Shown: positions 1-64,000 of the stretch, piece by piece
Layout of the letters: the number at the start of each line of letters is the position of its first letter
How positions within the stretch are numbered: the first letter of the stretch is position 1
NCBI GenBank assembly: GCA_000163555.2
Contig: ADAC02000001.1
Span: forward strand, 62,001-126,000
DNA from: an alpha proteobacterium HIMB114
GTDB lineage: Bacteria > Pseudomonadota > Alphaproteobacteria > Pelagibacterales > Pelagibacteraceae
Direction of reading: 5' to 3'
DNA length: 64,000 bases
Program-made: the position numbers and the translations under genes
Notes under the pieces: model-generated
Database searches by the model: none
What the model saw: only the letters and a program-made list of their open reading frames with translations
What the model was told of the DNA's origin: nothing

Positions 1-287
1 GGGAAGATGCTGAAAAAGGTATTTTTAGAGATAACAAAAGAATTCGATCAGCATTAAAAATAGATGATGTAAGATCAGTGAAATCAAAAAATCTTAATCC
101 CCAAGAAGAAAAAGCACTAGAATTTCTAACAATTAATGTTGAGCAGGGTGATCAAGAAAATATTAATATTAATCTTTTATTTTCAGGCAATATGACTATA
201 TCAGTAAATGTAGAGGCAATTAATGCAACGTTAGAAGATTTTTCTGATAGTTGGAAAACAAAAATTAAGCCTGTTCATAAAATTTAA
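1..287 (+). CDS. DUF2948 family protein, 5' truncated by window edge
   Basis: The reading frame is open from base 3 to the TAA at 285-287, so the gene enters from the left edge; the GTG at 78 is internal, not the start. The visible part (about 94 residues) reads through a segment like D-N-K-R-I-R-S-A-L and ends KIKPVHKI. It matches my memory of DUF2948, a small alphaproteobacterial family of unknown function commonly found just before hisD. The stop overlaps the hisD start (TAATG), so the two are probably co-transcribed. The family call rests on context and recalled pattern; no function can be given. Confidence 0.7.
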   Translation, partial: EDAEKGIFRDNKRIRSALKIDDVRSVKSKNLNPQEEKALEFLTINVEQGDQENININLLFSGNMTISVNVEAINATLEDFSDSWKTKIKPVHKI

Positions 288-1576
288 TGAAAATATTAAA
301 TACAAAAAACAAACTATTTAAAAAAAATTTTGATTTAGTTCTTAGTTCTAAAAGAATTCAGTCAAATAATAGTCAAAAAATAGTAAAAAAAATTATCAGC
401 GATATCAAAAAAAATGGCGATTTAGCTTTAATTAAATATACTAAAAGGTTTGACAAGGTAAATTTTGGTCCATCAAAAATTAAACTAGATGACAAGTTAA
501 TTAGCAAAAAGATCAAAAAATTAGATATAAATATTAAGAAGTCTATTGATTTGGCTTTTAACAGAATTACAAAATTTCATAAAAAACAAGTGCACAAAGG
601 TTTTAAATTCAAAGATAAGTTAGGCAATCAATTAGGTTACAAAATCTTACCTTTAGACAAAGTTGGAGTTTATGTACCTGGCGGGACAGCAAGCTATCCG
701 AGCACTTTATTAATGAATTCAATTCCAGCAATGGTTGCCGGTGTTAAAAATATATATTGTGTAATGCCAACTCCTAAAGACGAAATAAATGCTGGCGTAT
801 TATACGCAGCAAAAAAATGTAAAATAAAATCAATTTTTAGGATAGGTGGTGCACAGGCAGTTGCCGCTTTAACATACGGTACAAAAAATGTTCCTAAGGT
901 TGATAAGATTGTTGGTCCTGGAAATATATTTGTAGCTACAGCAAAAAAAGAAGTTTTTGGAACTGTTGGTATTGATATGGTCGCTGGACCATCAGAAATA
1001 ACTGTAATCGCGGATGATCGAAATAGAGCAGACTGGACGGCTGTTGATTTATTATCGCAAGCAGAACATGATGTTTTATCTCAATCAATTTTATTAACCA
1101 CAAGTGAAAAATTTGCAAAACAGGTTTCTTTAGAAGTTAAAAAAATATTAAAAACTTTACCTAGAAAAAAAATTGCATCCAAAAGTATAAAAAATTATGG
1201 CTGTATAGTTGTATGTAAAAATAAAAAAGAATTAGTCGATTATGCAAATATTATTGCACCTGAGCACCTTGAAATAAAAATTAAAGGTTCTGAAAAATTA
1301 GAAAAACAAATTAAAAATGCAGGTTCTATATTCTTAGGTGAATTTAGTCCTGAAGCTATTGGAGATTATTTAGCTGGACCAAATCATGTATTGCCAACAT
1401 CTGGTTCTGCAAGATTTGCCTCGGGCTTATCAGTTAATGATTTTTTAAAAAGAACATCTTTAATTAAGTGCACTAAAAGAGGTATTGAAAAGATTGGACA
1501 AATGGCTATAAATCTCGCAAACTATGAAGGATTACATGCACACGCGCTGTCAGTAAGCAAAAGGATAAAAAATTAA
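287..1576 (+). CDS. hisD: Histidinol dehydrogenase
   Basis: HisD carries out the last two oxidations of histidine synthesis, L-histidinol to L-histidine with two NAD+, in the cytoplasm. The 429-residue length is normal. The zinc-site residues are visible: Gln and His in SQAEHDV (about 258 and 261), Asp in [10 protein letters not shown] (about 357) and His in EGLHAHALS near the C-terminus. VGVYVPGG and VDKIVGPGN are typical family blocks. The ATG overlaps the DUF2948 stop and its own stop overlaps the infA start (TAATG), so translation is probably coupled. hisS, hisZ and hisG lie about 3.4 kb downstream, beyond the tRNA-Phe islet. Confidence 0.97.
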
Positions 1577-1794
1577 TGGCAAAAGAAGAAATGATCGAAT
1601 TTAAAGGCAAGGTAACAGAATTGTTACCGAACGCTACATTTCGGGTAAAACTGGAAAATGATCATGAGATTTTAGCCCATACTTCAGGAAAACTCAGAAA
1701 GAATAGAATAAGAGTATTAGCAGGCGATACAGTTTTGGTTGAAGTAACTCCTTACGATTTAACCAAAGGCAGAATAACTTTTAGACTTAAATAA
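1576..1794 (+). CDS. infA: Translation initiation factor IF-1
   Basis: A 72-residue S1/OB-fold protein that binds the ribosomal A site of the 30S subunit during initiation. The sequence starts [13 protein letters not shown] and contains the diagnostic [17 protein letters not shown] and [14 protein letters not shown] blocks; the length is exactly that of the family. It overlaps the hisD stop by one base and lies 8 bases before maf. The hisD-infA-maf order is common in alphaproteobacteria. The UPF0262 gene often seen between hisD and infA is absent here. Confidence 0.98.
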
Positions 1795-1802
1795 CAGTCT
1801 AA

Positions 1803-2372
1803 ATGTCTAAATTAATATTAGCAAGCGCGTCTCCAAGGCGATTAGAATTGCTCAAAAGTACTGATATTTTTCCTGATATTGTTGAGCCTGCAAATATTGA
1901 CGAGACTATAAAAAAAAAAGAAAAATCTAAGTTTTACTTGAAAAGAATTTGCTTTGAAAAAGCTTTGAGTGTTCAGAAAAAATATAAACAAGACATAATA
2001 CTTTCAGCGGATACAATAGTTACAACAAATCAAAAAATTTTTGGCAAGCCATCCGGTGTAGAAGACGCAATTAAAACATTGAAATATTTATCAGGAAGAA
2101 ATCATAACGTAAGCACTGGCGTTTGCGTTTTGTATAAAAATAATAAGAAAATTAAAATTATTGATACTAAAATAAAATTCAAAAAACTTCATAATGATGA
2201 AATTGATCAATATATAAAAACAAATGAATGGACTGATAAAGCAGGATCATATGCTATCCAGGGGTACGCAGAGAGATTTATTATTAAAATAAACGGATCA
2301 TATTCAAATGTCGTTGGTTTACCATTGCACGAAACAGTCAATTTACTAAAAAGTATAAAGAATTTTAATTGA
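1803..2372 (+). CDS. maf: Maf-like nucleotide pyrophosphatase
   Basis: Maf/YhdE/YceF proteins hydrolyse non-canonical or modified nucleoside triphosphates (dTTP/UTP or m7GTP, depending on subgroup) and are linked to septum formation in some bacteria. The 189-residue product starts with the family signature LILASASPRRLELL and has the SADTIV motif near residue 73 and EWTDKAGSYAIQG near 140. It follows infA by 8 bases. A yacG gene usually follows in related genomes; here tRNA-Phe comes next, 35 bases downstream. Substrate subgroup cannot be decided by eye. Confidence 0.93.
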   Translation: MSKLILASASPRRLELLKSTDIFPDIVEPANIDETIKKKEKSKFYLKRICFEKALSVQKKYKQDIILSADTIVTTNQKIFGKPSGVEDAIKTLKYLSGRNHNVSTGVCVLYKNNKKIKIIDTKIKFKKLHNDEIDQYIKTNEWTDKAGSYAIQGYAERFIIKINGSYSNVVGLPLHETVNLLKSIKNFN

Positions 2373-2407
2373 TTATTTAATAATTATATGAAAAAAGCTT
2401 CTCTGTT

Positions 2408-2483
2408 GGTCTCGTAGCTCAGTTGGTAGAGCAGAGCCCTGAAAAGGCTTGTGTCGCTGGTTCAATTCCAGCCGAGACCACCA
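2408..2483 (+). tRNA. tRNA-Phe (GAA), CCA encoded
   Basis: A complete 76-nt cloverleaf. Acceptor strand GGTCTCG pairs with CGAGACC (2473-2479), A73 is at 2480 and CCA at 2481-2483. The D stem is GCTC/GAGC, the anticodon stem GAGCC/GGCTT with loop CTGAAAA giving anticodon GAA, and the T stem GCTGG/CCAGC. The 3' part from the anticodon loop onward, plus 10 bases beyond CCA, is repeated exactly at 3648-3702, which marks this tRNA as a probable integration target. Confidence 0.98.
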
Positions 2484-2493
2484 CTAAAATCAA
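2439..2493 (+). repeat. 55-bp direct repeat, copy 1 (tRNA-Phe 3' end, att-like)
   Basis: Bases 2439-2493 are identical to 3648-3702, offset 1209 bases. The repeat starts in the anticodon loop (CTGAAAA) and runs through CCA and 10 further bases; the copies differ at the next base (G versus A). This is the geometry of tRNA-targeted integration, with the intact gene at one end and the displaced 3' fragment at the other. Confidence 0.9.
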
Positions 2494-2530
2494 GACTTTT
2501 TTAACTTATATTCAAAATTTTTTTCTTGCA

Positions 2531-2547
2531 GACTGCAATCTGACAGC
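2531..2547 (+). repeat. 17-bp direct repeat, copy 1, upstream of lipoprotein
   Basis: GACTGCAATCTGACAGC occurs here, 14 bases before the lipoprotein start codon, and again at 3557-3573, just after that gene. The two copies bracket the gene inside the larger 55-bp tRNA repeat pair. Confidence 0.85.
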
Positions 2548-2561
2548 ATTAAAATATATTT

Positions 2562-3554
2562 ATGAAGATAGTTAATTATTTCTTTTTAGTAATAATCGTT
2601 TTTTTACTGAACGCATGTGACCAGCTTGAAACACAAAGTTTCAAACCAAATCAAGAAATAAATTTTGAAAAATTAGTTAAATTTAACCCTAATAAATATA
2701 AATTTAAAGATTATAAAAAAGTTATTGGTAATAAAGATGTAACATCTTGGGATGGATCTAAAGGTAAAAGCTATAAAAATACTAGAGATTGGAAAAAAAT
2801 TAATGTTACCTATAAAGGTAAGGATGCAGAGCTAATTTTTTTTCAAAACTCAGATAATTCCACAAGTATAAGTTTAAATTTTAAAAAAAATGTTAAATGT
2901 TCAGATCATAAAAACCTGATACCAAATAAGTATATAAAGCCAGAAAATACACAAAACTACATAGCTGATATGTATTTTGTAAAAATGCCAATTTTTCAAT
3001 CCTCATATGATTTCGAAAATAAGAGAATTAATGTTTATTGTTTAGGTGGACTATCTGGCAAAAACGATGACAAGACAGCAGGTACTGGTTTTTTTAGCAT
3101 ATCAATTAAAAACAAAGATATCTCTAAAAAAGTTGTTGCTTTAAAACAAATTGAGTGCACATTTTCACATTATAAATCTTTAAATAAAAGAGAAAATTAT
3201 AATAAAAATTATCGTTTTTTATACAAAGGTACACAATTAAATAAACTTACAAGGTCTAGCCCACAATTTTTTCATATAGATGAGACAGATAAAAAACTAT
3301 ATAATGAGAGATATTCAACCGTTGGCAAAATAGAAACTTTTAATGAAAATATAATTATATCTATTCGGAGATTAAAAAAAAACAAATCCTATAAATCTAC
3401 GCTGTTAAAAAAAATTAAATTGGATAGAAGAACTGGTGAAATAATAATGAATAAAGAGTTATATGATCCCAAAGATAAGTTTTATAAAGATAAAATTTTG
3501 AGGGTAGAGTACATTGGAGAATGTAAAAAAAGAACTTCTGCACAAAAATTTTAA
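2562..3554 (+). CDS. Unknown lipoprotein in tRNA-Phe islet
   Basis: A 330-residue protein with a lipoprotein signal peptide: a short positive start, a hydrophobic stretch (about residues 6-16) and lipobox LLNAC with Cys19 followed by Asp-Gln. The remainder is Lys/Asn-rich, hydrophilic and has no motif I recognise; four further cysteines are spread through it (in VKCSDH, VYCLGG, IECTFS and GECKKR), which could form disulfides if periplasmic. It sits alone between tRNA-Phe and a partial tRNA-Phe copy, flanked by 17-bp repeats, so it looks like the cargo of a small integrated segment. An aspartate after the lipid-bearing Cys would suggest inner-membrane retention under the enterobacterial rule, which may not hold here. 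Function unknown. Confidence 0.75.
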   Translation: MKIVNYFFLVIIVFLLNACDQLETQSFKPNQEINFEKLVKFNPNKYKFKDYKKVIGNKDVTSWDGSKGKSYKNTRDWKKINVTYKGKDAELIFFQNSDNSTSISLNFKKNVKCSDHKNLIPNKYIKPENTQNYIADMYFVKMPIFQSSYDFENKRINVYCLGGLSGKNDDKTAGTGFFSISIKNKDISKKVVALKQIECTFSHYKSLNKRENYNKNYRFLYKGTQLNKLTRSSPQFFHIDETDKKLYNERYSTVGKIETFNENIIISIRRLKKNKSYKSTLLKKIKLDRRTGEIIMNKELYDPKDKFYKDKILRVEYIGECKKRTSAQKF

Positions 3555-3556
3555 GC

Positions 3557-3573
3557 GACTGCAATCTGACAGC
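3557..3573 (+). repeat. 17-bp direct repeat, copy 2, downstream of lipoprotein
   Basis: Exact second copy of the sequence at 2531-2547, starting 2 bases after the lipoprotein stop codon. A loosely similar segment (CTGGCAGCGGACTG) lies at 3637-3650, next to the partial tRNA copy. Confidence 0.85.
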
Positions 3574-3647
3574 GCTCAGCTTCAAAAAATAAACATTTGA
3601 TCTCTTAAAACTATTATAATACAACGCTCATGGGGTCTGGCAGCGGA

Positions 3648-3692
3648 CTGAAAAGGCTTGTGTCGCTGGTTCAATTCCAGCCGAGACCACCA
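3648..3692 (+). pseudogene. Partial tRNA-Phe (3' half) remnant
   Basis: Identical to tRNA-Phe from position 32 of the anticodon loop through the encoded CCA (45 nt). The 5' acceptor strand, D arm and 5' anticodon strand are missing. A short GGTCT at 3635-3639, followed by GGCAGCGGA, may be a decayed relic of the 5' end with the D arm deleted, but this match is too short to be sure. It cannot fold into a functional tRNA. Confidence 0.88.
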
Positions 3693-3702
3693 CTAAAATC
3701 AA
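3648..3702 (+). repeat. 55-bp direct repeat, copy 2 (att-like)
   Basis: Second exact copy of 2439-2493. It ends 10 bases before the start codon of the GDP-mannose dehydratase, so that gene lies outside the repeat-bounded segment. Confidence 0.9.
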
Positions 3703-3712
3703 AACTATTTAA

Positions 3713-4744
3713 ATGAAAAAAAAAATTGCAATTGTAACAGGCTCATCTGGTCAGGATGGTTCATATCTGTGTGAGTTATTAATAAAAAAAAGTTATAAAG
3801 TAATTGCTGCTGATAGACGGTCATCGAGAGATAATAAGTGGAGACATAAATTTTTAAAAATTGATGACAAATTAATTTACGAAGATTTTGATCTTGGTGA
3901 TCTGAATAGTATTGTTGCATTATTTAGAAAATACAAAATTGATGAATTTTATAATCTAGCAGCTCAATCTTTTGTTGCAGCCTCTTTCAAAACACCACTT
4001 TCTACATCAGAAATTACAGGTATAGGTGTATTAAGAATTATTGATTGTATTAAAAATTATCAACCAAAAGTAAAATTTTATCAAGCATCCTCTTCAGAGA
4101 TGTATGGCAATTCAAAATTAAAATTTCAAGATGAATATACAAAATTTAATCCTAGAAGTCCTTATGCTGTAGCAAAATTATTTGGCCATCATATCACCAA
4201 AAATTATCGTGAAGCTTATAATTTATTCCTTTGCAGCGGAATATTATTTAACCATGAATCTCCTTTAAGAGGAGATGAATTTGTTACCAAAAAGATCGTG
4301 AAACATTTAGTTGAGGTTAAAAAAAAAGAAAGAAGTCATTTAGAACTTGGAAATCTATATGCTAAAAGAGATTGGGGGTATGCAAAAGACTATGTCCAAG
4401 CAATGTGGCTTATGTTACAAAAAAAAATTCCAGAAGATTATGTCATTGCAACTAACAAATCACATTCAGTAAAATTCTTTTCTGATTTAGTACTTAAAGC
4501 TTTAAAGTTTAACTATAAATGGGTTGGCAAAGGAATTAATGAAAAGGCAATTGATAAGCTAACAAGAAAACCATTGATTAAGATAAATAAAAAATTTTAT
4601 AGACCTGCTGAGGTGAATTTCCTAAAAGGTTCTTATAAAAAAGCTAAAAATCAATTAAAATGGAGGCCTAAAACCTCTATAAAAGAGTTAGTAAAAATTA
4701 TGGTAGATTTTGAATTGAAAAACTCCTCATACAAAAATAGTTGA
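3713..4744 (+). CDS. gmd: GDP-mannose 4,6-dehydratase
   Basis: An extended short-chain dehydrogenase that converts GDP-D-mannose to GDP-4-keto-6-deoxy-D-mannose, a precursor of GDP-fucose, rhamnose or perosamine for surface polysaccharide. Visible motifs in the 343 residues are TGSSGQDGSYL (NADP binding, about 9-19), FYNLAAQSFV, the catalytic SSSEMYG and Tyr-x3-Lys in PRSPYAVAK, then GILFNHESPLRG and KRDWGYAKDYV. It has no partner sugar genes beside it and lies between the partial tRNA-Phe and tRNA-His, so it is probably an accessory gene feeding glycan synthesis encoded elsewhere. The ATG at 3713 fits the family N-terminus. Confidence 0.93.
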   Translation: MKKKIAIVTGSSGQDGSYLCELLIKKSYKVIAADRRSSRDNKWRHKFLKIDDKLIYEDFDLGDLNSIVALFRKYKIDEFYNLAAQSFVAASFKTPLSTSEITGIGVLRIIDCIKNYQPKVKFYQASSSEMYGNSKLKFQDEYTKFNPRSPYAVAKLFGHHITKNYREAYNLFLCSGILFNHESPLRGDEFVTKKIVKHLVEVKKKERSHLELGNLYAKRDWGYAKDYVQAMWLMLQKKIPEDYVIATNKSHSVKFFSDLVLKALKFNYKWVGKGINEKAIDKLTRKPLIKINKKFYRPAEVNFLKGSYKKAKNQLKWRPKTSIKELVKIMVDFELKNSSYKNS

Positions 4745-4814
4745 ATATTTATTTAAAATAACTATTAACGGCTTCATGAAACTTGTTTTAAAAAACATTT
4801 ATCATCTTACACAT

Positions 4815-4832
4815 GCTAAGCAAAAGCTTGGC
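4815..4832. other. Small hairpin in the gmd to tRNA-His gap
   Basis: GCTAAGC, loop AAAA, GCTTGGC forms a 7-bp stem with one G-T pair. There is no T-run on either side, so a terminator is unlikely. The rest of the 137-base gap (4745-4881) is AT-rich with no other recognisable element. Confidence 0.3.
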
Positions 4833-4881
4833 AATTAATTATATATTTAACAAAAAAAAAATAATATAAACTTTAATAAAT

Positions 4882-4958
4882 GCAGCTGTAGCTCAGTTAG
4901 TTAGAGCGCCTGTCTGTGGAACAGGAGGTCGTTGGTGCAACTCCAACCAGCTGTACCA
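4882..4958 (+). tRNA. tRNA-His (GTG), non-canonical, CCA encoded
   Basis: A 77-nt cloverleaf with anticodon loop CTGTGGA (GTG) on stem CCTGT/ACAGG. The acceptor strands are GCAGCTG and CAGCTGT, so pair 1-72 is G:U. Position 73 is A and the base before position 1 is T, so the usual G-1:C73 identity pair is absent from the gene. The T loop is TGCAACT on stem GTTGG/CCAAC, putting G rather than U at position 55. hisS begins 5 bases downstream. Confidence 0.96.
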
Positions 4959-4963
4959 AAAAA

Positions 4964-6388
4964 ATGAATAAAAAAATAAGTAAGCCACCAGTAGATTTAC
5001 CTGGCGGCTTTATCGATAGAAAAGAAAAAGAACTGGTTATAAGAGATTTCTTAATTAAACAAATTAAGGAAGTTATGACTATGTATGGTTTTGAATTTCT
5101 TGAAACCCCTAGTTTTGAATACACTGAAAGCTTAGGGAAATTTTTACCAGATAAAGATAGACCATCAGAAGGAGTGTTTTCATTTGAGGATGGAAAAAAA
5201 TGGTTATCTTTAAGATATGACCTGACAGCACCGCTTGCGAGATTTACTGCAAAGAACTTTGATAATCTTTCACGACCATTTAAGAGATATCAATTAGGCA
5301 CAGTATGGAGAAATGAAAAACCAGGTCCTGGACGTTTTAGGGAATTTTTGCAATTTGATGCTGATTATGTTGGAACAAACAACTTATTAGCTGATAGTGA
5401 ATTATGCGTTTTGATGACAGAAATATTAGAAAAATGTGGTCTAGCGAATAACGAATTTAATATTAAAATCTCAAATCGAAAGTTATCAAAAGGATTGTTA
5501 GAAGATCTTGAAATAATAGATCAAGAACAGCAATCTACATCACTTAGAGCAATTGATAAATTAGATCGAGTTGGTATTGATGGTGTAAAGTTACTGTTGG
5601 GAAAAGGCAGGAAAGATAAATCAGGGGACTTTACCGAAGGTGCAAAACTACAAGATAAACAAATAAGTAAAATTATAGAATTTTTAAACTCTAAAGGATT
5701 AGATCAATTAGAGAGAATCGATTGCAAAAACCAATTATTCCAAGAAGGTATCAGCGAATTAAAACAAATAATTAAAAATTTTAAGTTTTTTAAATTTAAT
5801 AATTATAAAATTGATCCAGCAGTAGTACGTGGTCTTGAATATTATACTGGACCTATTTTTGAAGCGGAGCTTACTTTTAAAGTAAAAAATGAAAAGGGGT
5901 TAGATATTGAATTTGGTTCTATTGGAGGTGGTGGAAGATATGACGATCTTGTAAAGAGATTTAAAAATCAAGATTGTCCAGCAGTTGGAATTTCTATTGG
6001 TTTAGATCGTCTATTGTATGCACTAAGTCAAAAAAATATTTTTAATTTTGATCAAAAGTGCCCTGTTTTAATTTGTGTTTTAGATAATAAATTTATGGAC
6101 TATTATTTTAAAATTTTAAATTCGTTAAGATCAAATAATATTAACTCTGAAATTTATTCAGGATCTTCAAATTTCAAAGCCCAATTGAAGTATGCTGATA
6201 AAAGAGGGTGTAAATATGTGATTATATGCGGAGAAGACGAAGTTTCTAAAGAATTGGTCACGCTCAAAAATTTAGTAATAGGGAGCGAAATATCAGAGGA
6301 TATAGAATCTAGAGAAGATTGGAAAAAATCAAAAGACGCACAAAAGACTTTTGCATTTTCGGATTTAATAAAAGAGATAAAAAAATAG
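4964..6388 (+). CDS. hisS: Histidyl-tRNA synthetase
   Basis: A class II aminoacyl-tRNA synthetase that charges tRNA-His. The frame is open upstream into the tRNA gene, but the first ATG after the tRNA is at 4964, giving 474 residues starting MNKKISKPPVDLPGG. Motif 2 is visible as GPGRFREFLQFDADYVG, the HisA block as VVRGLEYYTGPIFEAEL, and motif 3 as AVGISIGLDRLL. The C-terminal anticodon-binding domain follows. It is directly downstream of the unusual tRNA-His and two bases before hisZ. With A73/G1:U72 tRNA next door, this enzyme probably belongs to the divergent alphaproteobacterial HisRS type; that is inference. Confidence 0.95.
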   Translation: MNKKISKPPVDLPGGFIDRKEKELVIRDFLIKQIKEVMTMYGFEFLETPSFEYTESLGKFLPDKDRPSEGVFSFEDGKKWLSLRYDLTAPLARFTAKNFDNLSRPFKRYQLGTVWRNEKPGPGRFREFLQFDADYVGTNNLLADSELCVLMTEILEKCGLANNEFNIKISNRKLSKGLLEDLEIIDQEQQSTSLRAIDKLDRVGIDGVKLLLGKGRKDKSGDFTEGAKLQDKQISKIIEFLNSKGLDQLERIDCKNQLFQEGISELKQIIKNFKFFKFNNYKIDPAVVRGLEYYTGPIFEAELTFKVKNEKGLDIEFGSIGGGGRYDDLVKRFKNQDCPAVGISIGLDRLLYALSQKNIFNFDQKCPVLICVLDNKFMDYYFKILNSLRSNNINSEIYSGSSNFKAQLKYADKRGCKYVIICGEDEVSKELVTLKNLVIGSEISEDIESREDWKKSKDAQKTFAFSDLIKEIKK

Positions 6389-6390
6389 AT

Positions 6391-7455
6391 ATGACAAAAG
6401 CTTTAGTAAATAAAAAAAATAAAGAAAATATTTCAAAAAAAATATTAAATATTTTCAAAAAAAAAGGGTTTAATTTTATAGACTTAGATATTGTAATAGA
6501 TACAGATCTTCTTGCTCAAAGGTCTGGAGAAGCCTTTAAAAAATATGCTTTAAATTTTAAAGATAAGTCAGGAAAGGAAATTAGTTTAAGGCCAGATTTA
6601 ACAATTGCAACAGCTATTCAGTATATTCAAAGGAAAAAAAAAGGAACTGAAAAACTGTCTTATTTTGGTTCAGCTTTTAGGTTAAATAAAAAAGGAGATC
6701 TCAAGGTTTTTGATCAAATAGGTTGTGAAATTATTAATTCCAAATCTTCACCTGAGTATTTAATTCTATCGACAGTTTTGTCAGTATTTAATAAATTTAA
6801 AAAAAAACAAATTATTCTGAATCATATAGGTTTGTTTGATAATTTAATTAACTCATTAAATTTACCTGAAAGATGGAAACTCAGACTAATCAGACACTAT
6901 TCTAGAAAAGAATATTTTGAGGAACTCTTAAATCGTTTGGATACTAATTATGATCTCGATAATGAAAAGATTAAAATTGATTATAATAGACTGGGCGTTT
7001 TAAAAAAATTGGATGCAGATAAAATAATTGGTGGCAGAAAAGTTGCTGAGATTATTGAAAGATTTGAAAAGAAAATTAAAGATCCAAGAGATAATTTTAA
7101 CGGAAGTCGAAGTGTTAAAATTATTAAAGATTTTTTAAAACTAAAAGTTCCTTTAAAAAAATCAGCAGATATTATTAAAAAATTTGTTGAAAAAAATGAT
7201 TTAAAAATAAAAAATTTAAATCATGTTTTGTTAAAATTGAATAACTTAAATAAAAAATTAGGAACCAAGCAAGATGTCATTTTTGATGCTAAGTTTGGAA
7301 GAGAGACTCAGTATTACACAGGTTTAGCATTCTCAATTTGTAAGCAAAGCATAGAGCTGGCTAGAGGAGGAGAGTACAATAATTTGATCAAAACATTAGG
7401 AGGAAAGCAGTCACCAGCTTTTGGAGCTGCAATAAATTTAAATCAACTAATATGA
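6391..7455 (+). CDS. hisZ: ATP phosphoribosyltransferase regulatory subunit
   Basis: HisZ is a catalytically inactive HisRS paralogue that forms a complex with the short form of HisG and is needed for the first step of histidine synthesis. The longer frame begins inside hisS; the ATG at 6391, two bases after the hisS stop, gives 354 residues and is the better start. HisRS-like blocks remain (AQRSGEAFKKY, EISLRPDLTIATA, FGRETQYYTGLAF), but the tRNA-binding C-terminal domain is absent. It overlaps hisG by 4 bases (ATGA). Confidence 0.9.
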   Translation: MTKALVNKKNKENISKKILNIFKKKGFNFIDLDIVIDTDLLAQRSGEAFKKYALNFKDKSGKEISLRPDLTIATAIQYIQRKKKGTEKLSYFGSAFRLNKKGDLKVFDQIGCEIINSKSSPEYLILSTVLSVFNKFKKKQIILNHIGLFDNLINSLNLPERWKLRLIRHYSRKEYFEELLNRLDTNYDLDNEKIKIDYNRLGVLKKLDADKIIGGRKVAEIIERFEKKIKDPRDNFNGSRSVKIIKDFLKLKVPLKKSADIIKKFVEKNDLKIKNLNHVLLKLNNLNKKLGTKQDVIFDAKFGRETQYYTGLAFSICKQSIELARGGEYNNLIKTLGGKQSPAFGAAINLNQLI

Positions 7456-8114
7456 ATAAAATAAAAATAGGACTGCCCAGCAAAGGAAGATTAAAAGATG
7501 AAAGTATAAAACTTTTTTCCTCTAAAGGCTTAAATATTCAAAATACTAACTCTAGGAATTATTTTTTTAGTTTCGAGGAAAATTCAAATTTTGATGGAAT
7601 TTTTTTACATGCTAGAGAAATTATTGAGAGAATAAATGATAAAACGCTTGATGTTGGCATATCAGGTTTAGATCTTTTAATGGAACTTCCTGATGAGTAC
7701 CAAAATAATGTTAAAATTTTAAAAAAATTAAATTTCGGCTTTGCTGACTTGGTTGTGGCTGTACCAAATGATTGGTTAGATGTTCAAAATATTGCAGATT
7801 TAGAGGAAGTTAGTTTTGAGTTTAAAGAAAAATATAATCGAAGAATGAGAGTTGCTACAAAATATCCAAAATTGACAGAGGATTTTCTTTTATCTAGAGG
7901 AGTGACAGAGTTTAAATTAGTTGGGAGTTTAGGTGCAACAGAGTCTTATCCTTTCACTGGTTCTGCAGAATTAGTATCTGATATTACATCAACAGGATCT
8001 ACATTAAAAGAAAACAACCTAAGAATAATTTCTGATGGAAAAATTTTAAAAAGCTCTGCTTGTTTACTTGTTTCAAAAAGTTTTAATATAAAGAGTTTAA
8101 GTTTATTTAAATAA
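7452..8114 (+). CDS. hisG: ATP phosphoribosyltransferase, short form
   Basis: Catalyses ATP + PRPP to phosphoribosyl-ATP, the first committed step of histidine synthesis. At 220 residues it is the short HisG, lacking the C-terminal regulatory domain, which agrees with hisZ immediately upstream. It starts KIGLPSKGRLKDES and has DVGISGLDLLME and the phosphate-binding block near LVGSLGATESYPFTGSAE, followed by DITSTGSTLKEN. The ATG overlaps the end of hisZ by 4 bases. Confidence 0.95.
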   Translation: MNKIKIGLPSKGRLKDESIKLFSSKGLNIQNTNSRNYFFSFEENSNFDGIFLHAREIIERINDKTLDVGISGLDLLMELPDEYQNNVKILKKLNFGFADLVVAVPNDWLDVQNIADLEEVSFEFKEKYNRRMRVATKYPKLTEDFLLSRGVTEFKLVGSLGATESYPFTGSAELVSDITSTGSTLKENNLRIISDGKILKSSACLLVSKSFNIKSLSLFK

Positions 8115-8127
8115 ATTTAAAAAAAAA

Positions 8128-8880
8128 ATGATAGTTAAGAATTTAATTAAATTTCCTATTCTAAAAAGAATAATACCTTCCGTTTATAAAAAATATATTT
8201 TTTTTACAGGAAATTATTTAAGGGAAAAAAAAATTAATAAGATTTTATATTATTTAGATACAAGGCATTTAATTGATAGGAATTTTTATTTAAGGGAAAA
8301 TTATGAAGATGAACTTTTTTTATCTGCAAAAAATTTGATTATATTAAATAAGGTTAATTATTTTTTAGATATAGGTTGTTGTTGGGGTATTTATTCATTG
8401 AGATTGTCCAGTATACCTAAATTAAAAATTTTATCTTTTGATCCAATAAAAAAAAATATTATTAGATTTTTAAAAATGATAAAAAAAAATAATATAAAAA
8501 ATATAAAAGTTTTTAATCATGCATTAGGTGAAAAAAAAGGTAAAGTTAAATTATATGGTTTAGAAGAGTATACACCAAATTATAGTATTCATGGAAAAAA
8601 AACACAGAATATACATGTATCAAAAATCAAAAGGTTAGATGAGACTATAAAGATAAAAAATAAAGTACTTTATTTTAAAGTTGATATAGAAGGTCATGAG
8701 TATCCTTTCTTAAAAGGTGCAAATAAAATTTTATCTGAAAATAAAGTTATATTGCAAATTGAGGTCTTTAAGAAAAACAAAAAAAAAGTATTTCAATATT
8801 TAAAAAAAAATAAATTTAATTTATTTAAAAGTACTGATACTGATTTTTTCTTCTCAAACTTTAAAATTAAAAAATTTTAA
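8128..8880 (+). CDS. FkbM-type SAM-dependent methyltransferase
   Basis: A 250-residue protein with a Rossmann methyltransferase core: motif I is FLDIGCCWGIYSLRL (about residues 75-89), followed by LSFDPIKKN and the FkbM-family block KVDIEGHEYPFLKGA near residue 195. Such enzymes often O-methylate sugars of surface glycans or other small molecules. It lies 13 bases after hisG but has no metabolic link to it, and it is richer in A-runs than its neighbours, suggesting a later insertion. It ends just before a strong terminator. Substrate unknown. Confidence 0.85.
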   Translation: MIVKNLIKFPILKRIIPSVYKKYIFFTGNYLREKKINKILYYLDTRHLIDRNFYLRENYEDELFLSAKNLIILNKVNYFLDIGCCWGIYSLRLSSIPKLKILSFDPIKKNIIRFLKMIKKNNIKNIKVFNHALGEKKGKVKLYGLEEYTPNYSIHGKKTQNIHVSKIKRLDETIKIKNKVLYFKVDIEGHEYPFLKGANKILSENKVILQIEVFKKNKKKVFQYLKKNKFNLFKSTDTDFFFSNFKIKKF

Positions 8881-8891
8881 AATTCGAACAA

Positions 8892-8920
8892 AAAAAAGGC
8901 GGGCAAATACCCGCCTTTTT
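8892..8920. terminator. Bidirectional intrinsic terminator
   Basis: A-run plus GGCGGG, loop CAAATA, CCCGCC plus T-run forms a stem of about 11 bp with T-tails on both strands. The outer AATTC/GAATT (8881-8885 and 8921-8925) can extend the stem. It separates two convergent transcripts, the his-methyltransferase run and groESL, and is by far the strongest terminator in the window. Confidence 0.92.
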
Positions 8921-8945
8921 GAATTTCGTGAGTACGAAATGAGTG

Positions 8946-10612
<1,667 letters not shown>

Positions 10613-10615
10613 AAA

Positions 10616-10909
10616 TTATTTCTTTGCAATTACTCCCATGATGTCACTTTCTTTCATGATAGAATATTCTTTTCCATCAATCTTTACTTCAGTGCCTGAC
10701 CACTTTCCAAAAAGAATTTGGTCACCTACTTTGACATCCATTGGTGTAATTTTTCCATCTTCTGATTTAGCTCCTGGTCCTACCGCAACTACTTTACCTT
10801 CTTGTGGTTTTTCTTTTGCAGTATCAGGAATAATAATTCCACCAGCAGTTTTCTCTTCACTTTCTAATGATTCAACTAACACTCTATCGTGTAACGGTCT
10901 GAATTTCAT
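10616..10909 (-). CDS. groES: Co-chaperonin GroES (10 kDa)
   Basis: The heptameric lid of the GroEL chamber. Its 97 residues begin [13 protein letters not shown] and contain the mobile loop [18 protein letters not shown], the block [10 protein letters not shown], and the C-terminal [15 protein letters not shown]. It is the first gene of the groESL operon, with an AAGGAG ribosome site at 10916-10921 and a heat-shock-type promoter further upstream. Confidence 0.99.
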
Positions 10910-10935
10910 AGTTTTCTCCTTTAACGTTATGGCAG

Positions 10936-10965
10936 TGATATGATTATGAATTCCAAATTTTCAAG
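10936..10965 (-). promoter_or_regulatory. Possible RpoH-type promoter of groESL
   Basis: On the minus strand, CTTGAAAA (10958-10965) is followed 19 bases after CTTG by CATATCA (10936-10942). This resembles the alphaproteobacterial sigma-32 pattern (CTTG, about 17-18 bases, CYTATNT), with spacing slightly long. No CIRCE inverted repeat (TTAGCACTC/GAGTGCTAA) is seen in the 114-base gap. Confidence 0.45.
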
Positions 10966-11023
10966 GGGTTATTAAACCCAGAATATGTAGTTTTTCCCTC
11001 TATTCTGCAGTATATGCTTAACA

Positions 11024-12388
11024 ATGTCGGTATTTAGTTCAATAAAAAAAGCCTTCAAATCTAGCGAGTCTGCAAATTTTCCTAATGATTTAGAATCTTT
11101 ATGGATGCCTTTTTCTGCAAATAAACACTTTAAAAAAAAACCTCGATTAATTTCAAAAGCAAAAGGCATGTATTATTACACACCTTCCGGAGAAAAAATT
11201 TTGGATGGTGTAGCTGGGTTATGGTGTTGTAATGCCGGTCATAATCGACAGCCAATAGTTGAGGCAATTAAAAACCAAGCGAGCGAACTAGATTTTGCAC
11301 CTGCTTTCAACATGGGGCACCCAAAATCATTTGAATTGAGTTCTAAATTATCTCAAATGGCTCCAGAGGGTTTCAATCATGTTTTTTTTGGAAACTCTGG
11401 ATCAGAGGCAGTTGAAAGTGCTTTAAAAATTGCTCTCTCTTATTGGAGAGAAAAGGGCAAAGAAAAAAAAAGAATACTTATTGGTAGAAACAGAGGGTAT
11501 CACGGAACTAACTTTGGTGGAGTTTCAGTTGGTGGTATAGAAAAAAATAGAAGTCAGTTTAATAAATTTCTACCAGAAGTTTATCATTTAAAAGATACAC
11601 ATAATTTAGAAAAAAATGCTTTCTCTAAAGGTCAACCAAGCTGGGGTGAAGAGCTTACAAATGAGTTAGAAAAAATGATCCAAGACCACGGCTCAGATAA
11701 TATAGCAGCTGTCATTGTAGAACCAGTCGCTGGTTCAACTGGTGTATTAATTCCACCTAAAAATTATTTAGATAAATTAAAAAAAATATGTGATGCAAAT
11801 GACATTCTTTTAATTTTTGATGAAGTGATTACCGGCTTTGGAAGGCTGGGCACGGCTTTCGCAAGTCAATATTTTAATATTACACCTGACCTAATATGTT
11901 TGGCAAAAGGCATAAATAGTGGGACGGTACCAATGGGCGCAGTCTTGGTGCAAGATAAAATTTTTGAAGCATTCATGAGTAAAGAAGAAAAGACAATAGA
12001 TCTATTTCATGGATATACTTATTCAGCTCATCCACTAGCCTGCGCAGCATCTTTAGCAGCTTTAAAACTTTATGAAGATGAAAAACTCTTTGAAAGAGCA
12101 AATGAATTATCTAGATATTGGGAAGAAGCGGTTCATTCTTTAAAAGGGGTAAGAAATATAATTGATATTAGAAATCTTGGACTAATTGGTGCTGTAGAAC
12201 TTGAGCCTATGGATGGAAAGCCTACAAGAAGAGCTTACAATGTTTTGTGTGAAGCTTTTGAGAATCAAAAAACATTACTAAGAGTAACTGGTGATATTAT
12301 AGCTTTATCACCGCCATTAATAATTGAAAAAAATCAAATTGATCAATTAATAGAAAATTTAAAAATCACTCTTAAGAAAACTGAATAA
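11024..12388 (+). CDS. Class III omega-amino acid--pyruvate aminotransferase
   Basis: A 454-residue PLP enzyme. The N-terminal WMPFSANKHFKKKPRLI is typical of beta-alanine (omega-amino acid):pyruvate transaminases. Also visible are GVAGLWCCNAGHNR, FFGNSGSEAVESALK (PLP phosphate binding), the PLP-contacting Asp in ILLIFDEVITGFGRLG and the Schiff-base Lys in ICLAKGINSG (about residue 300). It would move amino groups from omega-amino acids such as beta-alanine to pyruvate. It is divergent from groES and followed closely by a HAD gene. The exact amine donor cannot be told from sequence. Confidence 0.88.
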   Translation: MSVFSSIKKAFKSSESANFPNDLESLWMPFSANKHFKKKPRLISKAKGMYYYTPSGEKILDGVAGLWCCNAGHNRQPIVEAIKNQASELDFAPAFNMGHPKSFELSSKLSQMAPEGFNHVFFGNSGSEAVESALKIALSYWREKGKEKKRILIGRNRGYHGTNFGGVSVGGIEKNRSQFNKFLPEVYHLKDTHNLEKNAFSKGQPSWGEELTNELEKMIQDHGSDNIAAVIVEPVAGSTGVLIPPKNYLDKLKKICDANDILLIFDEVITGFGRLGTAFASQYFNITPDLICLAKGINSGTVPMGAVLVQDKIFEAFMSKEEKTIDLFHGYTYSAHPLACAASLAALKLYEDEKLFERANELSRYWEEAVHSLKGVRNIIDIRNLGLIGAVELEPMDGKPTRRAYNVLCEAFENQKTLLRVTGDIIALSPPLIIEKNQIDQLIENLKITLKKTE

Positions 12389-12391
12389 AAT

Positions 12392-13258
12392 ATGAAACAG
12401 CAGTCGCCAGAAGAGATAGTTAATTTTAGAAATATTTCAGATCAATATAATATATATCTAGTAGACTTATGGGGCGTGATACACAATGGTATTAAACTAT
12501 TTGACAATGCAATTGATGTTTTAAAAAAATTAAAAAATGAAAATAAAAAAGTAGTTTTAATTTCAAATGCTCCAAGAACAAACAAAACTGTAAAAAAATT
12601 TTTATTAAAGTTGAACTTTGAATTAGGTCTAATTGATTTATTGGTTACCTCAGGTGATGTTACCAGAAATTATATTTTAGAAAATAGTAATAAAAAATTC
12701 TATCATCTCGGACCTAGCAAAGATGATGATCTATTTTATGGTATTAAAAATATTACAAAAAATGTTCACGATGCAGATGAAGTAGTTTGCACAGGTTTAA
12801 TTGATAAAATTGGTCAAGATATTTCAAATTATCAAAGCTTGTTCATTGAATTAATTAATAAAGAAAAAGTTTTTATATGCGCAAATCCTGATGAGGTTGT
12901 CTCAAGAGGTGATAAAATTGAATTTTGTGCTGGCGCTTTAGCTAAATATTTTAAAAAACTTGGTGGTAAAGTAAAATATTTTGGAAAACCTTTTGTTGAT
13001 ATCTACAATTATGCTGAAGATCAAATTAACCAACAAGTTAGTTCAATTTTAGAAAAAAATAAAATATTAGCTATCGGTGATAATTTAAAAACAGATATTT
13101 GTGGAGCGCAAAATTACGAAATTGACTCTTTATTAATATTAAATGGAATCTATAAAGATTTTTTTAGAAATAATAATTTAAATTTTGATAAATTATTGAA
13201 GTCAAATGAAAATGAAAGTTTAAGAATAAATAAATTTCAACAAGAATTAAAATGGTAA
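12392..13258 (+). CDS. HAD superfamily class IIA hydrolase-like protein
   Basis: A 288-residue member of the NagD-like HAD class IIA group, apparently the alphaproteobacterial subfamily I recall as TIGR01459. Motif I reads YLVDLWGVIHNG: the nucleophile Asp is present, but the second Asp of the usual D-x-D is Trp. Motif II is VVLISNAPRTNKTVK and the later block is KILAIGDNLKTDICGA. It starts 3 bases after the aminotransferase and ends one base before ribF. Substrate unknown; the altered motif makes classical phosphatase activity uncertain. Confidence 0.82.
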   Translation: MKQQSPEEIVNFRNISDQYNIYLVDLWGVIHNGIKLFDNAIDVLKKLKNENKKVVLISNAPRTNKTVKKFLLKLNFELGLIDLLVTSGDVTRNYILENSNKKFYHLGPSKDDDLFYGIKNITKNVHDADEVVCTGLIDKIGQDISNYQSLFIELINKEKVFICANPDEVVSRGDKIEFCAGALAKYFKKLGGKVKYFGKPFVDIYNYAEDQINQQVSSILEKNKILAIGDNLKTDICGAQNYEIDSLLILNGIYKDFFRNNNLNFDKLLKSNENESLRINKFQQELKW

Positions 13259-13259
13259 A

Positions 13260-14168
13260 ATGAAAATATTAAGGAATAAATTTAATTTACAATATACAAA
13301 AAACTCTATTTTAGTAATTGGGAATTTTGATGGCCTGCACAAAGGCCATATTTCAATTTTAAATGAAGCTAAAAAATTAAGTAAAAAAAATAATTTAAAA
13401 TTTGGCTTACTAACATTTGATCCAAATCCAAAAGAATTTTTTTTAAAAGATAAATATTTTAAAATTATGTCCAATACAGAAAAAGAGAAACTTTTATCAA
13501 AAAATAAATTAGATTTTTTGATTATTTTGAAGTTCAATAATAGTTTAAGAAATAAAAGTGCTGATACATTTATTAAAAAAATTTTAAAAAGCAAAATATC
13601 TCCTTCAAAAATTATTGTTGGTAAAGAATTTAAATTTGGAAAAAATAGAACAGGTTCACCAAGTTTGTTAAAAAATTATTTTAATACAAAAATTGCAAAT
13701 CAGAAAAAAATCTCTGGAGTAAAAATTTCCTCATCACAAATTAGAAAATTGATTCAAGCTGGAAAAATATCTAAAGCAAATAGATTACTAGGCAGAAATT
13801 GGTCTGTTATTGGAAATGTAAATAGCGGAAATAAAATCGGACGTAAATTGGGATATAAAACAGCGAATCTTTTTATAAATAATTGTATTCAACCCTATCG
13901 TGGAGTCTATGCAACAAGGCTTTATTTTAAAAATAGATTATATAATGGAATAAGCAATTTCGGAATAGCTCCAACTCTTAAATTAAAGAAAAGAGAGGTT
14001 TTGGAAACTCATTTGTTTAGTCCAGTCAAAAATCTGTATAAAAAAAAGGTAAAAATTGAGTTTTTTAAGTTTATTAGAAAAGAAAAAAAATTTAAAACAA
14101 AAAAAAATCTTACAGATCAAATAAAAAAAGATATTACAATTGCAAAAAAGATTTTAAATAATGTCTGA
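13260..14168 (+). CDS. ribF: Bifunctional riboflavin kinase / FAD synthetase
   Basis: Converts riboflavin to FMN and FMN to FAD. The 302-residue protein has the N-terminal nucleotidyltransferase domain with VIGNFDGLHKGHISIL (HxGH-like, about 19-34) and the block SSSQIRKLIQAGKI, then the C-terminal flavokinase domain with GRKLGYKTANL and YRGVYATRL. It overlaps ileS by 8 bases. The ribF-ileS-lspA order is widespread in proteobacteria. Confidence 0.95.
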   Translation: MKILRNKFNLQYTKNSILVIGNFDGLHKGHISILNEAKKLSKKNNLKFGLLTFDPNPKEFFLKDKYFKIMSNTEKEKLLSKNKLDFLIILKFNNSLRNKSADTFIKKILKSKISPSKIIVGKEFKFGKNRTGSPSLLKNYFNTKIANQKKISGVKISSSQIRKLIQAGKISKANRLLGRNWSVIGNVNSGNKIGRKLGYKTANLFINNCIQPYRGVYATRLYFKNRLYNGISNFGIAPTLKLKKREVLETHLFSPVKNLYKKKVKIEFFKFIRKEKKFKTKKNLTDQIKKDITIAKKILNNV

Positions 14169-16917
14169 AAGTTCTGTTAATCTTCCAAAAACAAATTTTC
14201 CAATGAGGGGAAACCTTCCTCAAAAAGAGCCTGAGACTATAAAATTTTGGAATGATATTGATTTGTACAAAAAAATTAGATCAAAAAGATCAGGTAGAGA
14301 ACAGTTTATTCTACACGATGGGCCTCCTTATGCTAATGGCAATATTCATATAGGAACTGCATTAAATAAAATACTAAAAGATATAGTTATCAAATTTAAA
14401 TCTATTGACGGCAAAGATTGTCCATATATACCAGGATGGGATTGTCATGGGCTACCAATCGAATGGAAGATAGAAGAACAAAATAAAAAAAAAGGAATTA
14501 ATAAAAAAAATACATCAATTTTAGATTTTAGAAATCAGTGTAGAGAATTTGCAAAAGAGTGGATTGAGATTCAAAAAAATCAATTCAAAAGACTTGGCGT
14601 TTTTGGAGATTGGGAAAATTATTACGCGACAATGTCAAATGATGCAGAGGCGCAAATAGCAATTGAGATTTTGAGATTTTTAAAGAATGGCGGTTTATAC
14701 AAAGGCTATAAACCTGTCCTATGGTCAGTGGTTGAAGCAACTGCATTGGCTGATGCTGAGGTAGAATATCAAGACCATATTTCAAATCAAATTTATGTTA
14801 AGTTTCAATTAAAAAACCAATTTAGAGGGCATGATAATTTAAATGTAATTATTTGGACAACTACGCCTTGGACGATACCTTGCAATAGGGCATTAGCCTA
14901 TAATTCTAATTTAGAGTATGGGATTTATGAAAATGAAAATAAAGACAAGTTTATCATTGCCAAAGACTTATTTGAAAATTTTGTAACTGCGATCAAAAAG
15001 AAACCTAAGTTGGTTGAAACCTTTAATGGAAGTGAATTAAAAGGCTTTAATGCTAATCATCCATTTCATGACCTGGGCTATAAGTTCGATGTCCCTTTAT
15101 TAGAAGCTGATTTTGTTACTATTGATCAAGGTACCGGAATTGTGCATGTTGCTCCTAGTCACGGACCTGATGATTTTGCTCTAGGATTAAAAAATGGAAT
15201 TAAAGCTGAGAATACAATCGATGATAATGGCTATTATACAAAAATAATTAAAAATTTTGAAGGACTTCATATTTTTAAGGCAGATAAAGTCATAATTGAT
15301 GAATTAGAAAAATTACATAAATTAGTATATACCGCAGAGTATAAGCATAGTTACCCGCATTCCTGGAGATCCAAAGCGCCGCTTGTGCATAGGGCAACAC
15401 CGCAATGGTTTATCTCAATGGATAAAAATCAATTAAGAAAAAAAGCTTTAGAAAGTATTGAGGCTACAGATTTTTATCCTCCAATTGGAAAAAATAGAAT
15501 TCACGGAATGATCGAGACCAGACCTGACTGGTGTATTTCTAGACAACGGTTTTGGGGTGTCCCTCTGCCAATTTTTATTAACAAAAAAACGCATGAACCA
15601 ATTGTTGATGAAAATGTTAATCAACGTATTTATGAAATCTTTAAAGCTGAAGGCAGCGATGCATGGTATAAAAGAGATAAATCAGATTTTTTAGGTAAAA
15701 AGTATAATGTAAATGATTTTGCAAAAGTTGAAGATATTGTAGAGGTATGGTTTGACTCTGGATCTACCCATACTTACGTATTAGAGAATAGACAAGATTT
15801 GAAATGGCCAGCTGATATGTACCTAGAAGGTTCTGATCAACATAGAGGATGGTTTCATTCTTCTTTGTTGCATTCAGTTGGAACAAGAGGAAATGCTCCA
15901 TATAAAAGTATTTTGACACATGGATTTGTTGTCGATGGCAAAGGGCAAAAAATGTCTAAATCGTTGGGCAATGTTGTTGCCCCTGAGGAAATAATAAAAA
16001 AAAATGGCGTTGATATATTGAGATTATGGGTTGTAGCTTCTGATTATTCTGAAGATTTAAGAATTGATCAATCAATTATTTCCCAACATTCTGAGTCTTA
16101 TAGAAAAATAAGAAATACATTAAGATTTTTATTAGGAAATATATTTGATGATTTTTCGTTTGAAGAGGTTGAAAATATAAAAGTTGTAAATTTAGATATT
16201 ATCGACTCATTTATTCTTAATAAAATTTCCGAGTTAGATGAAAAGTTTTATATATATTCAAAACAAAATGATTTTCATAAAATTTATGTTGAGCTGTTAA
16301 ACTTTTGTACTATAGAATTATCTTCTTTATATTTTGATATTAGAAAAGATACTTTGTATTGTGATGACCTTACATACATCAAAAGATTAAATTGCATTAA
16401 TATTCTTAAAATTGCTTTACTTTTTTTAATGAAATGGCTGAATCCAATCTTGTCTTTTACTATCGAGGAAGTATTTCAAATTCTGAGATCAAATCAAAAT
16501 AGCAGAAATGGAAAGTTTGAAGAAAGTATATTTTTAATAGATTTTAAAAAAATTGATTTTAGAAGTAAAATTAAATTCAACGAGGAAAATTGGAAAATAT
16601 TAAGAAATTTAAAGATAGGGGTTAATCAAATTTTTGAGGAAATGAGAAATAATAAAGTAATAAAATCTGGATTAGAAACTAAAGTAAGTATTTTATCACC
16701 AAATAAATATGATAAAGTATTTGATAATATTAATCTAAATGATTTCTTAGTTTGCTCTCAAGTAAATTTAAATAAAGATTTAAACGAAAGTAAAATGAGA
16801 AGTCTTGAAACTATTAAAGATGTCAAAGTATTGATTGAAAAAGCAGCAGGAAATAAATGTAACTATTGCTGGAAGATTATTGAAGGTACCTGTGAGCGGA
16901 AAAATTGTCCAATTTAA
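14161..16917 (+). CDS. ileS: Isoleucyl-tRNA synthetase
   Basis: A 918-residue class I synthetase that charges tRNA-Ile and edits mischarged valine. The HIGH signature appears as GPPYANGNIHIGTA (about 60-73) and KMSKS as GKGQKMSKSLGN. The CP1 editing block has TTTPWTIPCNRAL and GTGIVHVAPSHGPDD. The C-terminal zinc finger is NKCNYCW with CERKNC at the very end, so the stop at 16917 is genuine. The ATG overlaps the ribF end and the 3' end overlaps the probable lspA start. Confidence 0.97.
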   Translation: MSESSVNLPKTNFPMRGNLPQKEPETIKFWNDIDLYKKIRSKRSGREQFILHDGPPYANGNIHIGTALNKILKDIVIKFKSIDGKDCPYIPGWDCHGLPIEWKIEEQNKKKGINKKNTSILDFRNQCREFAKEWIEIQKNQFKRLGVFGDWENYYATMSNDAEAQIAIEILRFLKNGGLYKGYKPVLWSVVEATALADAEVEYQDHISNQIYVKFQLKNQFRGHDNLNVIIWTTTPWTIPCNRALAYNSNLEYGIYENENKDKFIIAKDLFENFVTAIKKKPKLVETFNGSELKGFNANHPFHDLGYKFDVPLLEADFVTIDQGTGIVHVAPSHGPDDFALGLKNGIKAENTIDDNGYYTKIIKNFEGLHIFKADKVIIDELEKLHKLVYTAEYKHSYPHSWRSKAPLVHRATPQWFISMDKNQLRKKALESIEATDFYPPIGKNRIHGMIETRPDWCISRQRFWGVPLPIFINKKTHEPIVDENVNQRIYEIFKAEGSDAWYKRDKSDFLGKKYNVNDFAKVEDIVEVWFDSGSTHTYVLENRQDLKWPADMYLEGSDQHRGWFHSSLLHSVGTRGNAPYKSILTHGFVVDGKGQKMSKSLGNVVAPEEIIKKNGVDILRLWVVASDYSEDLRIDQSIISQHSESYRKIRNTLRFLLGNIFDDFSFEEVENIKVVNLDIIDSFILNKISELDEKFYIYSKQNDFHKIYVELLNFCTIELSSLYFDIRKDTLYCDDLTYIKRLNCINILKIALLFLMKWLNPILSFTIEEVFQILRSNQNSRNGKFEESIFLIDFKKIDFRSKIKFNEENWKILRNLKIGVNQIFEEMRNNKVIKSGLETKVSILSPNKYDKVFDNINLNDFLVCSQVNLNKDLNESKMRSLETIKDVKVLIEKAAGNKCNYCWKIIEGTCERKNCPI

Positions 16918-17425
16918 CCAAAAGTTTTTTTTAAGTCTGTCAATTTTATTAATTTGTTTTTTCATTGATAGAATTTCAAAGATTTATGTAGTAAATCTGT
17001 TCATTAAAAATAATGTAAATGATCTTTATATAAATAAATATATTAATATAACCTTATTATGGAATAAAGGTATTGCATTTGGTTTGTTACAAAGTGAGAC
17101 ATTAGTATATCAATTAATAACTTTCATAATTTTTTTAATTATAATTTTCATTCTTTATCTGATTTATAAAAGTGAAAAAATTATAGAGTTAATAGGTTTT
17201 TCTGCAATAGCAGGTGGAGCAATGGGCAATCTCACTGATCGTTTTTATTATAATGCAGTCCCAGATTTTATAGATATCCATTATAATAGTTTTCACTGGT
17301 TTACTTTTAATGTATCTGATATTTGCATTAGTGTTGGAATATTTTTAATATTATTTTCTGATGTAATTAGTTTAAAAAATAAAAATGAAGAAATAATTAA
17401 TGATGACAAAAAAGAAAATAATTAA
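16892..17425 (+). CDS. lspA: Lipoprotein signal peptidase (signal peptidase II)
   Basis: An inner-membrane aspartic protease that removes signal peptides from prolipoproteins. The frame stays open further into ileS; the in-frame GTG at 16892 gives 177 residues, close to family length, with a 26-base overlap. Four hydrophobic segments are visible and the two catalytic Asp blocks are GNLTDRFYYNAVPDFID and FNVSDICISVGIFLI. It overlaps the next lipoprotein gene by 26 bases. Its likely substrates in this window are the lipoproteins at 2562 and 17400. Confidence 0.92.
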   Translation: MSGKIVQFNQKFFLSLSILLICFFIDRISKIYVVNLFIKNNVNDLYINKYINITLLWNKGIAFGLLQSETLVYQLITFIIFLIIIFILYLIYKSEKIIELIGFSAIAGGAMGNLTDRFYYNAVPDFIDIHYNSFHWFTFNVSDICISVGIFLILFSDVISLKNKNEEIINDDKKENN

Positions 17426-17741
17426 ATGCTCTTTAATTATATTCATATTTTTTTTTAATTATAGTTGTGAAAGCATTAAAAAAGGTCTTGGTATGCAAAA
17501 AGATGCACCTGATGAATTTTTAATTAGAAAAAATGAACCTATACAAATGCCACCTAATTATGAATTGCTGCCCCCTAATAGTAAATCAAAAGTACTGAAG
17601 AAAAAAAAGAATAAAAGTGTAAAAGAAATAATAGATGAGAACTTAAAAAAAAATAAAAATCTAACTGAAGAGAAAAAAATAGATAAAAGTCCTAACTCAT
17701 CTAATTTAGAGCAGGAAATTTTAAAAGAGCTAAATAATTAA
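17400..17741 (+). CDS. Small DUF3035-like lipoprotein
   Basis: A 113-residue protein starting MMTKKKIIKCSLIIFIFFF with a lipobox-like NYSCES, so it is probably lipidated at about Cys23. The block KDAPDEFLIRKNEPIQMPP followed by a Pro-rich stretch matches my recollection of DUF3035, an alphaproteobacterial lipoprotein family often next to lspA. The C-terminus is Lys-rich and low complexity. ATG codons at 17400 and 17403 are both possible starts. Role unknown; an outer-membrane assembly link is only a guess. Confidence 0.72.
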   Translation: MMTKKKIIKCSLIIFIFFFNYSCESIKKGLGMQKDAPDEFLIRKNEPIQMPPNYELLPPNSKSKVLKKKKNKSVKEIIDENLKKNKNLTEEKKIDKSPNSSNLEQEILKELNN

Positions 17742-17742
17742 A

Positions 17743-18963
17743 ATGATTAAATTTGATAATAGTTTTTTTTTTGATGAAAATTGTTTTAATTTTAAAAATA
17801 ATTCTAAGTTTCAAAAAAATTTAAAATCGTCCTCGCTAGAGGCAGAAAAACTTTTTAGAGAATTTAATGATGGAAAAAACGAGGTTTTGTCATCATTTAC
17901 GGGAAATTATCAAAAAAAAATAAGAAAATTAAAAAAAAAAATCGATTACAAAAATAAAAAAAAAGTTGTTATTGGCCTTGGTGGATCTTCATCTGGGGCT
18001 AAAGCTTTATCTTTTTTTTTGAATGATGAGACTATTTATTTTGATAATCTTGATTACAAATATATAAAAAATTTTTTTCAAAAAAATAACTTAACGAATT
18101 ATATTTTTTTTATAATTTCAAAATCAGGTGATACTTTTGAGACTTTAGCTTTATTAAATCTTTTAATATTTGAGAGCGAAAGATATGAAAAGTTTAATAT
18201 TTTCGACTCAATGATCATTATTACAGAAAACAAAGATAGTATTTTGAAAAACTTTTCTAAAAAAAAAAATATTAAATTTCTCAGTCATAATCCAAATATT
18301 GGTGGTCGATTTTCAATTCTTTCTGAAACTGGAATGCTTCCTTTTCTAGAAAAAAATATCAATGTAGAAGATGGATCAGAAAAATTTATTAATTTATTAA
18401 AAGATACAAAGAATGAAATAAGTCCAGCAAAAAATGTTGCAATTCTTTTAACTTGTTTAGATAAAATGAAATTAAATATTTATTGTAATTTAATTTATAA
18501 CTATCGATTAAAGCATTTCTCTTATTGGTTTCACCAATTACACGCAGAAAGTCTTGGTAAAAATGGCTTTGGAATGACGCCTACCACATCAATTTGCCCA
18601 AAGGATCATCACAGCATGATGCAGCTCTTTTTAGATGGTCCAAAAGATAAGTTTTTTAATATTTTCTCACCACCAGATGAAATTTTTTATGAGAAATTTT
18701 CTAACCAAAATTTTTATAATATTGAGTCATACTCACCATCTGATTTGTTAAATAAGCAATTTACATCAGTGATAGAAACTTTTCGTCAAAAAAAAATTCC
18801 ACATAGGGTAATAAATATATCTAATCACAATGATCCACTTAATTTAATTGAATTATTCTCTTACTTTTTACTGGAAACAATAATACTGGGAAAAGTCCTA
18901 GGTCTTAATCCTTACGGACAGCCAGCAGTTCAATTAATAAAAGAAAAAATATTTAGAAAATAG
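17743..18963 (+). CDS. pgi: Glucose-6-phosphate isomerase
   Basis: Interconverts glucose-6-phosphate and fructose-6-phosphate. At 406 residues it is a short form compared with the roughly 550 of the E. coli enzyme. Recognisable blocks are KVVIGLGGSSSGAKAL, FFIISKSGDTFETLALL, NIGGRFSILSETGMLP, QLHAESLGKNGFG and the C-terminal GLNPYGQPAVQLIKEK with its Lys. It begins one base after the DUF3035-like gene and its 3' end overlaps convergent rsmD by 11 bases. Confidence 0.92.
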   Translation: MIKFDNSFFFDENCFNFKNNSKFQKNLKSSSLEAEKLFREFNDGKNEVLSSFTGNYQKKIRKLKKKIDYKNKKKVVIGLGGSSSGAKALSFFLNDETIYFDNLDYKYIKNFFQKNNLTNYIFFIISKSGDTFETLALLNLLIFESERYEKFNIFDSMIIITENKDSILKNFSKKKNIKFLSHNPNIGGRFSILSETGMLPFLEKNINVEDGSEKFINLLKDTKNEISPAKNVAILLTCLDKMKLNIYCNLIYNYRLKHFSYWFHQLHAESLGKNGFGMTPTTSICPKDHHSMMQLFLDGPKDKFFNIFSPPDEIFYEKFSNQNFYNIESYSPSDLLNKQFTSVIETFRQKKIPHRVINISNHNDPLNLIELFSYFLLETIILGKVLGLNPYGQPAVQLIKEKIFRK

Positions 18964-19516
18964 TTTTTAAGAAAAAAATTTTAGATAATCCATAAATTCT
19001 TTCTTCATTATACTTAAAATTTTCAAAATTTATTATTTTTGTTTTTTCAACGTGTAGAATAACTGTTAAATTATTTAAATTATATAAAGAATTTATAAAA
19101 TTTAATATTTCTGAAAACCTCTTAATTTTATATGGAGGGTCTAAAAATACTATATCTGGACGATAAGTTTCAATTAGATGTTTTTTATCTATATTGAAAA
19201 AATCTTTTTTTATTATTTCATACTTATTTTTTTCAAAATTATTTGAAAGGTTTCTAAAAAGAATATTTGAAGTTTTAGAATCTATCTCAAAAAATTTCAC
19301 ATTAGATGCCCCTCTTGAAATACATTCAAGACCAAAAGATCCTGATCCAGAAAAAAAATCTAGTACTTTTATGCCTTGAAAATTGATTTGAAAATTTCTT
19401 GAGTGTTTTAAAACGTTAAATATATTTTCTTTAACGTTGTCTTTTAAAGGTCTAGTTATTTCAGGATTTGGTAATAAAATTTTTTTACCTTTTTTGTTTC
19501 CGGATATAATTCTCAT
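18953..19516 (-). CDS. rsmD: 16S rRNA m2G966 methyltransferase
   Basis: A 187-residue SAM-dependent N2-guanine methyltransferase acting on G966 of 16S rRNA. It starts MRIISGNKKGKKILLP, has motif I VLDFFSGSGSFGLECISRGA (about 49-68) and the catalytic block DIVFLDPPYK near residue 123. Its start overlaps the end of the upstream pseudouridine synthase by 32 bases, a long overlap, so a later start is possible, but the N-terminus shown matches the family. Confidence 0.93.
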   Translation of the reverse strand: MRIISGNKKGKKILLPNPEITRPLKDNVKENIFNVLKHSRNFQINFQGIKVLDFFSGSGSFGLECISRGASNVKFFEIDSKTSNILFRNLSNNFEKNKYEIIKKDFFNIDKKHLIETYRPDIVFLDPPYKIKRFSEILNFINSLYNLNNLTVILHVEKTKIINFENFKYNEERIYGLSKIFFLKTIF

Positions 19517-20222
19517 ATTTTTCTAATTCTATTTTGGAGGGTTTTTTAAGATCACCAGGTAGCATATTGTCCAACTTAAAAGGTCCATAAGAAACTCTTT
19601 TTAATTTGTTTACTTGTAAATTAAGTTCCTTAAAAATATTTCTAATTTCGTTTTTTTTCCCTTCTTTTAAATTCATTTCAATTAAGGTGTTTTTTTTAAT
19701 TTTTGATTTTATTTTAAAATCAAATGGCTTGTATTGAATTCCATTAATTTTAGTACCTCTTGATTTTATTTTTAATTTCTCAACATTAAAATCTCCAAAA
19801 ATTCTAACTTCGTATTTTCTCTCAAATTTATTTTTAGGCAACTCTAAATTTCTAGTTAAAGAACTGTCATTAGTAAGTATTATTAATCCTTCACTTTTAA
19901 AATCTAGTCTTCCAGCAAAAATAAAATTTTTATATTTAGAGTCTAATATCTCATAAATTATCTCCCTTTTATCTTGCTTATTTTTTGAGCAAATAACATT
20001 TTTTGGTTTATAAAGTTTTAAAATAGAAATCTTTTTTTTAAAAAGTACTTTCTTTCCATTAATAGTTATTTTATCTTCTTCATTTACAAATGTTGCTGGT
20101 GTTAAAATAATTTTGTTGTTTAGCTTTATTTTTTGATTAGATATTAAATTTTCTATTTCTCTACGTGATCCATAATTGTAACTTGCTAAAAGTTTAGCTA
20201 TTCTAATTTTTGCGTGATTCAT
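19485..20222 (-). CDS. RsuA/RluB/RluE-family pseudouridine synthase
   Basis: A 245-residue enzyme with an N-terminal S4 domain (IRIAKLLASYNYGSRREIE) and the catalytic block FAGRLDFKSEGLIILTND, in which the Asp of GRLD is the catalytic residue. LKLYKPKNVICS and ELNLQVNKLKRVSYGPF are family blocks. It most resembles RluB, which modifies U2605 of 23S rRNA, but RsuA-type specificity cannot be excluded. Its start codon overlaps the divergent tadA start, and rsmD follows in the same run. Confidence 0.88.
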   Translation of the reverse strand: MNHAKIRIAKLLASYNYGSRREIENLISNQKIKLNNKIILTPATFVNEEDKITINGKKVLFKKKISILKLYKPKNVICSKNKQDKREIIYEILDSKYKNFIFAGRLDFKSEGLIILTNDSSLTRNLELPKNKFERKYEVRIFGDFNVEKLKIKSRGTKINGIQYKPFDFKIKSKIKKNTLIEMNLKEGKKNEIRNIFKELNLQVNKLKRVSYGPFKLDNMLPGDLKKPSKIELEKYENYIRKQKR

Positions 20223-20690
20223 AAAATAAATATAAACAATGATTTGAATTATATATTTGATATTTTATATCAACAGTCAATTAAAGCTCAGAAAAAAAAA
20301 GAAGTCCCAATTTCTGCTTTAATTTTTGATCCAAAAAATAACAGAATTGTATCGAAATCTCATAATCAAAATATCCAAGATTATAATCCGTGCTCTCATG
20401 CCGAGATTATCTCAATAATAAAAGCTTGTAACAAGCTCAATAAAAATAGGCTTGACGGTATGGATTTATACTGTTCGTTAGAGCCATGTTTAATGTGTTC
20501 TTCTGTTATATTTCAAAGCAAAATACGTAGAGTGTATTTTGCAACAGATGACAAAAAGAATGGAGCATTAATTAATAATTATAAATTAGGTCTTAAAAAA
20601 AATTTAAATCACAGAATTGATATCTATTATGGATTTCAAGAAGAAAAGTTCTCAAAATTGTTAAAAAAATTTTTTAAAAAAAGAAGATGA
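20214..20690 (+). CDS. tadA: tRNA-specific adenosine deaminase
   Basis: Deaminates A34 to inosine in tRNA-Arg(ACG). The zinc-site motifs are CSHAEIISII (His and catalytic Glu) and LEPCLMCSSVIFQSKI (PCxxC), in a 158-residue protein. The furthest-upstream start is GTG at 20214, which lies inside the first codons of the divergent pseudouridine synthase gene; no ATG is available before the conserved domain, though the TTG about 10 codons later is an alternative. It abuts purD tail to tail. Confidence 0.9.
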   Translation: MIHKININNDLNYIFDILYQQSIKAQKKKEVPISALIFDPKNNRIVSKSHNQNIQDYNPCSHAEIISIIKACNKLNKNRLDGMDLYCSLEPCLMCSSVIFQSKIRRVYFATDDKKNGALINNYKLGLKKNLNHRIDIYYGFQEEKFSKLLKKFFKKRR

Positions 20691-21950
20691 TTATTTAATA
20701 GCTCTCCAGCAGATGTCACGTCTATAATATTTGTTTTCCCATTCAATTTTGTCAAGTAGATCCAGCGCTCTATCTCTAGCGGTTCTCAAATCTTTCATTG
20801 ATACGGTTGAATTAAGAACTCTACCGCCGTTAGAAAAAATTTTTTCACCCTTTTTTATAGTACCTGCATGAAAAATTTGTTCATATTTTTTTTCATTCTT
20901 GGGTAAATTTTTTATTTCTTTAAGTTTTTCAAATTTTTCTGGATATCCTTTGCTGGCAGCTACAATGGTAACACAAGGATTTTTGGACCATTTTAATTCA
21001 TCATTATTAAATTTTTCATCTATACAGTTTTGAATTAAATCAATTAAATCGTCTTCAAGCCTTAGCATTAGTACTTGACATTCAGGATCCCCAAATCTTA
21101 TATTGTATTCAATCAGTTTTGGTTCTCCATTATCAATCATTAAACCAGCATATAATATACCCTTGTATTTACAGCCAAGTTTTGCCATTCCTTGAATTGT
21201 AGGTTGAATAATTTTATTTATAATTTTTTCTTCTACAGGTTTGTCTATAATCAATGAGGGAGAATAGGCACCCATACCACCAGTATTTAGTCCTGTATCA
21301 TTTTCTCCAATTCTTTTATGATCTTGAGCTGTTCCAATTTGTTTAAAATTTTTTCCATCCGTAATCACAAAATAGCTTGCTTCCTCACCTTTTAAAAATT
21401 CTTCAATAATAACTCTGCTTGAAGTTGAAAATTTACCACTTAAAATACCCTTAATATCTTCTAAAGCTTTTTCTTTATTTTCACAAATAGTAACCCCCTT
21501 TCCAGCAGCCAAACCATCAGACTTAACAACAATTGGCTCTTGAAAGTTTTTCAATGTTTCTTCCGCCTCTTGAATTGATCTCACTTCACAAAATTTAGCA
21601 GAAGGAATACTAAATTTTTTACACATATCTTTCATAAAAATTTTTGAACCTTCTAGTTGAGCAGCTTTTTTATTTGGCCCAAAAACTCGAATTTTTTTAT
21701 TTTCTAGGAAATCAACAATCCCGTGTACCAAGGGGATTTCAGGCCCGACTATAACCAAGTCAATTTGATGCTCTTTAATTTTTTCATAAACCTTTTCAAA
21801 GTTTGAAATGTCAATATTTAAGTTTATGCTTATTTCTTCAGTACCTGCGTTTCCAGGCATACAGTATAGATTTTTCAGTTTTAAAGATTGTTTTAATTTA
21901 AAACATAAAGCGTGCTCTCTACCACCACTTCCAATTACGCAGACGTTCAT
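20691..21950 (-). CDS. purD: Phosphoribosylamine--glycine ligase
   Basis: Joins glycine to phosphoribosylamine in purine synthesis (GAR synthetase). The 419-residue ATP-grasp protein starts MNVCVIGSGGREHALC and shows IVGPEIPLVHGIVD, FGPNKKAAQLEGSK, VVKSDGLAAGKGV, the family block NTGGMGAYSP, and IEYNIRFGDPECQ. It is divergent from xseA with 22 bases between start codons. Confidence 0.97.
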   Translation of the reverse strand: MNVCVIGSGGREHALCFKLKQSLKLKNLYCMPGNAGTEEISINLNIDISNFEKVYEKIKEHQIDLVIVGPEIPLVHGIVDFLENKKIRVFGPNKKAAQLEGSKIFMKDMCKKFSIPSAKFCEVRSIQEAEETLKNFQEPIVVKSDGLAAGKGVTICENKEKALEDIKGILSGKFSTSSRVIIEEFLKGEEASYFVITDGKNFKQIGTAQDHKRIGENDTGLNTGGMGAYSPSLIIDKPVEEKIINKIIQPTIQGMAKLGCKYKGILYAGLMIDNGEPKLIEYNIRFGDPECQVLMLRLEDDLIDLIQNCIDEKFNNDELKWSKNPCVTIVAASKGYPEKFEKLKEIKNLPKNEKKYEQIFHAGTIKKGEKIFSNGGRVLNSTVSMKDLRTARDRALDLLDKIEWENKYYRRDICWRAIK

Positions 21951-21972
21951 ATATAGCTTTTATTATAAGATA

Positions 21973-23175
21973 ATGAATAATATTCCAGAATTTTCTGTCA
22001 CTGAGTTTTCAAATCTAGCAAAAAATATTCTTGAAGAAAATTTTAGTCTCATCAGAGTAAGAGGTGAAATTTCAAGTGTGAAAAATTTTAAAGGACATTT
22101 GTATTTTACAATTAAAGATGAAAATTTTGTACTAAATTCAGTTTGCTGGGCATCTAAAGTTCCATACCTACAAATACAGCCTGAAGATGGAATTGAAGTC
22201 ATTGCAGAGGGTAAAATTAGTACCTATGCAAAAAGTAGTATTTCAATTTATCAGCTACAAGTAAATCAGATTGAAATTAAAGGTGAAGGAGCACTTTTAA
22301 AATTAATAGAACAAAGAAAAAAAAAATTAGAAGAAGAAGGTTTATTTGATGATCAAAATAAAAAATCAATTCCAGTATTTCCAAAAAATATAGGCGTAAT
22401 CACATCCCCGACGGGAGCGGTTATTATGGATATTATTGATAGGATTGAAGCAAGATTTCCTACAAATATAAAGTTGTATCCAGTCAGTGTTCAAGGAACA
22501 AATGCGGTGAACGAAGTGATTGCGGGATTAAAGTTTTTTGAAAATAATAAAGTTGATACTTTAATAATTGCAAGAGGTGGAGGAGGTATTGAGGATCTTA
22601 TGCCTTTTAACGATGAAAATTTAGTTCGTGAAGTGTATAAATTAAAAACCCCAATAATTTCAGCAATTGGCCATGAGACTGATTTCACATTATTAGATTT
22701 TGTTGCTGACTTAAGAGCAGCTACACCTACAGCTGCTGCTGAATATGCTGTTCCAGAACTAAAAAATATTTTAGAAAAAAAAAGTTTTTTAGAAAAGAGT
22801 TTAACTCAAACTATTTCAAACTTTATTAATAACAATCTCAGAATTTTAAAAAACATGAACTCAATTTTTAATTCTAAAGTGCTTAGAAAAATTATTCATG
22901 ATAATAAAAAAAATCTTTCCCTTGTGATGAAAAGTATAAATTTTAATTCTAAGTCACTTATTAAGATGAAGTATATTGAGCTCAGACGACTAGGTTCATT
23001 AGTTTCAACGTTAAATATTGATGATATATTAAAAAGAGGTTTTGTGCTTATAAGAGATAAAAATATGAGAATAATAAAAAATTCAAAAATATTGAAAAAA
23101 AATAAAAATATTAATATTAAATTTTTTGATGATGATCTTTTTGCTGAAATTAAAATAAAAAATGAAAGAAGCTAA
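21973..23175 (+). CDS. xseA: Exodeoxyribonuclease VII large subunit
   Basis: The catalytic large subunit of exonuclease VII, which degrades single-stranded DNA to oligonucleotides. The open frame extends into purD antisense, but the ATG at 21973 gives 400 residues starting MNNIPEFSVTEFSNL, the usual N-terminus. The OB fold contains SSVKNFKGHLYFTIKD, and the catalytic domain has IGVITSPTGAVIMDII, LIIARGGGGIEDLMPFND and AIGHETDFTLLDFVAD. It overlaps the DUF2093 gene by 14 bases. The small subunit XseB is not in the window. Confidence 0.95.
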   Translation: MNNIPEFSVTEFSNLAKNILEENFSLIRVRGEISSVKNFKGHLYFTIKDENFVLNSVCWASKVPYLQIQPEDGIEVIAEGKISTYAKSSISIYQLQVNQIEIKGEGALLKLIEQRKKKLEEEGLFDDQNKKSIPVFPKNIGVITSPTGAVIMDIIDRIEARFPTNIKLYPVSVQGTNAVNEVIAGLKFFENNKVDTLIIARGGGGIEDLMPFNDENLVREVYKLKTPIISAIGHETDFTLLDFVADLRAATPTAAAEYAVPELKNILEKKSFLEKSLTQTISNFINNNLRILKNMNSIFNSKVLRKIIHDNKKNLSLVMKSINFNSKSLIKMKYIELRRLGSLVSTLNIDDILKRGFVLIRDKNMRIIKNSKILKKNKNINIKFFDDDLFAEIKIKNERS

Positions 23176-23344
23176 AATAAAATATTTTCATGGATCTTTT
23201 GAAGTGGAGTCCGAAGGCGATTTTGTTATTTGTGCTGTATCCGGAAAAAAAATTTTGCTTAAAGATTTAAAATATTGGAATGTTGATCTTCAAGAACCTT
23301 ATTTTTCACCAATAGAAGTATCGCAGAAATACCAAAATGATTAG
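23162..23344 (+). CDS. DUF2093 family protein
   Basis: A 60-residue protein (starting MKEAKIKYFHGSFEVES) with the block GDFVICAVSGKKILLKDLKYW, which fits the alphaproteobacterial DUF2093 family as I recall it. Members are commonly found near lpxK and other lipid A genes, and that cluster lies under 1 kb away on the other strand. It overlaps both neighbours (xseA by 14 bases, the M23 gene by 8), so all three are probably co-translated. Function unknown. Confidence 0.8.
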   Translation: MKEAKIKYFHGSFEVESEGDFVICAVSGKKILLKDLKYWNVDLQEPYFSPIEVSQKYQND

Positions 23345-24128
23345 ATTTCTTTTTGTTTTAATTTTTATTACAAATCAAGTTTCTGCTTTAGAATTAAAAG
23401 GTAACTTTGAACAAGGTAGTCTAATCATTGGGAAAACAAATCCGTCAAACGAGATATATGTAGATCAAAAAAAACTGAAAGTAAGTAAAGAAGGATACTT
23501 TATTTTTGGGATTTCAAGAGACCGAAAAAAAAATATAATTATTTCTATAAATAAAGATAATAAAGCTAGAGAGGTTATAAAAGTAGTCAAAAGTAGAAAA
23601 TTTAAAGTGCAAAAAATTGATGGTTTGTCCAAAAGAAAAGTTTCACCCAATGATGAAGATATGAAAAGAATTCGCAAGGAGGGAAAATTAATTGCAAAAG
23701 CAAAAAACGTAAACTCTGATCTGAGTTTTTTTTTTAAAGATTTCATAAGACCGGTTGATGGTATAACAACAGGAGTTTTTGGCAGTCAGAGAATTTTAAA
23801 TGGCAAACCTAGAAGACCGCATTATGGTATCGATATTGCAGCCCCAAAGGGTACAAAAATAAAAAATTCAAATTCTGGAAATGTCCTTTTAGCAGCAAAT
23901 AATCTATTTTTTACAGGAGGAACAATTATCATTGAACACGGACATGGATTAATTTCGATTTATTCTCACCTTGAAAAGATTTTTGTAAAGAAAGGGGATT
24001 TTGTAAAGAAAGGAGAGTTGATTGCAACTGTAGGCTCAACTGGAAGATCTACAGGTCCACATCTAGATTTTAGATTATATTGTAGAAATATTCCTGTTGA
24101 CCCAGATCTTGTTATTAAGAAAAATTAA
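23337..24128 (+). CDS. M23-family (LytM) peptidase, secreted
   Basis: A 263-residue protein with a signal peptide (MIRFLFVLIFITNQVSALE, cleavage probably after the Ala). The C-terminal LytM domain carries the metal-site residues in PHYGIDIAAPKG (HxxxD) and GPHLDFRLY (HxH replaced by HLD with an upstream His in IYSHLE). Active members cut peptidoglycan cross-links; others regulate amidases. It lacks the long coiled coil of EnvC. Its 3' end overlaps the convergent acyltransferase gene by 4 bases. Confidence 0.88.
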   Translation: MIRFLFVLIFITNQVSALELKGNFEQGSLIIGKTNPSNEIYVDQKKLKVSKEGYFIFGISRDRKKNIIISINKDNKAREVIKVVKSRKFKVQKIDGLSKRKVSPNDEDMKRIRKEGKLIAKAKNVNSDLSFFFKDFIRPVDGITTGVFGSQRILNGKPRRPHYGIDIAAPKGTKIKNSNSGNVLLAANNLFFTGGTIIIEHGHGLISIYSHLEKIFVKKGDFVKKGELIATVGSTGRSTGPHLDFRLYCRNIPVDPDLVIKKN

Positions 24129-25000
24129 ATCCTCCACCTATCATGTGTCCAAATCCATTGCTTAGGATTATTTAAGATCATTTTTTCCAATTCTCTGTTA
24201 ATTTTTTCTGTAATACTAAATTGATCATCTTCGGAGTTAATTTTTATATTTTCTTTTATTTGAATAACAAAATTTGCATTTGATACTCGTTTAATTTCTA
24301 TTGGAACAAGCGAATATCCATGCTTAAGGGCCAATTGTGCTGGAATATTTATTGTTAGCGCTTTTTTTTTAAATAAATCAACTTTTATTCCTTCATTTAC
24401 TTTTTGATCAACCATTAAGGCAATATGTTTTTTATTTTTGATTCTATTTAAAAGTTGTCTAGTACCATCTTTACTTTTACCTGGGATAGATTTTGGAATT
24501 TGATCTTTGCATAAATATTTAGTTCTTAAATATTTCATAACAGGATTTAGAAAAACATTATTTAAAGGTCGGTATAGAGCACAAATATCAAAGTTATTTC
24601 TTTCTATTGTCATGGCCAATAATTCAAAATTAGCGAAGTGACCAGAGAAAAAAAGCAAAGGTTTATTTAATTTTTTTAATTCATCAAATTTTGATAAATT
24701 TTCTACTTTGATATTTAAATATTTATTTTTTCTAAAAAAATCAAGAAACATATACTCGGCAAAAGTTCTTCCATAATTACACCACATATTTTTAATAATT
24801 TTTTTATTTTCATTTTGATCATTATTTGGAAAGACCAAATTTATATTCTTATAAATTTTATTATTATTTCTAATTAAAGGGCCAATTTTTTGAAATATTA
24901 AACAACTGAGATTAGAGGATAATTTCAATCTCAATATTTTAAATATAAAGAAGAAAAATACTACAAATAGAAATTCAACAAAATATTTAATTAATTTCAT
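24125..25000 (-). CDS. Lipid A biosynthesis acyltransferase (LpxL/HtrB family)
   Basis: Adds a secondary acyl chain to the Kdo-lipid A precursor at the inner membrane. The 291-residue protein has one N-terminal hydrophobic helix and the family blocks FFSGHFANFELLAM (catalytic HxxxxE/D-type motif, near residue 124) and HIALMVDQKVNEG, then a C-terminal NPKQWIWTHDRW. It is the last gene of the lipid A cluster and overlaps lpxK by 14 bases. Whether it is an LpxL- or LpxM-type enzyme cannot be said. Confidence 0.9.
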   Translation of the reverse strand: MKLIKYFVEFLFVVFFFFIFKILRLKLSSNLSCLIFQKIGPLIRNNNKIYKNINLVFPNNDQNENKKIIKNMWCNYGRTFAEYMFLDFFRKNKYLNIKVENLSKFDELKKLNKPLLFFSGHFANFELLAMTIERNNFDICALYRPLNNVFLNPVMKYLRTKYLCKDQIPKSIPGKSKDGTRQLLNRIKNKKHIALMVDQKVNEGIKVDLFKKKALTINIPAQLALKHGYSLVPIEIKRVSNANFVIQIKENIKINSEDDQFSITEKINRELEKMILNNPKQWIWTHDRWRI

Positions 25001-25907
25001 TTAAAAAATCGTTATAACTATCAATAATCAATTTAATTGATGTACTGTAAATTATTTTTTTATATTTTTCAGGAATATTATTATAGTTTTTATCTGTTGT
25101 AATTAATTTTAAATTTTTATTTTTTGCTATATCAAAAAGTTTTAATATTTCTTTTTCTGTAAATTTGTGATGATCTTTAAATTCTACAGTATCTAAAATT
25201 TCGATATTATTTTTTTTTAAAATTTCAAAAAAACTATCATTATCACCAATTCCACTAAATGCTAAAAATTTTTTATTATAAAATTCTTCGATGTTTTTAA
25301 TTTCATAGTGCGAATAAAATATTTTGATATCTGGATTATATTTTTTGAGAGTATCATTTATTTTTTCATTCTTTATCCCATTTATTACTGCAATTTTATA
25401 TTGCTCTATTTCTTTTAATGGTTCTCTTAACGGACCTGAAGGTAGTACAAGTTCATTTCCAAAACCAGTTTTGGATTTAATACAAAGAATAGAAATATCT
25501 TTTTTAAATGAGTAATCTTGCATACCATCATCAATTACGACTGTCTTATAACCTTTTAATTCAGCATCTTTTAGACCATCAATCCTTTTTTTTGGGGTAA
25601 ATAAATCTTCTCCAATGTTTAAAAGTTTAATTTCATCATAATGCTTTTCTCTTAACTTTTTTAAAATACAGCATCTCTCTTTTTTTTTCAGTTCATCATA
25701 TATTTTTTTTACCAAAGGAGTTTTCCCTGTACCACCGAGGTACAGGTTTCCAACACAAATTATTTTTATTTTTAATTTAGAATTAAAAATAGAAGTAAAT
25801 TTGTTGAATTTAATTAATAAAAAATAAATCAAGGAAAAAGGTAATAACAATAAAGTAAAAGGGTGAATTTTACTTTTCCAAAAAAAGGGTATTTTAATTC
25901 CAAACAT
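24987..25907 (-). CDS. lpxK: Tetraacyldisaccharide 4'-kinase
   Basis: Phosphorylates the lipid A disaccharide at the 4' position using ATP, on the cytoplasmic face of the inner membrane. The 306-residue protein has an N-terminal membrane segment, the Walker A block CVGNLYLGGTGKTPLVK (about 53-69), the block VIDDGMQDYSFKKD, and VLPSGPLREPLKE. It ends overlapping the acyltransferase start and begins right after waaA. Confidence 0.95.
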   Translation of the reverse strand: MFGIKIPFFWKSKIHPFTLLLLPFSLIYFLLIKFNKFTSIFNSKLKIKIICVGNLYLGGTGKTPLVKKIYDELKKKERCCILKKLREKHYDEIKLLNIGEDLFTPKKRIDGLKDAELKGYKTVVIDDGMQDYSFKKDISILCIKSKTGFGNELVLPSGPLREPLKEIEQYKIAVINGIKNEKINDTLKKYNPDIKIFYSHYEIKNIEEFYNKKFLAFSGIGDNDSFFEILKKNNIEILDTVEFKDHHKFTEKEILKLFDIAKNKNLKLITTDKNYNNIPEKYKKIIYSTSIKLIIDSYNDFLNEIN

Positions 25908-27134
25908 TTAATGAATATAATTGTCTAGAAATTCTATTGTTTTTTTATAAATTTTTTCACTAGATTCTATATAATCTGAGCCAGCATTATCTAAAATAGT
26001 TTTATTATTTAAATATATCAATAATTCTTCCTCAAGTTCAGATTGATCATTTACAATTTTTGCGATTTTTTTATTAACTAGTTCTTCATATATTTCAGTA
26101 AAGTTAAAGATATTTCCCCCACTCAGTATTTTGCAACCAAACATTGCAGGCTCTATCGGATTTTGACCTCCGTGGTTAATAAAAGATCCACCCATAAAAA
26201 CAATTTTTACTTTATTGAAAATATCATCTGCAATACCAAATTTATCAACCACGACTATTCCACTAAAGTTGTCTATTTTATTTTTTGTTGAAATTTTTTG
26301 ACAAGCTATATTTTGCTTCTGAATTTTATTAACTATATTTTCAATCTCATTTAAATGTCTAGGAATTAAAAAAGTTAAAAAGTTTTTTTCAGTAGAGCTT
26401 ATATTTTTATGAATTTTAATAATATGATCAATTTCACTATTATGAATACTCATAGCTGCCCACATTTTGAAACTATTATTTATTTGTATTATGTTTGGGG
26501 GATCAGTCTCAATATTTGTATATTTAATATTGCCAATAAATTTATATTTTTCAAAATTAAAAAATTTTAACATTTCAACCACCTCTAAACTCTGTGGCAA
26601 AATAAAATCGAATTTACTAAGAATTTTTTTAAAGTTAGGTTTTAAAAATTTCCATTTTTTAAAAGAGTTTTTTGAAATTCTTGCATTAAGTAAAATAATT
26701 TTACATTTTTTTGATGTCTTAAATATCATGTTTGGCCAAATTTCAGACTCTACAAATACTGAAAATTTTGGATTCCAAAATTTTAAGAAACGATCAATAA
26801 TGATAGGGCTATCAATAGGAGCGTACTGATGGAAGGTATTTTCATTTTTTAGATATTGCTCAAAATAATTTGCAGAGCTAGTAGTAACACTAGTTATTAA
26901 TAAATTAATTTTTTTATTTTTTTGATAGTGTTTAATTATTTTGTGAATTGACTTTATTTCACCTAAACTGGCAACATGAAACCATATTACATTTGATTTA
27001 AAACTAATACTTGCGTGTCCTAGTTTCTCTTTATATCTTTTGGGATCCTCTTTTTTTTTTAAAGTTCTAATTACTAAAAATATTTTTAAAAATGGACTTA
27101 GTAAGTAAAAAAAAAAGTTGTAGAGGTATAACAT
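25908..27134 (-). CDS. waaA: 3-deoxy-D-manno-octulosonic acid (Kdo) transferase
   Basis: A GT-B glycosyltransferase that adds Kdo to lipid IVA from CMP-Kdo. The 408 residues show the N-terminal anchor, IWFHVASLGEIKSI (base Glu), VESEIWPNMI (membrane-contacting WPN) and the donor-site block GGSFINHGGQNPIEPAMFG. The gene sits between msbA (one-base overlap) and lpxK. The number of Kdo residues added cannot be read from sequence. Confidence 0.95.
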   Translation of the reverse strand: MLYLYNFFFYLLSPFLKIFLVIRTLKKKEDPKRYKEKLGHASISFKSNVIWFHVASLGEIKSIHKIIKHYQKNKKINLLITSVTTSSANYFEQYLKNENTFHQYAPIDSPIIIDRFLKFWNPKFSVFVESEIWPNMIFKTSKKCKIILLNARISKNSFKKWKFLKPNFKKILSKFDFILPQSLEVVEMLKFFNFEKYKFIGNIKYTNIETDPPNIIQINNSFKMWAAMSIHNSEIDHIIKIHKNISSTEKNFLTFLIPRHLNEIENIVNKIQKQNIACQKISTKNKIDNFSGIVVVDKFGIADDIFNKVKIVFMGGSFINHGGQNPIEPAMFGCKILSGGNIFNFTEIYEELVNKKIAKIVNDQSELEEELLIYLNNKTILDNAGSDYIESSEKIYKKTIEFLDNYIH

Positions 27135-28867
27135 TAATTTAGGGCTTGCTGCTCACAAAGTCTCTTATATGTGCCATTTTTATCTATTAATTCATGGTGA
27201 TTTCCTTTTTCAACTACTATGCCGTTATCAATAACATAAATAATATCAGCATTTTTTATCGTAGATAATCGATGAGCAATTGTAATTGTTGTTTTATTTT
27301 GTGATAAATTATTCATTGCCTTTTGTACAATTTTTTCTGACTCTGTATCTAATGCAGATGTTGCCTCATCTAAAAGTATTATTGAAGAATTTTTTAATAT
27401 TGCTCGTGCAATTGAAATTCTTTGTTTTTGTCCTCCTGAAAGTTTAACACCATTTTCACCTACTTTAGTGTCATACCTCTCTTTGAGATCCATAATAAAG
27501 TCATGACAGTTTGCCTTCTTACAAGCATTTATAAGTTCTTCATCTGTAGCTTCAAAGTTTCCGAATTTGAGATTGTTTTTAATAGTATCATCAAATAAAA
27601 AAATATCCTGTGAGACTAAGGCAATTTCTTTTCTCAAACTGTCAATTTTAATATAGGAAATATCTTGCCCATCTATAGAAATATCTCCTTCGGTGGGATC
27701 ATAAAATCTTGGTATTAAATTTAAAATTGTGGATTTACCACCTCCGCTAGGGCCTACTAATGCGACTTTAGATTTTCCTTTGATCATAATATCTATATTT
27801 TTTAAAACCAAAGGACCATTTTTGTATCTCATGCAGACATTATTAAATTTAATATTACTATCTTTGATTACAATTGGTTTTGATCCATCTTTATTTTTAA
27901 TTAATACCTGTTCATCTAAAATTTTATAAATTCTGGAAGCTGCAGAAAAACCTTCATTTATTGCAATATTAATTCCTGATAATGCTCTAACAGGTTGATA
28001 AGCTAACATTAAAGCAGTCAAAAAAGAAAAAAATGCACCAACTTCTAACTCACCTGACATACTTCTAAATCCACCAGCAAATACAACAGATGCAACGGCA
28101 AATCCAGTTAAGGTTTCCATAACTGGAGCACTACCAAGTCTTGTCTTTTCTACTTTTGAGCTTTTTGCGATCCAATTAGAAATAATACTAGAAAGTTTGG
28201 ACATTTCCTTTCCCTCTCTTTGGAAAATTTTAACAAGTTTTACCGATTTTAAAATTTCAGATAAATATTTTACAAATTCTTCATTTGCTTCTAAAGCTCC
28301 GTAAACTGCTTTGCCCATTCTTTTTCCTAGTTTTTTTGAAATTAATGCTGCAAATGGAATTAGTGTTAATGCCAAAACACTTAAATATACGTCTTTGCTA
28401 ATCATGAGGCCTATTAAAAAAAACAGCGCTATTATTTCTTTTGTTGAGTTTAAAGCTACTGTTTGGGTAATATTTTGTAGTTTACCTGTATCTTCTGTAA
28501 AATTTGAAATGAACTTACCTGAATGATTATCATTAATGTAAGAAAGATCAGAGTGTAAAATTTTTTCTGCCAAAGATTTTTGAATACTTTCCTTAATTTT
28601 AAATGAGATACTAATTGATTGTATACGTGTAAAATAAAGAGAGATGGATTTTATTAAAAAAGTAATAATTATTGCGATTGGTATAACATAAAGCATTAAT
28701 TTATCTTTTTCTATAAAAATTTTTTTTATAGCAGGGTCCAATAACCAGGCAACACCAGCAGTTGCAGCTCCATTTAAAATCATAAAAACAAATATGATTA
28801 ATAAATCTGGAATATATTTTTTTATTTGAGTTCTATAAATTCGCTTAGATAGTTGAAATTTATTCAT
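27134..28867 (-). CDS. msbA: Lipid A export ABC transporter (MsbA-like)
   Basis: A half-transporter of 577 residues with an N-terminal six-helix domain and a C-terminal ATPase. The ATPase has Walker A VGPSGGGKSTIL, the Q-loop at LVSQDIFLFDD, signature KLSGGQKQR, Walker B IILLDEATSALD and the switch His in TIAHRLST. Position in the lipid A operon, upstream of waaA and lpxK, supports flipping of the lipid A core rather than a drug or peptide. It dimerises in the inner membrane. Confidence 0.92.
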   Translation of the reverse strand: MNKFQLSKRIYRTQIKKYIPDLLIIFVFMILNGAATAGVAWLLDPAIKKIFIEKDKLMLYVIPIAIIITFLIKSISLYFTRIQSISISFKIKESIQKSLAEKILHSDLSYINDNHSGKFISNFTEDTGKLQNITQTVALNSTKEIIALFFLIGLMISKDVYLSVLALTLIPFAALISKKLGKRMGKAVYGALEANEEFVKYLSEILKSVKLVKIFQREGKEMSKLSSIISNWIAKSSKVEKTRLGSAPVMETLTGFAVASVVFAGGFRSMSGELEVGAFFSFLTALMLAYQPVRALSGINIAINEGFSAASRIYKILDEQVLIKNKDGSKPIVIKDSNIKFNNVCMRYKNGPLVLKNIDIMIKGKSKVALVGPSGGGKSTILNLIPRFYDPTEGDISIDGQDISYIKIDSLRKEIALVSQDIFLFDDTIKNNLKFGNFEATDEELINACKKANCHDFIMDLKERYDTKVGENGVKLSGGQKQRISIARAILKNSSIILLDEATSALDTESEKIVQKAMNNLSQNKTTITIAHRLSTIKNADIIYVIDNGIVVEKGNHHELIDKNGTYKRLCEQQALN

Positions 28868-28875
28868 TTACTTTA

Positions 28876-30195
28876 CTACTTTCCTGCAACTGTCATTTGT
28901 TCAATAAATAGTGACGGTGAATTTACCGAGGTTGTAAAATCAAGATCATTAAGAGGTGTAAGCATTTTGAATATATCAGTCAAATTACTTGCAATCGTAA
29001 CTTCGTTAACGGGATATGCTATTTCTCCATTTTCAATCATTAGACCAGAGGCTCCAACACTATAATTTCCGTTAGTAATATCGCCAGCTCTTCCTATAAG
29101 CTCTAATACAAAAAAGGCCTTTTTTTGCTCGGAAATTATTTTTTTTAAGTCAGTATTTCCATTTTTAATATAAAGATTTGTTAAACCTCCGCATCGTCCA
29201 TTATTCTTCAATTTTAAAATTTTAGAATTATAGGTATCGAGTAATAGATTTGTAAACTTTCCATTTTTTACCAAATCAATTTTTTGATTTTTAACACCCT
29301 CCGAGTCAAAAGATTGCGATCCAAGACCTCTTTTGATTAATGGATCATCAATTATATTTATTTCTTTTGAAAAAATTTCTTTTCCTAAAGATTTTTTTAA
29401 AAATGATATACCTCTGGCAAAAGAAGATCCTGTGACTGCTGATGCGAAAGTTGATAGTAATGATTTTGCAACCCTTTTTTCAAAAATAATTGGCAATTTT
29501 CCAGAGACAATTTTTTTTGCGCCAAGTCTTTTACAAGCTTTTTCAGCAGCTAATTTTCCTACCTCCTTGGCTGTGCTTAAATTGTCAGAAAAGCGATTAA
29601 CTGACATTTCATAATCTCTTTCCATTTGACCATTTTTTTCTGCAAGTGCTTCACAAAATACTGAGTAAGATGAGGCATAATACCCTTCACAAAATCCGAT
29701 GCTATTTGCAAAAATAAAATTAGATTTATTTTCGGAAAATGAAGATCCATTTGAGTTTTTTATTTCTGGAAATGAAAACATTTCATTTTCCATTTCTTTC
29801 AAATAGTTTTTTTTAAAATCATTTGATAGATTTTTTTCATCATAAAGATTTAAATCTTGAACTTTATTTTCCAATTCATTTTTATCTGGCAAACCTGCGT
29901 ACTCATCTTCTGGAGAAATTTTAGTACATTCAATGCATCTCTCTATGAGTTGATTAAGATTTTCTTCATTAAAATTAGAAGTTGAAACATTAGATTTTTT
30001 CTTACCAATATAAGTCGTTAGTCCCAGAGATAGGACTTCTGAACGATCAGATTGTTCGAGTTTTTTATTTCTAAAATTTATACTTTCTGAAATATTATTA
30101 CTTAAACCAACTTCAACATCAGTAGCACCTAATTCTTTAGATTTACTAATACATTTTTGTGCTAGATCTGCGAGATTATCTTTGGATTTAAGCAT
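28876..30195 (-). CDS. pmbA: TldE/PmbA family metalloprotease subunit
   Basis: The 439-residue protein belongs to the PmbA/TldD family but lacks the HExxxH metal motif, as expected for TldE. Family blocks are GATDVEVGLSNN, RGLGSQSFDSEGVKNQ, and IGRAGDITNGNYSVGASGLMIENGEI region near residues 370-395. TldE partners with TldD in a heterodimeric protease that degrades unfolded peptides and matures some peptides. tldD lies 2.3 kb away at 32452, same strand, not adjacent. It overlaps ubiA by 8 bases. Confidence 0.93.
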   Translation of the reverse strand: MLKSKDNLADLAQKCISKSKELGATDVEVGLSNNISESINFRNKKLEQSDRSEVLSLGLTTYIGKKKSNVSTSNFNEENLNQLIERCIECTKISPEDEYAGLPDKNELENKVQDLNLYDEKNLSNDFKKNYLKEMENEMFSFPEIKNSNGSSFSENKSNFIFANSIGFCEGYYASSYSVFCEALAEKNGQMERDYEMSVNRFSDNLSTAKEVGKLAAEKACKRLGAKKIVSGKLPIIFEKRVAKSLLSTFASAVTGSSFARGISFLKKSLGKEIFSKEINIIDDPLIKRGLGSQSFDSEGVKNQKIDLVKNGKFTNLLLDTYNSKILKLKNNGRCGGLTNLYIKNGNTDLKKIISEQKKAFFVLELIGRAGDITNGNYSVGASGLMIENGEIAYPVNEVTIASNLTDIFKMLTPLNDLDFTTSVNSPSLFIEQMTVAGK

Positions 30196-31048
30196 TCTTC
30201 AAGACAAGTATTTGAATTATAAAAATAGACAACCCATAATAATTATTTAGCTTAAAAAGACTTAAATTTTTACTGTTATTATTAGTTTTAACTAACCTGA
30301 TTTGATATATCAAAAGAGACATTGGTATCAGGTAAAAAATGAATTCGATCTTAATTAAACCCACGATCAGGAAGTTAGCAATAATTAATATTACAAAACT
30401 AAATGAATAGACTAAACTTAAAAAAAGCTTAATATTTTTTTTAAATTTTATTGCCGTTGACTTAACCCCAATTTTTAAATCATCTTCTAAATCTTGCATC
30501 CCATAAATAGTGTCGTATCCCAAGGTCCATAATATTGCTGATATATAAAAAAGAATGATTTCAAAATTAATTTTTCCAAAAAAGACCAAGTAACTTAAAA
30601 TTACACCCCAGTTAAAAACAATGCCTAAAAAAAGTTGAGGCCAGTAGGTTATCCGTTTCATAAATGGATAACATATAATTAGTAAGCCCGATGCTAAACC
30701 AAATAAGATTGCATTTAAATTAAATTGCAAAAGTATAGCTAATGAAAAAGAACATAGAGCAATAATTAAAATCCAGGCATTCTTTAAAGATATTTTTTTA
30801 GAAGCAATCGGTCTTGATTTTGTTCTCTCCACTTTTTGATCAATTTTTCTATCAACAATATCATTATAAACACAACCGGCACTTCTCATTAAAACTGCAC
30901 CAATAAAAAATAATAATAAGTATAAAAACCATTCATTATCTATGGGTCTTTTGCTCAAGGCAATTGCAAACCCCCAGGAACATGGCCAAAATAAAAGCAT
31001 AAATCCAATTGGCTTATCAAGTCGCATCAAAAGTAAATAATTTTTCAT
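30188..31048 (-). CDS. ubiA: 4-hydroxybenzoate polyprenyltransferase
   Basis: An inner-membrane prenyltransferase that attaches the polyprenyl chain to 4-hydroxybenzoate in ubiquinone synthesis. The open frame extends into the upstream gene, but the ATG at 31048 (MKNYLLLMRLDKPIG) gives the standard start and 286 residues and leaves 7 bases after the dehalogenase stop. The Mg-prenyl-diphosphate motifs are CVYNDIVDRKIDQKVERTK and GYDTIYGMQDLEDD, within multiple hydrophobic helices. Confidence 0.94.
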   Translation of the reverse strand: MKNYLLLMRLDKPIGFMLLFWPCSWGFAIALSKRPIDNEWFLYLLLFFIGAVLMRSAGCVYNDIVDRKIDQKVERTKSRPIASKKISLKNAWILIIALCSFSLAILLQFNLNAILFGLASGLLIICYPFMKRITYWPQLFLGIVFNWGVILSYLVFFGKINFEIILFYISAILWTLGYDTIYGMQDLEDDLKIGVKSTAIKFKKNIKLFLSLVYSFSFVILIIANFLIVGLIKIEFIFYLIPMSLLIYQIRLVKTNNNSKNLSLFKLNNYYGLSIFIIQILVLKNA

Positions 31049-31055
31049 TTTTTTT

Positions 31056-31724
31056 TTAAAAAAGTTTGGAGAGTCCAGATAGATCCTTAATAATTTTATT
31101 GGGTTGATAATCAAGTCTATCAAATTCTTTTCCAAATCGATCAACCCAACATGTTTGAAAACCGTATACTCCTCCGCCTACAACATCCCAGGTATTTGAG
31201 CTCATAAAGCAAACTTCATTTGGCATACACTTATATTTTTTTGTTACCATTTCATAAACTTTAGGATCTGGCTTATAAACTTTAATTTCATCAACTGATA
31301 AAATATCATCAAACAAATTTTTCATCTTAGCGTGATCTACTAACTCATCAAGTAGAGCAGGGGAGCCATTGGATAAAATGCAGGTTTTAATTTTTTTGTC
31401 TCTTAAATATTCTAAACAATTCGATAACTCAGGATAAGCATTTAATTTTTTATATAGATCTAATAATTGATTTTTAAATTTAATATCAATTTTGTGCATC
31501 TCCATTGCAAAGTCTAAAGAGTCTTCTGTGATTTTCCAAAAATCAACGTATTTTTTCATTAAGGATCTTAGCCATGTATATTCAAGTTGCACGGTTCTCC
31601 AAGTTGAAGAAAAAGAAAGCCAATTTTGTCCAATCTCATCAGATAATTTTTGAGCTGCAGAATTAATGTCAAAGCATGTTCCATAAGCATCAAAAGCACA
31701 AACTTTAATATTTTCAATTTTCAT
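31056..31724 (-). CDS. Haloacid dehalogenase, type II (HAD family)
   Basis: A 222-residue HAD hydrolase of the L-2-haloacid dehalogenase group. Motif I is CAFDAYGTCFDINSAA with the nucleophile Asp (about residue 10); the cap carries LEYTWLRSLM and DFWKITEDSLDFAM; motif II is CILSNGSPALLDEL; the C-terminal block FMSSNTWDVVGGGVYGF holds the Ser-Ser-Asn-x2-Asp signature. Family members release halide from short 2-haloacids, but many homologues are unassigned. It is divergent from rsmE by 21 bases. Confidence 0.9.
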   Translation of the reverse strand: MKIENIKVCAFDAYGTCFDINSAAQKLSDEIGQNWLSFSSTWRTVQLEYTWLRSLMKKYVDFWKITEDSLDFAMEMHKIDIKFKNQLLDLYKKLNAYPELSNCLEYLRDKKIKTCILSNGSPALLDELVDHAKMKNLFDDILSVDEIKVYKPDPKVYEMVTKKYKCMPNEVCFMSSNTWDVVGGGVYGFQTCWVDRFGKEFDRLDYQPNKIIKDLSGLSKLF

Positions 31725-31745
31725 AATGAGATATAAATTGATTTA

Positions 31746-32450
31746 ATGACTAAAATTAGATTATTTTTCATTGAATCTCTAGAAGAAAAAAAAACAATTA
31801 ATATTATCGGTGATGACTATCATTATCTTTCAAATGTAATGAGATGTGAAGTTGGCTCTGATATTTTTCTTTTTAATGAAAATAATGGTGAATATTTATG
31901 CCGTATCATTGAAAAAAATAAAAAAAAATTAATTTTAGAAGTTATTCAAAAAGCAGAGTATGAAAAAATTCAAAATAATATCAATTTAATTTTCTGTCCT
32001 CCAAAATCACATAAACTTGATACTTTAATACAAAAATGTACTGAAATAGGAGTTAAAAGTTTTATACCTGTGATCTCTGATCATACAGAAAATCGCAAGT
32101 TAAATTTAAATAGAATTAGAAAGATTATTAAAGAATCGGTAGAGCAATCTAATCAGCTTAACATCCCACATATATTTGATCCAATAAGTTTTGATCAATT
32201 TCTAAATCAACAAAAGTACAAAGTGTTTTTTGCTGATATACAGTCAGATATTAATCTTTCGAAATTAAAAATTAATTTAAAAGAAAATAATTCAATTTTA
32301 ATTGGACCGGAGGGTGACTTTTCATCAAAGGAATTAAAGACTTTAAGATCAAACAATAATTTTATAAGTTTTTCTTTAGGAAAAAGAATTTTAAGAAGTG
32401 AAACTGCTGCTATTGCTTCTTTAGTTTTATTTAATAACTTTTTTAACTAA
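31746..32450 (+). CDS. rsmE: 16S rRNA m3U1498 methyltransferase
   Basis: A SPOUT-fold methyltransferase of 234 residues acting on U1498 of 16S rRNA. The N-terminal PUA-like part contains the block HYLSNVMRCEVGSDIFLF, the middle KCTEIGVKSFIPV, and the knotted SAM site ILIGPEGDFSSKEL followed by SLGKRILRSETAAI. It ends one base before the convergent tldD stop. Confidence 0.95.
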   Translation: MTKIRLFFIESLEEKKTINIIGDDYHYLSNVMRCEVGSDIFLFNENNGEYLCRIIEKNKKKLILEVIQKAEYEKIQNNINLIFCPPKSHKLDTLIQKCTEIGVKSFIPVISDHTENRKLNLNRIRKIIKESVEQSNQLNIPHIFDPISFDQFLNQQKYKVFFADIQSDINLSKLKINLKENNSILIGPEGDFSSKELKTLRSNNNFISFSLGKRILRSETAAIASLVLFNNFFN

Positions 32451-32451
32451 A

Positions 32452-33870
32452 CTAAATACTTGTTCCGCCAACAGTAATTTGATCAACCAAGATCGATGGC
32501 TGTCCAACTCCAACGGGCACCCATTGACCAGCTTTACCACAAGTTCCAATACCAGGATCAAGTTTCATATCATTTCCAACCATTGAAACTTTAGTTAAAA
32601 TATCTGGACCATTACCAATTAAAGTAACACCTTTTAATGGAGCTCCAATCTTTCCATCATTAATTTCATAAGCTTCAGTGCATGAAAATACAAACTTACC
32701 GTTTGTTATATCTACCTGACCCCCACCAAACGAAACCGCGTAAATACCTTTACCTACACTTTTAATCATTTCTTCTTGAGTATGATTTCCATTAATCATG
32801 AATGTATTGGTCATTCTAGGCATTGGTGCATATTCAAAGCTTTCTCTTCTACCATTTCCAGTAGGTTCAACTTTCATTAGTTTTGCATTCATTCGATCTT
32901 GCATGAAATTTTTTAATATACCATTTTCAATTAAAACATTTCTCGATGTTGGAGTACCCTCGTCATCAATTGTTAATGATCCTCTTCGACTTGCAATTGT
33001 TCCATCATCAACAACAGTTACATTTTCATGCGCAATTTTTTGTCCAACCAAATTATGAAATGCAGATGTTTTTTTTCTATTAAAATCTCCTTCAAGTCCG
33101 TGCCCGATAGCTTCATGCAAGATGATCCCAGGCCAGCCTGGACCTAAAACAACTTTCATTTCACCTGCGGGAGCTGGTCTACTATCTAAATTGACCTCAG
33201 CTTGTCTAATTGCTTCATCGCAAATAGTCTTCCAGTTATCGCTGCCAAGATAATTTTCATAATCCATTCTGCCACCGGTACCATAAGATCCTGTTTCCTT
33301 TTTTCCATTTCTTTCCATCATCACAGAAACATTAAATCTGACTAATGGTCTTTGATCTTTGTAAACTTGGTTGTCAGATTTTATAATTTCTACTGATTGG
33401 TGTTCGCCAAAAAAAGATGCTGTCACTTGTTTAATATTTGAATTTTTTTGTCTTACATAATCATCTATTTTTTTTAAAAGCTCCACTTTTTCCTTAAAAG
33501 GTTTATTTTCAATTGGATTTTTGTCTTCATATAATTTTACATTTGTTCTTTTCGGATTACTTTGTTTTTGAACTTTTTTCGAACCATTGTTCATGTTTGA
33601 AACCAAATTTTGAGAAGCATCATTTAGAGATTTTTTTGATATAATATTAGAGTGACAAAATGCAGTTTTATCGTCCTGGACTGCTCTAAAACCAAAACCT
33701 AAACTTGAGTCAAAACTTGTATTTTTAATCTTACCATCATCCAGTACGAGAGACTCACTTTTAGAATTTTCTAAGAACAGTTCACCATCGTCACAGTTGT
33801 TTAAAGTTTCCGATACAACTTGTTCAGCTTGCTGTTGAGAAATGTCAGAATTGTTAAAAAAGTCGTTCAT
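32452..33870 (-). CDS. tldD: TldD metalloprotease
   Basis: The catalytic half of the TldD/TldE protease. The 472-residue protein contains the zinc motif HEAIGHGLEGD (HExxxH, about residue 251), DDEGTPTSRNVLIENG and the C-terminal block GIGTCGKAGQWVPVGVGQP. It pairs with pmbA at 28876. It is divergent from coxB, with 71 bases between start codons that must hold both promoters. Confidence 0.96.
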   Translation of the reverse strand: MNDFFNNSDISQQQAEQVVSETLNNCDDGELFLENSKSESLVLDDGKIKNTSFDSSLGFGFRAVQDDKTAFCHSNIISKKSLNDASQNLVSNMNNGSKKVQKQSNPKRTNVKLYEDKNPIENKPFKEKVELLKKIDDYVRQKNSNIKQVTASFFGEHQSVEIIKSDNQVYKDQRPLVRFNVSVMMERNGKKETGSYGTGGRMDYENYLGSDNWKTICDEAIRQAEVNLDSRPAPAGEMKVVLGPGWPGIILHEAIGHGLEGDFNRKKTSAFHNLVGQKIAHENVTVVDDGTIASRRGSLTIDDEGTPTSRNVLIENGILKNFMQDRMNAKLMKVEPTGNGRRESFEYAPMPRMTNTFMINGNHTQEEMIKSVGKGIYAVSFGGGQVDITNGKFVFSCTEAYEINDGKIGAPLKGVTLIGNGPDILTKVSMVGNDMKLDPGIGTCGKAGQWVPVGVGQPSILVDQITVGGTSI

Positions 33871-33941
33871 ATATTAGTGTTTTGTCAAAGTGTCGCAAAG
33901 TACAATTTAGATGTTTTTGCTATAAAAGCAAAATCAAAATC

Positions 33942-36373
<2,432 letters not shown>

Positions 36374-36379
36374 TTTGAA

Positions 36380-37297
36380 GTGTCTGCGAGAACAACTGAA
36401 TTAAACAATTCTACAGTAAGCTTCTCGCAGATTTTTATTTCCTTTTATGAGCTAATGAAACCAAGAGTGATGTCGCTCGTAATTTTTACAGCTTTAGTCG
36501 GTCTAGTTATTGCTCCTGCAAAAGTAGATTTTTTAAATTCCGTTATCTCACTTTTCTTTGTAGCAATTGGTGCTGGTGCGGCTGGAGCATTAAATATGTG
36601 GTATGAGTCTGATACTGATAAGTTAATGAGCAGAACTTGCCTTAGACCTTTACCATTAGGCAAGTTAAAGCAAGACCATGCTTTGTGGTTTGGCTTATCA
36701 ATGTCAATTCTATCAATAATTGGACTTTATTCTTTTTCTAATTTTTTATCTGCTTTAGTATTAACTATTACAATCGGTTTTTATTTTTTTGTTTATACAG
36801 TTTGGCTTAAAAGAAAAACTCCTCAAAATATTGTCATAGGTGGAGCAGCTGGTGCTTTCCCACCGGTTGTTGGATGGACTATCGCAACGAATAGTATTTC
36901 AATTGAACCAGTTATTTTATTTTTAATTATTTTTTTATGGACCCCATCTCATTTTTGGGCGTTAAGTCTATATAAAAATGAAGATTACAAAAATGCAGGT
37001 ATTCCAATGCTACCAGTTGTAGCTGGAGAAAATTACACAAAAAAAAATATTCTAATTTATTCAGTTCTTTTATTTCCATTTACAATTTTGCCATACTTTT
37101 TAGGTTTTGCAGGAATAATAAACTTGCTTACCGCAATAGGTTTTGGGTTTTATTATATTTATTTATCATACAAACTTTTTAAAGAAGTAGATAAAAAAAT
37201 TTATGACAAGATAGCTACAAAAATTTTTGTTTTTTCAATTTTTTACTTATTCTTTATATTTTCAACAATCTTAATTGATAATTACCTAGGCATCTAA
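36380..37297 (+). CDS. ctaB: Protoheme IX farnesyltransferase (heme O synthase)
   Basis: Farnesylates heme B to heme O on the way to heme A for the oxidase. The 305-residue, multi-helix membrane protein starts at GTG 36380 with ELMKPRVMSLVIFTALVGL, and has NMWYESDTDKLMSRTCLRPL (Asp-rich motif with basic residues), KRKTPQNIVIGGAAGAFPP and LWTPSHFWALSLYKNEDY. It lies 6 bases after coxA. Confidence 0.96.
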   Translation: MSARTTELNNSTVSFSQIFISFYELMKPRVMSLVIFTALVGLVIAPAKVDFLNSVISLFFVAIGAGAAGALNMWYESDTDKLMSRTCLRPLPLGKLKQDHALWFGLSMSILSIIGLYSFSNFLSALVLTITIGFYFFVYTVWLKRKTPQNIVIGGAAGAFPPVVGWTIATNSISIEPVILFLIIFLWTPSHFWALSLYKNEDYKNAGIPMLPVVAGENYTKKNILIYSVLLFPFTILPYFLGFAGIINLLTAIGFGFYYIYLSYKLFKEVDKKIYDKIATKIFVFSIFYLFFIFSTILIDNYLGI

Positions 37298-37408
37298 ATG
37301 GATAAAAAAACTAAGAAAAAAAATTATATCACTCTTGGAATATTAGTTGTTATTATGATTTTCTTATTTTTTATTACAATTTATCAAATTGGCGTTTCAC
37401 TAAAATAA
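37298..37408 (+). CDS. Small single-helix membrane protein (CoxF-like)
   Basis: A 36-residue ORF that exactly fills the gap between ctaB and ctaG: its ATG is at 37298, directly after the ctaB stop, and its TAA ends at 37408, directly before the ctaG GTG. It has a Lys-rich start (MDKKTKKKNY) and one hydrophobic helix (about residues 11-29), then YQIGVSLK. Short proteins of this type, sometimes called CoxF, sit at this place in many alphaproteobacterial oxidase loci. A role in oxidase assembly is inference from position. Confidence 0.8.
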   Translation: MDKKTKKKNYITLGILVVIMIFLFFITIYQIGVSLK

Positions 37409-37933
37409 GTGTCTAAAACCTTTAAAATCAATCCTAAATACTTAGTAGTATTAGTTATAGGGATGATAGGTTTATCTTTCGCTTCAGTTCCGCTTTATGA
37501 TCTATTTTGTAGAGTTACAGGTTTTGGTGGAACTACTCAAAAGACAAATAAAGAGTCGAAGGTCGTTTTGGATAAGAAAATTAAAATAAGATTTGATGCG
37601 AATACCAGCCCTGATTTATCTTTTAATTTTAAACCCGCTAAAAATTTGAGTGAAGTTAAAATAGGAGAAGTTAATACTATTAAATTTTTAGTTGAGAATC
37701 AGCAATCTGAACCAGAAAAGGTGATATCAACTTTTAATACCAGTCCCCCAATTGTTGGTAAGTATTTTCAAAAATTGCAGTGTTTTTGTTTTGAAAAACA
37801 AACAATAAAGCCCAATGAAATTAAAGAATTTACAGTTGCATATTATATAGACCCAAAAATTGTGGAAGACCCAGCGACGAAAGGGACCAGTGAGATAACT
37901 TTATCTTACAGTCTATTTAAAGTAAAAGATTGA
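37409..37933 (+). CDS. ctaG: Cytochrome c oxidase assembly protein CtaG/Cox11
   Basis: Delivers copper to the CuB site of subunit I. The 174-residue protein starts at GTG 37409, has one N-terminal membrane helix, then FASVPLYDLFCRVTGFGG and the copper-binding block QCFCFEKQTIKPNE (CFCF) followed by VAYYIDPKI. It is the periplasm-facing Cox11 type, not the unrelated Bacillus CtaG. It overlaps the open frame of coxC only upstream of the chosen coxC start. Confidence 0.96.
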   Translation: MSKTFKINPKYLVVLVIGMIGLSFASVPLYDLFCRVTGFGGTTQKTNKESKVVLDKKIKIRFDANTSPDLSFNFKPAKNLSEVKIGEVNTIKFLVENQQSEPEKVISTFNTSPPIVGKYFQKLQCFCFEKQTIKPNEIKEFTVAYYIDPKIVEDPATKGTSEITLSYSLFKVKD

Positions 37934-37941
37934 GAATTATT

Positions 37942-38730
37942 ATGGCAGCTGAAAAAAAACATGATTATCATTTAGTTGACCCAAGTCCTTGGCCAATTTT
38001 CTGTTCATTCGCAGCTTTAATTTTAGCAGTTGGTGCAGTTTATTATTTTACCTCTAAAAATTTATGGTTGGTTTATGTAGGGGCAGCAGTAACGCTATAC
38101 GGTATGTTCATGTGGTTTAGAGATGTCATTAATGAGGCCGAGCATAATGGAGATCACACTCCAGTTGTTCAAATTGGCATGAGATATGGAATGATACTTT
38201 TTATTGTTTCTGAAGTCATGTTTTTTGTAGCATGGTTCTGGGCATATTTTGATGCAAGTCTTTACCCTGATGCAGTTGGCGGGTCAGTATGGCCGCCAAA
38301 AGGAATTGAAACATTGGACCCATGGCATATCCCTTTAATTAACACATTAATTTTATTATTATCTGGAACCACTGTAACTTGGGCTCATCACGCTCTATTA
38401 GAAAACGACAGAAAGAGTTTAAAACAAGGTTTAATTTTAACAGTTATACTAGGTGCAATATTTACAATGTTCCAAGCGTATGAATATGTGGTTGCACCAT
38501 TTAATCTATCATCAGGAATTTACGGAGCTACATTTTATATGGCGACAGGCTTCCATGGATTTCATGTGTTAGTTGGAACATTATTTTTATTAGTATGTTT
38601 ATTCAGAGTAAACGCTGGACATTATAAACCAGATCATCACTTTGGATTTGAAGCAGCTGCATGGTATTGGCATTTTGTTGATGTTGTATGGCTATTTTTA
38701 TTTGCTGCAGTCTACATTTGGGGCAGTTAA
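37942..38730 (+). CDS. coxC: Cytochrome c oxidase subunit III
   Basis: A 262-residue, seven-helix membrane subunit that stabilises the core and aids proton uptake. The frame opens at 37930, but the ATG at 37942 (MAAEKKHDYHLVDPSPWP) gives the standard N-terminus and leaves 8 bases after ctaG. Family blocks are GMRYGMILFIVSEVMFF with the conserved Glu, SGTTVTWAHHAL, GFHGFHVLVGTLFL and AAAWYWHFVDVVWLFLF. The SURF1 frame continues directly after its stop codon. Confidence 0.97.
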   Translation: MAAEKKHDYHLVDPSPWPIFCSFAALILAVGAVYYFTSKNLWLVYVGAAVTLYGMFMWFRDVINEAEHNGDHTPVVQIGMRYGMILFIVSEVMFFVAWFWAYFDASLYPDAVGGSVWPPKGIETLDPWHIPLINTLILLLSGTTVTWAHHALLENDRKSLKQGLILTVILGAIFTMFQAYEYVVAPFNLSSGIYGATFYMATGFHGFHVLVGTLFLLVCLFRVNAGHYKPDHHFGFEAAAWYWHFVDVVWLFLFAAVYIWGS

Positions 38731-38736
38731 AATTTT

Positions 38737-39375
38737 CTGAAGTCCAAATTTTTTAATTTATTTACTTATTTTATAATTCTCATACTCTTTTCACTTGGGT
38801 CTTGGCAAGTTTATAGGCTTCAATGGAAAAATGAACTAATATCAGAAATATCAAAGTCATACTTAAAGCCATCTAAAAATTTTAGTTCTAATTCAGAATT
38901 ATACTCTAAAGTTCAAATTACAGGAAAGATTCTTCATGAACCCATATTTGTTTACTCGCTGGGATCAAAAGGTAGTTATGGGTATGATGTATATTTACCG
39001 ATTGAAACTGTAGGCACAATTGTATTATCCAAGGCAGGTTGGTCACCAAAAAAATTTAAATTAGCTAAAAAGGACTTCGAAGACGTCAAAGTTTTTGATG
39101 CTATTTTATTAAAACCAAAAAGAAAAAATGCATTTACTCCTGATAATTCTACTGACCTTATTTTCTTTTTGGATATGTCATTACTTGAGTTAAATTATAA
39201 AAAAAAACTATTTCCTCTAATTGCAGAAAATAATTCAAATCTTTTAAAGGGGTATAATCTAAAAAAAACAGAGAAAATTAAATTACCAAATAATCATTTG
39301 CAATATGCTTTAACATGGTACAGTTTATGTTTTGTGATAATTATAGCATTCTTAGTTTACAGAAAAAAAATATGA
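38737..39375 (+). CDS. surf1: SURF1 family oxidase assembly protein, probable CTG start
   Basis: The frame following the coxC stop encodes about 212 residues with an N-terminal helix ending SLGSWQVYRLQWKNELI, the block YGYDVYLPIET, VLSKAGWSPKKF, and a C-terminal part LQYALTWYSLCFVIIIAFLVY. This is the SURF1 pattern of two helices around a periplasmic domain, with a role in heme a insertion. There is no in-frame ATG, GTG or TTG upstream of about 39163. The best candidate is CTG at 38737 (read as MKSKFFNLF), 6 bases after the coxC stop. The end overlaps thrC (ATGA). Confidence 0.85.
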   Translation: MKSKFFNLFTYFIILILFSLGSWQVYRLQWKNELISEISKSYLKPSKNFSSNSELYSKVQITGKILHEPIFVYSLGSKGSYGYDVYLPIETVGTIVLSKAGWSPKKFKLAKKDFEDVKVFDAILLKPKRKNAFTPDNSTDLIFFLDMSLLELNYKKKLFPLIAENNSNLLKGYNLKKTEKIKLPNNHLQYALTWYSLCFVIIIAFLVYRKKI

Positions 39376-40751
39376 AATATTTTAGCACAAGAGACAAAAA
39401 CTTAGATTTAACATTTAAAGAAATATTCTTCAAAGGTCTTTCGCAAGATGGAGGTTTATTTTTACCAAAAAATATTCCAGTAATCTCATCTTCAGATTTA
39501 AAAAAGTTTAGCAATTATAATTTTCAAGAAATGAGCTATGAAATATTTAGCTTATTTGTAGGTGATACATTTTCTCAAGATGAATTAAGATCTATAATTG
39601 ATAAAGCATACGCAACTTTCCGAAATGATAATATTGTAGACATCAAAAAGCTTGATCACATCTCTTTTGTCCAGCTTCATCACGGACCAACATTGGCATT
39701 TAAAGATATTGCCATGCAAGTTCTAGGACAAATGTATGAGTTTCTTTTAAAGGAGACAAATCAAAAAATTAATCTTGTTACTGCAACATCTGGAGACACT
39801 GGAGCAGCAGCTATTGATGCAATTCAAAATAAAAAAAATATTAATATTTTTGTTTTACATCCGGATAATAGAATTTCTGAGGTCCAAAGAAAACTCATGA
39901 CTACCTATGATGCAAACAATGTTTTTAATATAGCAATCAAAGGTAGTTTTGATGATTGTCAAAAAATCGTTAAGGACATGTTTGTCGATAAAGAATTTTC
40001 AAATCATATTAATATGTCTGGTGTAAACTCTATAAATTGGGCACGTATTATTGCGCAAATAGTTTATTATTTTTATATTTTTTACAAATGTAACAAAAAA
40101 GACTCTATTGTAGTTTCAGTTCCCACAGGAAATTTTGGAGATGTTTACGCAGGATATGTAGCAAAACAGATGGGCTTAAACATAAAAAATCTAATCGTTG
40201 CAACAAATCAGAATAATATTTTAGAACGCTGTATTAAAAGCGGTGAATATAAGCCTTTAGAAGTTGTTGGATCTATATCTCCTAGTATGGATATTCAAGT
40301 TGCTAGTAATTTTGAGAGAATTTTATTTTATTTATGTAAACAAAATTCTGATGAACTAAGTAATTTAATGAATGATTTAAAAACTAAAGGATTTTTTAAT
40401 CTTTCACAAACTCAGTTAAAAAATTTACAAAAGGATTTTTCAGCAAGTAGTTGCAGCGAAGATGAAACTCTTGAGATTATAAGAGATATTTATAACAAAC
40501 ATAAATATATTATTGATCCTCATACTGCGACTGCTGTCAAACCACTAAATCAAGAAAATTACAAAGATGATGAGTGTTTTTGTTTTGAGACCGCACACCC
40601 ATCAAAATTTCCGCTTGCAATTAATAAAGCTATTAATGAATTTCCTAATTTACCTAATGAATTCAATGGGATCGATAACAAAATAGAAAAATTTGATATT
40701 CTAGATAATAATATAAATACTGTTAAAGAATATATTTTAAAAAAAATTTAA
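39372..40751 (+). CDS. thrC: Threonine synthase
   Basis: A PLP enzyme converting O-phosphohomoserine to threonine. The open frame begins within SURF1, but the ATG at 39372 gives MKYFSTRDKNLDLTFKE, the normal start, and 459 residues. The PLP Lys lies in HGPTLAFKDIAMQVLG (about 109-124), with TATSGDTGAAAI and VPTGNFGDVYAGY further on. It overlaps the SURF1 stop (ATGA) and its 3' end overlaps convergent rnhA by 4 bases. thrB lies nearby at 41160 on the other strand. Confidence 0.96.
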   Translation: MKYFSTRDKNLDLTFKEIFFKGLSQDGGLFLPKNIPVISSSDLKKFSNYNFQEMSYEIFSLFVGDTFSQDELRSIIDKAYATFRNDNIVDIKKLDHISFVQLHHGPTLAFKDIAMQVLGQMYEFLLKETNQKINLVTATSGDTGAAAIDAIQNKKNINIFVLHPDNRISEVQRKLMTTYDANNVFNIAIKGSFDDCQKIVKDMFVDKEFSNHINMSGVNSINWARIIAQIVYYFYIFYKCNKKDSIVVSVPTGNFGDVYAGYVAKQMGLNIKNLIVATNQNNILERCIKSGEYKPLEVVGSISPSMDIQVASNFERILFYLCKQNSDELSNLMNDLKTKGFFNLSQTQLKNLQKDFSASSCSEDETLEIIRDIYNKHKYIIDPHTATAVKPLNQENYKDDECFCFETAHPSKFPLAINKAINEFPNLPNEFNGIDNKIEKFDILDNNINTVKEYILKKI

Positions 40752-41167
40752 TTCTCAACTTCAGATCTAGCTAACTCATCTGCCATATTATTATATTGAT
40801 TATTGGCATGTCCCTTTACCCAATTCCACTGTACATTTTTTTCAGAATTTAATTGATCTAATTCATCCCAAAGATCTTTATTTTTTACATCTTGTTTGTT
40901 TGCTGTTTTCCAGCCGTTTTTTTTCCAATTCGAGATCCATTTCTCAATGCCATCTTTAGTATATTTTGAATCTGTATAAATTTCTAAATCTTTACCTTTA
41001 ACGTATTTGAGAGCAGATATCACAGCAGTTAGTTCCATTCTGTTATTTGTAGTATTATCTTTCGAGCCAGAAATTTTCTCAATTTTTTCACCATCTAAGA
41101 TTATAGCGGCCCAACCTCCACGGCCAGGATTTCCAGAACATGCTCCATCAGTATAAATTTTAATCAT
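40748..41167 (-). CDS. rnhA: Ribonuclease HI
   Basis: Cleaves RNA in RNA-DNA hybrids. The 139-residue protein shows all catalytic acids: Asp in IYTDGACSGNPGRGGWA, Glu in NNRMELTAVISAL, Asp in EIYTDSKYT and Asp in ADELARSEV, plus WVKGHANN with its His. It overlaps thrB by 8 bases. rnhB is also present at 51443. Confidence 0.97.
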   Translation of the reverse strand: MIKIYTDGACSGNPGRGGWAAIILDGEKIEKISGSKDNTTNNRMELTAVISALKYVKGKDLEIYTDSKYTKDGIEKWISNWKKNGWKTANKQDVKNKDLWDELDQLNSEKNVQWNWVKGHANNQYNNMADELARSEVEN

Positions 41168-42101
41168 ATAAATTTTTATGTAAATTCTTGTAAAAATAAT
41201 CCATTTTAATTAAATATTCGCGTGGATCTTTTTTCTTAACCTCTGCATTTTTGGGTGTATTTTTTAAATCATATAATCTTGTTACAAAAAATCGAATAGC
41301 TGCACCAAGACATAGTATATTAAGTGATCTTAATTCTTTATTACTTATTTTTTTGATAGACAGGTATCCTTGTAAAAGTTTTTTTATTTTTAATTTATTA
41401 ATATTATTTTGATTAAAACAGAATGCATTAATACATACCGCAAGTTCATACAAATAAGGACTGTTACATGAAAAATAAAAATCTATAAAACCAGAAAATT
41501 TATCATTTTTGAAAAAAATGTTATCCGGAAATAGATCTGCATGTATTATCCCGCTAGAAAGTTTTCTCGGTTTATTTTGTTTATATATTTTTAGATACTT
41601 TTTTAATTTTTTTGAATAATTAGGGTAATTTTTTTCAGTTTTGTTAAATATTTTTACCCATTCATTATAACCAAGAGTATTTTTTCTTTTAAGTTTCATC
41701 CGTGACGAAATTTGATGAAATTTTGCAATTTGTTTTCCTACATTTAAACAGTTTTTGTATGAAAGCTTTCTTTTTGACTTTCCATCTAGAAAAGACACAA
41801 TAATTGCTGGCTTATTATTAATTTGAAAGATTGTTCTATTATTTTTATTTCTAATAGGTTTTGGGCATTTAATTTTTTTTTTGTTTAGTACATCCATTAA
41901 ATTAACAAAGAATGGTACATCTTGTTTGCGAACACGTCTTTCGAAAATCGTAAGTATTAATTTTTGTTTTGATGTTTTGATAAAGTAATTAGTGTTTTCT
42001 ATTCCTTCTTTGATGCCATGAAATTTTTCTAATTTACCGATATCATAATTATGAATAATTTTTTTTATGTCGATTAATTTTAATTTTGTAAATACAGCCA
42101 T
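41160..42101 (-). CDS. thrB: Homoserine kinase, APH-fold type (ThrB type II)
   Basis: Phosphorylates homoserine before ThrC acts. At 313 residues it is the aminoglycoside-phosphotransferase-like ThrB of alphaproteobacteria rather than the GHMP type. Visible are GIKEGIENTNYFIKT near the N-terminus, the catalytic loop GIIHADLFPDNIFFKND (about 186-202), and the metal-binding FSGFIDFYFSCNS. It is followed by rnhA and is divergent from the CDGSH gene. thrC lies just beyond rnhA. Confidence 0.93.
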   Translation of the reverse strand: MAVFTKLKLIDIKKIIHNYDIGKLEKFHGIKEGIENTNYFIKTSKQKLILTIFERRVRKQDVPFFVNLMDVLNKKKIKCPKPIRNKNNRTIFQINNKPAIIVSFLDGKSKRKLSYKNCLNVGKQIAKFHQISSRMKLKRKNTLGYNEWVKIFNKTEKNYPNYSKKLKKYLKIYKQNKPRKLSSGIIHADLFPDNIFFKNDKFSGFIDFYFSCNSPYLYELAVCINAFCFNQNNINKLKIKKLLQGYLSIKKISNKELRSLNILCLGAAIRFFVTRLYDLKNTPKNAEVKKKDPREYLIKMDYFYKNLHKNLYD

Positions 42102-42135
42102 TTTTTATTTTACATTTTTAAATTTTAGCATAGGT

Positions 42136-42378
42136 ATGTATAGACTTATGGATAAAAAAGTTAAACAACCGATTCAAGTAAATCTTGATAAAGATCGTGT
42201 ATATTTTTGGTGCACCTGTGGGCTATCAGACAAACAACCAATGTGTGATGGATCGCACAAAGGTAAGTCAGAAAAAAAATCTCAAAGTTTTAGAGTTGAA
42301 GAGACTAAAGAGTATTATCTTTGTACATGTAAATTAACAAACAACCCACCTTATTGTGATGGTTCACATAATTCTTAA
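42136..42378 (+). CDS. Double CDGSH-type iron-sulfur protein
   Basis: A small protein (about 80 residues from ATG 42136, or 76 from ATG 42148) with two perfect CDGSH motifs: CTCGLSDKQPMCDGSH and CTCKLTNNPPYCDGSH. Each would bind a 2Fe-2S cluster through three Cys and one His. The two motifs lie about 45 residues apart with little else. Bacterial members may act in electron transfer or cluster handling, but no specific role is known. Longer upstream frames overlap thrB and are unlikely. Confidence 0.88.
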   Translation: MYRLMDKKVKQPIQVNLDKDRVYFWCTCGLSDKQPMCDGSHKGKSEKKSQSFRVEETKEYYLCTCKLTNNPPYCDGSHNS

Positions 42379-42401
42379 AAATATTATTAATTAATATTTT
42401 T
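42377..42401. terminator. Weak AT-only hairpin between CDGSH and atpF 3' ends
   Basis: AAAAATATT, loop ATTAATT, AATATTTTT is a perfect 9-bp inverted repeat where two convergent genes meet. It provides a T-run in both directions, but the stem has no G-C pairs, so it would be a poor terminator. It overlaps the stop codons of its neighbours. Confidence 0.35.
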
Positions 42402-42878
42402 CAATTTTTCTATAGATTGCTTAACTTTAGAAAGATTAATTTCTTCTTGTTTTTTACTATCTAGATTTTCAGTTAAAACCTTTTCGACAGTTTCAAGAGC
42501 AACCTTTGTTGCCACTTTTTTTACTTGATTAATTGCATCATTTTTAGCTTGTTCAATTTTATTTTGAGCTGCTTTTTCTTTATTTTCTAAAGAAATCTTC
42601 ATTTTTTCTAACGAAGTTGAAATTTCATCGTCACTTATTTTTTGAGCTTTAGCCAAAATATTTGAATTTTCTTCATCAGATTTTTCTAATTTACTTTTTG
42701 CCTCACTTAGAAGTTTTTCACTATTTGATTTCAACTCCTCTGCTTCATTAATTTTATTTTTTAATTCATTTATTTTATTATCAATTTGTCCCAACACAAT
42801 TTGTGGAACTTTTTTAAAGACTAAAAGAAGCACAAAAAGAAAAAATGCGATAGCTACCCAAAAGCTTGCATCAAACAT
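42387..42878 (-). CDS. atpF: F0F1 ATP synthase subunit b
   Basis: Part of the peripheral stator stalk. The 163 residues have one N-terminal membrane helix (FWVAIAFFLFVLLLVF) followed by a long charged coiled coil rich in Lys and Glu. It is the last gene of the minus-strand F0 run and directly follows the b' gene with no gap. A b/b' pair is normal in alphaproteobacteria. Confidence 0.92.
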   Translation of the reverse strand: MFDASFWVAIAFFLFVLLLVFKKVPQIVLGQIDNKINELKNKINEAEELKSNSEKLLSEAKSKLEKSDEENSNILAKAQKISDDEISTSLEKMKISLENKEKAAQNKIEQAKNDAINQVKKVATKVALETVEKVLTENLDSKKQEEINLSKVKQSIEKLKNIN

Positions 42879-43451
42879 TTAATTTAATTCTCCCATTTTC
42901 TTTTTGCTGATATCTTCAATCTTTTTAATAATAATGTTTTGATCAATTTCATCATTAAGTGAAAGCTCTTTAAGTAATTCCCCAGATACTTGACTTGCAA
43001 TCGTTTGCACATCTTTAATTGAATTAGATTTAAAACTTTGTATTTCTTTTTCAGCTTTCTCAGTAAGTTCTGAAATGTTTTTATCTAATTCGTTCTTTTT
43101 TTTATCAAACTCAGCATTTAATTTTTTTCTTCCGTTAGTGATAGTTTCTTGAGCTTCTTTTTTTGAATTAGAAATTAATTCTTTATATTCATTATTTAAT
43201 TTTTCAGTTTTCTCAGCTAGAGTTTTTGCTTCATCTACCAGATCACTTACGTAATCATTTCTTTGTTCAATACTTTCAGAAAGTCTTGGAAAAACTATTT
43301 TAGATATAACAATATACAGGCCTCCAAATGTTATAATTAACCAAAAAATTTGAGGCACCCAACTATTTGGATCAAGTTGAGGCATTCCACCACTTTCAGC
43401 AGCAAAAGCTGCTGAAGAGGCAAAAATTGAAAATATTAAAACCCTTAACAT
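42879..43451 (-). CDS. atpG: F0F1 ATP synthase subunit b'
   Basis: The second stator-stalk subunit, 190 residues. It has an N-terminal signal-like stretch ending FAAESGG, then PQLDPNSWVPQIFWLIITFGGLY, the b'-type start of the membrane helix, and a long coiled coil. The extra N-terminal segment could be a cleaved signal peptide. It lies between atpE and atpF. The symbol atpG is used for b' in some alphaproteobacteria and for gamma in others. Confidence 0.9.
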   Translation of the reverse strand: MLRVLIFSIFASSAAFAAESGGMPQLDPNSWVPQIFWLIITFGGLYIVISKIVFPRLSESIEQRNDYVSDLVDEAKTLAEKTEKLNNEYKELISNSKKEAQETITNGRKKLNAEFDKKKNELDKNISELTEKAEKEIQSFKSNSIKDVQTIASQVSGELLKELSLNDEIDQNIIIKKIEDISKKKMGELN

Positions 43452-43461
43452 TAAAAATTAT

Positions 43462-43689
43462 TTAAAATGCAAATAAGATAATTAATGCAACAACCAATCC
43501 AAATAATCCTGTAGCTTCTGCTAATGCGAAACCAAGTAATAAATTTGGAAATTGTTTTTGAGCCGCTGATGGATTTCTAATTGCTGCAGAAAGGTAATTA
43601 CCAAAAATAGTACCAATACCCACACCTGCTCCAGCTAATGCTATCGCTGCAAGTCCTGCTCCAATTAATTTTGCTGCTGCTACTTCCAT
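43462..43689 (-). CDS. atpE: F0F1 ATP synthase subunit c
   Basis: The rotor-ring subunit, 75 residues forming a two-helix hairpin. Helix 1 has the Gly-rich AGAGVGIGTIFGNYL, the polar loop is IRNPSAAQKQF, and helix 2 carries the ion-binding Glu in FALAEATGLFGLVV. The sequence around the Glu looks like the proton-type c subunits of alphaproteobacteria and mitochondria. A strong ribosome site precedes it, fitting the high copy number of c in the ring. Confidence 0.97.
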   Translation of the reverse strand: MEVAAAKLIGAGLAAIALAGAGVGIGTIFGNYLSAAIRNPSAAQKQFPNLLLGFALAEATGLFGLVVALIILFAF

Positions 43690-43694
43690 TTTTT

Positions 43695-43700
43695 CCTCCT
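43695..43700 (-). promoter_or_regulatory. Strong Shine-Dalgarno of atpE
   Basis: Minus-strand AAAGGAGGAAAA (43691-43702) has AGGAGG 5 bases before the atpE ATG. It is the best ribosome site in the ATP synthase run and suits the need for many copies of subunit c. Confidence 0.8.
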
Positions 43701-43703
43701 TTG

Positions 43704-44435
43704 TTAATGATGTAAATTAAGCGCATCATTTAAATAGATGCATGTTAAAATTGCAAAAACATACGCTTGAAGAAAAGCAACAAGTATCTCCAAGCCAGTT
43801 AATGCAACAGAAAAACCTAATGGCAACCAACCACCTACTAAACCTAAACTAATCACAAAACCACCAAATACCTTCATCATAGTATGACCAGCCATCATGT
43901 TTGCAAAAAGTCTTACTGATAAACTTACAGGTCTACTTAGGTAAGATATCACTTCAATTACAACTATAATTGGAAGCAATACTACCGGTACTCCCGAAGG
44001 TACAAATAATTTTAAATATCCAAAGCCATGTTTAACAAAACCTATAATTGTAACACCTATAAAAATAAAAATTGCTAGTGCAAAAGTTACAATAATGTGA
44101 CTTGTAACCGTGAACGAGTAGGGGATCATTCCAATCATGTTACAAAATAATACAAAAAGAAATAAAGTTAAAATAAATGGAAAATAAGGTCTCGCCTTAC
44201 TGCCTGCAGTTTCAGAAATCATTTTTGCTACAAATTCGTAGGCCATTTCAGCTAGCAACTGTAGCCTAGATGGTACTAATGATTTTTTTTGTGTCGCAAA
44301 TATAAATAATAAAGAAATTGTAGCTACTGTTATTACCATAAATAAACTTGCATTACTGAATGAGATATCAAAGTTTCCTATTTCTATCTTTGGGCCAATG
44401 GTTTTGACCTCGAACTGATTCATTGGATTTGCCAT
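43704..44435 (-). CDS. atpB: F0F1 ATP synthase subunit a
   Basis: The membrane stator subunit that forms the proton half-channels, 243 residues and five to six helices. Recognisable are NMIGMIPYSFTVTSH, the essential Arg in SLSVRLFANMMAGH, and LEILVAFLQAYVFAILTCIYL near the C-terminus. It follows atpI by 5 bases and precedes atpE by 14. Confidence 0.97.
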   Translation of the reverse strand: MANPMNQFEVKTIGPKIEIGNFDISFSNASLFMVITVATISLLFIFATQKKSLVPSRLQLLAEMAYEFVAKMISETAGSKARPYFPFILTLFLFVLFCNMIGMIPYSFTVTSHIIVTFALAIFIFIGVTIIGFVKHGFGYLKLFVPSGVPVVLLPIIVVIEVISYLSRPVSLSVRLFANMMAGHTMMKVFGGFVISLGLVGGWLPLGFSVALTGLEILVAFLQAYVFAILTCIYLNDALNLHH

Positions 44436-44440
44436 AAAAT

Positions 44441-44713
44441 TTAGTCTTTATTAATCATTTTAGAAGATCGCACAACATTAAATATGCCTGCAACTGATCC
44501 GATAATAAAAAAAATTATTATAAAAACTGGCGTAGTTTCAAGCCATTTATCAACATAAAATCCTATGAAGCTTGCGACAAAAACAGCAGCAACAAACTCC
44601 GTACCCATTTTCATTGCAATCCCAAGAGGACTAGCATTTTTTTCTTTGATTTCTTTTTCTTTTAACTCTGATTGAATTTCTTTAACTTTGTCTTTTAATT
44701 CTTTGAGTTCCAT
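44441..44713 (-). CDS. atpI: ATP synthase accessory protein AtpI/AtpZ
   Basis: A 90-residue protein with a charged N-terminal part and two hydrophobic helices: GTEFVAAVFVASFIGFYVDKW and TPVFIIIFFIIGSVAGIF. This is the AtpI/AtpZ pattern; members help c-ring assembly or ion delivery. It is the first gene of the F0 group and lies 8 bases after smc, so it is likely to share its transcript. Confidence 0.88.
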   Translation of the reverse strand: MELKELKDKVKEIQSELKEKEIKEKNASPLGIAMKMGTEFVAAVFVASFIGFYVDKWLETTPVFIIIFFIIGSVAGIFNVVRSSKMINKD

Positions 44714-44721
44714 TAATTAAT

Positions 44722-47151
44722 TTATGCTACTAATTCTTCAGCCTTATCTAAATTAACAGCAACTAACTGACTTACACCTCTTTCGGCCATAGTAACTCCG
44801 TATAATCTATTCATTTTTGACATGGTAAGCGCATGGTGTGTTATGATTACAAATTTTGTATCTGTAAGTCTTGTAAGTTCTTCTACCAATCCATTGAACC
44901 TAGTGACGTTAGCGTCATCTAGAGGTGCATCGACTTCATCCAAGACACATATTGGAGCAGGATTAATCAAAAATACGGCAAAAATTAATGCAAGCGCTGT
45001 TAAGGCTTGCTCACCACCAGATAATAGTGTGATCGATTGAAGTTTTTTACCTGGTGGACTGACTAAAAGTTCAAGACCTGCTTCTAGAGGATCATCGGAC
45101 TCTATTAATTCTAATCTTGCATTTCCACCTGCAAATAACTTCGTATATACATCATTAAATTTTCTATTAACTTTCTCAAAAGCATCTAACAATCTTTCAC
45201 GTCCTTTTTGGTTTAAATCATTGATACTTGACTTAAGTTTTTGAAGCCCATGAACTAAATCTTTTCTGTCATTCATCATTTTATCTATTTTATCCTGCAG
45301 TTCTTTAGTTTCGTTGTCTGCTCTCAAATTTACTGCACCCATTGACTCTCTGCTCTTTTTTAGAAGGTCCAAATGATTTTGGGCATCTTCTATTGATAAT
45401 TGATTTAGATTTTCAATTTTTGAAAAATCAGCAATACCATTTAAATCTATATTAAAATCAATTAAACTTTTTTGCTGCAATTCTTTGAGTTTAGATCTCA
45501 AACCTTCAATAATTGTTTGTGATCGCACTCTAAACTCAGTTTTTTGTAGTGTACTTTCGTTAATTTTTTTTAAAGCTAAATTTAATTCATTAATTTTATT
45601 TTCTTTAATGATGAGATTTGACTTGATACCCTCAATATCCTCTTCTATATTTTTAATATTCTGTTGATACGAACCTCTTTTTTCTGCAATTTGTCTTGGC
45701 TTATCCTCTTCTTTTTCTAATCCATTTTCTAAAGAGTTAACTTTTTCTTTGAGCTGACTTAGCTTATTTGTTGAATTTTCTTTTAAATCTCTCCAGTTTT
45801 GAATTTCTTTATCAATATTATTAAGCCTTTCTTTTCTTTTGATTGCTTCTTGCTTTACTAAATCATATTTACCAAATCTTGATGCATATTTTTCCTGTTG
45901 ATTTTCAATATTTTCAAATTCTTTGTTAAATTCTTGTTGAATAGTATCTTCATTGATTTCCTCTTTATTTTTAACAATATCAATTAGTTTATTAAAAAAA
46001 CTTTTAAGAGCTTCTTTTGCTTTGTTTAGTTGATTTAAAGAATTCTTGTAATCGTCTGTTGCCGCTTTCTCAATTTCATAATAATTTTTTTCAACTTCAG
46101 CAATATCATTTCTCTCTTTAATAAGCCTCTCTTCATTATTGGTTGAATTTGCTATGATTTCTTTTTCTCTGTTAATATCTGAATAAGTTAATTTTATATC
46201 TTTTTTTATTTTTTCAATTTCAATTTTGACTCTTTCCTCATCTTTATTAATTTGGTCAAATTCAATTTTTAATTTTTGCAAATTTGAGTTTAATTCATTT
46301 GATTTAATATTTATTGGTTGTATTTCAGCTTTAAGTTTTTCAATTTCATTCTCATTAAAGTTTTTTTCAATGTTTACAGCGCTTATTTCGTCTTCAAATT
46401 CATTTAGCTTATCTTTGTTTTCTTCAATTTCTTTTTCAACTTGGATAGAATTTAAAAATATAATAGCTGCTTCATATCTTCTAATTTCATCTGAAATTTC
46501 TTTATATTTTGATGCCTCTTCGGCTTGCTTGACTAAATTCTTAAGTTGGTTTTCTGTTTGCTTCATTAAATCGTCAGCCTTTTTTAAATTATTCTCAGCT
46601 GCATTTAATCTTAGCTCTGCTTCATGTCTTCTGGCGTGTAATCCCGCAATGCCTGCCGCTTCTTCTAATATTGCTCTTCGATCAGTCGGCTTTGCAGTTA
46701 TTAAAGCTCCGACACGTCCCTGACTAACCATTGATGGAGAATGTGGTCCAGTAGATAGGTCGGCAAAAACAATTTGAACATCTTTGGCTCTAACCTCTTT
46801 ACCGTTAATATAATATTTTGAGCCTTTGTCTTTTTCTAACTTTCTTTTTATTTCTATTTCTGGAATGCCTTTAAATTGCGCAACATCATCGTTATTTTCA
46901 AGTTTTATAGAAACTTCACAAATATTTTTTGATGGTCTGTTAGATGTCCCATTAAAAATAACATCTTCCATTCCAGATCCTCTCAAACTTTTAGCAGAAG
47001 TTTCACCCATTGCCCATCTAAGAGCTTCAACAACATTTGACTTACCACAACCATTTGGGCCAACTATTCCAGTGAGACCTTTTTCAAAATAGAAATTGGT
47101 TTTATCAGCAAAAGATTTAAATCCAGAGACTTCTATTTCTTTAAATTTCAT
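44722..47151 (-). CDS. smc: SMC chromosome segregation protein, short and apparently hinge-less
   Basis: An SMC ATPase of 809 residues, against about 1150 for the usual bacterial protein. Both head halves are complete: Walker A GIVGPNGCGKSNVVEAL (about 28-44), the Q-loop region STGPHSPSMVSQGR (133-146), the signature LLSGGEQALTAL (709-720) and Walker B ICVLDEVDAPLDD (734-746) with the D-loop. Residues about 185-650 are charged coiled coil. I find no globular hinge; only a short weaker-coil stretch near 380-425. No frameshift is needed to read it. It lies between a DsbA-like gene and atpI. ScpA and ScpB are not in the window. Confidence 0.9.
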   Translation of the reverse strand: MKFKEIEVSGFKSFADKTNFYFEKGLTGIVGPNGCGKSNVVEALRWAMGETSAKSLRGSGMEDVIFNGTSNRPSKNICEVSIKLENNDDVAQFKGIPEIEIKRKLEKDKGSKYYINGKEVRAKDVQIVFADLSTGPHSPSMVSQGRVGALITAKPTDRRAILEEAAGIAGLHARRHEAELRLNAAENNLKKADDLMKQTENQLKNLVKQAEEASKYKEISDEIRRYEAAIIFLNSIQVEKEIEENKDKLNEFEDEISAVNIEKNFNENEIEKLKAEIQPINIKSNELNSNLQKLKIEFDQINKDEERVKIEIEKIKKDIKLTYSDINREKEIIANSTNNEERLIKERNDIAEVEKNYYEIEKAATDDYKNSLNQLNKAKEALKSFFNKLIDIVKNKEEINEDTIQQEFNKEFENIENQQEKYASRFGKYDLVKQEAIKRKERLNNIDKEIQNWRDLKENSTNKLSQLKEKVNSLENGLEKEEDKPRQIAEKRGSYQQNIKNIEEDIEGIKSNLIIKENKINELNLALKKINESTLQKTEFRVRSQTIIEGLRSKLKELQQKSLIDFNIDLNGIADFSKIENLNQLSIEDAQNHLDLLKKSRESMGAVNLRADNETKELQDKIDKMMNDRKDLVHGLQKLKSSINDLNQKGRERLLDAFEKVNRKFNDVYTKLFAGGNARLELIESDDPLEAGLELLVSPPGKKLQSITLLSGGEQALTALALIFAVFLINPAPICVLDEVDAPLDDANVTRFNGLVEELTRLTDTKFVIITHHALTMSKMNRLYGVTMAERGVSQLVAVNLDKAEELVA

Positions 47152-47154
47152 TTA

Positions 47155-47739
47155 TTAAAGTAGCTTATCTATATATTTTTCAAGTTCTTTTGTGGAACCT
47201 TTAAATTTTTTTTCATTTATAATTAAAGTTGGTGTAGCGTCTATTTCATATTTTGATTGTGCTTTTATTCGACTTTGTAAAACAGCATCTTCATTCTTTT
47301 TATTTTTTAAACAGTTTCGAAAATCTTTCCCTTGAAGCCCAAGTTTACTAGTTATTTTTTCAATGTTTGCCTCTAACTCTTTTAAAGTTTTTGCAGTTGT
47401 CCATTGTGGTTGCGTTTTATAAATTTCATCTAAATAGGATTTTTGTGTCTCTAAAGGCAGACATTTTTGAATTTGAGCAGCTTTTAGACCAGATAAATCT
47501 AAAGGAAAGTCCATTAGCTTAATTAATACTTTTTCACTTAATACATATTTTTCTAATAATTTTGGCATAACATTCAAATGGAAATCTGCACAGTGAGGGC
47601 AGGTAAGAGATGAAAAAACTTTTATAACTATTTTAGGCTCTGGATCTAATTTACCATAATACGGAAAGTTATCCTTAGCACTTGCCGGCATCGCAAAAAA
47701 TGCAACAAAGACACATATTAATATTTTATTTTTAATCAT
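47155..47739 (-). CDS. DsbA-family thiol oxidoreductase, exported
   Basis: A 194-residue thioredoxin-fold protein with a signal peptide (ILICVFVAFFAMPASAKD) and the active site FSSLTCPHCADFH (CPHC, about residue 44-47). The cis-Pro block is DATPTLIINEKKFKG. It would oxidise or isomerise disulfides in periplasmic proteins. A third and fourth Cys (KCLPL and NCLKN) are also present. It overlaps the upstream DUF721 gene by 8 bases and precedes smc by 3. Confidence 0.9.
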   Translation of the reverse strand: MIKNKILICVFVAFFAMPASAKDNFPYYGKLDPEPKIVIKVFSSLTCPHCADFHLNVMPKLLEKYVLSEKVLIKLMDFPLDLSGLKAAQIQKCLPLETQKSYLDEIYKTQPQWTTAKTLKELEANIEKITSKLGLQGKDFRNCLKNKKNEDAVLQSRIKAQSKYEIDATPTLIINEKKFKGSTKELEKYIDKLL

Positions 47740-48172
47740 TATTAAAATTTCTAAGTTTATTTTTTAACTCTTCATCATTTAATGAATCTATCAAATTTTC
47801 CATTTTTTTGTTTAATTTTAAACCTTTTTTGACACCTTGTGGACTCTTGTTTTCTTTAATGTTTATCAAAATTTTACTTGCAAACTTAAACCCTAAAAAA
47901 GAGTTAACCTTTTCTATAATCTCGTCTCTAGAGTAATCAACATCGATAAGATAGTTTCTGTCTACTTTTAAAAAAATAGAATTTTCACTATTATATTTTT
48001 GAACTTTAACTAATTCACACTTTTTGGATAGATTTTCACCAACTATTTTTTTCCAAGATTTTTTAAGATTTTCATAATTACTTGTGGGGTTGTTTTTAAT
48101 TAATTTCTTCAAATTTTCTGGTAATAAAGTGTGAATAGGTTTTAAAGTACTAAAAGATCTATTTTTTTTCAT
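47732..48172 (-). CDS. DUF721/DciA-like protein
   Basis: A 146-residue protein with the DUF721 pattern: NYENLKKSWKKIVGENLSKKC followed by a short beta segment SIFLKVDRNYLIDVD and FLGFKFASKILINIKE. Some members (DciA) help load the replicative helicase DnaB in bacteria without DnaC. It is basic and Lys-rich. Its start codon is 6 bases from that of divergent mutY. DciA function here is inference from the family. Confidence 0.78.
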   Translation of the reverse strand: MKKNRSFSTLKPIHTLLPENLKKLIKNNPTSNYENLKKSWKKIVGENLSKKCELVKVQKYNSENSIFLKVDRNYLIDVDYSRDEIIEKVNSFLGFKFASKILINIKENKSPQGVKKGLKLNKKMENLIDSLNDEELKNKLRNFNND

Positions 48173-48178
48173 TTTGTT

Positions 48179-49192
48179 ATGTACTCATCAATATCAAAAA
48201 AAATTTTAGCTTGGTATCAAAAATATCAAAGAGATTTACCTTGGAGAAAATATAAAAATCAAAAAGATAGGCATTATAAAGTTTTACTTAGTGAATTTAT
48301 GCTTCAGCAGACACAGGTAAAAACAGCATTGCCTTTTTTTAACAACTTCTACAAGAAAATTAATTCTTTGGAAAAACTTTCAAAAACAAGTCAGGCAAAA
48401 GTAAATAAATTGTGGCAAGGTTTAGGTTATTATAGACGAGCAAAATTTTTATTAGAAACATCAAAGATTATTAAAAAAAAATATAATTATAAACTTCCAA
48501 GCCAATATGAAGATTTGATAGCTTTACCTGGTATCGGAGATTATACCGCAAAAGCAATATTATCAATTGCGTTTGACAAAAATGAAATAGGAATAGATGG
48601 GAATGTAGAAAGAGTTGTTACTAGAATTTTTAATATTTCCGGTAAAAAAAAAATATTAAATTATGTTGAGAGACTAAAAGTTGAAAAAAAAGCCAGTTTT
48701 TTAATGCAAGGTTTAATGGAAGTTGGTGCATTAATTTGCAAACCAAAATTACCGCTATGTAATGATTGTTTTTTAAATAAAAATTGCAAATATTCATCAA
48801 ATAAAAAATTTAATATAGATGAGAAAGTAAAAGCAGAAAAAAAAATAAAAAAATTTATAGCTATTATTTATCGTAAAAATAAAAAAATATTGTTGAGATA
48901 TGAAAAAAATCTTGGTCCATTAAAAGACTTTTTGAATGTGCCTTTGGTTCTCGAGATATCACAAGAGGGTCGTAATTATAAAAAAATTCTGAAGAAAAAT
49001 AAAAATTATCAAAATCTTGGCATATTAAATATATCCATATCAAATTTTAAGGCAGAAATATTATGTCTTGAAACAAAGAAAATGATAAAAGTTAATCGAC
49101 CATATTATTTTATGAATGCAACAGAGCTAAAAAGTAAATTTATTTCCGGCTTTTTAAAAAAAATATTAAAAAAGGTTAAATTTATAAAATGA
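48179..49192 (+). CDS. mutY: Adenine DNA glycosylase MutY
   Basis: Removes adenine mispaired with 8-oxoguanine. The 337-residue protein has RDLPWRKYKNQKDRHYKVL, LSEFMLQQTQVKTALPFF (the Glu is catalytic), the HhH motif LPGIGDYTAKAIL, the catalytic Asp in IGIDGNVERVVTRIF, and the Fe-S cysteines in CKPKLPLCNDCFLNKNC. The C-terminal Nudix-like domain follows. Its start lies 6 bases from the DUF721 start on the other strand. It overlaps the FAD monooxygenase by 4 bases. Confidence 0.95.
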   Translation: MYSSISKKILAWYQKYQRDLPWRKYKNQKDRHYKVLLSEFMLQQTQVKTALPFFNNFYKKINSLEKLSKTSQAKVNKLWQGLGYYRRAKFLLETSKIIKKKYNYKLPSQYEDLIALPGIGDYTAKAILSIAFDKNEIGIDGNVERVVTRIFNISGKKKILNYVERLKVEKKASFLMQGLMEVGALICKPKLPLCNDCFLNKNCKYSSNKKFNIDEKVKAEKKIKKFIAIIYRKNKKILLRYEKNLGPLKDFLNVPLVLEISQEGRNYKKILKKNKNYQNLGILNISISNFKAEILCLETKKMIKVNRPYYFMNATELKSKFISGFLKKILKKVKFIK

Positions 49193-50307
49193 AAAAAGTA
49201 GCTATAGTTGGAGCAGGAATTTCAGGGTTAGTATTAGCATCATTGTTAAAGAAAAATGATAACTATCAAATTACAATTTTTGAAAAAGATTTAATCAATA
49301 ATAAAAACATAAATGGAATTCAAATCTCACCAAATGCCTTGCGAATTTTAAATAGTTTGGATTTTGATAGACTCGATCAAACCAAATTTTATTCAGTAAA
49401 AGGAATTAATTTTTTTGATATTTTTGAAAAAGAAAAAATTGCCTCAATGAAATTTAATTATTTAAATTCAAATCAATATCTAACTATGAATAGATCAGAT
49501 TTAATTGACCTTTTAATTAAAAACTATTCTTTAGAAAAAAACATAATTAATAAAAGTGTATATGAAATCATTCGTAATAGAGTGATTTTAAAAGATAAAT
49601 CTGATTTCGAATTTGATATTATTGTTGTTGCTGACGGTATATTTTCAAAATTAAGGCCTGCATATGTAAGACCATTATACTCTGGTTTCTGCGCGTATAG
49701 AGGTTTTTTTTCTAATTCTGTGCAGGAAGAATATATCAATCTTTTAATGGGTAAAAATTTTCATTTAGTAACTTATCCAATAGATCAAATGAAAAATAAT
49801 TCGTTCACTCTAGTTTTGAAAACAAAAAAAAATCCTCATAAAGATAATTATAACAATGTGACTAAAAACTTTAGTGAAATATTTCAGGATCTGCTGCCAG
49901 AAAGATTTAAAAAAGTTTGTATTTGCGAAAATATAAAATCGTGGCCAATTTACTCTTTAAATAAAATATTTTATGGAAATGATAATACCTTTTTTATTGG
50001 CGATTCTGCTCATGGATTTATTCCTTCTAGAGCACAAGGAGCTGCACAGGCTATAGAAGATTCGTTTGCTTTGTATAAAATTATTTCGAGCAAGAATTTA
50101 TCAATAAAACGATTTTCTAAATTAAGGATAGATAGAGTAAAAAAAATTAAAAAAAAATCTGAAAATAATTTATTTATTTTTCATCAAAGTTTATTGATTA
50201 ATAGACTAATAAGAAATTTTATTATTAGAATAATTTGTAAATATAAATTTTTGACGAAAAAATTTAACTCGTCTATATTTGATTATAAAATTGAAAGAAA
50301 TCTATAA
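49189..50307 (+). CDS. FAD-dependent monooxygenase (UbiH / salicylate hydroxylase-like)
   Basis: A 372-residue flavoprotein hydroxylase. It has the dinucleotide fold VAIVGAGISGLVLASLL (about 4-20), NGIQISPNALRIL, NRSDLIDLLI, the DG motif IIVVADGIFSKLRP and the second FAD block FFIGDSAHGFIPSRAQGAAQAIED. The C-terminal part is short and basic. It could be a ubiquinone-ring hydroxylase or act on aromatic compounds; sequence alone does not decide. It overlaps mutY by 4 bases and the convergent ccrM end by 6. Confidence 0.85.
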   Translation: MKKVAIVGAGISGLVLASLLKKNDNYQITIFEKDLINNKNINGIQISPNALRILNSLDFDRLDQTKFYSVKGINFFDIFEKEKIASMKFNYLNSNQYLTMNRSDLIDLLIKNYSLEKNIINKSVYEIIRNRVILKDKSDFEFDIIVVADGIFSKLRPAYVRPLYSGFCAYRGFFSNSVQEEYINLLMGKNFHLVTYPIDQMKNNSFTLVLKTKKNPHKDNYNNVTKNFSEIFQDLLPERFKKVCICENIKSWPIYSLNKIFYGNDNTFFIGDSAHGFIPSRAQGAAQAIEDSFALYKIISSKNLSIKRFSKLRIDRVKKIKKKSENNLFIFHQSLLINRLIRNFIIRIICKYKFLTKKFNSSIFDYKIERNL

Positions 50308-51363
50308 AGAACTTCTAATTTTTTTCCTTAAATAGTCAATCGGCTCAAGCTTACCTTCAATATTAAAATGCCAGTATGACCATCCATTGCAAGATGGCAT
50401 TCCTTGAATTTCAGCACCAACTTTATGAATAGATCCTTGAATTTTGTTGCAATATATTGAGCCATCCGACATTACTTTTGCTTTGTATCTCTTTTTTAAA
50501 TCAAATAAGTTTAAACCAGGTTCTACGATACCTGTCTCCACTAAGTATCCAAAAGGAATTCTTTTTTCTTTCTTTTTATTCGTCATAGGAATATTGAAAT
50601 TTTCATCAATCTCTTTAATTCTTTTAATTCTTTGTTCAGCTGCCTTAAAATATTTTTTATCTTTTTCTATACCTATAAAATTTCTTCCTAATTTTTTTGC
50701 TACTGCTCCAGTTGTTCCAGTTCCCATGAAAGGATCTAAAACAATGTCATTTTTGTTACTTGCGCAAAGTAATACTCTATAGAGTAGGGCTTCTGGCTTC
50801 TGGGTTGAATGAATCTTTTTATTTTTAGATGTTATTCTCTCTGACCCATTGCATATTGGAATATCCCAATCAGACCTTAGTTGTTTATCTTCATTAAAAG
50901 TTTTCATTGAATGATAGTTGAAAGTATATTTTGATTTTTCTGATTTTGCTGCCCATATTAGTGTTTCATGGGCATTTGTGAGTCTTGTACCTTTAAAATT
51001 AGGCATCGGATTTCTTTTGTTCCAAATGACATCATTTAAAATCCAATAGCTATTATCTTGTATTAATTTTCCAACTCTAAAAATATTATGATAACTACCT
51101 ATGACCCAAATAGATCCATTTTTTTTTAAAATTCTTTTGCATTCTTTCAACCAACTATTTGTAAAATCATCATATGTTTTAAAAGAATCAAATTTATCCC
51201 AGTAGTCATTTACTGCAGATACTTTAGAAGCATCAGGTCTGAAAAGTTTATTTTTTAACTGAAGATTATATGGAGGATCAGCAAAAATTAAATCTACACT
51301 TTCAGACTCGATTTCTTTAAGCTTACCTAAGCAATCTAGATTATATAATTCTGCAAAAGTCAT
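50302..51363 (-). CDS. ccrM: Cell-cycle DNA adenine methyltransferase (GANTC)
   Basis: An N6-adenine methyltransferase of 353 residues, beta-class order: DLIFADPPYNLQLKNKLFRP (DPPY, catalytic) first and VLDPFMGTGTTGAVAKKLG (SAM site) later. The C-terminal domain after about residue 255 (RIPFGYLVETGIVEPG to SCNGWSYWHF) is the extra segment typical of CcrM, which methylates GANTC in alphaproteobacteria. It lies between the FAD monooxygenase and rnhB, with a 79-base upstream gap. Recognition of GANTC is known for the family, not shown here. Confidence 0.94.
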   Translation of the reverse strand: MTFAELYNLDCLGKLKEIESESVDLIFADPPYNLQLKNKLFRPDASKVSAVNDYWDKFDSFKTYDDFTNSWLKECKRILKKNGSIWVIGSYHNIFRVGKLIQDNSYWILNDVIWNKRNPMPNFKGTRLTNAHETLIWAAKSEKSKYTFNYHSMKTFNEDKQLRSDWDIPICNGSERITSKNKKIHSTQKPEALLYRVLLCASNKNDIVLDPFMGTGTTGAVAKKLGRNFIGIEKDKKYFKAAEQRIKRIKEIDENFNIPMTNKKKEKRIPFGYLVETGIVEPGLNLFDLKKRYKAKVMSDGSIYCNKIQGSIHKVGAEIQGMPSCNGWSYWHFNIEGKLEPIDYLRKKIRSSL

Positions 51364-51442
51364 ATTTCAACCGGAGGTAGAATAGACTAAATATACTTCT
51401 TTTTGTCAATGACCTTCAATTATCAAATAGTGTTAAAGTTTT

Positions 51443-52042
51443 TTATAGACTCAATATTTTGTGTATTGGAGCAAATGATTTTCGATGGTGAACTGTAATA
51501 CCGTGTTCTTTAATAGCCTTTAAATGTTTTTGAGTACCATAACCTGAATTTGTATCCCACGAATATTGAACAAAATTCTTTGAGAGTTTTGACATTATTT
51601 GATCTCTATACACTTTTGCAATTATAGAAGCCGCAGCAATCGATGGGTACTTGGCATCACCCTTGATTTTTGTAATTATGTTTTGGTTTGTTTTATCGAA
51701 TGACCAAGGGCCATCCACTAGTATTTTGTGATCTTTTGGCAAATCAAATTGGTCAACTGCTCGTTTCATTGAAATTAGCGAAGCCTGAAGAATATTAATT
51801 TTATCAATTTCATCTACTTCAGCTATACCTAATTTAAATTTACTTTTTTTTTTTAATATTTCAAAAGCTTTCTCCCTTTTAACCTTTGATAGTTTTTTAG
51901 AATCATCAAGGCATTTATAATCGAAATCCAAAGGCAAAATTACTGCTGCAGAAACTACAGGTCCTGCAAGTGGGCCTCTGCCTACTTCATCAACCCCAAC
52001 AACAAAATGAGATATTTTTTTTTCTTCTAAGATACTTAGCAC
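51443..52042 (-). CDS. rnhB: Ribonuclease HII
   Basis: Removes single ribonucleotides and RNA primers from DNA. Catalytic acids are visible in VGVDEVGRGPLAGPVV (DE) and KILVDGPWSFD, with SIAAASIIAKVYRD and YSWDTNSGYGTQKHL further on. An ATG at 52090 would give a 55-base overlap with the upstream gene; the in-frame GTG at 52042 gives 199 residues and a short overlap (GTGCTAA), so I prefer it. Confidence 0.93.
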   Translation of the reverse strand: MLSILEEKKISHFVVGVDEVGRGPLAGPVVSAAVILPLDFDYKCLDDSKKLSKVKREKAFEILKKKSKFKLGIAEVDEIDKINILQASLISMKRAVDQFDLPKDHKILVDGPWSFDKTNQNIITKIKGDAKYPSIAAASIIAKVYRDQIMSKLSKNFVQYSWDTNSGYGTQKHLKAIKEHGITVHHRKSFAPIHKILSL

Positions 52043-52689
52043 AAATTTTGTTCGATAATTTTTTGTTTTAAATTTTTTAAATCTTCCCATGATGCTTTTT
52101 TCTGCGAGGGTTGTCTAAGCAAAAAAGCTGGATGATAGCTCGGCAAGCAGTCATATTCATTATTACTTATTTTAATTTTATTCCAATGACCCCTTGATTT
52201 AGTGAGTGACTGAGTATTTTTAAAAAAAAAGTTAAATGTCACAGATCCTAAGATAAAAATAATTTTTGGATTTATTATTTTGATATGATCAAATATTATG
52301 GACCTGTAGTTTTTAATTTCGACAGGACCTAATTTCTTATTATCTTGTAATCTAAAATTTATAATATTTGTAAGATATACTTTGTTTCTATCAAGATTAA
52401 TCGCCATTAGCATTTTATCTAAAAGCTCGCCAGATTCTCCAGAAAATGGTTTTCCATTAATTTCATCAGAAACTCCAGGCGCATCACCAATAATCATTAT
52501 TTTAGATTTAGAATTTCCATCAGAAAAGACAATTTGATCTTGTTTTTTATTATAGAAGTCTTTTAAATTATTAATTTTTTTCTTCAAGTCGTTTAAAGTT
52601 AGACAACTATTGCTGATTTTTTTATTAAAAATAACTCTGTCATAAACACCTGATGATTGATAGAAGTCAAAGATATTTTTGTTTTGCAT
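52036..52689 (-). CDS. Uracil-DNA glycosylase, family 4-like, without Fe-S cysteines
   Basis: The product (217 residues from ATG 52689) has IMIIGDAPGVSDEINGKPFS (GDAPG, about 72), the block DKMLMAINLDRNKVYLTNII and the C-terminal SYHPAFLLRQP motif, all of family 4 UDG. The four cysteines that hold the 4Fe-4S cluster in typical members are missing: the first pair is SCLTL and the central NCRPP-type Cys is replaced in NIINFRLQDNKK. Upstream ATGs would overlap the divergent TPR gene. It removes uracil from DNA. Confidence 0.87.
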   Translation of the reverse strand: MQNKNIFDFYQSSGVYDRVIFNKKISNSCLTLNDLKKKINNLKDFYNKKQDQIVFSDGNSKSKIMIIGDAPGVSDEINGKPFSGESGELLDKMLMAINLDRNKVYLTNIINFRLQDNKKLGPVEIKNYRSIIFDHIKIINPKIIFILGSVTFNFFFKNTQSLTKSRGHWNKIKISNNEYDCLPSYHPAFLLRQPSQKKASWEDLKNLKQKIIEQNLC

Positions 52690-52696
52690 TATATTC

Positions 52697-54379
52697 ATGA
52701 ACTTAAAAAAATTTTTAATAATTTGTAGTATTTTATTTGCATTATCCACTATTGAGGCAACAGCTTTTATTTTTAAAAATAAAACAATTATTCACTCAGA
52801 TAATTATATTAAAAATTATTTGTATGGTTCAATTTTATACGATGAAAATAAGCACAACTTAGCAGCGAAAAACTTAGACAAAATAAATGAGCTGACAGGA
52901 CGACATATTGAATATGACATTAAACATATAAGTTCTTTAGTAATTAACGGCAAATTAGCTGAAGCTGCGAAGATAGTATCTGAAACCGAAAGAGTGTACT
53001 CTGATATTTTCTTATTTGACTTTATTAAATCAGTTAATTTTTTGAAGCAAAAAAAATATGAAGTTGCGCTGTCAGAAATAAAAAAAATCAAAAGTAATGA
53101 CCCGCTTTTTAGAGAATTTCAAAATTCTCTAATTTTTTGGATAAAAATTCAAGATAAGAAAAAAAACAGGTTAAATGAAATTAAAGAATATAAATCTAGA
53201 TATTTAAGCGTAGGTTTAATAAATAAATTTCTATCTTCTTACTACTTAGAAAATCTGAAGCTTTACAATGATTATAATAGCAAAGTTCTAAAATCTAATG
53301 GGCTGGTACGCTATCAAATTTTTTCCGCTTGGAATGAAAAAAAAATTGGTAATCATAAAAAAGCTATAGGTATTTTAGAAACTGCATTAACCAAAAATAA
53401 TAGAAATTTACTTTTAAAGCAATCAATCATCGACTTTAAAAGAAATAATAATCTGATTTTATCTTTTCATGACTCAAAAAAATTTGATGATAATATTTCA
53501 GAAATTTTTTATTTATTTTCAAATCTCTTTAAGCAAAGAGATGATGAATTATCAAACTTACTACTATCATTGTCACTAGAGTTTAATGGTAGATTTTTAT
53601 CAAATCATCTTGCTTCTTTTGAAAACCACTTGTCAGATAATAAGGCTAAAAACATTGATTATTTATTGGTTAGTAAATTAAAAAATATTGGATCAGAGTA
53701 TAGATGGTATATTGATTATCAAATTGCAATTAATGAAGAAAACAAAAACTTAAAATTTTTAGAAAAATCAATAACTACTGATGATTTGTTTTTAGAAGAT
53801 AAGTATTTTGATTTAGCAAATTTTTATAGAATTAAAAAAGACTATCACTTAGCGTTAGATTACTATGAAAAAATTGAAAAACTTAATTTAGATCTTGATT
53901 GGACTTTTTATTATTTTAAAGGGATTTGTCACGAGAGGTTGGATATGTGGGATTTGTCGGAAAAAAATTTAAAAAAATCTATATCTCTATCTCCGAAGCA
54001 GTATACAGTAATAAATTATCTAGCATATAGTTGGCTTGATAGAGAAAAAAATATCGATGAAGCAACTGAGATGTTGGAAGATGCAGTTAAATTAAGCAAG
54101 TGGGAATTGGGTTACATTATAGACTCCTTGGGTTGGGCTTATTTTCTAAAAAAAGATTTTGATAAAGCTGAAAAATTATTAAAAATTGCTTATGAAAAAA
54201 CACCCTCAGAAAGTGAGGTATATGATCATTATGGAGATGTTTTGTGGGTACAGAATAAATTTTTACAGGCACGTTACGTTTGGAAGAATGCATTAAATTT
54301 AGAAAATATTGATCCTGAAAGAAAAAAAAGAATAAAAGATAAAATAGTAAATGGGTTAAGAATTAGTGAACAAAATTAA
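52697..54379 (+). CDS. TPR-repeat protein, exported
   Basis: About 560 residues starting MNLKKFLIICSILFALSTIEATA, a likely signal peptide. The C-terminal 200 residues contain tetratricopeptide-like repeats, for example HLALDYYEKIEKLNLD, WDLSEKNLKKSISLSPKQY, IDEATEMLEDAVKLSKWE and FDKAEKLLKIAYEKTPSES. The N-terminal part has weaker repeats. It matches the general form of periplasmic TPR scaffolds next to ispE in alphaproteobacteria. The ATG at 52697 lies 7 bases from the divergent UDG start. Specific partner unknown. Confidence 0.82.
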   Translation: MNLKKFLIICSILFALSTIEATAFIFKNKTIIHSDNYIKNYLYGSILYDENKHNLAAKNLDKINELTGRHIEYDIKHISSLVINGKLAEAAKIVSETERVYSDIFLFDFIKSVNFLKQKKYEVALSEIKKIKSNDPLFREFQNSLIFWIKIQDKKKNRLNEIKEYKSRYLSVGLINKFLSSYYLENLKLYNDYNSKVLKSNGLVRYQIFSAWNEKKIGNHKKAIGILETALTKNNRNLLLKQSIIDFKRNNNLILSFHDSKKFDDNISEIFYLFSNLFKQRDDELSNLLLSLSLEFNGRFLSNHLASFENHLSDNKAKNIDYLLVSKLKNIGSEYRWYIDYQIAINEENKNLKFLEKSITTDDLFLEDKYFDLANFYRIKKDYHLALDYYEKIEKLNLDLDWTFYYFKGICHERLDMWDLSEKNLKKSISLSPKQYTVINYLAYSWLDREKNIDEATEMLEDAVKLSKWELGYIIDSLGWAYFLKKDFDKAEKLLKIAYEKTPSESEVYDHYGDVLWVQNKFLQARYVWKNALNLENIDPERKKRIKDKIVNGLRISEQN

Positions 54380-55217
54380 ATCATTTGCAAAGGTAAATTT
54401 ATTTTTAAAAGTTGTTGGAAAATCTAAAAATTATCATAACCTTTATAGTTTAATTTCTCAAATAAACTTATTCGATGAAATAACAATTAAAGAAACATCA
54501 GCCAAAAAAAGTAAATTTTTATTTACAGGACCTTTCAAAATTAAATCAGAAAAAAACACTATTTCTGATTTAATTTATTTAATGAAAAAAAAATTTTTAA
54601 ATTTAAAAGATAAGAATTTTATTGTTCGGGTAAAAAAAAATATACCAAATGGCTCTGGACTTGGAGGAGCATCCTCAAATGCAGTAACTGTTTTTAAATA
54701 TTTAAAAAAAAAATATAAACTAAAGATCCCATACAAAGAGAGTCTTAAGTTATTAGCAAAAATTGGAAAAGACTGCCCTTTATTTATTGATAATAAAGTC
54801 AAATTAATAAAATCTTCTGGGGAAAGATATGTAAAATTTCATAATAAATTAAACTTAAAATTACTTATAATTTTTCCAAATCAATCCATCTCAACAGAAG
54901 AAGTTTTTAATAAATTAAATAAATTTTCAAAAATTAGTATTAATAAAAAAATTAATTTGGCGAAAAAACTCTCATTAATAAATTTATGCAAACTTTATAA
55001 AAATGATCTATTTACTCCAGCATCTAGAATTTCAAAAAAAATTATAGATTTAAGTAAAATGCTAGATAAACTTGATTGCATCTCATATTATTCAATGACT
55101 GGAAGCGGTTCAGCTTTTTTTGTTATTTGCGATACTAAAAAATCACTTTTAAATATTCAAAAAATGATTAAAAAGCAGAAAAAAGCTTTTTGGACTACGA
55201 TAGCTAAAACAATTTAA
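54366..55217 (+). CDS. ispE: 4-diphosphocytidyl-2-C-methyl-D-erythritol kinase
   Basis: The fourth step of the non-mevalonate isoprenoid pathway, feeding ubiquinone and undecaprenyl synthesis. A GHMP kinase of 283 residues starting at GTG 54366 (MNKIKSFAKVNLFLKV), with the ATP loop NIPNGSGLGGASSNAV (about 90-105) and the C-terminal block YYSMTGSGSAFFVI. It overlaps the TPR gene by 14 bases. Confidence 0.95.
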   Translation: MNKIKSFAKVNLFLKVVGKSKNYHNLYSLISQINLFDEITIKETSAKKSKFLFTGPFKIKSEKNTISDLIYLMKKKFLNLKDKNFIVRVKKNIPNGSGLGGASSNAVTVFKYLKKKYKLKIPYKESLKLLAKIGKDCPLFIDNKVKLIKSSGERYVKFHNKLNLKLLIIFPNQSISTEEVFNKLNKFSKISINKKINLAKKLSLINLCKLYKNDLFTPASRISKKIIDLSKMLDKLDCISYYSMTGSGSAFFVICDTKKSLLNIQKMIKKQKKAFWTTIAKTI

Positions 55218-55230
55218 TTGTTAAATTAAT

Positions 55231-55305
55231 TGGGGCATAGCCAAGCGGTAAGGCAGCGGTTTTTGGTACCGCCATTCCTAGGTTCGAATCCTAGTGCCCC
55301 AGCCA
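55231..55305 (+). tRNA. tRNA-Gln (TTG), CCA encoded
   Basis: A 75-nt cloverleaf. Acceptor TGGGGCA pairs with TGCCCCA (55295-55301), G73 is at 55302 and CCA at 55303-55305. The anticodon stem GCGGT/ACCGC holds loop TTTTGGT (anticodon TTG), and the T arm is CTAGG TTCGAAT CCTAG. It lies between ispE and cca, on the same strand. Confidence 0.98.
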
Positions 55306-55311
55306 ACAAAA

Positions 55312-56538
55312 ATGATTTCTAATCTTATAAAATTGAATGAATATGAGGAAGCGAAAAAGGTCTTTAATATAATTAATTCAGATGAAGAAGATGTTGTGTG
55401 TTTATTTGTTGGCGGATGTGTAAGAGATTTGCTTTTTGGTAAAGAACTTTCTGATATTGATTTTGCAACTTCATTAGAGCCAGAGCAAGTAAAAAATAAA
55501 CTTAATAAATCTAATATTACTTACGATGACACATTTGAAAAATATGGTTCTATAAAAGTATTTATCAATAATAAATTTTTTGAAGTTAATACTTTAAGAA
55601 AAGATTTTAATGAAGATGGCAGGCACGCAAGCGTAATGTTCACCAAAGATTGGAGGCAAGATGCGCTTAGACGCGACTTAACAATTAATTCTATTTATTG
55701 CGATCTAGATGGCAGGGTTTATGATCCATTTAAAGGTGTTGATGATATAAAAAATGGACATATAAAATTTATTGGAGATCCAGCCAAAAGAATTAAAGAA
55801 GATTATTTAAGAGCTTTAAGATATTTTAGATTTCATATCCAATTTTCAAAACATGATCATGAAGAATATATCTTAAAATATATTAGCCAAAATCAAGATA
55901 ATATAGAGAATTTGTCCAAAGAGAGATTAATTGACGAAATGAGTAAAATCTTAATAAGTGGACTTGGTTATAAATTGTTTTCAAATAATTTTTCTAAAGA
56001 TCTTTTTTTATCAGTTTATAAAGGAATAAAATATTTAACGCGTCTAGAATTTAAAAGAAAAAAAAGAATTTTAAAAAAAGAAGTTGATTGGGTAGTTTTA
56101 ATATCGCTATTGTTAATTGACCAAACAAGAAATTTTGAAAGATTTGTAAAAGATTTCAATTTATCAAATGAAATTAAAAGTCGTTTAAATAATCTTCAAT
56201 TGCAATTTACTTTTAAAACAACAGATACTATTGAAAAAATTGAAAATTTAAAAAAAGCTGTTTTAAAATATGGAGTTGCATCAGTTATTGATTTTATTCA
56301 TTTTCAATATTTGGTTAATGAAAAATATCACTATGATTTATATGAGAGTAATCTTAAAGTTATAAAGGAAACAAAACCTCCAGAATTTAAATTTGATGCA
56401 AATATACTTATCAAAAAAGGTTTTAAAGAAGATGCAAATTTAGGGAATGCAATTAATTTTTTAAAGCAAAGGTGGGTAGCAAATAATTATGAAATCAGAG
56501 ATAAGGATATAGATGACGCCATTCAATTATTTAAATAA
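55312..56538 (+). CDS. cca: tRNA nucleotidyltransferase (CCA-adding family)
   Basis: A class II nucleotidyltransferase of 408 residues. The open frame begins inside tRNA-Gln; the ATG at 55312, six bases after the tRNA, is the real start (MISNLIKLNEYEEAKKV). It has FVGGCVRDLLFGKELSDIDFA (GG and DxD motifs, about 36-56), the block RRDLTINSIYCDLDG and the template-like RALRYFRFHIQF. It repairs or adds the 3' CCA; poly(A) polymerase activity is an alternative for the family. All three tRNAs in this window encode CCA. It abuts greA tail to tail. Confidence 0.92.
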   Translation: MISNLIKLNEYEEAKKVFNIINSDEEDVVCLFVGGCVRDLLFGKELSDIDFATSLEPEQVKNKLNKSNITYDDTFEKYGSIKVFINNKFFEVNTLRKDFNEDGRHASVMFTKDWRQDALRRDLTINSIYCDLDGRVYDPFKGVDDIKNGHIKFIGDPAKRIKEDYLRALRYFRFHIQFSKHDHEEYILKYISQNQDNIENLSKERLIDEMSKILISGLGYKLFSNNFSKDLFLSVYKGIKYLTRLEFKRKKRILKKEVDWVVLISLLLIDQTRNFERFVKDFNLSNEIKSRLNNLQLQFTFKTTDTIEKIENLKKAVLKYGVASVIDFIHFQYLVNEKYHYDLYESNLKVIKETKPPEFKFDANILIKKGFKEDANLGNAINFLKQRWVANNYEIRDKDIDDAIQLFK

Positions 56539-57015
56539 TTAAATATACTGAACATTTGTTATTTCAAAATTTTTTTCACCAGAGGGAGTTTTTATCTCAG
56601 CAAATTCTCCTTTAATTTTTCCAATAAATCCTCTTCCCATGGGCGATTGATAAAATAAAAGACCGTTCTTCACATCGGCTTCATCTTTGCCAACTATTTT
56701 ATACTTACTTTCTTTATCAGTTTCTAAATCCTTAACAGTGATGGTTGCACCAAAAATCACCTTATCGTCTTTTTTTAATTTAGTAACATCGATGACATTT
56801 GCTGTAGCGATAGTTGTTTCAAGCTCTTTAATTCTTCTTTCATTCAAACCTTGCTCTTCTTTTGCTGCATGATATTCAGCATTTTCTTTTAAGTCTCCAT
56901 GAGACCTAGCTTCAGCAATCGCTTGTACAATTTTGGGTCTTGTATTATTTTTTCTATCATCAAGTTCTACTCTTATTTTCTGTAAACCTGACAGTGTTAT
57001 TGGTTGCTTATCCAT
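56539..57015 (-). CDS. greA: Transcription elongation factor GreA
   Basis: Stimulates transcript cleavage by backtracked RNA polymerase. The 158-residue protein has the N-terminal coiled coil with [21 protein letters not shown] (its tip acids Asp and Glu) and the C-terminal FKBP-like domain with IVGKDEAD and PMGRGFIGK. It is followed by cca on the other strand with no gap. Confidence 0.97.
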
Positions 57016-57067
57016 AATTTATATTAACATTTTGTTTTAGTTCAAAAAAGACATAACTTAATTAAAT

Positions 57068-57511
57068 TTACCCAAATTGCCTTAAAGCTTCGGATGAAGC
57101 TATTGCTACACTGGTGGCTAAATTGAGCGAACGCGTATTATTCTTAATTGGAATATTCAGTTTATTTTTAATAGTCCCATGAACTTCTTCACTTACACCT
57201 TTGCTTTCGCTTCCAAAAAGCAAGGTATCATTTTTTTTAAAAATGAATTTAGTGTAGTTATTTGTAGTTTTAGTCGTAAATAATATTATTCTTTTCTGTT
57301 TTTTGCTCTTCACAAAGGTATCAAAACTTTCATGATAAAAAATTTCACAATCTTTTAAGTAATCCATATAGATACGGTCCAGTTTTTTTTCATTAAGAAC
57401 AAAACCTGCTGGCTTGATAATTTCTAGTTTGAGCCCAAGACATGCGCAAGTCCTTATTATAGCTGCAGTATTTTGAGGAATATCTGGCTGATATAAAGCA
57501 ATATTGAGCAT
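57068..57511 (-). CDS. trmL: tRNA (cytidine/uridine-34 2'-O)-methyltransferase
   Basis: A SPOUT methyltransferase of 147 residues that methylates the wobble ribose of tRNA-Leu isoacceptors. It begins MLNIALYQPDIPQNTAAI with RTCACLGLKLEIIKPAGF, and ends with the knot blocks LLFGSESKGVSEEV and IPIKNNTRSLNLATSVAIA. It lies between greA and the divergent petA, 84 bases from the petA start. Confidence 0.94.
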   Translation of the reverse strand: MLNIALYQPDIPQNTAAIIRTCACLGLKLEIIKPAGFVLNEKKLDRIYMDYLKDCEIFYHESFDTFVKSKKQKRIILFTTKTTNNYTKFIFKKNDTLLFGSESKGVSEEVHGTIKNKLNIPIKNNTRSLNLATSVAIASSEALRQFG

Positions 57512-57595
57512 ATTTTATCCAATCTGCGTCATTGTTGTATTAGAAAAATACATTAAATTAATAATATATATCTTCCATCACAAAATTTAAAAAAA

Positions 57596-58126
57596 ATGTC
57601 AGAAGAAAATAATAATAAAGATAAACCTACTAGAAGAGAATTTATTCATATTGCCACAACAACAGTTGGAGCAGTAGGCGCTGGATGTGTAGCTCTTCCA
57701 TTAGTTACTCAAATGAATCCTGATGCTTCAGTCAAAGCATTAGCTAAAGTTGAGGTTGATATCAGCAAGATTAATAAAGGTAACGAAGTTACAGTAATGT
57801 GGAGAGGTAAGCCAATTTTTATTAGAAGAAGAACAGATGAAGAGGTAATGAAAGCTAGACAGGTAAGTCTCAAAGAACTCAAAGATCCTCAAAAGGATGA
57901 AGATAGAGTTAAAAAAGGAAAAGATGAATGGTTAGTGATGGTCGGAGTTTGCACTCACTTAGGCTGTGTTCCTTTAAAGCAACAAGGAGAATATGGTGGA
58001 TGGTTTTGTCCTTGTCACGGATCTCATTATGATATCTCTGGAAGAATTAGAAAGGGTCCAGCACCAGTAAACATGGAAGTCCCAAACTATGAGTTTGTCT
58101 CAGATACAAAATTAGTAATAGGTTAA
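57596..58126 (+). CDS. petA: Ubiquinol-cytochrome c reductase Rieske Fe-S subunit
   Basis: Passes electrons from ubiquinol to cytochrome c1. The 176 residues start with a Tat-like signal anchor ([20 protein letters not shown], twin Arg at about 13-14) and carry the 2Fe-2S ligands in [10 protein letters not shown] and CPCHGSHYD. It is the first gene of petABC; the 84-base gap to trmL must hold its promoter, though I see no clear consensus there. Confidence 0.97.
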
Positions 58127-58134
58127 AAACAACT

Positions 58135-59400
58135 ATGAGTGATACAAATTATAAACCTACATCAGCTTTTGGAAGATGGTTTGATGAAAGACTTCCATTA
58201 TTAACATTATTTAACGGACACTTAATGCAGTATCCAACACCTAAAAATTTAAATTATTGGTGGACATTTGGTGGAATATTAACTTTTTGTTTAGTTACAC
58301 AAATTATAACAGGTATCGTATTAGCTATGCACTATACTGCGCATGCTGATTTAGCTTTTTCTAGTGTAGAGCATATTATGAGAGATGTAAATTATGGATG
58401 GTTGATTAGATATATCCATGCAAATGGTGCATCAATGTTTTTCTTAGCAGTTTACATTCACATTTTTAGAGCTTTATTTTATGGTTCATACAAATCACCA
58501 AGAGAAGTAATCTGGATTTTAGGTATTTTAATTTATCTTTTAATGATGGCGGCTGCATTCATGGGTTATGTTTTGCCATGGGGTCAGATGAGTTTTTGGG
58601 GTGCTACGGTTATTACAAACTTATTTAGTGCAATACCGCTAGTCGGTGAAAGTATTACCCAATGGCTTTGGGGCGGTTTCTCAGTTGACAACCCAACCTT
58701 AACTAGATTTTTTAGTTTACACTATTTAATACCATTTTTAATTTTAGGTTTAGTAATACTTCATATTTGGGCACTACATGTTCCGGGTAACAATAATCCA
58801 GTTGGAATTGATTTAAAAAAAGATGGTTCAGATACAGTCCCGTTTCATCCATACATTGTAATTAAGGATTTATTTGCACTTGTAATTTTTATGATAGTTT
58901 TTGCAGGCTTTGTTTTTTATGCACCAAATATTTTAGGTCATTCAGATAATTACATACAAGCAGATCCATTAGTAACGCCAGCGCACATTGTGCCAGAATG
59001 GTACCTATTACCATTTTATGCAATTTTAAGATCAGTACCAGATAAGTTAGGTGGTGTAATTTTAATGTTTAGTGCAATTTTAATATTAGCAGCACTCCCA
59101 TGGTTAGATACATCTAAAGTAAGATCGGCAGTTTTTAGACCAATTTATAAACAGTTTTTTTGGATATTGGTGATAGATGTTTTAGTGCTAGGTTACATCG
59201 GTGCAATGCCAGCAGAGGGCATGTACGTAGCAATTGGTAGAGTTGCAACAGTTTATTATTTTGCTCATTTTTTAATTATTTTACCGATTTTAGGTTTCAC
59301 CGAAAAAACAAAACCAATACCCGCAAGTATTGCTGACCCAATATTTACAGGCTCAGGTAATCCTGCTTTTGCTAAAAAGATAGATAAAGACCTTCAGTAA
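58135..59400 (+). CDS. petB: Cytochrome b of the bc1 complex
   Basis: The 421-residue membrane core of the bc1 complex, with two b hemes and the quinol/quinone sites. It shows [20 protein letters not shown], heme-ligand His blocks in [20 protein letters not shown] and [19 protein letters not shown], the Qo motif near [16 protein letters not shown] and the PEWY motif in [13 protein letters not shown]. It is longer than the mitochondrial protein by a short C-terminal tail. It follows petA by 8 bases. Confidence 0.98.
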
Positions 59401-60171
59401 ATGAAGTTACTATTTTCAATATTTGTATCTATTTTAATTTCATTTAATTCATTTGCAGCAGGTGAAGCAGAAAAGCCTATGAAAGTAGACTGGTCTTTTA
59501 ATGGTTTTTTTGGAAAGTTTGATAGGGCTCAACTGCAAAGAGGTTATCAAGTTTATAAAGAAGTTTGTGCTTCTTGTCATTCAATGAAATATCTAAGTTA
59601 TAGAAATCTAGGTGAAACAGGTGGACCTGAATTCTCAGATGCAGAAGTAAAGGCAATTGCAGCTGGGTTTACTGTTAAAGATGGGCCAAATGAAGATGGG
59701 GAAATGTTTGAGAGAGCTGGATTGCCAAAAGATAAATTTATCAGTCCATACCCAAATGAGAAAGCTGCAAGAGCTGTTAATGGTGGTGCATATCCTCCAG
59801 ATATGTCAGTGCTAGTAAAAGCTAGATCTGGTGGAGCTAATTATATTTACTCAATTCTAATGGGTTATGAAAATCCACCTTCAAATATGAAAATAGAGGA
59901 GGGCGTTTACTACAATAAATATATGGCGGGCAATAAAATTAGAATGTCTGCGCCGCTGAGCGATGGTAGCGTAGAATATTCTGACGGAACGAAAGCAACA
60001 GTTTCGCAAATGTCACAAGATGTAACTGCTTTCCTAACCTGGGCGGCTGAGCCTCATTTAGAAAAGAGAAAAAGAATTGGCTTTAAAACCATTCTTTATT
60101 TATTGATTTTTAGTGTTCTTATATTCTTTTCAATGAAAAAGATTTGGTCACGTGTTGAATCTAAAGTGTAA
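59401..60171 (+). CDS. petC: Cytochrome c1
   Basis: The c-type cytochrome of the bc1 complex, 256 residues. It has a cleavable signal (LLFSIFVSILISFNSFAAGE), the heme motif CASCHSMKYLSYR (CxxCH, about 56-60), the Met-ligand region NKIRMSAPLSDG, and a C-terminal anchor helix FKTILYLLIFSVLIFFSM. It starts immediately after the petB stop. Its 3' end overlaps the convergent ychF by 24 bases. Confidence 0.97.
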   Translation: MKLLFSIFVSILISFNSFAAGEAEKPMKVDWSFNGFFGKFDRAQLQRGYQVYKEVCASCHSMKYLSYRNLGETGGPEFSDAEVKAIAAGFTVKDGPNEDGEMFERAGLPKDKFISPYPNEKAARAVNGGAYPPDMSVLVKARSGGANYIYSILMGYENPPSNMKIEEGVYYNKYMAGNKIRMSAPLSDGSVEYSDGTKATVSQMSQDVTAFLTWAAEPHLEKRKRIGFKTILYLLIFSVLIFFSMKKIWSRVESKV

Positions 60172-61224
60172 AATATCACCATCTTGAACTTTATAATCTT
60201 TACCTTCAATTCTTAATTTTCCATTATCTCTACATCCTGACTCACCATTAAACTTAATATACTCTTCATACGCAATAACCTCAGCTTTAATAAAACCTTT
60301 CTTAAAATCAGTATGTATTACAGCCGCAGCATCTGGCGCTTTGCTATCTTTTTTTACAGTCCATGCTTTTGTTTCTTGGGGTCCTGCTGTAAAGTAAGTA
60401 CACAAGTCTAGTGATTTGTAACTAGATTTAATTAATCTATCTAAGCCAGTTTCACTTAAGCCAATTTCTTTCATAAATTCTTTTGCATCAGTATCACTTA
60501 GATCGTTAATTTGCTGTTCTATTTCAGCGGATATTAGTACTACCTCATTATTTTTGTTTTGCTCTAAAACTTTCTCCGTATATTTATTTCCTTTTGCCAC
60601 ACTTCCCTCATCTGTATTACAGACAATAATTTTTGGTTTTAACGTCAATAAGTTAGACATATTGATAATTTTCTCATCATATTTTTCTCTTAGATGATTT
60701 ATTGATTCACCTTTTTTCAGTAACTCCATAGCACTTGATAGTAAGCTATCTAATTCTTCATTTTCAGATTTATTTTTTTTCTTTTTGTCTAATCTTTTTT
60801 CCAATGATTCTAAATCTGCTAACATTAGCTCAGTTTCAATAATTTCAAGATCACGATTAGGATCAACAGTCTTATTTACATTTTGAATATCATGTGAGTC
60901 AAAACATCTTAATAAATGTACTATTGCATCCACTTCTCTTATGTGTGATAAAAATTTATTTCCCAAACCTTCTCCTTTAGATGCACCCTCAACTAGTCCC
61001 GCAATATCAACAAAGGTAATTAATGTATTAATTACTTTTTCAGATTTTGCTATTTTAGATATTTTATCCAACCTTGAGTCTGGAACTGCAACTACGCCAA
61101 CATTTGGCTCTATAGTACAAAAAGGAAAATTTGCTGCTTCAGCGTTTTTAGATTTTGTCAAAGCATTGAAAGTTGTTGATTTACCAACATTTGGCAGACC
61201 AACTATCCCGCATTTAAAGCTCAT
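60148..61224 (-). CDS. ychF: Ribosome-associated ATPase YchF (Obg family)
   Basis: A 358-residue Obg-family NTPase that binds ATP and the ribosome and acts in translation or stress. It starts MSFKCGIVGLPNVGKSTTFN (Walker A), has FVDIAGLVEGASKGEGLGNKF (switch II region), and the C-terminal TGS-like block DLCTYFTAGPQETKAW and ESGCRDNGKLRIEGK. YchF replaces the usual NKxD with NTDE-like specificity (IIVCNTDEG), explaining ATP preference. It overlaps the upstream pth start by 4 bases. Confidence 0.97.
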   Translation of the reverse strand: MSFKCGIVGLPNVGKSTTFNALTKSKNAEAANFPFCTIEPNVGVVAVPDSRLDKISKIAKSEKVINTLITFVDIAGLVEGASKGEGLGNKFLSHIREVDAIVHLLRCFDSHDIQNVNKTVDPNRDLEIIETELMLADLESLEKRLDKKKKNKSENEELDSLLSSAMELLKKGESINHLREKYDEKIINMSNLLTLKPKIIVCNTDEGSVAKGNKYTEKVLEQNKNNEVVLISAEIEQQINDLSDTDAKEFMKEIGLSETGLDRLIKSSYKSLDLCTYFTAGPQETKAWTVKKDSKAPDAAAVIHTDFKKGFIKAEVIAYEEYIKFNGESGCRDNGKLRIEGKDYKVQDGDILHFRFNT

Positions 61225-61775
61225 ATAATATTATTTACCTTACTTGAAAATTCATCAAATTTTTTTAAAAGCACTAATTGTAAGTTTTTTTTTATAGATG
61301 CAAAAGAATTTTCAATAAGTTTAACTTCTTCTTTTTTGAAATCATTTAAAACATAATTTTCAACTAAATTTTTTTCGCCCGGATGTCCAATCCCAACTCT
61401 AATTCGGTTAAAATCATTACCGATATATTCTGAGATAGATTCTATTCCATTATGACCGCCACTAGAACCGCCATTTTTAACTTTAATTTTACCGATCTCG
61501 AGATCCAAATCATCATGAATTACAAAAATATTTTCATTATCAAGTTTATAGAATTTTTTAATTTCAAACAAAGATCCTCCAGATAGATTCATATATGTCA
61601 TTGGTTTTAACAAAAGTATTTTCTGGTTATCTATTTCTTCTTCAGCAAGAAGGCCTTTAAATTTTTTTTTATAATTTTCCGCTGACACTAAAAAGTCTAG
61701 GAACGCAAATCCAACGTTGTGTCGATTGTTTTGATATTTTTGATCTGGATTACCAAGGCCAGCCAACAAGAACAT
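61221..61775 (-). CDS. pth: Peptidyl-tRNA hydrolase
   Basis: Releases peptides from prematurely dropped peptidyl-tRNA. The 184-residue protein has LAGLGNPDQKYQNNRHNVGF (Asn and catalytic His), LLKPMTYMNLSGG, VIHDDLDLEIGK (catalytic Asp) and GGSSGGHNGIESI. It lies between rplY, whose stop overlaps it by one base, and ychF. The rplY-pth-ychF order is common. Confidence 0.97.
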   Translation of the reverse strand: MFLLAGLGNPDQKYQNNRHNVGFAFLDFLVSAENYKKKFKGLLAEEEIDNQKILLLKPMTYMNLSGGSLFEIKKFYKLDNENIFVIHDDLDLEIGKIKVKNGGSSGGHNGIESISEYIGNDFNRIRVGIGHPGEKNLVENYVLNDFKKEEVKLIENSFASIKKNLQLVLLKKFDEFSSKVNNII

Positions 61776-62482
61776 TATTTCTTGTCAGTGCTATCTTTTT
61801 TTTCTTCACTAGCTTTATCAGCATCTCCAGATTTAGCTTCTTCAGTTTTTGCATCTTCGCCACCCTCAGCTGAAGCTTCAGCTCCTTCTGCAGCAGGCTC
61901 TGGTTCTTTGACTACTGTTGGTGCAGCCACTGTGGCTATAGTAAAGTCTCTATCTTTAATCGTAGGAACAACTCCTTCAGGTAAATTAATTGCTGATATA
62001 TGAATACTTTCGCCAATTTCTCTTTTTGCTAAATCTACATTTAACTCTGACGGAATTTTATCTGCAGGACAATCTAGTTCTACCTTACGTCTCACTATGT
62101 TTAAAACCCCTCCCATTTTTAATCCTGGGCAAGTCTCCTCATTTAAAAATTTTACCGGAATCCAAACAACTACTTTAGTATTTGTTGATAGTTTTTGAAA
62201 ATCAACATGAATTGGTTGATTAGAGATGTTTTCAAACTCTATATCTCTTGGCAATACCTCGTATTCTTTTCCATCTAAATTAATTTTAAATACTTTACTT
62301 TTGAAATTCGTTGTTTTTAAGAAATGGTCTAATGTGCTCTTCTTAACGCTTAAATTAATATTCTTATCAATATCACCATATAATATTCCTGGTACAAATC
62401 CTTCAGATCTAAGTTTGTTAAGCTCTGATTTAGTTTTTGTGGACCTTAATACAGCTTCTATAGTGTTGTTTTCTGAACTCAT
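61775..62482 (-). CDS. rplY: Ribosomal protein bL25 (CTC form)
   Basis: Binds 5S rRNA in the 50S subunit. At 235 residues it is the long CTC type, with the L25 domain (TKSELNKLRSEGFVPGILYG) and the C-terminal beta domain, followed by a tail from about residue 190 made almost only of Ala, Glu, Lys, Asp and Ser. Such tails are common in alphaproteobacterial L25 and are probably disordered. It lies 62 bases after prs, in the same direction. Confidence 0.95.
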   Translation of the reverse strand: MSSENNTIEAVLRSTKTKSELNKLRSEGFVPGILYGDIDKNINLSVKKSTLDHFLKTTNFKSKVFKINLDGKEYEVLPRDIEFENISNQPIHVDFQKLSTNTKVVVWIPVKFLNEETCPGLKMGGVLNIVRRKVELDCPADKIPSELNVDLAKREIGESIHISAINLPEGVVPTIKDRDFTIATVAAPTVVKEPEPAAEGAEASAEGGEDAKTEEAKSGDADKASEEKKDSTDKK

Positions 62483-62544
62483 GATTGGCAGGTTTTTACA
62501 ATAAAGTATAAAAAAGACAAGTGAGATTTATTATAAAAAATGAC

Positions 62545-63477
62545 CTATTTAAACAGTTTTGATACAGATTTTGATATAGAAATACGTTTAATTGCCTCAG
62601 CAAGTAAAGTGCCCACATTGATAATTTGAAATTTTGCTGATCGCCCGATTTTTTTATCATTCAAAATTGAATTTGAAATTACAAATTTTTTAATTTTTGA
62701 TTTATTTATTTTTTTTACTGCTTCTCCAGTAAGTACTCCATGCACAACGTATGCGTATACATCTTTTGCACCTTTATTTTTTAAAGCAGTAGCTGCATTT
62801 ACAATTGTACCGCCACTATCTACTAAATCATCAATAATTATACAGGTTTTATTTTTTACATTTCCAATTACATTCATGACTTCTGATTTTCCAGGGCCTG
62901 ACCTTCTCTTGTCAATTATGGCAAGATCTGCAGATAATCTTTTACCTATTGCTCTTGCTCTTTCAACCCCACCCACATCAGGTGCAACACAAACTATATT
63001 TTTTGATTTAACATATTTTTTTATGTGCCCTACAAATGTTGGGGCAGCAAATAAATTATCAACTGGAATATCAAAAAATCCTTGGATTTGATTAGCATGC
63101 AAGTCCATTGTAAGAATACGATTTACACCAGATCCAATTAACAGATTAGCAAATAACTTAGCACTAATTGGCGATCTTGGTGTCACTTTACGATCTTGTC
63201 TCGCATAAGCAAAATAAGGAAGGACTGCAGTAATACTTTTTGCTGATGCTCTTCTCAAAGCATCAACACAAATTAATAATTCCATGATACTATCATTGAC
63301 AGGTGTAGATGTACTTTGAATGACAAAAACATCCTGACCTCTCATATTTTCATTAATTTCAACATAGACTTCACCATCAGCGAATCTTGTAATTTTTGTA
63401 TCAACAAGTTTTTTTCCTAATTTTTTTGCGATATCTTTTGATAGGCTAACGTTATTAGTACAAGATATTATTTTCAT
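62545..63477 (-). CDS. prs: Ribose-phosphate pyrophosphokinase (PRPP synthetase)
   Basis: Makes PRPP from ribose-5-phosphate and ATP, feeding purine, pyrimidine and histidine synthesis (HisG at 7452, and PurD needs a PRPP-derived substrate). The 310 residues include FADGEVYVEINENMRGQDVF, AVLPYFAYARQDRK (ATP loop), the cation site LTMDLHANQIQGFFD and the PRPP motif CIIIDDLVDSGGTI. It follows pgeF by 3 bases. Confidence 0.98.
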   Translation of the reverse strand: MKIISCTNNVSLSKDIAKKLGKKLVDTKITRFADGEVYVEINENMRGQDVFVIQSTSTPVNDSIMELLICVDALRRASAKSITAVLPYFAYARQDRKVTPRSPISAKLFANLLIGSGVNRILTMDLHANQIQGFFDIPVDNLFAAPTFVGHIKKYVKSKNIVCVAPDVGGVERARAIGKRLSADLAIIDKRRSGPGKSEVMNVIGNVKNKTCIIIDDLVDSGGTIVNAATALKNKGAKDVYAYVVHGVLTGEAVKKINKSKIKKFVISNSILNDKKIGRSAKFQIINVGTLLAEAIKRISISKSVSKLFK

Positions 63478-63480
63478 GGA

Positions 63481-64000
63481 TTACGAATCTTTTACTATGA
63501 CTGAAATGTTTCTTCCATAATCATCTTCTTTTTTATGCACAGATCTCCTAAAACTAAAAAAAAATTTAGGACTTGAGTATGTATCCTTCTCAATTATTTG
63601 AATATTTTTTCTATTTATCTTTTGCTCAATTATTTTTGTAAGTGCGTATTGTTTAATATTAAAGAATATTTTACCTTTTTTTATTTTAAACAATTTTTGA
63701 TATTTGCAATTCTTGTTTATTATTTTGCTTTTAAAATCTGATTTTACCTCATAGCTTTTAAATCCAATACAAGGGCCGATAGCGCAAATGATATCATTTT
63801 TTTTTATTTTATTTTTTATGAATAATTTTAAAGCATTTTTTATGATATTTTTATGCAAACCCTTCCAACCCCCATGTACAGCACAAATAAATTTTCCACA
63901 TCTTGATGACAAAAGTATCGGAACACAGTCTGCAGTTAATACTCCAATAATAATTTTATTTAATGAAGTAAAAATACCATCGGCATATCCAAGTCTTATA
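63481..64000 (-). CDS. pgeF: Purine nucleoside phosphorylase / laccase-like PgeF, cut by window edge
   Basis: The frame runs from the stop at 63481 through the right edge on the minus strand, so the ATG at 63912 is internal. The visible part contains GVLTADCVPILLSS with the metal-site Cys, and CAVHGGWKGLHKNI with its His, followed by ICAIGPCIGFKSYEVK. This is the YfiH/multicopper polyphenol oxidase fold; E. coli YfiH (PgeF) edits peptidoglycan precursors, and other members are adenosine/purine nucleoside phosphorylases. The activity here is not decided. It heads the prs-rplY-pth-ychF run. Confidence 0.9.
   Translation of the reverse strand, partial: IRLGYADGIFTSLNKIIIGVLTADCVPILLSSRCGKFICAVHGGWKGLHKNIIKNALKLFIKNKIKKNDIICAIGPCIGFKSYEVKSDFKSKIINKNCKYQKLFKIKKGKIFFNIKQYALTKIIEQKINRKNIQIIEKDTYSSPKFFFSFRRSVHKKEDDYGRNISVIVKDS

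Follow-up and report, generated by a model that had tools for sequence, protein, structure and literature searches.

An islet of some 1.2 kb at the tRNA-Phe gene of the alphaproteobacterium HIMB114 is probably an integrated element that entered a tRNA-Phe cargo hotspot through tyrosine-recombinase recombination in the anticodon loop; as the element has no integrase, it is regarded as a derivative resembling the cis-mobilizable elements (CIMEs). The islet lies near the start of the window, i.e., the whole stretch of 64,000 nucleotides that was analysed (contig ADAC02000001.1, positions 62,001 to 126,000), within a genome consisting of one contig of 1,237,371 bp that is 99.96% complete. Coordinates below are those of the window unless another locus is named, and all window features so described lie on the forward strand.

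SAR11 genomes rank among the smallest of free-living cells and contain few recognised mobile elements, and gene gain in the group is consequently an open question. The tRNA-Phe locus offers a testable entry point, as a single tRNA gene occurs in empty, single-cargo, and multi-cargo states across relatives, while the defined ends of the islet provide a starting point for seeking a helper integrase. If cassettes lacking an integrase do move in trans, gene exchange in SAR11 would be underestimated by any count of mobile elements that relies on integrase genes.

Anatomy of the islet

The left end of the islet coincides with an intact tRNA-Phe(GAA) gene (2408-2483; ARAGORN; Rfam, 72.3 bits), whose 3' half the left end of the element would have either brought in or regenerated. 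A 55-bp sequence comprising positions 32-76 of the tRNA plus 10 bases beyond it recurs with 0 mismatches, the left copy (2439-2493) serving as the putative attL core and the right copy (3648-3702), a displaced tRNA-Phe 3' half, as the putative attR core. The repeat starts in the anticodon loop, at its first base (tRNA position 32), and extends to the 3' end of the tRNA; this position is a classic crossover point of tyrosine integrases and one of their known sublocations within tRNA genes. The anticodon-loop sequence CTGAAAA (2439-2445) is the presumed 7-bp crossover segment. Among the 32 tRNA genes of the genome, tRNA-Phe alone is accompanied by a copy of its own 3' half (20-kb stretches searched), and a chance origin of the repeat is thereby excluded. 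Past the 55-bp repeat, about 11 further bases are still alike in alignment before the similarity fades.

A pair of perfect 17-bp direct repeats (GACTGCAATCTGACAGC), overlooked in the earlier note on this DNA, was found just inside both ends of the islet, the left copy (2531-2547) being separated from the left anticodon-loop core by 85 bp and the right copy (3557-3573) from the right one by 74 bp. A shared word of at least 16 bases between the islet ends arose in none of 5000 Markov shuffles. With 1 mismatch allowed, the repeat occurs at two places in the genome, both in the islet, and matches nothing in 99 relatives; it likewise has no match in viral contigs, and a comparison with 84,980 species returned nine single matches, all in unrelated bacteria. 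The right-hand repeat is separated from the core by the right arm of the element (3574-3647), which is not tRNA-derived. When the islet arm sequence was used as a probe against 397 genomes, only short, weak matches resembling AT-rich chance similarity were obtained, with no convincing relative among them, and no second copy of the arms was seen in the genome or its relatives. Arm-type binding sites of tyrosine integrases are direct repeats inside both ends of an element, as in Tn916. By analogy, the 17-bp repeats are candidate arm-type sites, presumably bound by the integrase.

The only substantial open reading frame between the 55-bp copies (2562-3554) encodes a 330-aa predicted lipoprotein with an N-terminal hydrophobic stretch and the lipobox LLNAC. 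The earlier note had described an intact tRNA-Phe gene with an exact 55-bp copy of its 3' end, enclosing a single unknown lipoprotein and no integrase; the first point held exactly under ARAGORN annotation and repeat comparison, and the second was confirmed by the presence of one substantial reading frame and the lack of any match to a recombinase family in the islet, in which transfer genes were not found either. The lipoprotein exceeded the cut-off of no Pfam or NCBIfam family, and its AlphaFold model, built without an alignment, is uninformative, with a mean pLDDT of 38. Its gene has a G+C content of 24.5% versus 28-30% for its neighbours, with similar third-position G+C. A search of 397 Pelagibacterales genomes identified one distant homologue (32% over 304 aa, in G014), around which no tRNA gene occurs within the surrounding 19 kb; phages and viral contigs yielded no homologue, and 84,980 species yielded no close one. 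The cargo thus appears nearly unique within the order, judging by these searches.

From the anatomy of the islet, we infer a recombinase of the tyrosine type. Such an enzyme would have admitted the element to the tRNA-Phe gene at the anticodon loop, giving a crossover-to-crossover length of approximately 1.21 kb; the left junction would have regenerated an intact tRNA, the right junction would have kept the displaced 3' half, and the integrase would have bound the 17-bp repeats just inside the ends. The recombinase itself may have been lost after integration or may have been supplied in trans.

Empty sites and a second inserted gene

Comparison with relatives established the extent of the insertion. 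The gene order hisD - infA - maf - tRNA-Phe - tRNA-His - hisS - hisZ - hisG is conserved within the genus, and mostly so in several other genera of the family (gene names reflect a reading of the translations, with only maf confirmed by Pfam). The tRNA-Phe and tRNA-His genes are 153-154 bp apart in G001, G005, and G006 versus 2,398 bp in HIMB114, and these three relatives, whose hisD products are 78-98% identical, contain no second tRNA-Phe 3' end; in G004, the two tRNA genes are separated by 388 bp without any gene. Alignment with the empty-site relatives further showed that the ancestral flank resumes at 4741-4881 (with a promoter-like TTGAAT and a histidine-bearing leader reading frame), immediately before tRNA-His (4882-4958; ARAGORN), which, followed by hisS-hisZ-hisG in the conserved gene order, forms the right-hand neighbour of the hotspot. 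When tRNA-Phe (2408-2483) is joined to 4741-4881, the empty site of the relatives is reproduced minus 8 bases at the tRNA end, and these 8 bases vary among the empty-site relatives as well. The whole interval of approximately 2484-4740 (the islet together with a dehydratase gene) is therefore inserted, and, given the empty sites in three relatives of the same genus, the insertion is lineage-specific.

The empty sites also bear on the view that the repeat is an old, fixed duplication common to the lineage and never exchanged, a view that the earlier note had proposed would prevail if every relative carried the same segment. An empty site with a single tRNA-Phe 3' end in G001, G005, and G006, the finding that the note had proposed would favour integration, means that the segment is not universal; the fixed-duplication account, in favour of which nothing was found, is rejected on this ground and retains next to no probability.

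The leader region merits separate mention. A 20-codon histidine-bearing reading frame (MKLVLKNIYHLTHAKQKLGN; 4776-4838) ends 43 bp before tRNA-His; relatives have versions richer in histidine (e.g., MKNIVLNHTHHHTHAKHGLGN), followed by a small hairpin-like element (GCTAAGC..GCTTGGC). Judged by sequence, the arrangement resembles a histidine attenuator serving the tRNA-His-hisS-hisZ-hisG operon; the leader region returned no match in Rfam.

The dehydratase gene (3713-4744), whose foreign status had escaped the earlier note, encodes a 343-aa GDP-mannose 4,6-dehydratase homologue (Pfam match, 7e-117; below the TIGR01472 cut-off). It is absent from this position in G001, G004, G005, and G006; its best relatives in the family, 55-60% identical, reside in other genera. 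Nothing closer than a 31% match is present in G006, and G001, G002, G005, and G007 lack any match. The coding region of the dehydratase opens about 20 bases past the displaced tRNA copy and extends to the promoter-like TTGAAT of the histidine leader region, and comparison with relatives places its right boundary at approximately 4740. The gene is thus also an insertion, bringing the whole to about 2.25 kb and ending near 4740. No att remnant was seen to the right of the dehydratase, from which it follows that insertions here may also occur, or decay, without a visible att site. The islet stands beside this insertion, and of the two the dehydratase is probably the earlier; as similar bases occur past the tRNA at both sides, the dehydratase could have arrived on an earlier element of the same family, with the regenerated tRNA then receiving a second integration. 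Lying so close to the displaced copy, the dehydratase may be cargo transcribed from the tRNA promoter. Two methyltransferase-like genes of other genera, at loci L063 (G035) and L065 (G014), start at most about 12 bases from the tRNA-Phe 3' end and may likewise use that promoter.

Occupied sites in the family and candidate recombinases

Elsewhere in the family, the interval that follows tRNA-Phe differs greatly from genus to genus. One methyltransferase-like gene occupies the site in G014 and G035, inserted without any repeat; other genes are present in G099, G016, G058, G015, G026, and G020 (radical SAM, glycosyltransferase, phytanoyl-CoA dioxygenase-like, TPR, and unknown, as assigned from translations alone), and in several genera a cold-shock gene lies between tRNA-Phe and tRNA-His. 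Two genomes of genus g7, G013 and G049, possess an intact tRNA-Phe gene and, 1.6-1.7 kb downstream, a second 3' half preceded by a common right arm (205 bp aligned, 88% identity). Upstream of this arm, G013 carries a phytanoyl-CoA dioxygenase-like gene and G049 a 182-aa reading frame with smaller ones; on the right-hand side of the arm, both genomes have the same two genes. The word CACACTCAG occurs in both arms of G049, with a similar word recognisable by eye in other g7 arms, and constitutes a weaker analogue of the 17-bp pair of the islet. A left arm in common with G013 is found in G026, which carries other genes; two contigs of G125, a genome binned in genus g3, bear related arms, which on one contig are accompanied by a tRNA-Phe 3' half; and a second contig of G013 (L169; G013:C7, about 11975-12240) bears a further right arm plus a tRNA-Phe 3' half, with no tRNA gene nearby. 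The L169 copy is located between a gene for a MORN-repeat-like protein, which has the common SAR11 signal peptide, and a cold-shock gene.

On these comparisons, the tRNA-Phe 3' end has served repeatedly as an insertion point for small cargo in Pelagibacteraceae. The earlier note had read the islet as the footprint of site-specific integration by an element with its recombinase missing or acting in trans, or of a past excision, and the core of this reading gains support from the crossover position, the arm-like repeats, the three empty sites, and the different cargo beside tRNA-Phe 3' copies in another genus, g7. Its suggestion of an active exchange site stands in part, namely as a hotspot over evolutionary time.

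Three further observations concern these loci. A 158-bp right-arm probe from G013 matched more than 100 genomes, mainly because a common SAR11 signal peptide is encoded by the first 25 bases of the probe, and not through the arm; these genomes were accordingly rejected as bearing relatives of the arm. The 25-nt word in question (AACCCAGAACCAAGATCCCTAAAAG; L059:3738-3762), whose complement encodes the signal-peptide start MKKLLGILVLG, is almost unchanged in more than 100 Pelagibacteraceae genomes, and such cross-genus nucleotide conservation may reflect recombination that shuffles genes for secreted proteins. At L061:1195-1271, ARAGORN called a tRNA-Phe gene whose 5' half is an element arm, a displaced 3' half having been mistaken for a gene. 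In G031 (1,308,759 bp; locus L096), the tRNA-Phe gene at the conserved place (GGCCCTGTAGCTCAGTTGGTAGAGCATCGGATTGAAAATCC...) is quite unlike the others of its genus and, by its sequence, looks like a gene replaced by a foreign allele.

The same comparisons weigh against an illegitimate or homologous duplication, in which incoming DNA with a tRNA-Phe 3' end would have recombined without any site-specific recombinase. Counting in its favour, and against integration, the exact repeat overshoots the tRNA by 10 bases, a length that the tRNA does not require, with some similarity beyond, and both the HIMB114 dehydratase and the methyltransferase-like gene of G014 and G035 were inserted without a repeat. 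Nevertheless, the anticodon loop marks the exact start of the copy, the cargo lies between arm-like repeats, and the g7 architecture of tRNA 3' halves with related arms recurs at more than one place, leaving such a duplication very unlikely.

Within the preferred reading of an integrated element, one version holds that the islet is a currently mobile, non-autonomous single-gene cassette served in trans by a recombinase from phages or other elements. Both ends are complete, the 55-bp and 17-bp pairs are undecayed, and arms are shared among different cargo, as seen for the right arm with its truncated tRNA copy in G013 and G049 and for the left arm in G013 and G026. Present mobility is nonetheless judged unlikely, as the arms are single-copy in the sequences compared and no integrase, attP, or helper with tRNA-Phe specificity was found in the genome itself, 50 relatives, phage records, or viral contigs. 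The broader proposal that the tRNA-Phe 3' end acts as a SAR11 docking port for single-gene cassettes with complete arms, swapped by integrases acting in trans and thereby giving a tRNA gene an integron-like function, is considered decidedly improbable.

Candidate recombinases were sought in the same collections. The genome has one PF00589 (Phage_integrase) gene, at 471,353, which encodes an XerCD-like protein of 317-324 aa and lies 2.8 kb from tRNA-Lys. In G006, too, a similar gene stands beside tRNA-Lys, and the family as a whole has proteins of 306-326 aa, for which reasons this gene looks resident rather than mobile; being XerCD-like and sited by tRNA-Lys, with no link to tRNA-Phe, it was rejected as the mover of the islet. 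Larger, phage-type integrases of 424-473 aa are present in some relatives beside tRNA-Arg (G006), tRNA-Lys (G045), and tRNA-Cys (G067), and larger elements therefore do enter tRNA genes in the family. Integrase genes were listed for 50 genomes, and none was found there beside a tRNA-Phe gene; as many of these genomes are incomplete, this does not prove that a tRNA-Phe integrase is absent. A phage source of the islet was rejected after exact and degenerate patterns of the tRNA-Phe 3' half, like the cargo protein, gave no match in viral contigs; in annotated phages, the patterns produced weak matches only, some of them annotated as tRNA-Met or tRNA-Arg, and the islet itself had no viral match. 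As a separate observation, locus L174 of G006, the closest complete relative, is likely a prophage, as tRNA-Arg(acg) is adjoined there by a gene for a phage-type integrase of 450 aa and then by phage-like genes.

These surveys are pertinent to a second version of the integrated-element reading, namely that a larger prophage or genomic island was reduced to the present stump when an internal deletion removed its integrase and core genes and spared one cargo gene. The phage-type integrases beside tRNA genes in related genomes agree with such an origin, as does a prophage locus reported for HIMB114 (PMC3861242). Conversely, the islet retains no phage gene or fragment and no viral homologue of its cargo, and its one gene is complete and framed by two intact arms. 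The stump origin is accordingly a substantial possibility that falls slightly short of an even chance.

Relation to described elements

The tRNA-Phe site of SAR11 was not described in the literature consulted, an incomplete search, whereas tRNA genes flanking the SAR11 hypervariable region HVR4 were noted earlier (PMC2217521). CIMEs have lost their integration and transfer genes while retaining attL and attR (PMC5704250). They arise from an ICE or IME through decay, and become mobilizable once an element with a matching integrase has accreted. The islet resembles them in having attL/attR-like repeats in a tRNA 3' end, neither integration nor transfer genes, and a tandem position with another insertion. 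It differs in being very small (1.2 kb, one gene) and in bearing no trace of a conjugative ancestor, no ICE or IME parent having been found; the likeness is one of sequence features.

Mobile elements of marine bacteria provide further parallels. An HTVC019P-like pelagiphage genome contains a 46-bp match to tRNA-Leu (PMC3861242), and SAR11 prophages and pelagiphages, which have the same group of hosts, share with the islet an att core that is a tRNA 3' segment of comparable length; the islet, however, has no phage gene, uses tRNA-Phe, and matches no phage attP in the collections searched. The tycheposons of Prochlorococcus are tRNA-bordered cargo elements of 4-200 kb with a tyrosine recombinase (PMC10872708). 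Compared by description only, the islet is likewise a tRNA-bordered cargo element in a small marine genome, but it has no recombinase and, at 1.2 kb (2.25 kb with the dehydratase), lies below their size range.

The closest described case is that of the additive islands of 'Ca. Methylopumilus', where the flexible genomic island fGI-2, ranging from 330 bp to 42 kb, is marked by repeated copies of the final 20 bp of tRNA-Lys (PMC10872708). There, too, in a streamlined pelagic bacterium, tRNA 3'-end repeats mark small, strain-variable cargo, mostly of unknown function; the islet of HIMB114 is distinguished by its use of tRNA-Phe in place of tRNA-Lys, by a 55-bp repeat beginning in the anticodon loop in place of one of 20 bp, and by its arm-like direct repeats.

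Follow-up and report, generated by a model that had tools for sequence, protein, structure and literature searches.

We found that the tRNA-His gene of the alphaproteobacterium HIMB114 (4882..4958 of the analyzed window, a stretch of 64,000 nucleotides; forward strand, as are hisS, the hisZ-like gene and hisG below) carries G55 as one half of a coordinated swap of positions 18 and 55, which recurs in a second SAR11 genus and in phage tRNAs. We predict the product to be a working, essential tRNA-His, whose elbow lock most likely consists of A18 and G55, in place of G18 and U55 or its pseudouridine form (Psi55). The elbow change is a real, recurrent variant, and we found no description of an A18:G55 elbow among the open-access papers listed, as judged by titles and the starts of abstracts, most subscription papers lying outside the scope of that search; the accompanying change in histidine identity is already known.

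The tRNA-His gene, its identity elements and its neighborhood

ARAGORN and the Rfam model RF00005 (68 bits) both recover the gene as tRNA-His(GUG) with all four stems, the anticodon GTG at 4916..4918 (ARAGORN and direct reading) and an encoded CCA that directly follows A73 and ends at 4958. The stems are paired throughout, with G1:U72 as the sole non-Watson-Crick pair; the complete cloverleaf stems, CCA and cognate anticodon of a canonical tRNA are all present, and G18 and U55 are absent. The D loop, AGTTAGTTA, gives A18 (4899) followed by G19 (4900), and the T loop, TGCAACT, gives T54 (4936), G55 (4937, in place of the canonical U55, the pseudouridine site) and C56 (4938), the retained partner of G19. 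Positions 18, 19 and 55 were assigned by direct reading and by alignment to relatives; where HIMB114 tRNA-His has A18 and G55, the sister genera show GG in the D loop and TTC. The TGCAACT loop with G55, called in the original prediction, is confirmed by direct reading; the presentation of G55 as a lone oddity does not stand, since A18 had gone unnoticed and the two positions are swapped jointly.

The standard elbow has base 18 inserted in the T loop and paired with Psi55, described as universally conserved, and G19 paired with C56 (accessible portions of PMC4810234 and PMC7912444). The HIMB114 tRNA-His keeps G19:C56, T54:A58, G53:C61 and the loop lengths, positions 18 and 55 alone being replaced, and because these pairs are unchanged the simplest reading would be a one-for-one replacement, in which A18/G55 substitutes for G18/U55 as a unit and leaves the rest of the elbow as it was. 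Base 18 normally intercalates between T-loop bases 57 and 58; A18 would still intercalate and would pair with G55 via purine-purine hydrogen bonds. G55, in turn, would make the U-turn contact normally made by U55: G55-C56-A57-A58 is a GNRA-type sequence, the turn of which would let G55 replace U55. This argument is not valid for every case, because T loops with GCGT, GCAG and GCAT in the second SAR11 genus (g4; see below), where the 54:58 pair is altered, depart from GNRA. As G cannot be pseudouridylated, Psi55 is presumably absent from the HIMB114 tRNA-His.

The histidine identity features (A73, the lack of G-1 and, as a putative element here, U72) constitute the known alphaproteobacterial identity set and are ordinary for SAR11. 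T at -1 (4881), the pair of G1 (4882) with U72 and A73 had all been predicted and are borne out by reading 4881-4958, with U72 and A73 at 4954..4955, no encoded G-1 and A73 in place of C73. The histidyl-tRNA synthetase (HisRS), the motif 2 loop of which had been proposed as the means of classifying it, has a Gly-type loop, EKPGPGR, versus PQKGR in the aligned solved HisRS (Gly for Gln). Assignment of the G-1:C73 loss to a known alphaproteobacterial tRNA-His with a divergent HisRS was right: seven of eight SAR11 strains have A73, a lost encoded G-1 and the Gly-type motif 2 loop in the accessible part of PMC3937112, and the tRNA-His identity set of Caulobacter comprises A73, U72 and the anticodon in that of PMC9976931.

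The gene belongs to a cluster (287-8114) of hisD, tRNA-His, hisS (4964..6388, coding for the HisRS with the Gly-type loop), a hisZ-like gene for an ATP phosphoribosyltransferase regulatory subunit (6391..7455; its start is provisional and its best matches fall below curated cut-offs) and hisG (7452..8114), with other genes separating hisD from tRNA-His. Five A residues (4959..4963) separate the CCA from the hisS start codon, a gap within the tRNA-His/hisS unit (4882-6388) that is too short for a usual ribosome binding site. Upstream of the start codon the hisS frame also remains open as far as the anticodon GTG, through the 3' half of the tRNA (4916-4963), as it does in other loci of HIMB114's genus (g1), which is probably a coincidence. 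tRNA-His adjoins hisS in 17 of the 19 loci of family f1 in which HisRS was found, the other two being truncated at a contig end but showing the 3' part of the tRNA, and lies apart from hisS in two loci of family f2.

Joint change of positions 18 and 55 in SAR11

The HIMB114 genome is a single contig of 1,237,371 bases with 32 tRNAs, all of which were read; tRNA-His is the only one among them without G18/U55, and no second tRNA-His, canonical or otherwise, was found among these 32. As the genome yielded no other tRNA-His, this one must read the His codons, and from this sole status we infer that it is charged by the synthetase and used on ribosomes. A18 and G55 are both present in all five genomes of the genus that hold the locus, and the TTCAACT version of the loop was not seen in the genus. 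In the remaining three of the eight genus genomes (84-89% complete assemblies) neither hisS nor tRNA-His was found; because hisS is absent from the same assemblies, we discount an apparent loss of tRNA-His, the locus probably being missing as a whole. The A18/G55 change is real and fixed in the genus.

Across SAR11, positions 18 and 55 change jointly. Among 57 tRNA-His genes adjoining hisS, 18 are A18/G55, 39 are G18/U55 and none is mixed; the ratio of 18 to 39 is not a prevalence, as the loci were picked on position 55, position 18 playing no part. These loci comprise 17 of an initial 22 and 40 more picked to include both states; left out were L135 and L136 (cut at a contig end), L139 and L140 (family f2, with tRNA-His apart from hisS) and L150 (a fragment). 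Similarly, ARAGORN called 133 distinct tRNA sequences in the SAR11 loci examined, of which 123 have GG/T55 and 10 lack GG and have G55, again with no mixed case; the set is incomplete since ARAGORN missed some A18/G55 tRNAs. Kinship among the sequences inflates all such covariation counts.

The second case is the tRNA-His of genus g4, which, read upstream of hisS across the family, has a different D arm and always A18. Its D arm is GTGA/GTGT, with the T loops AGCGTAA, GGCAGAA, AGCATAA and TGCGATT, versus the GCTC D arm of the g1 tRNA-His. By a hand count among the matches listed, G55 tRNA-His occurs in at least 25 of 142 genomes searched, at least 23 of these being g4. In a complete g4 genome (G010), tRNA-His, tRNA-Phe and tRNA-Val(GAC) carry the swap, i.e., three of 32 full tRNAs (one extra Rfam match is a fragment outside the 32), and the other 29 are G18/U55. 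An absence of tRNA-His from several g4 genomes, suggested by similarity and by a model that scored 150 candidates per genome, was overturned by reading upstream of hisS. Three g4 loci with the swap (L142, L145 and L147) yield no tRNA-His with ARAGORN at the settings used, and Rfam finds one in each.

The changes affect several tRNAs and scaffolds (g1 His; g4 His, Phe and Val), which makes four or more separate events likely. On the HisRS tree, seven changes of the 18/55 state are needed, at least six of them forced by the starred branches. Some of these may reflect recombination rather than new origins, because near-identical tRNA-His alleles (L142, L145 and L147) sit on separated HisRS branches. 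The loci L141-L149, drawn from the majority of the g4 genomes read and from a single g14 genome, have a more distant HisRS, 45-49% identical to that of HIMB114. In all of them but L143 it is accompanied by a tRNA-His built on another scaffold (D arm GTGA, GTGT or GTAT), which would fit a joint replacement of tRNA-His and HisRS.

Beyond the family, a scan of genome contigs from 84,980 species recovered nine loci with G55 tRNA-His and the g1-type D arm. Four of these belong to HIMB114's genus (Pelagibacteraceae AG-470-E16, TMED146, CP.2 and CC_bin40), and the other five have A18 in three (Planctomycetota SJ126, Kuenenia and bacterium WY5.bin88), T18 in one and G18 in one, the exceptions being G18/G55 in Gracilibacteria (L347) and T18/G55 in Planctomycetota (L354). 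Among 387 alphaproteobacterial genomes the G55 pattern was found in two, both of HIMB114's genus. The patterns behind these nine loci, the 2/387 and a further 5/397 cover only GCTC/GAGC D arms with loops of 8-9 nt, and miss the g4 tRNA-Phe, tRNA-Val and tRNA-His.

Phage tRNAs and the origin of the altered elbow

Phage tRNAs display the same combination. Searching viral contigs for G55, whatever the base at 18, gave, among the matches listed, 118 of 121 with good stems, and these 118 have A18 in 113 (some with AGG D loops also readable as G18G19), T18 in four and G18 in one. Together with a scan for A18 with any base at 55, the matches listed define 191 loci, which were chosen for a pattern match, and counts from them are not a rate for phages at large. 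The tRNAs at these loci that fit neither pattern comprise 790 with G18/T55, 108 with A18/G55, 10 with AG/T55, eight with GG/G55, 25 with GG/C55, 12 with another D loop and T55, one with another D loop and G55, and 191 failed parses. This gives 18 off-diagonal calls (AG/T55 and GG/G55), with seven of the eight GG/G55 calls having AGG loops readable as either A18-G19-G20 or G18-G19. Most T55 matches of the A18 scan proved to be ordinary G18G19 tRNAs with the GG later in the D loop; true A18/T55 occurs at no fewer than eight loci with seven distinct sequences (L284, L308, L310, L318, L320, L325, L327 and L340). In these sequences, 18/55 covariation in phage tRNAs is strong, with exceptions. C55 beside canonical GG D loops is a separate phage variant (L183, L207, L229, L239, L244, L264 and L265).

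A possible, if doubtful, driver of the swap is loss of the Psi55 synthase TruB, by which the lack of Psi55 would have relaxed selection on U55 and let the elbow drift to A18/G55. Consistent with this, TruB_N was not found in any of 20 g4 genomes or in the single g2, g3 and g5 genomes (all 92-100% complete), nor in any of seven g4 genomes in another search, and three tRNAs of the complete g4 genome carry the swap; G010, G023 and G031 (g4), G024 (g5), G069 (g3) and G008 (g2) are examples lacking it. However, TruB was found in g1 (4/5 genomes in one search and 2/2 in another), as well as in g6 and g12, and HIMB114 has a TruB with an intact GTLDP motif and yet the swapped tRNA. Moreover, the 29 tRNAs of G010 that remain G18/U55 speak against general drift, and paired changes are not accounted for by drift alone. 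Loss of Psi55 may nonetheless ease the swap in g4.

We regard it as unlikely that the elbow arose in phages, as an evasion of host tRNA modification or of tRNA-targeting nucleases, and that SAR11 gained it by recombination with phage tRNAs. The elbow is indeed frequent in phage contigs: at eight loci on seven contigs (L251, L196, L266, L168, L220, L184, L179 and L241, with L168 and L241 on one contig), five or more tRNAs were parsed and no fewer than 80% of them have G55. Nevertheless, the g1 gene precedes hisS just as its counterparts in the sister genera do, and is similar to them outside the loops; G55 tRNA-His of the g1 D-arm type lies on only two phage stretches, and the pattern search found no phage tRNA matching the g4 tRNA-His D arm. 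None of the 25 annotated tRNAs of phage T5 has G55, nor was G55 found in any tRNA of six other phage regions picked for their similarity. The searches made lend no support to a phage origin of the SAR11 A18/G55 genes.

It is still less probable that the tRNA controls its own synthetase, the altered elbow adjusting how a joint tRNA-His/hisS transcript is processed. The CCA end does lie 4-7 nt before the hisS start in all 57 SAR11 loci (40 of them chosen for adjacency), but lineages with G18/U55 are equally tightly adjacent, and tRNA-Phe and tRNA-Val carry the swap too.

The staphylococcal cell-wall tRNA-Gly is non-translational and altered at bases 18, 19 and 55, and the unusual elbow raises the comparable notion that the HIMB114 tRNA has been diverted from translation. 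This is very improbable, being contradicted, unless a hidden tRNA-His exists, by the need of the genome for its only detected tRNA-His in His decoding and by the retained G19:C56. A sequencing or assembly error or a decaying pseudogene, conceivable while the change was known from a single gene, can be practically dismissed, as the stems are fully paired, no other tRNA-His was found, and both changes recur across five genomes from separate records, those of the four relatives being three titled as MAGs and AG-470-E16, which is not so titled and which we take from its name to be a single-cell genome.

Significance and comparison with known systems

Returning to the reading of A18:G55 as the lock of a working tRNA elbow, we tentatively propose, as a conjecture of somewhat less than even chance, that it constitutes a second, self-contained lock with no need for Psi55 or Gm18. 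Such a lock would have arisen repeatedly, taken over whole tRNA sets in some phages and be spreading through essential tRNAs of SAR11, where it would replace the modification-dependent lock in lineages lacking TruB. Models of tRNA, gene-finding programs and studies of modification take G18:Psi55 as near-universal; a matched replacement in an essential tRNA, repeated in separate lineages, suggests that re-coding of the elbow is compatible with function. The A18/G55 and G18/U55 tRNAs are, moreover, natural pairs for testing the role of Psi55. The ARAGORN misses in g4 imply that a tRNA may be reported as missing from some genomes that in fact have it.

Among known systems, the GNRA-type turns resemble the HIMB114 loop in that G55-C56-A57-A58 fits the motif, although here it lies inside a 7-nt T loop and some g4 members do not fit. 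With the staphylococcal non-translational tRNA-Gly the HIMB114 tRNA-His shares abandonment of the usual bases at 18 and 55, but unlike it, it is the sole His decoder found and retains G19:C56. The RRCH-type alphaproteobacterial tRNA-His/HisRS pair shares the lack of G-1, A73, U72 and the Gly-type motif 2; the 18/55 change, by contrast, is absent from the published description in the accessible parts of PMC3937112 and PMC9976931. Finally, the canonical elbow, as described in those of PMC4810234 and PMC7912444, has G19:C56, T54:A58, G53:C61 and the loop lengths in common with the HIMB114 tRNA-His, and differs from it in having G18:Psi55 where the latter has A18:G55.
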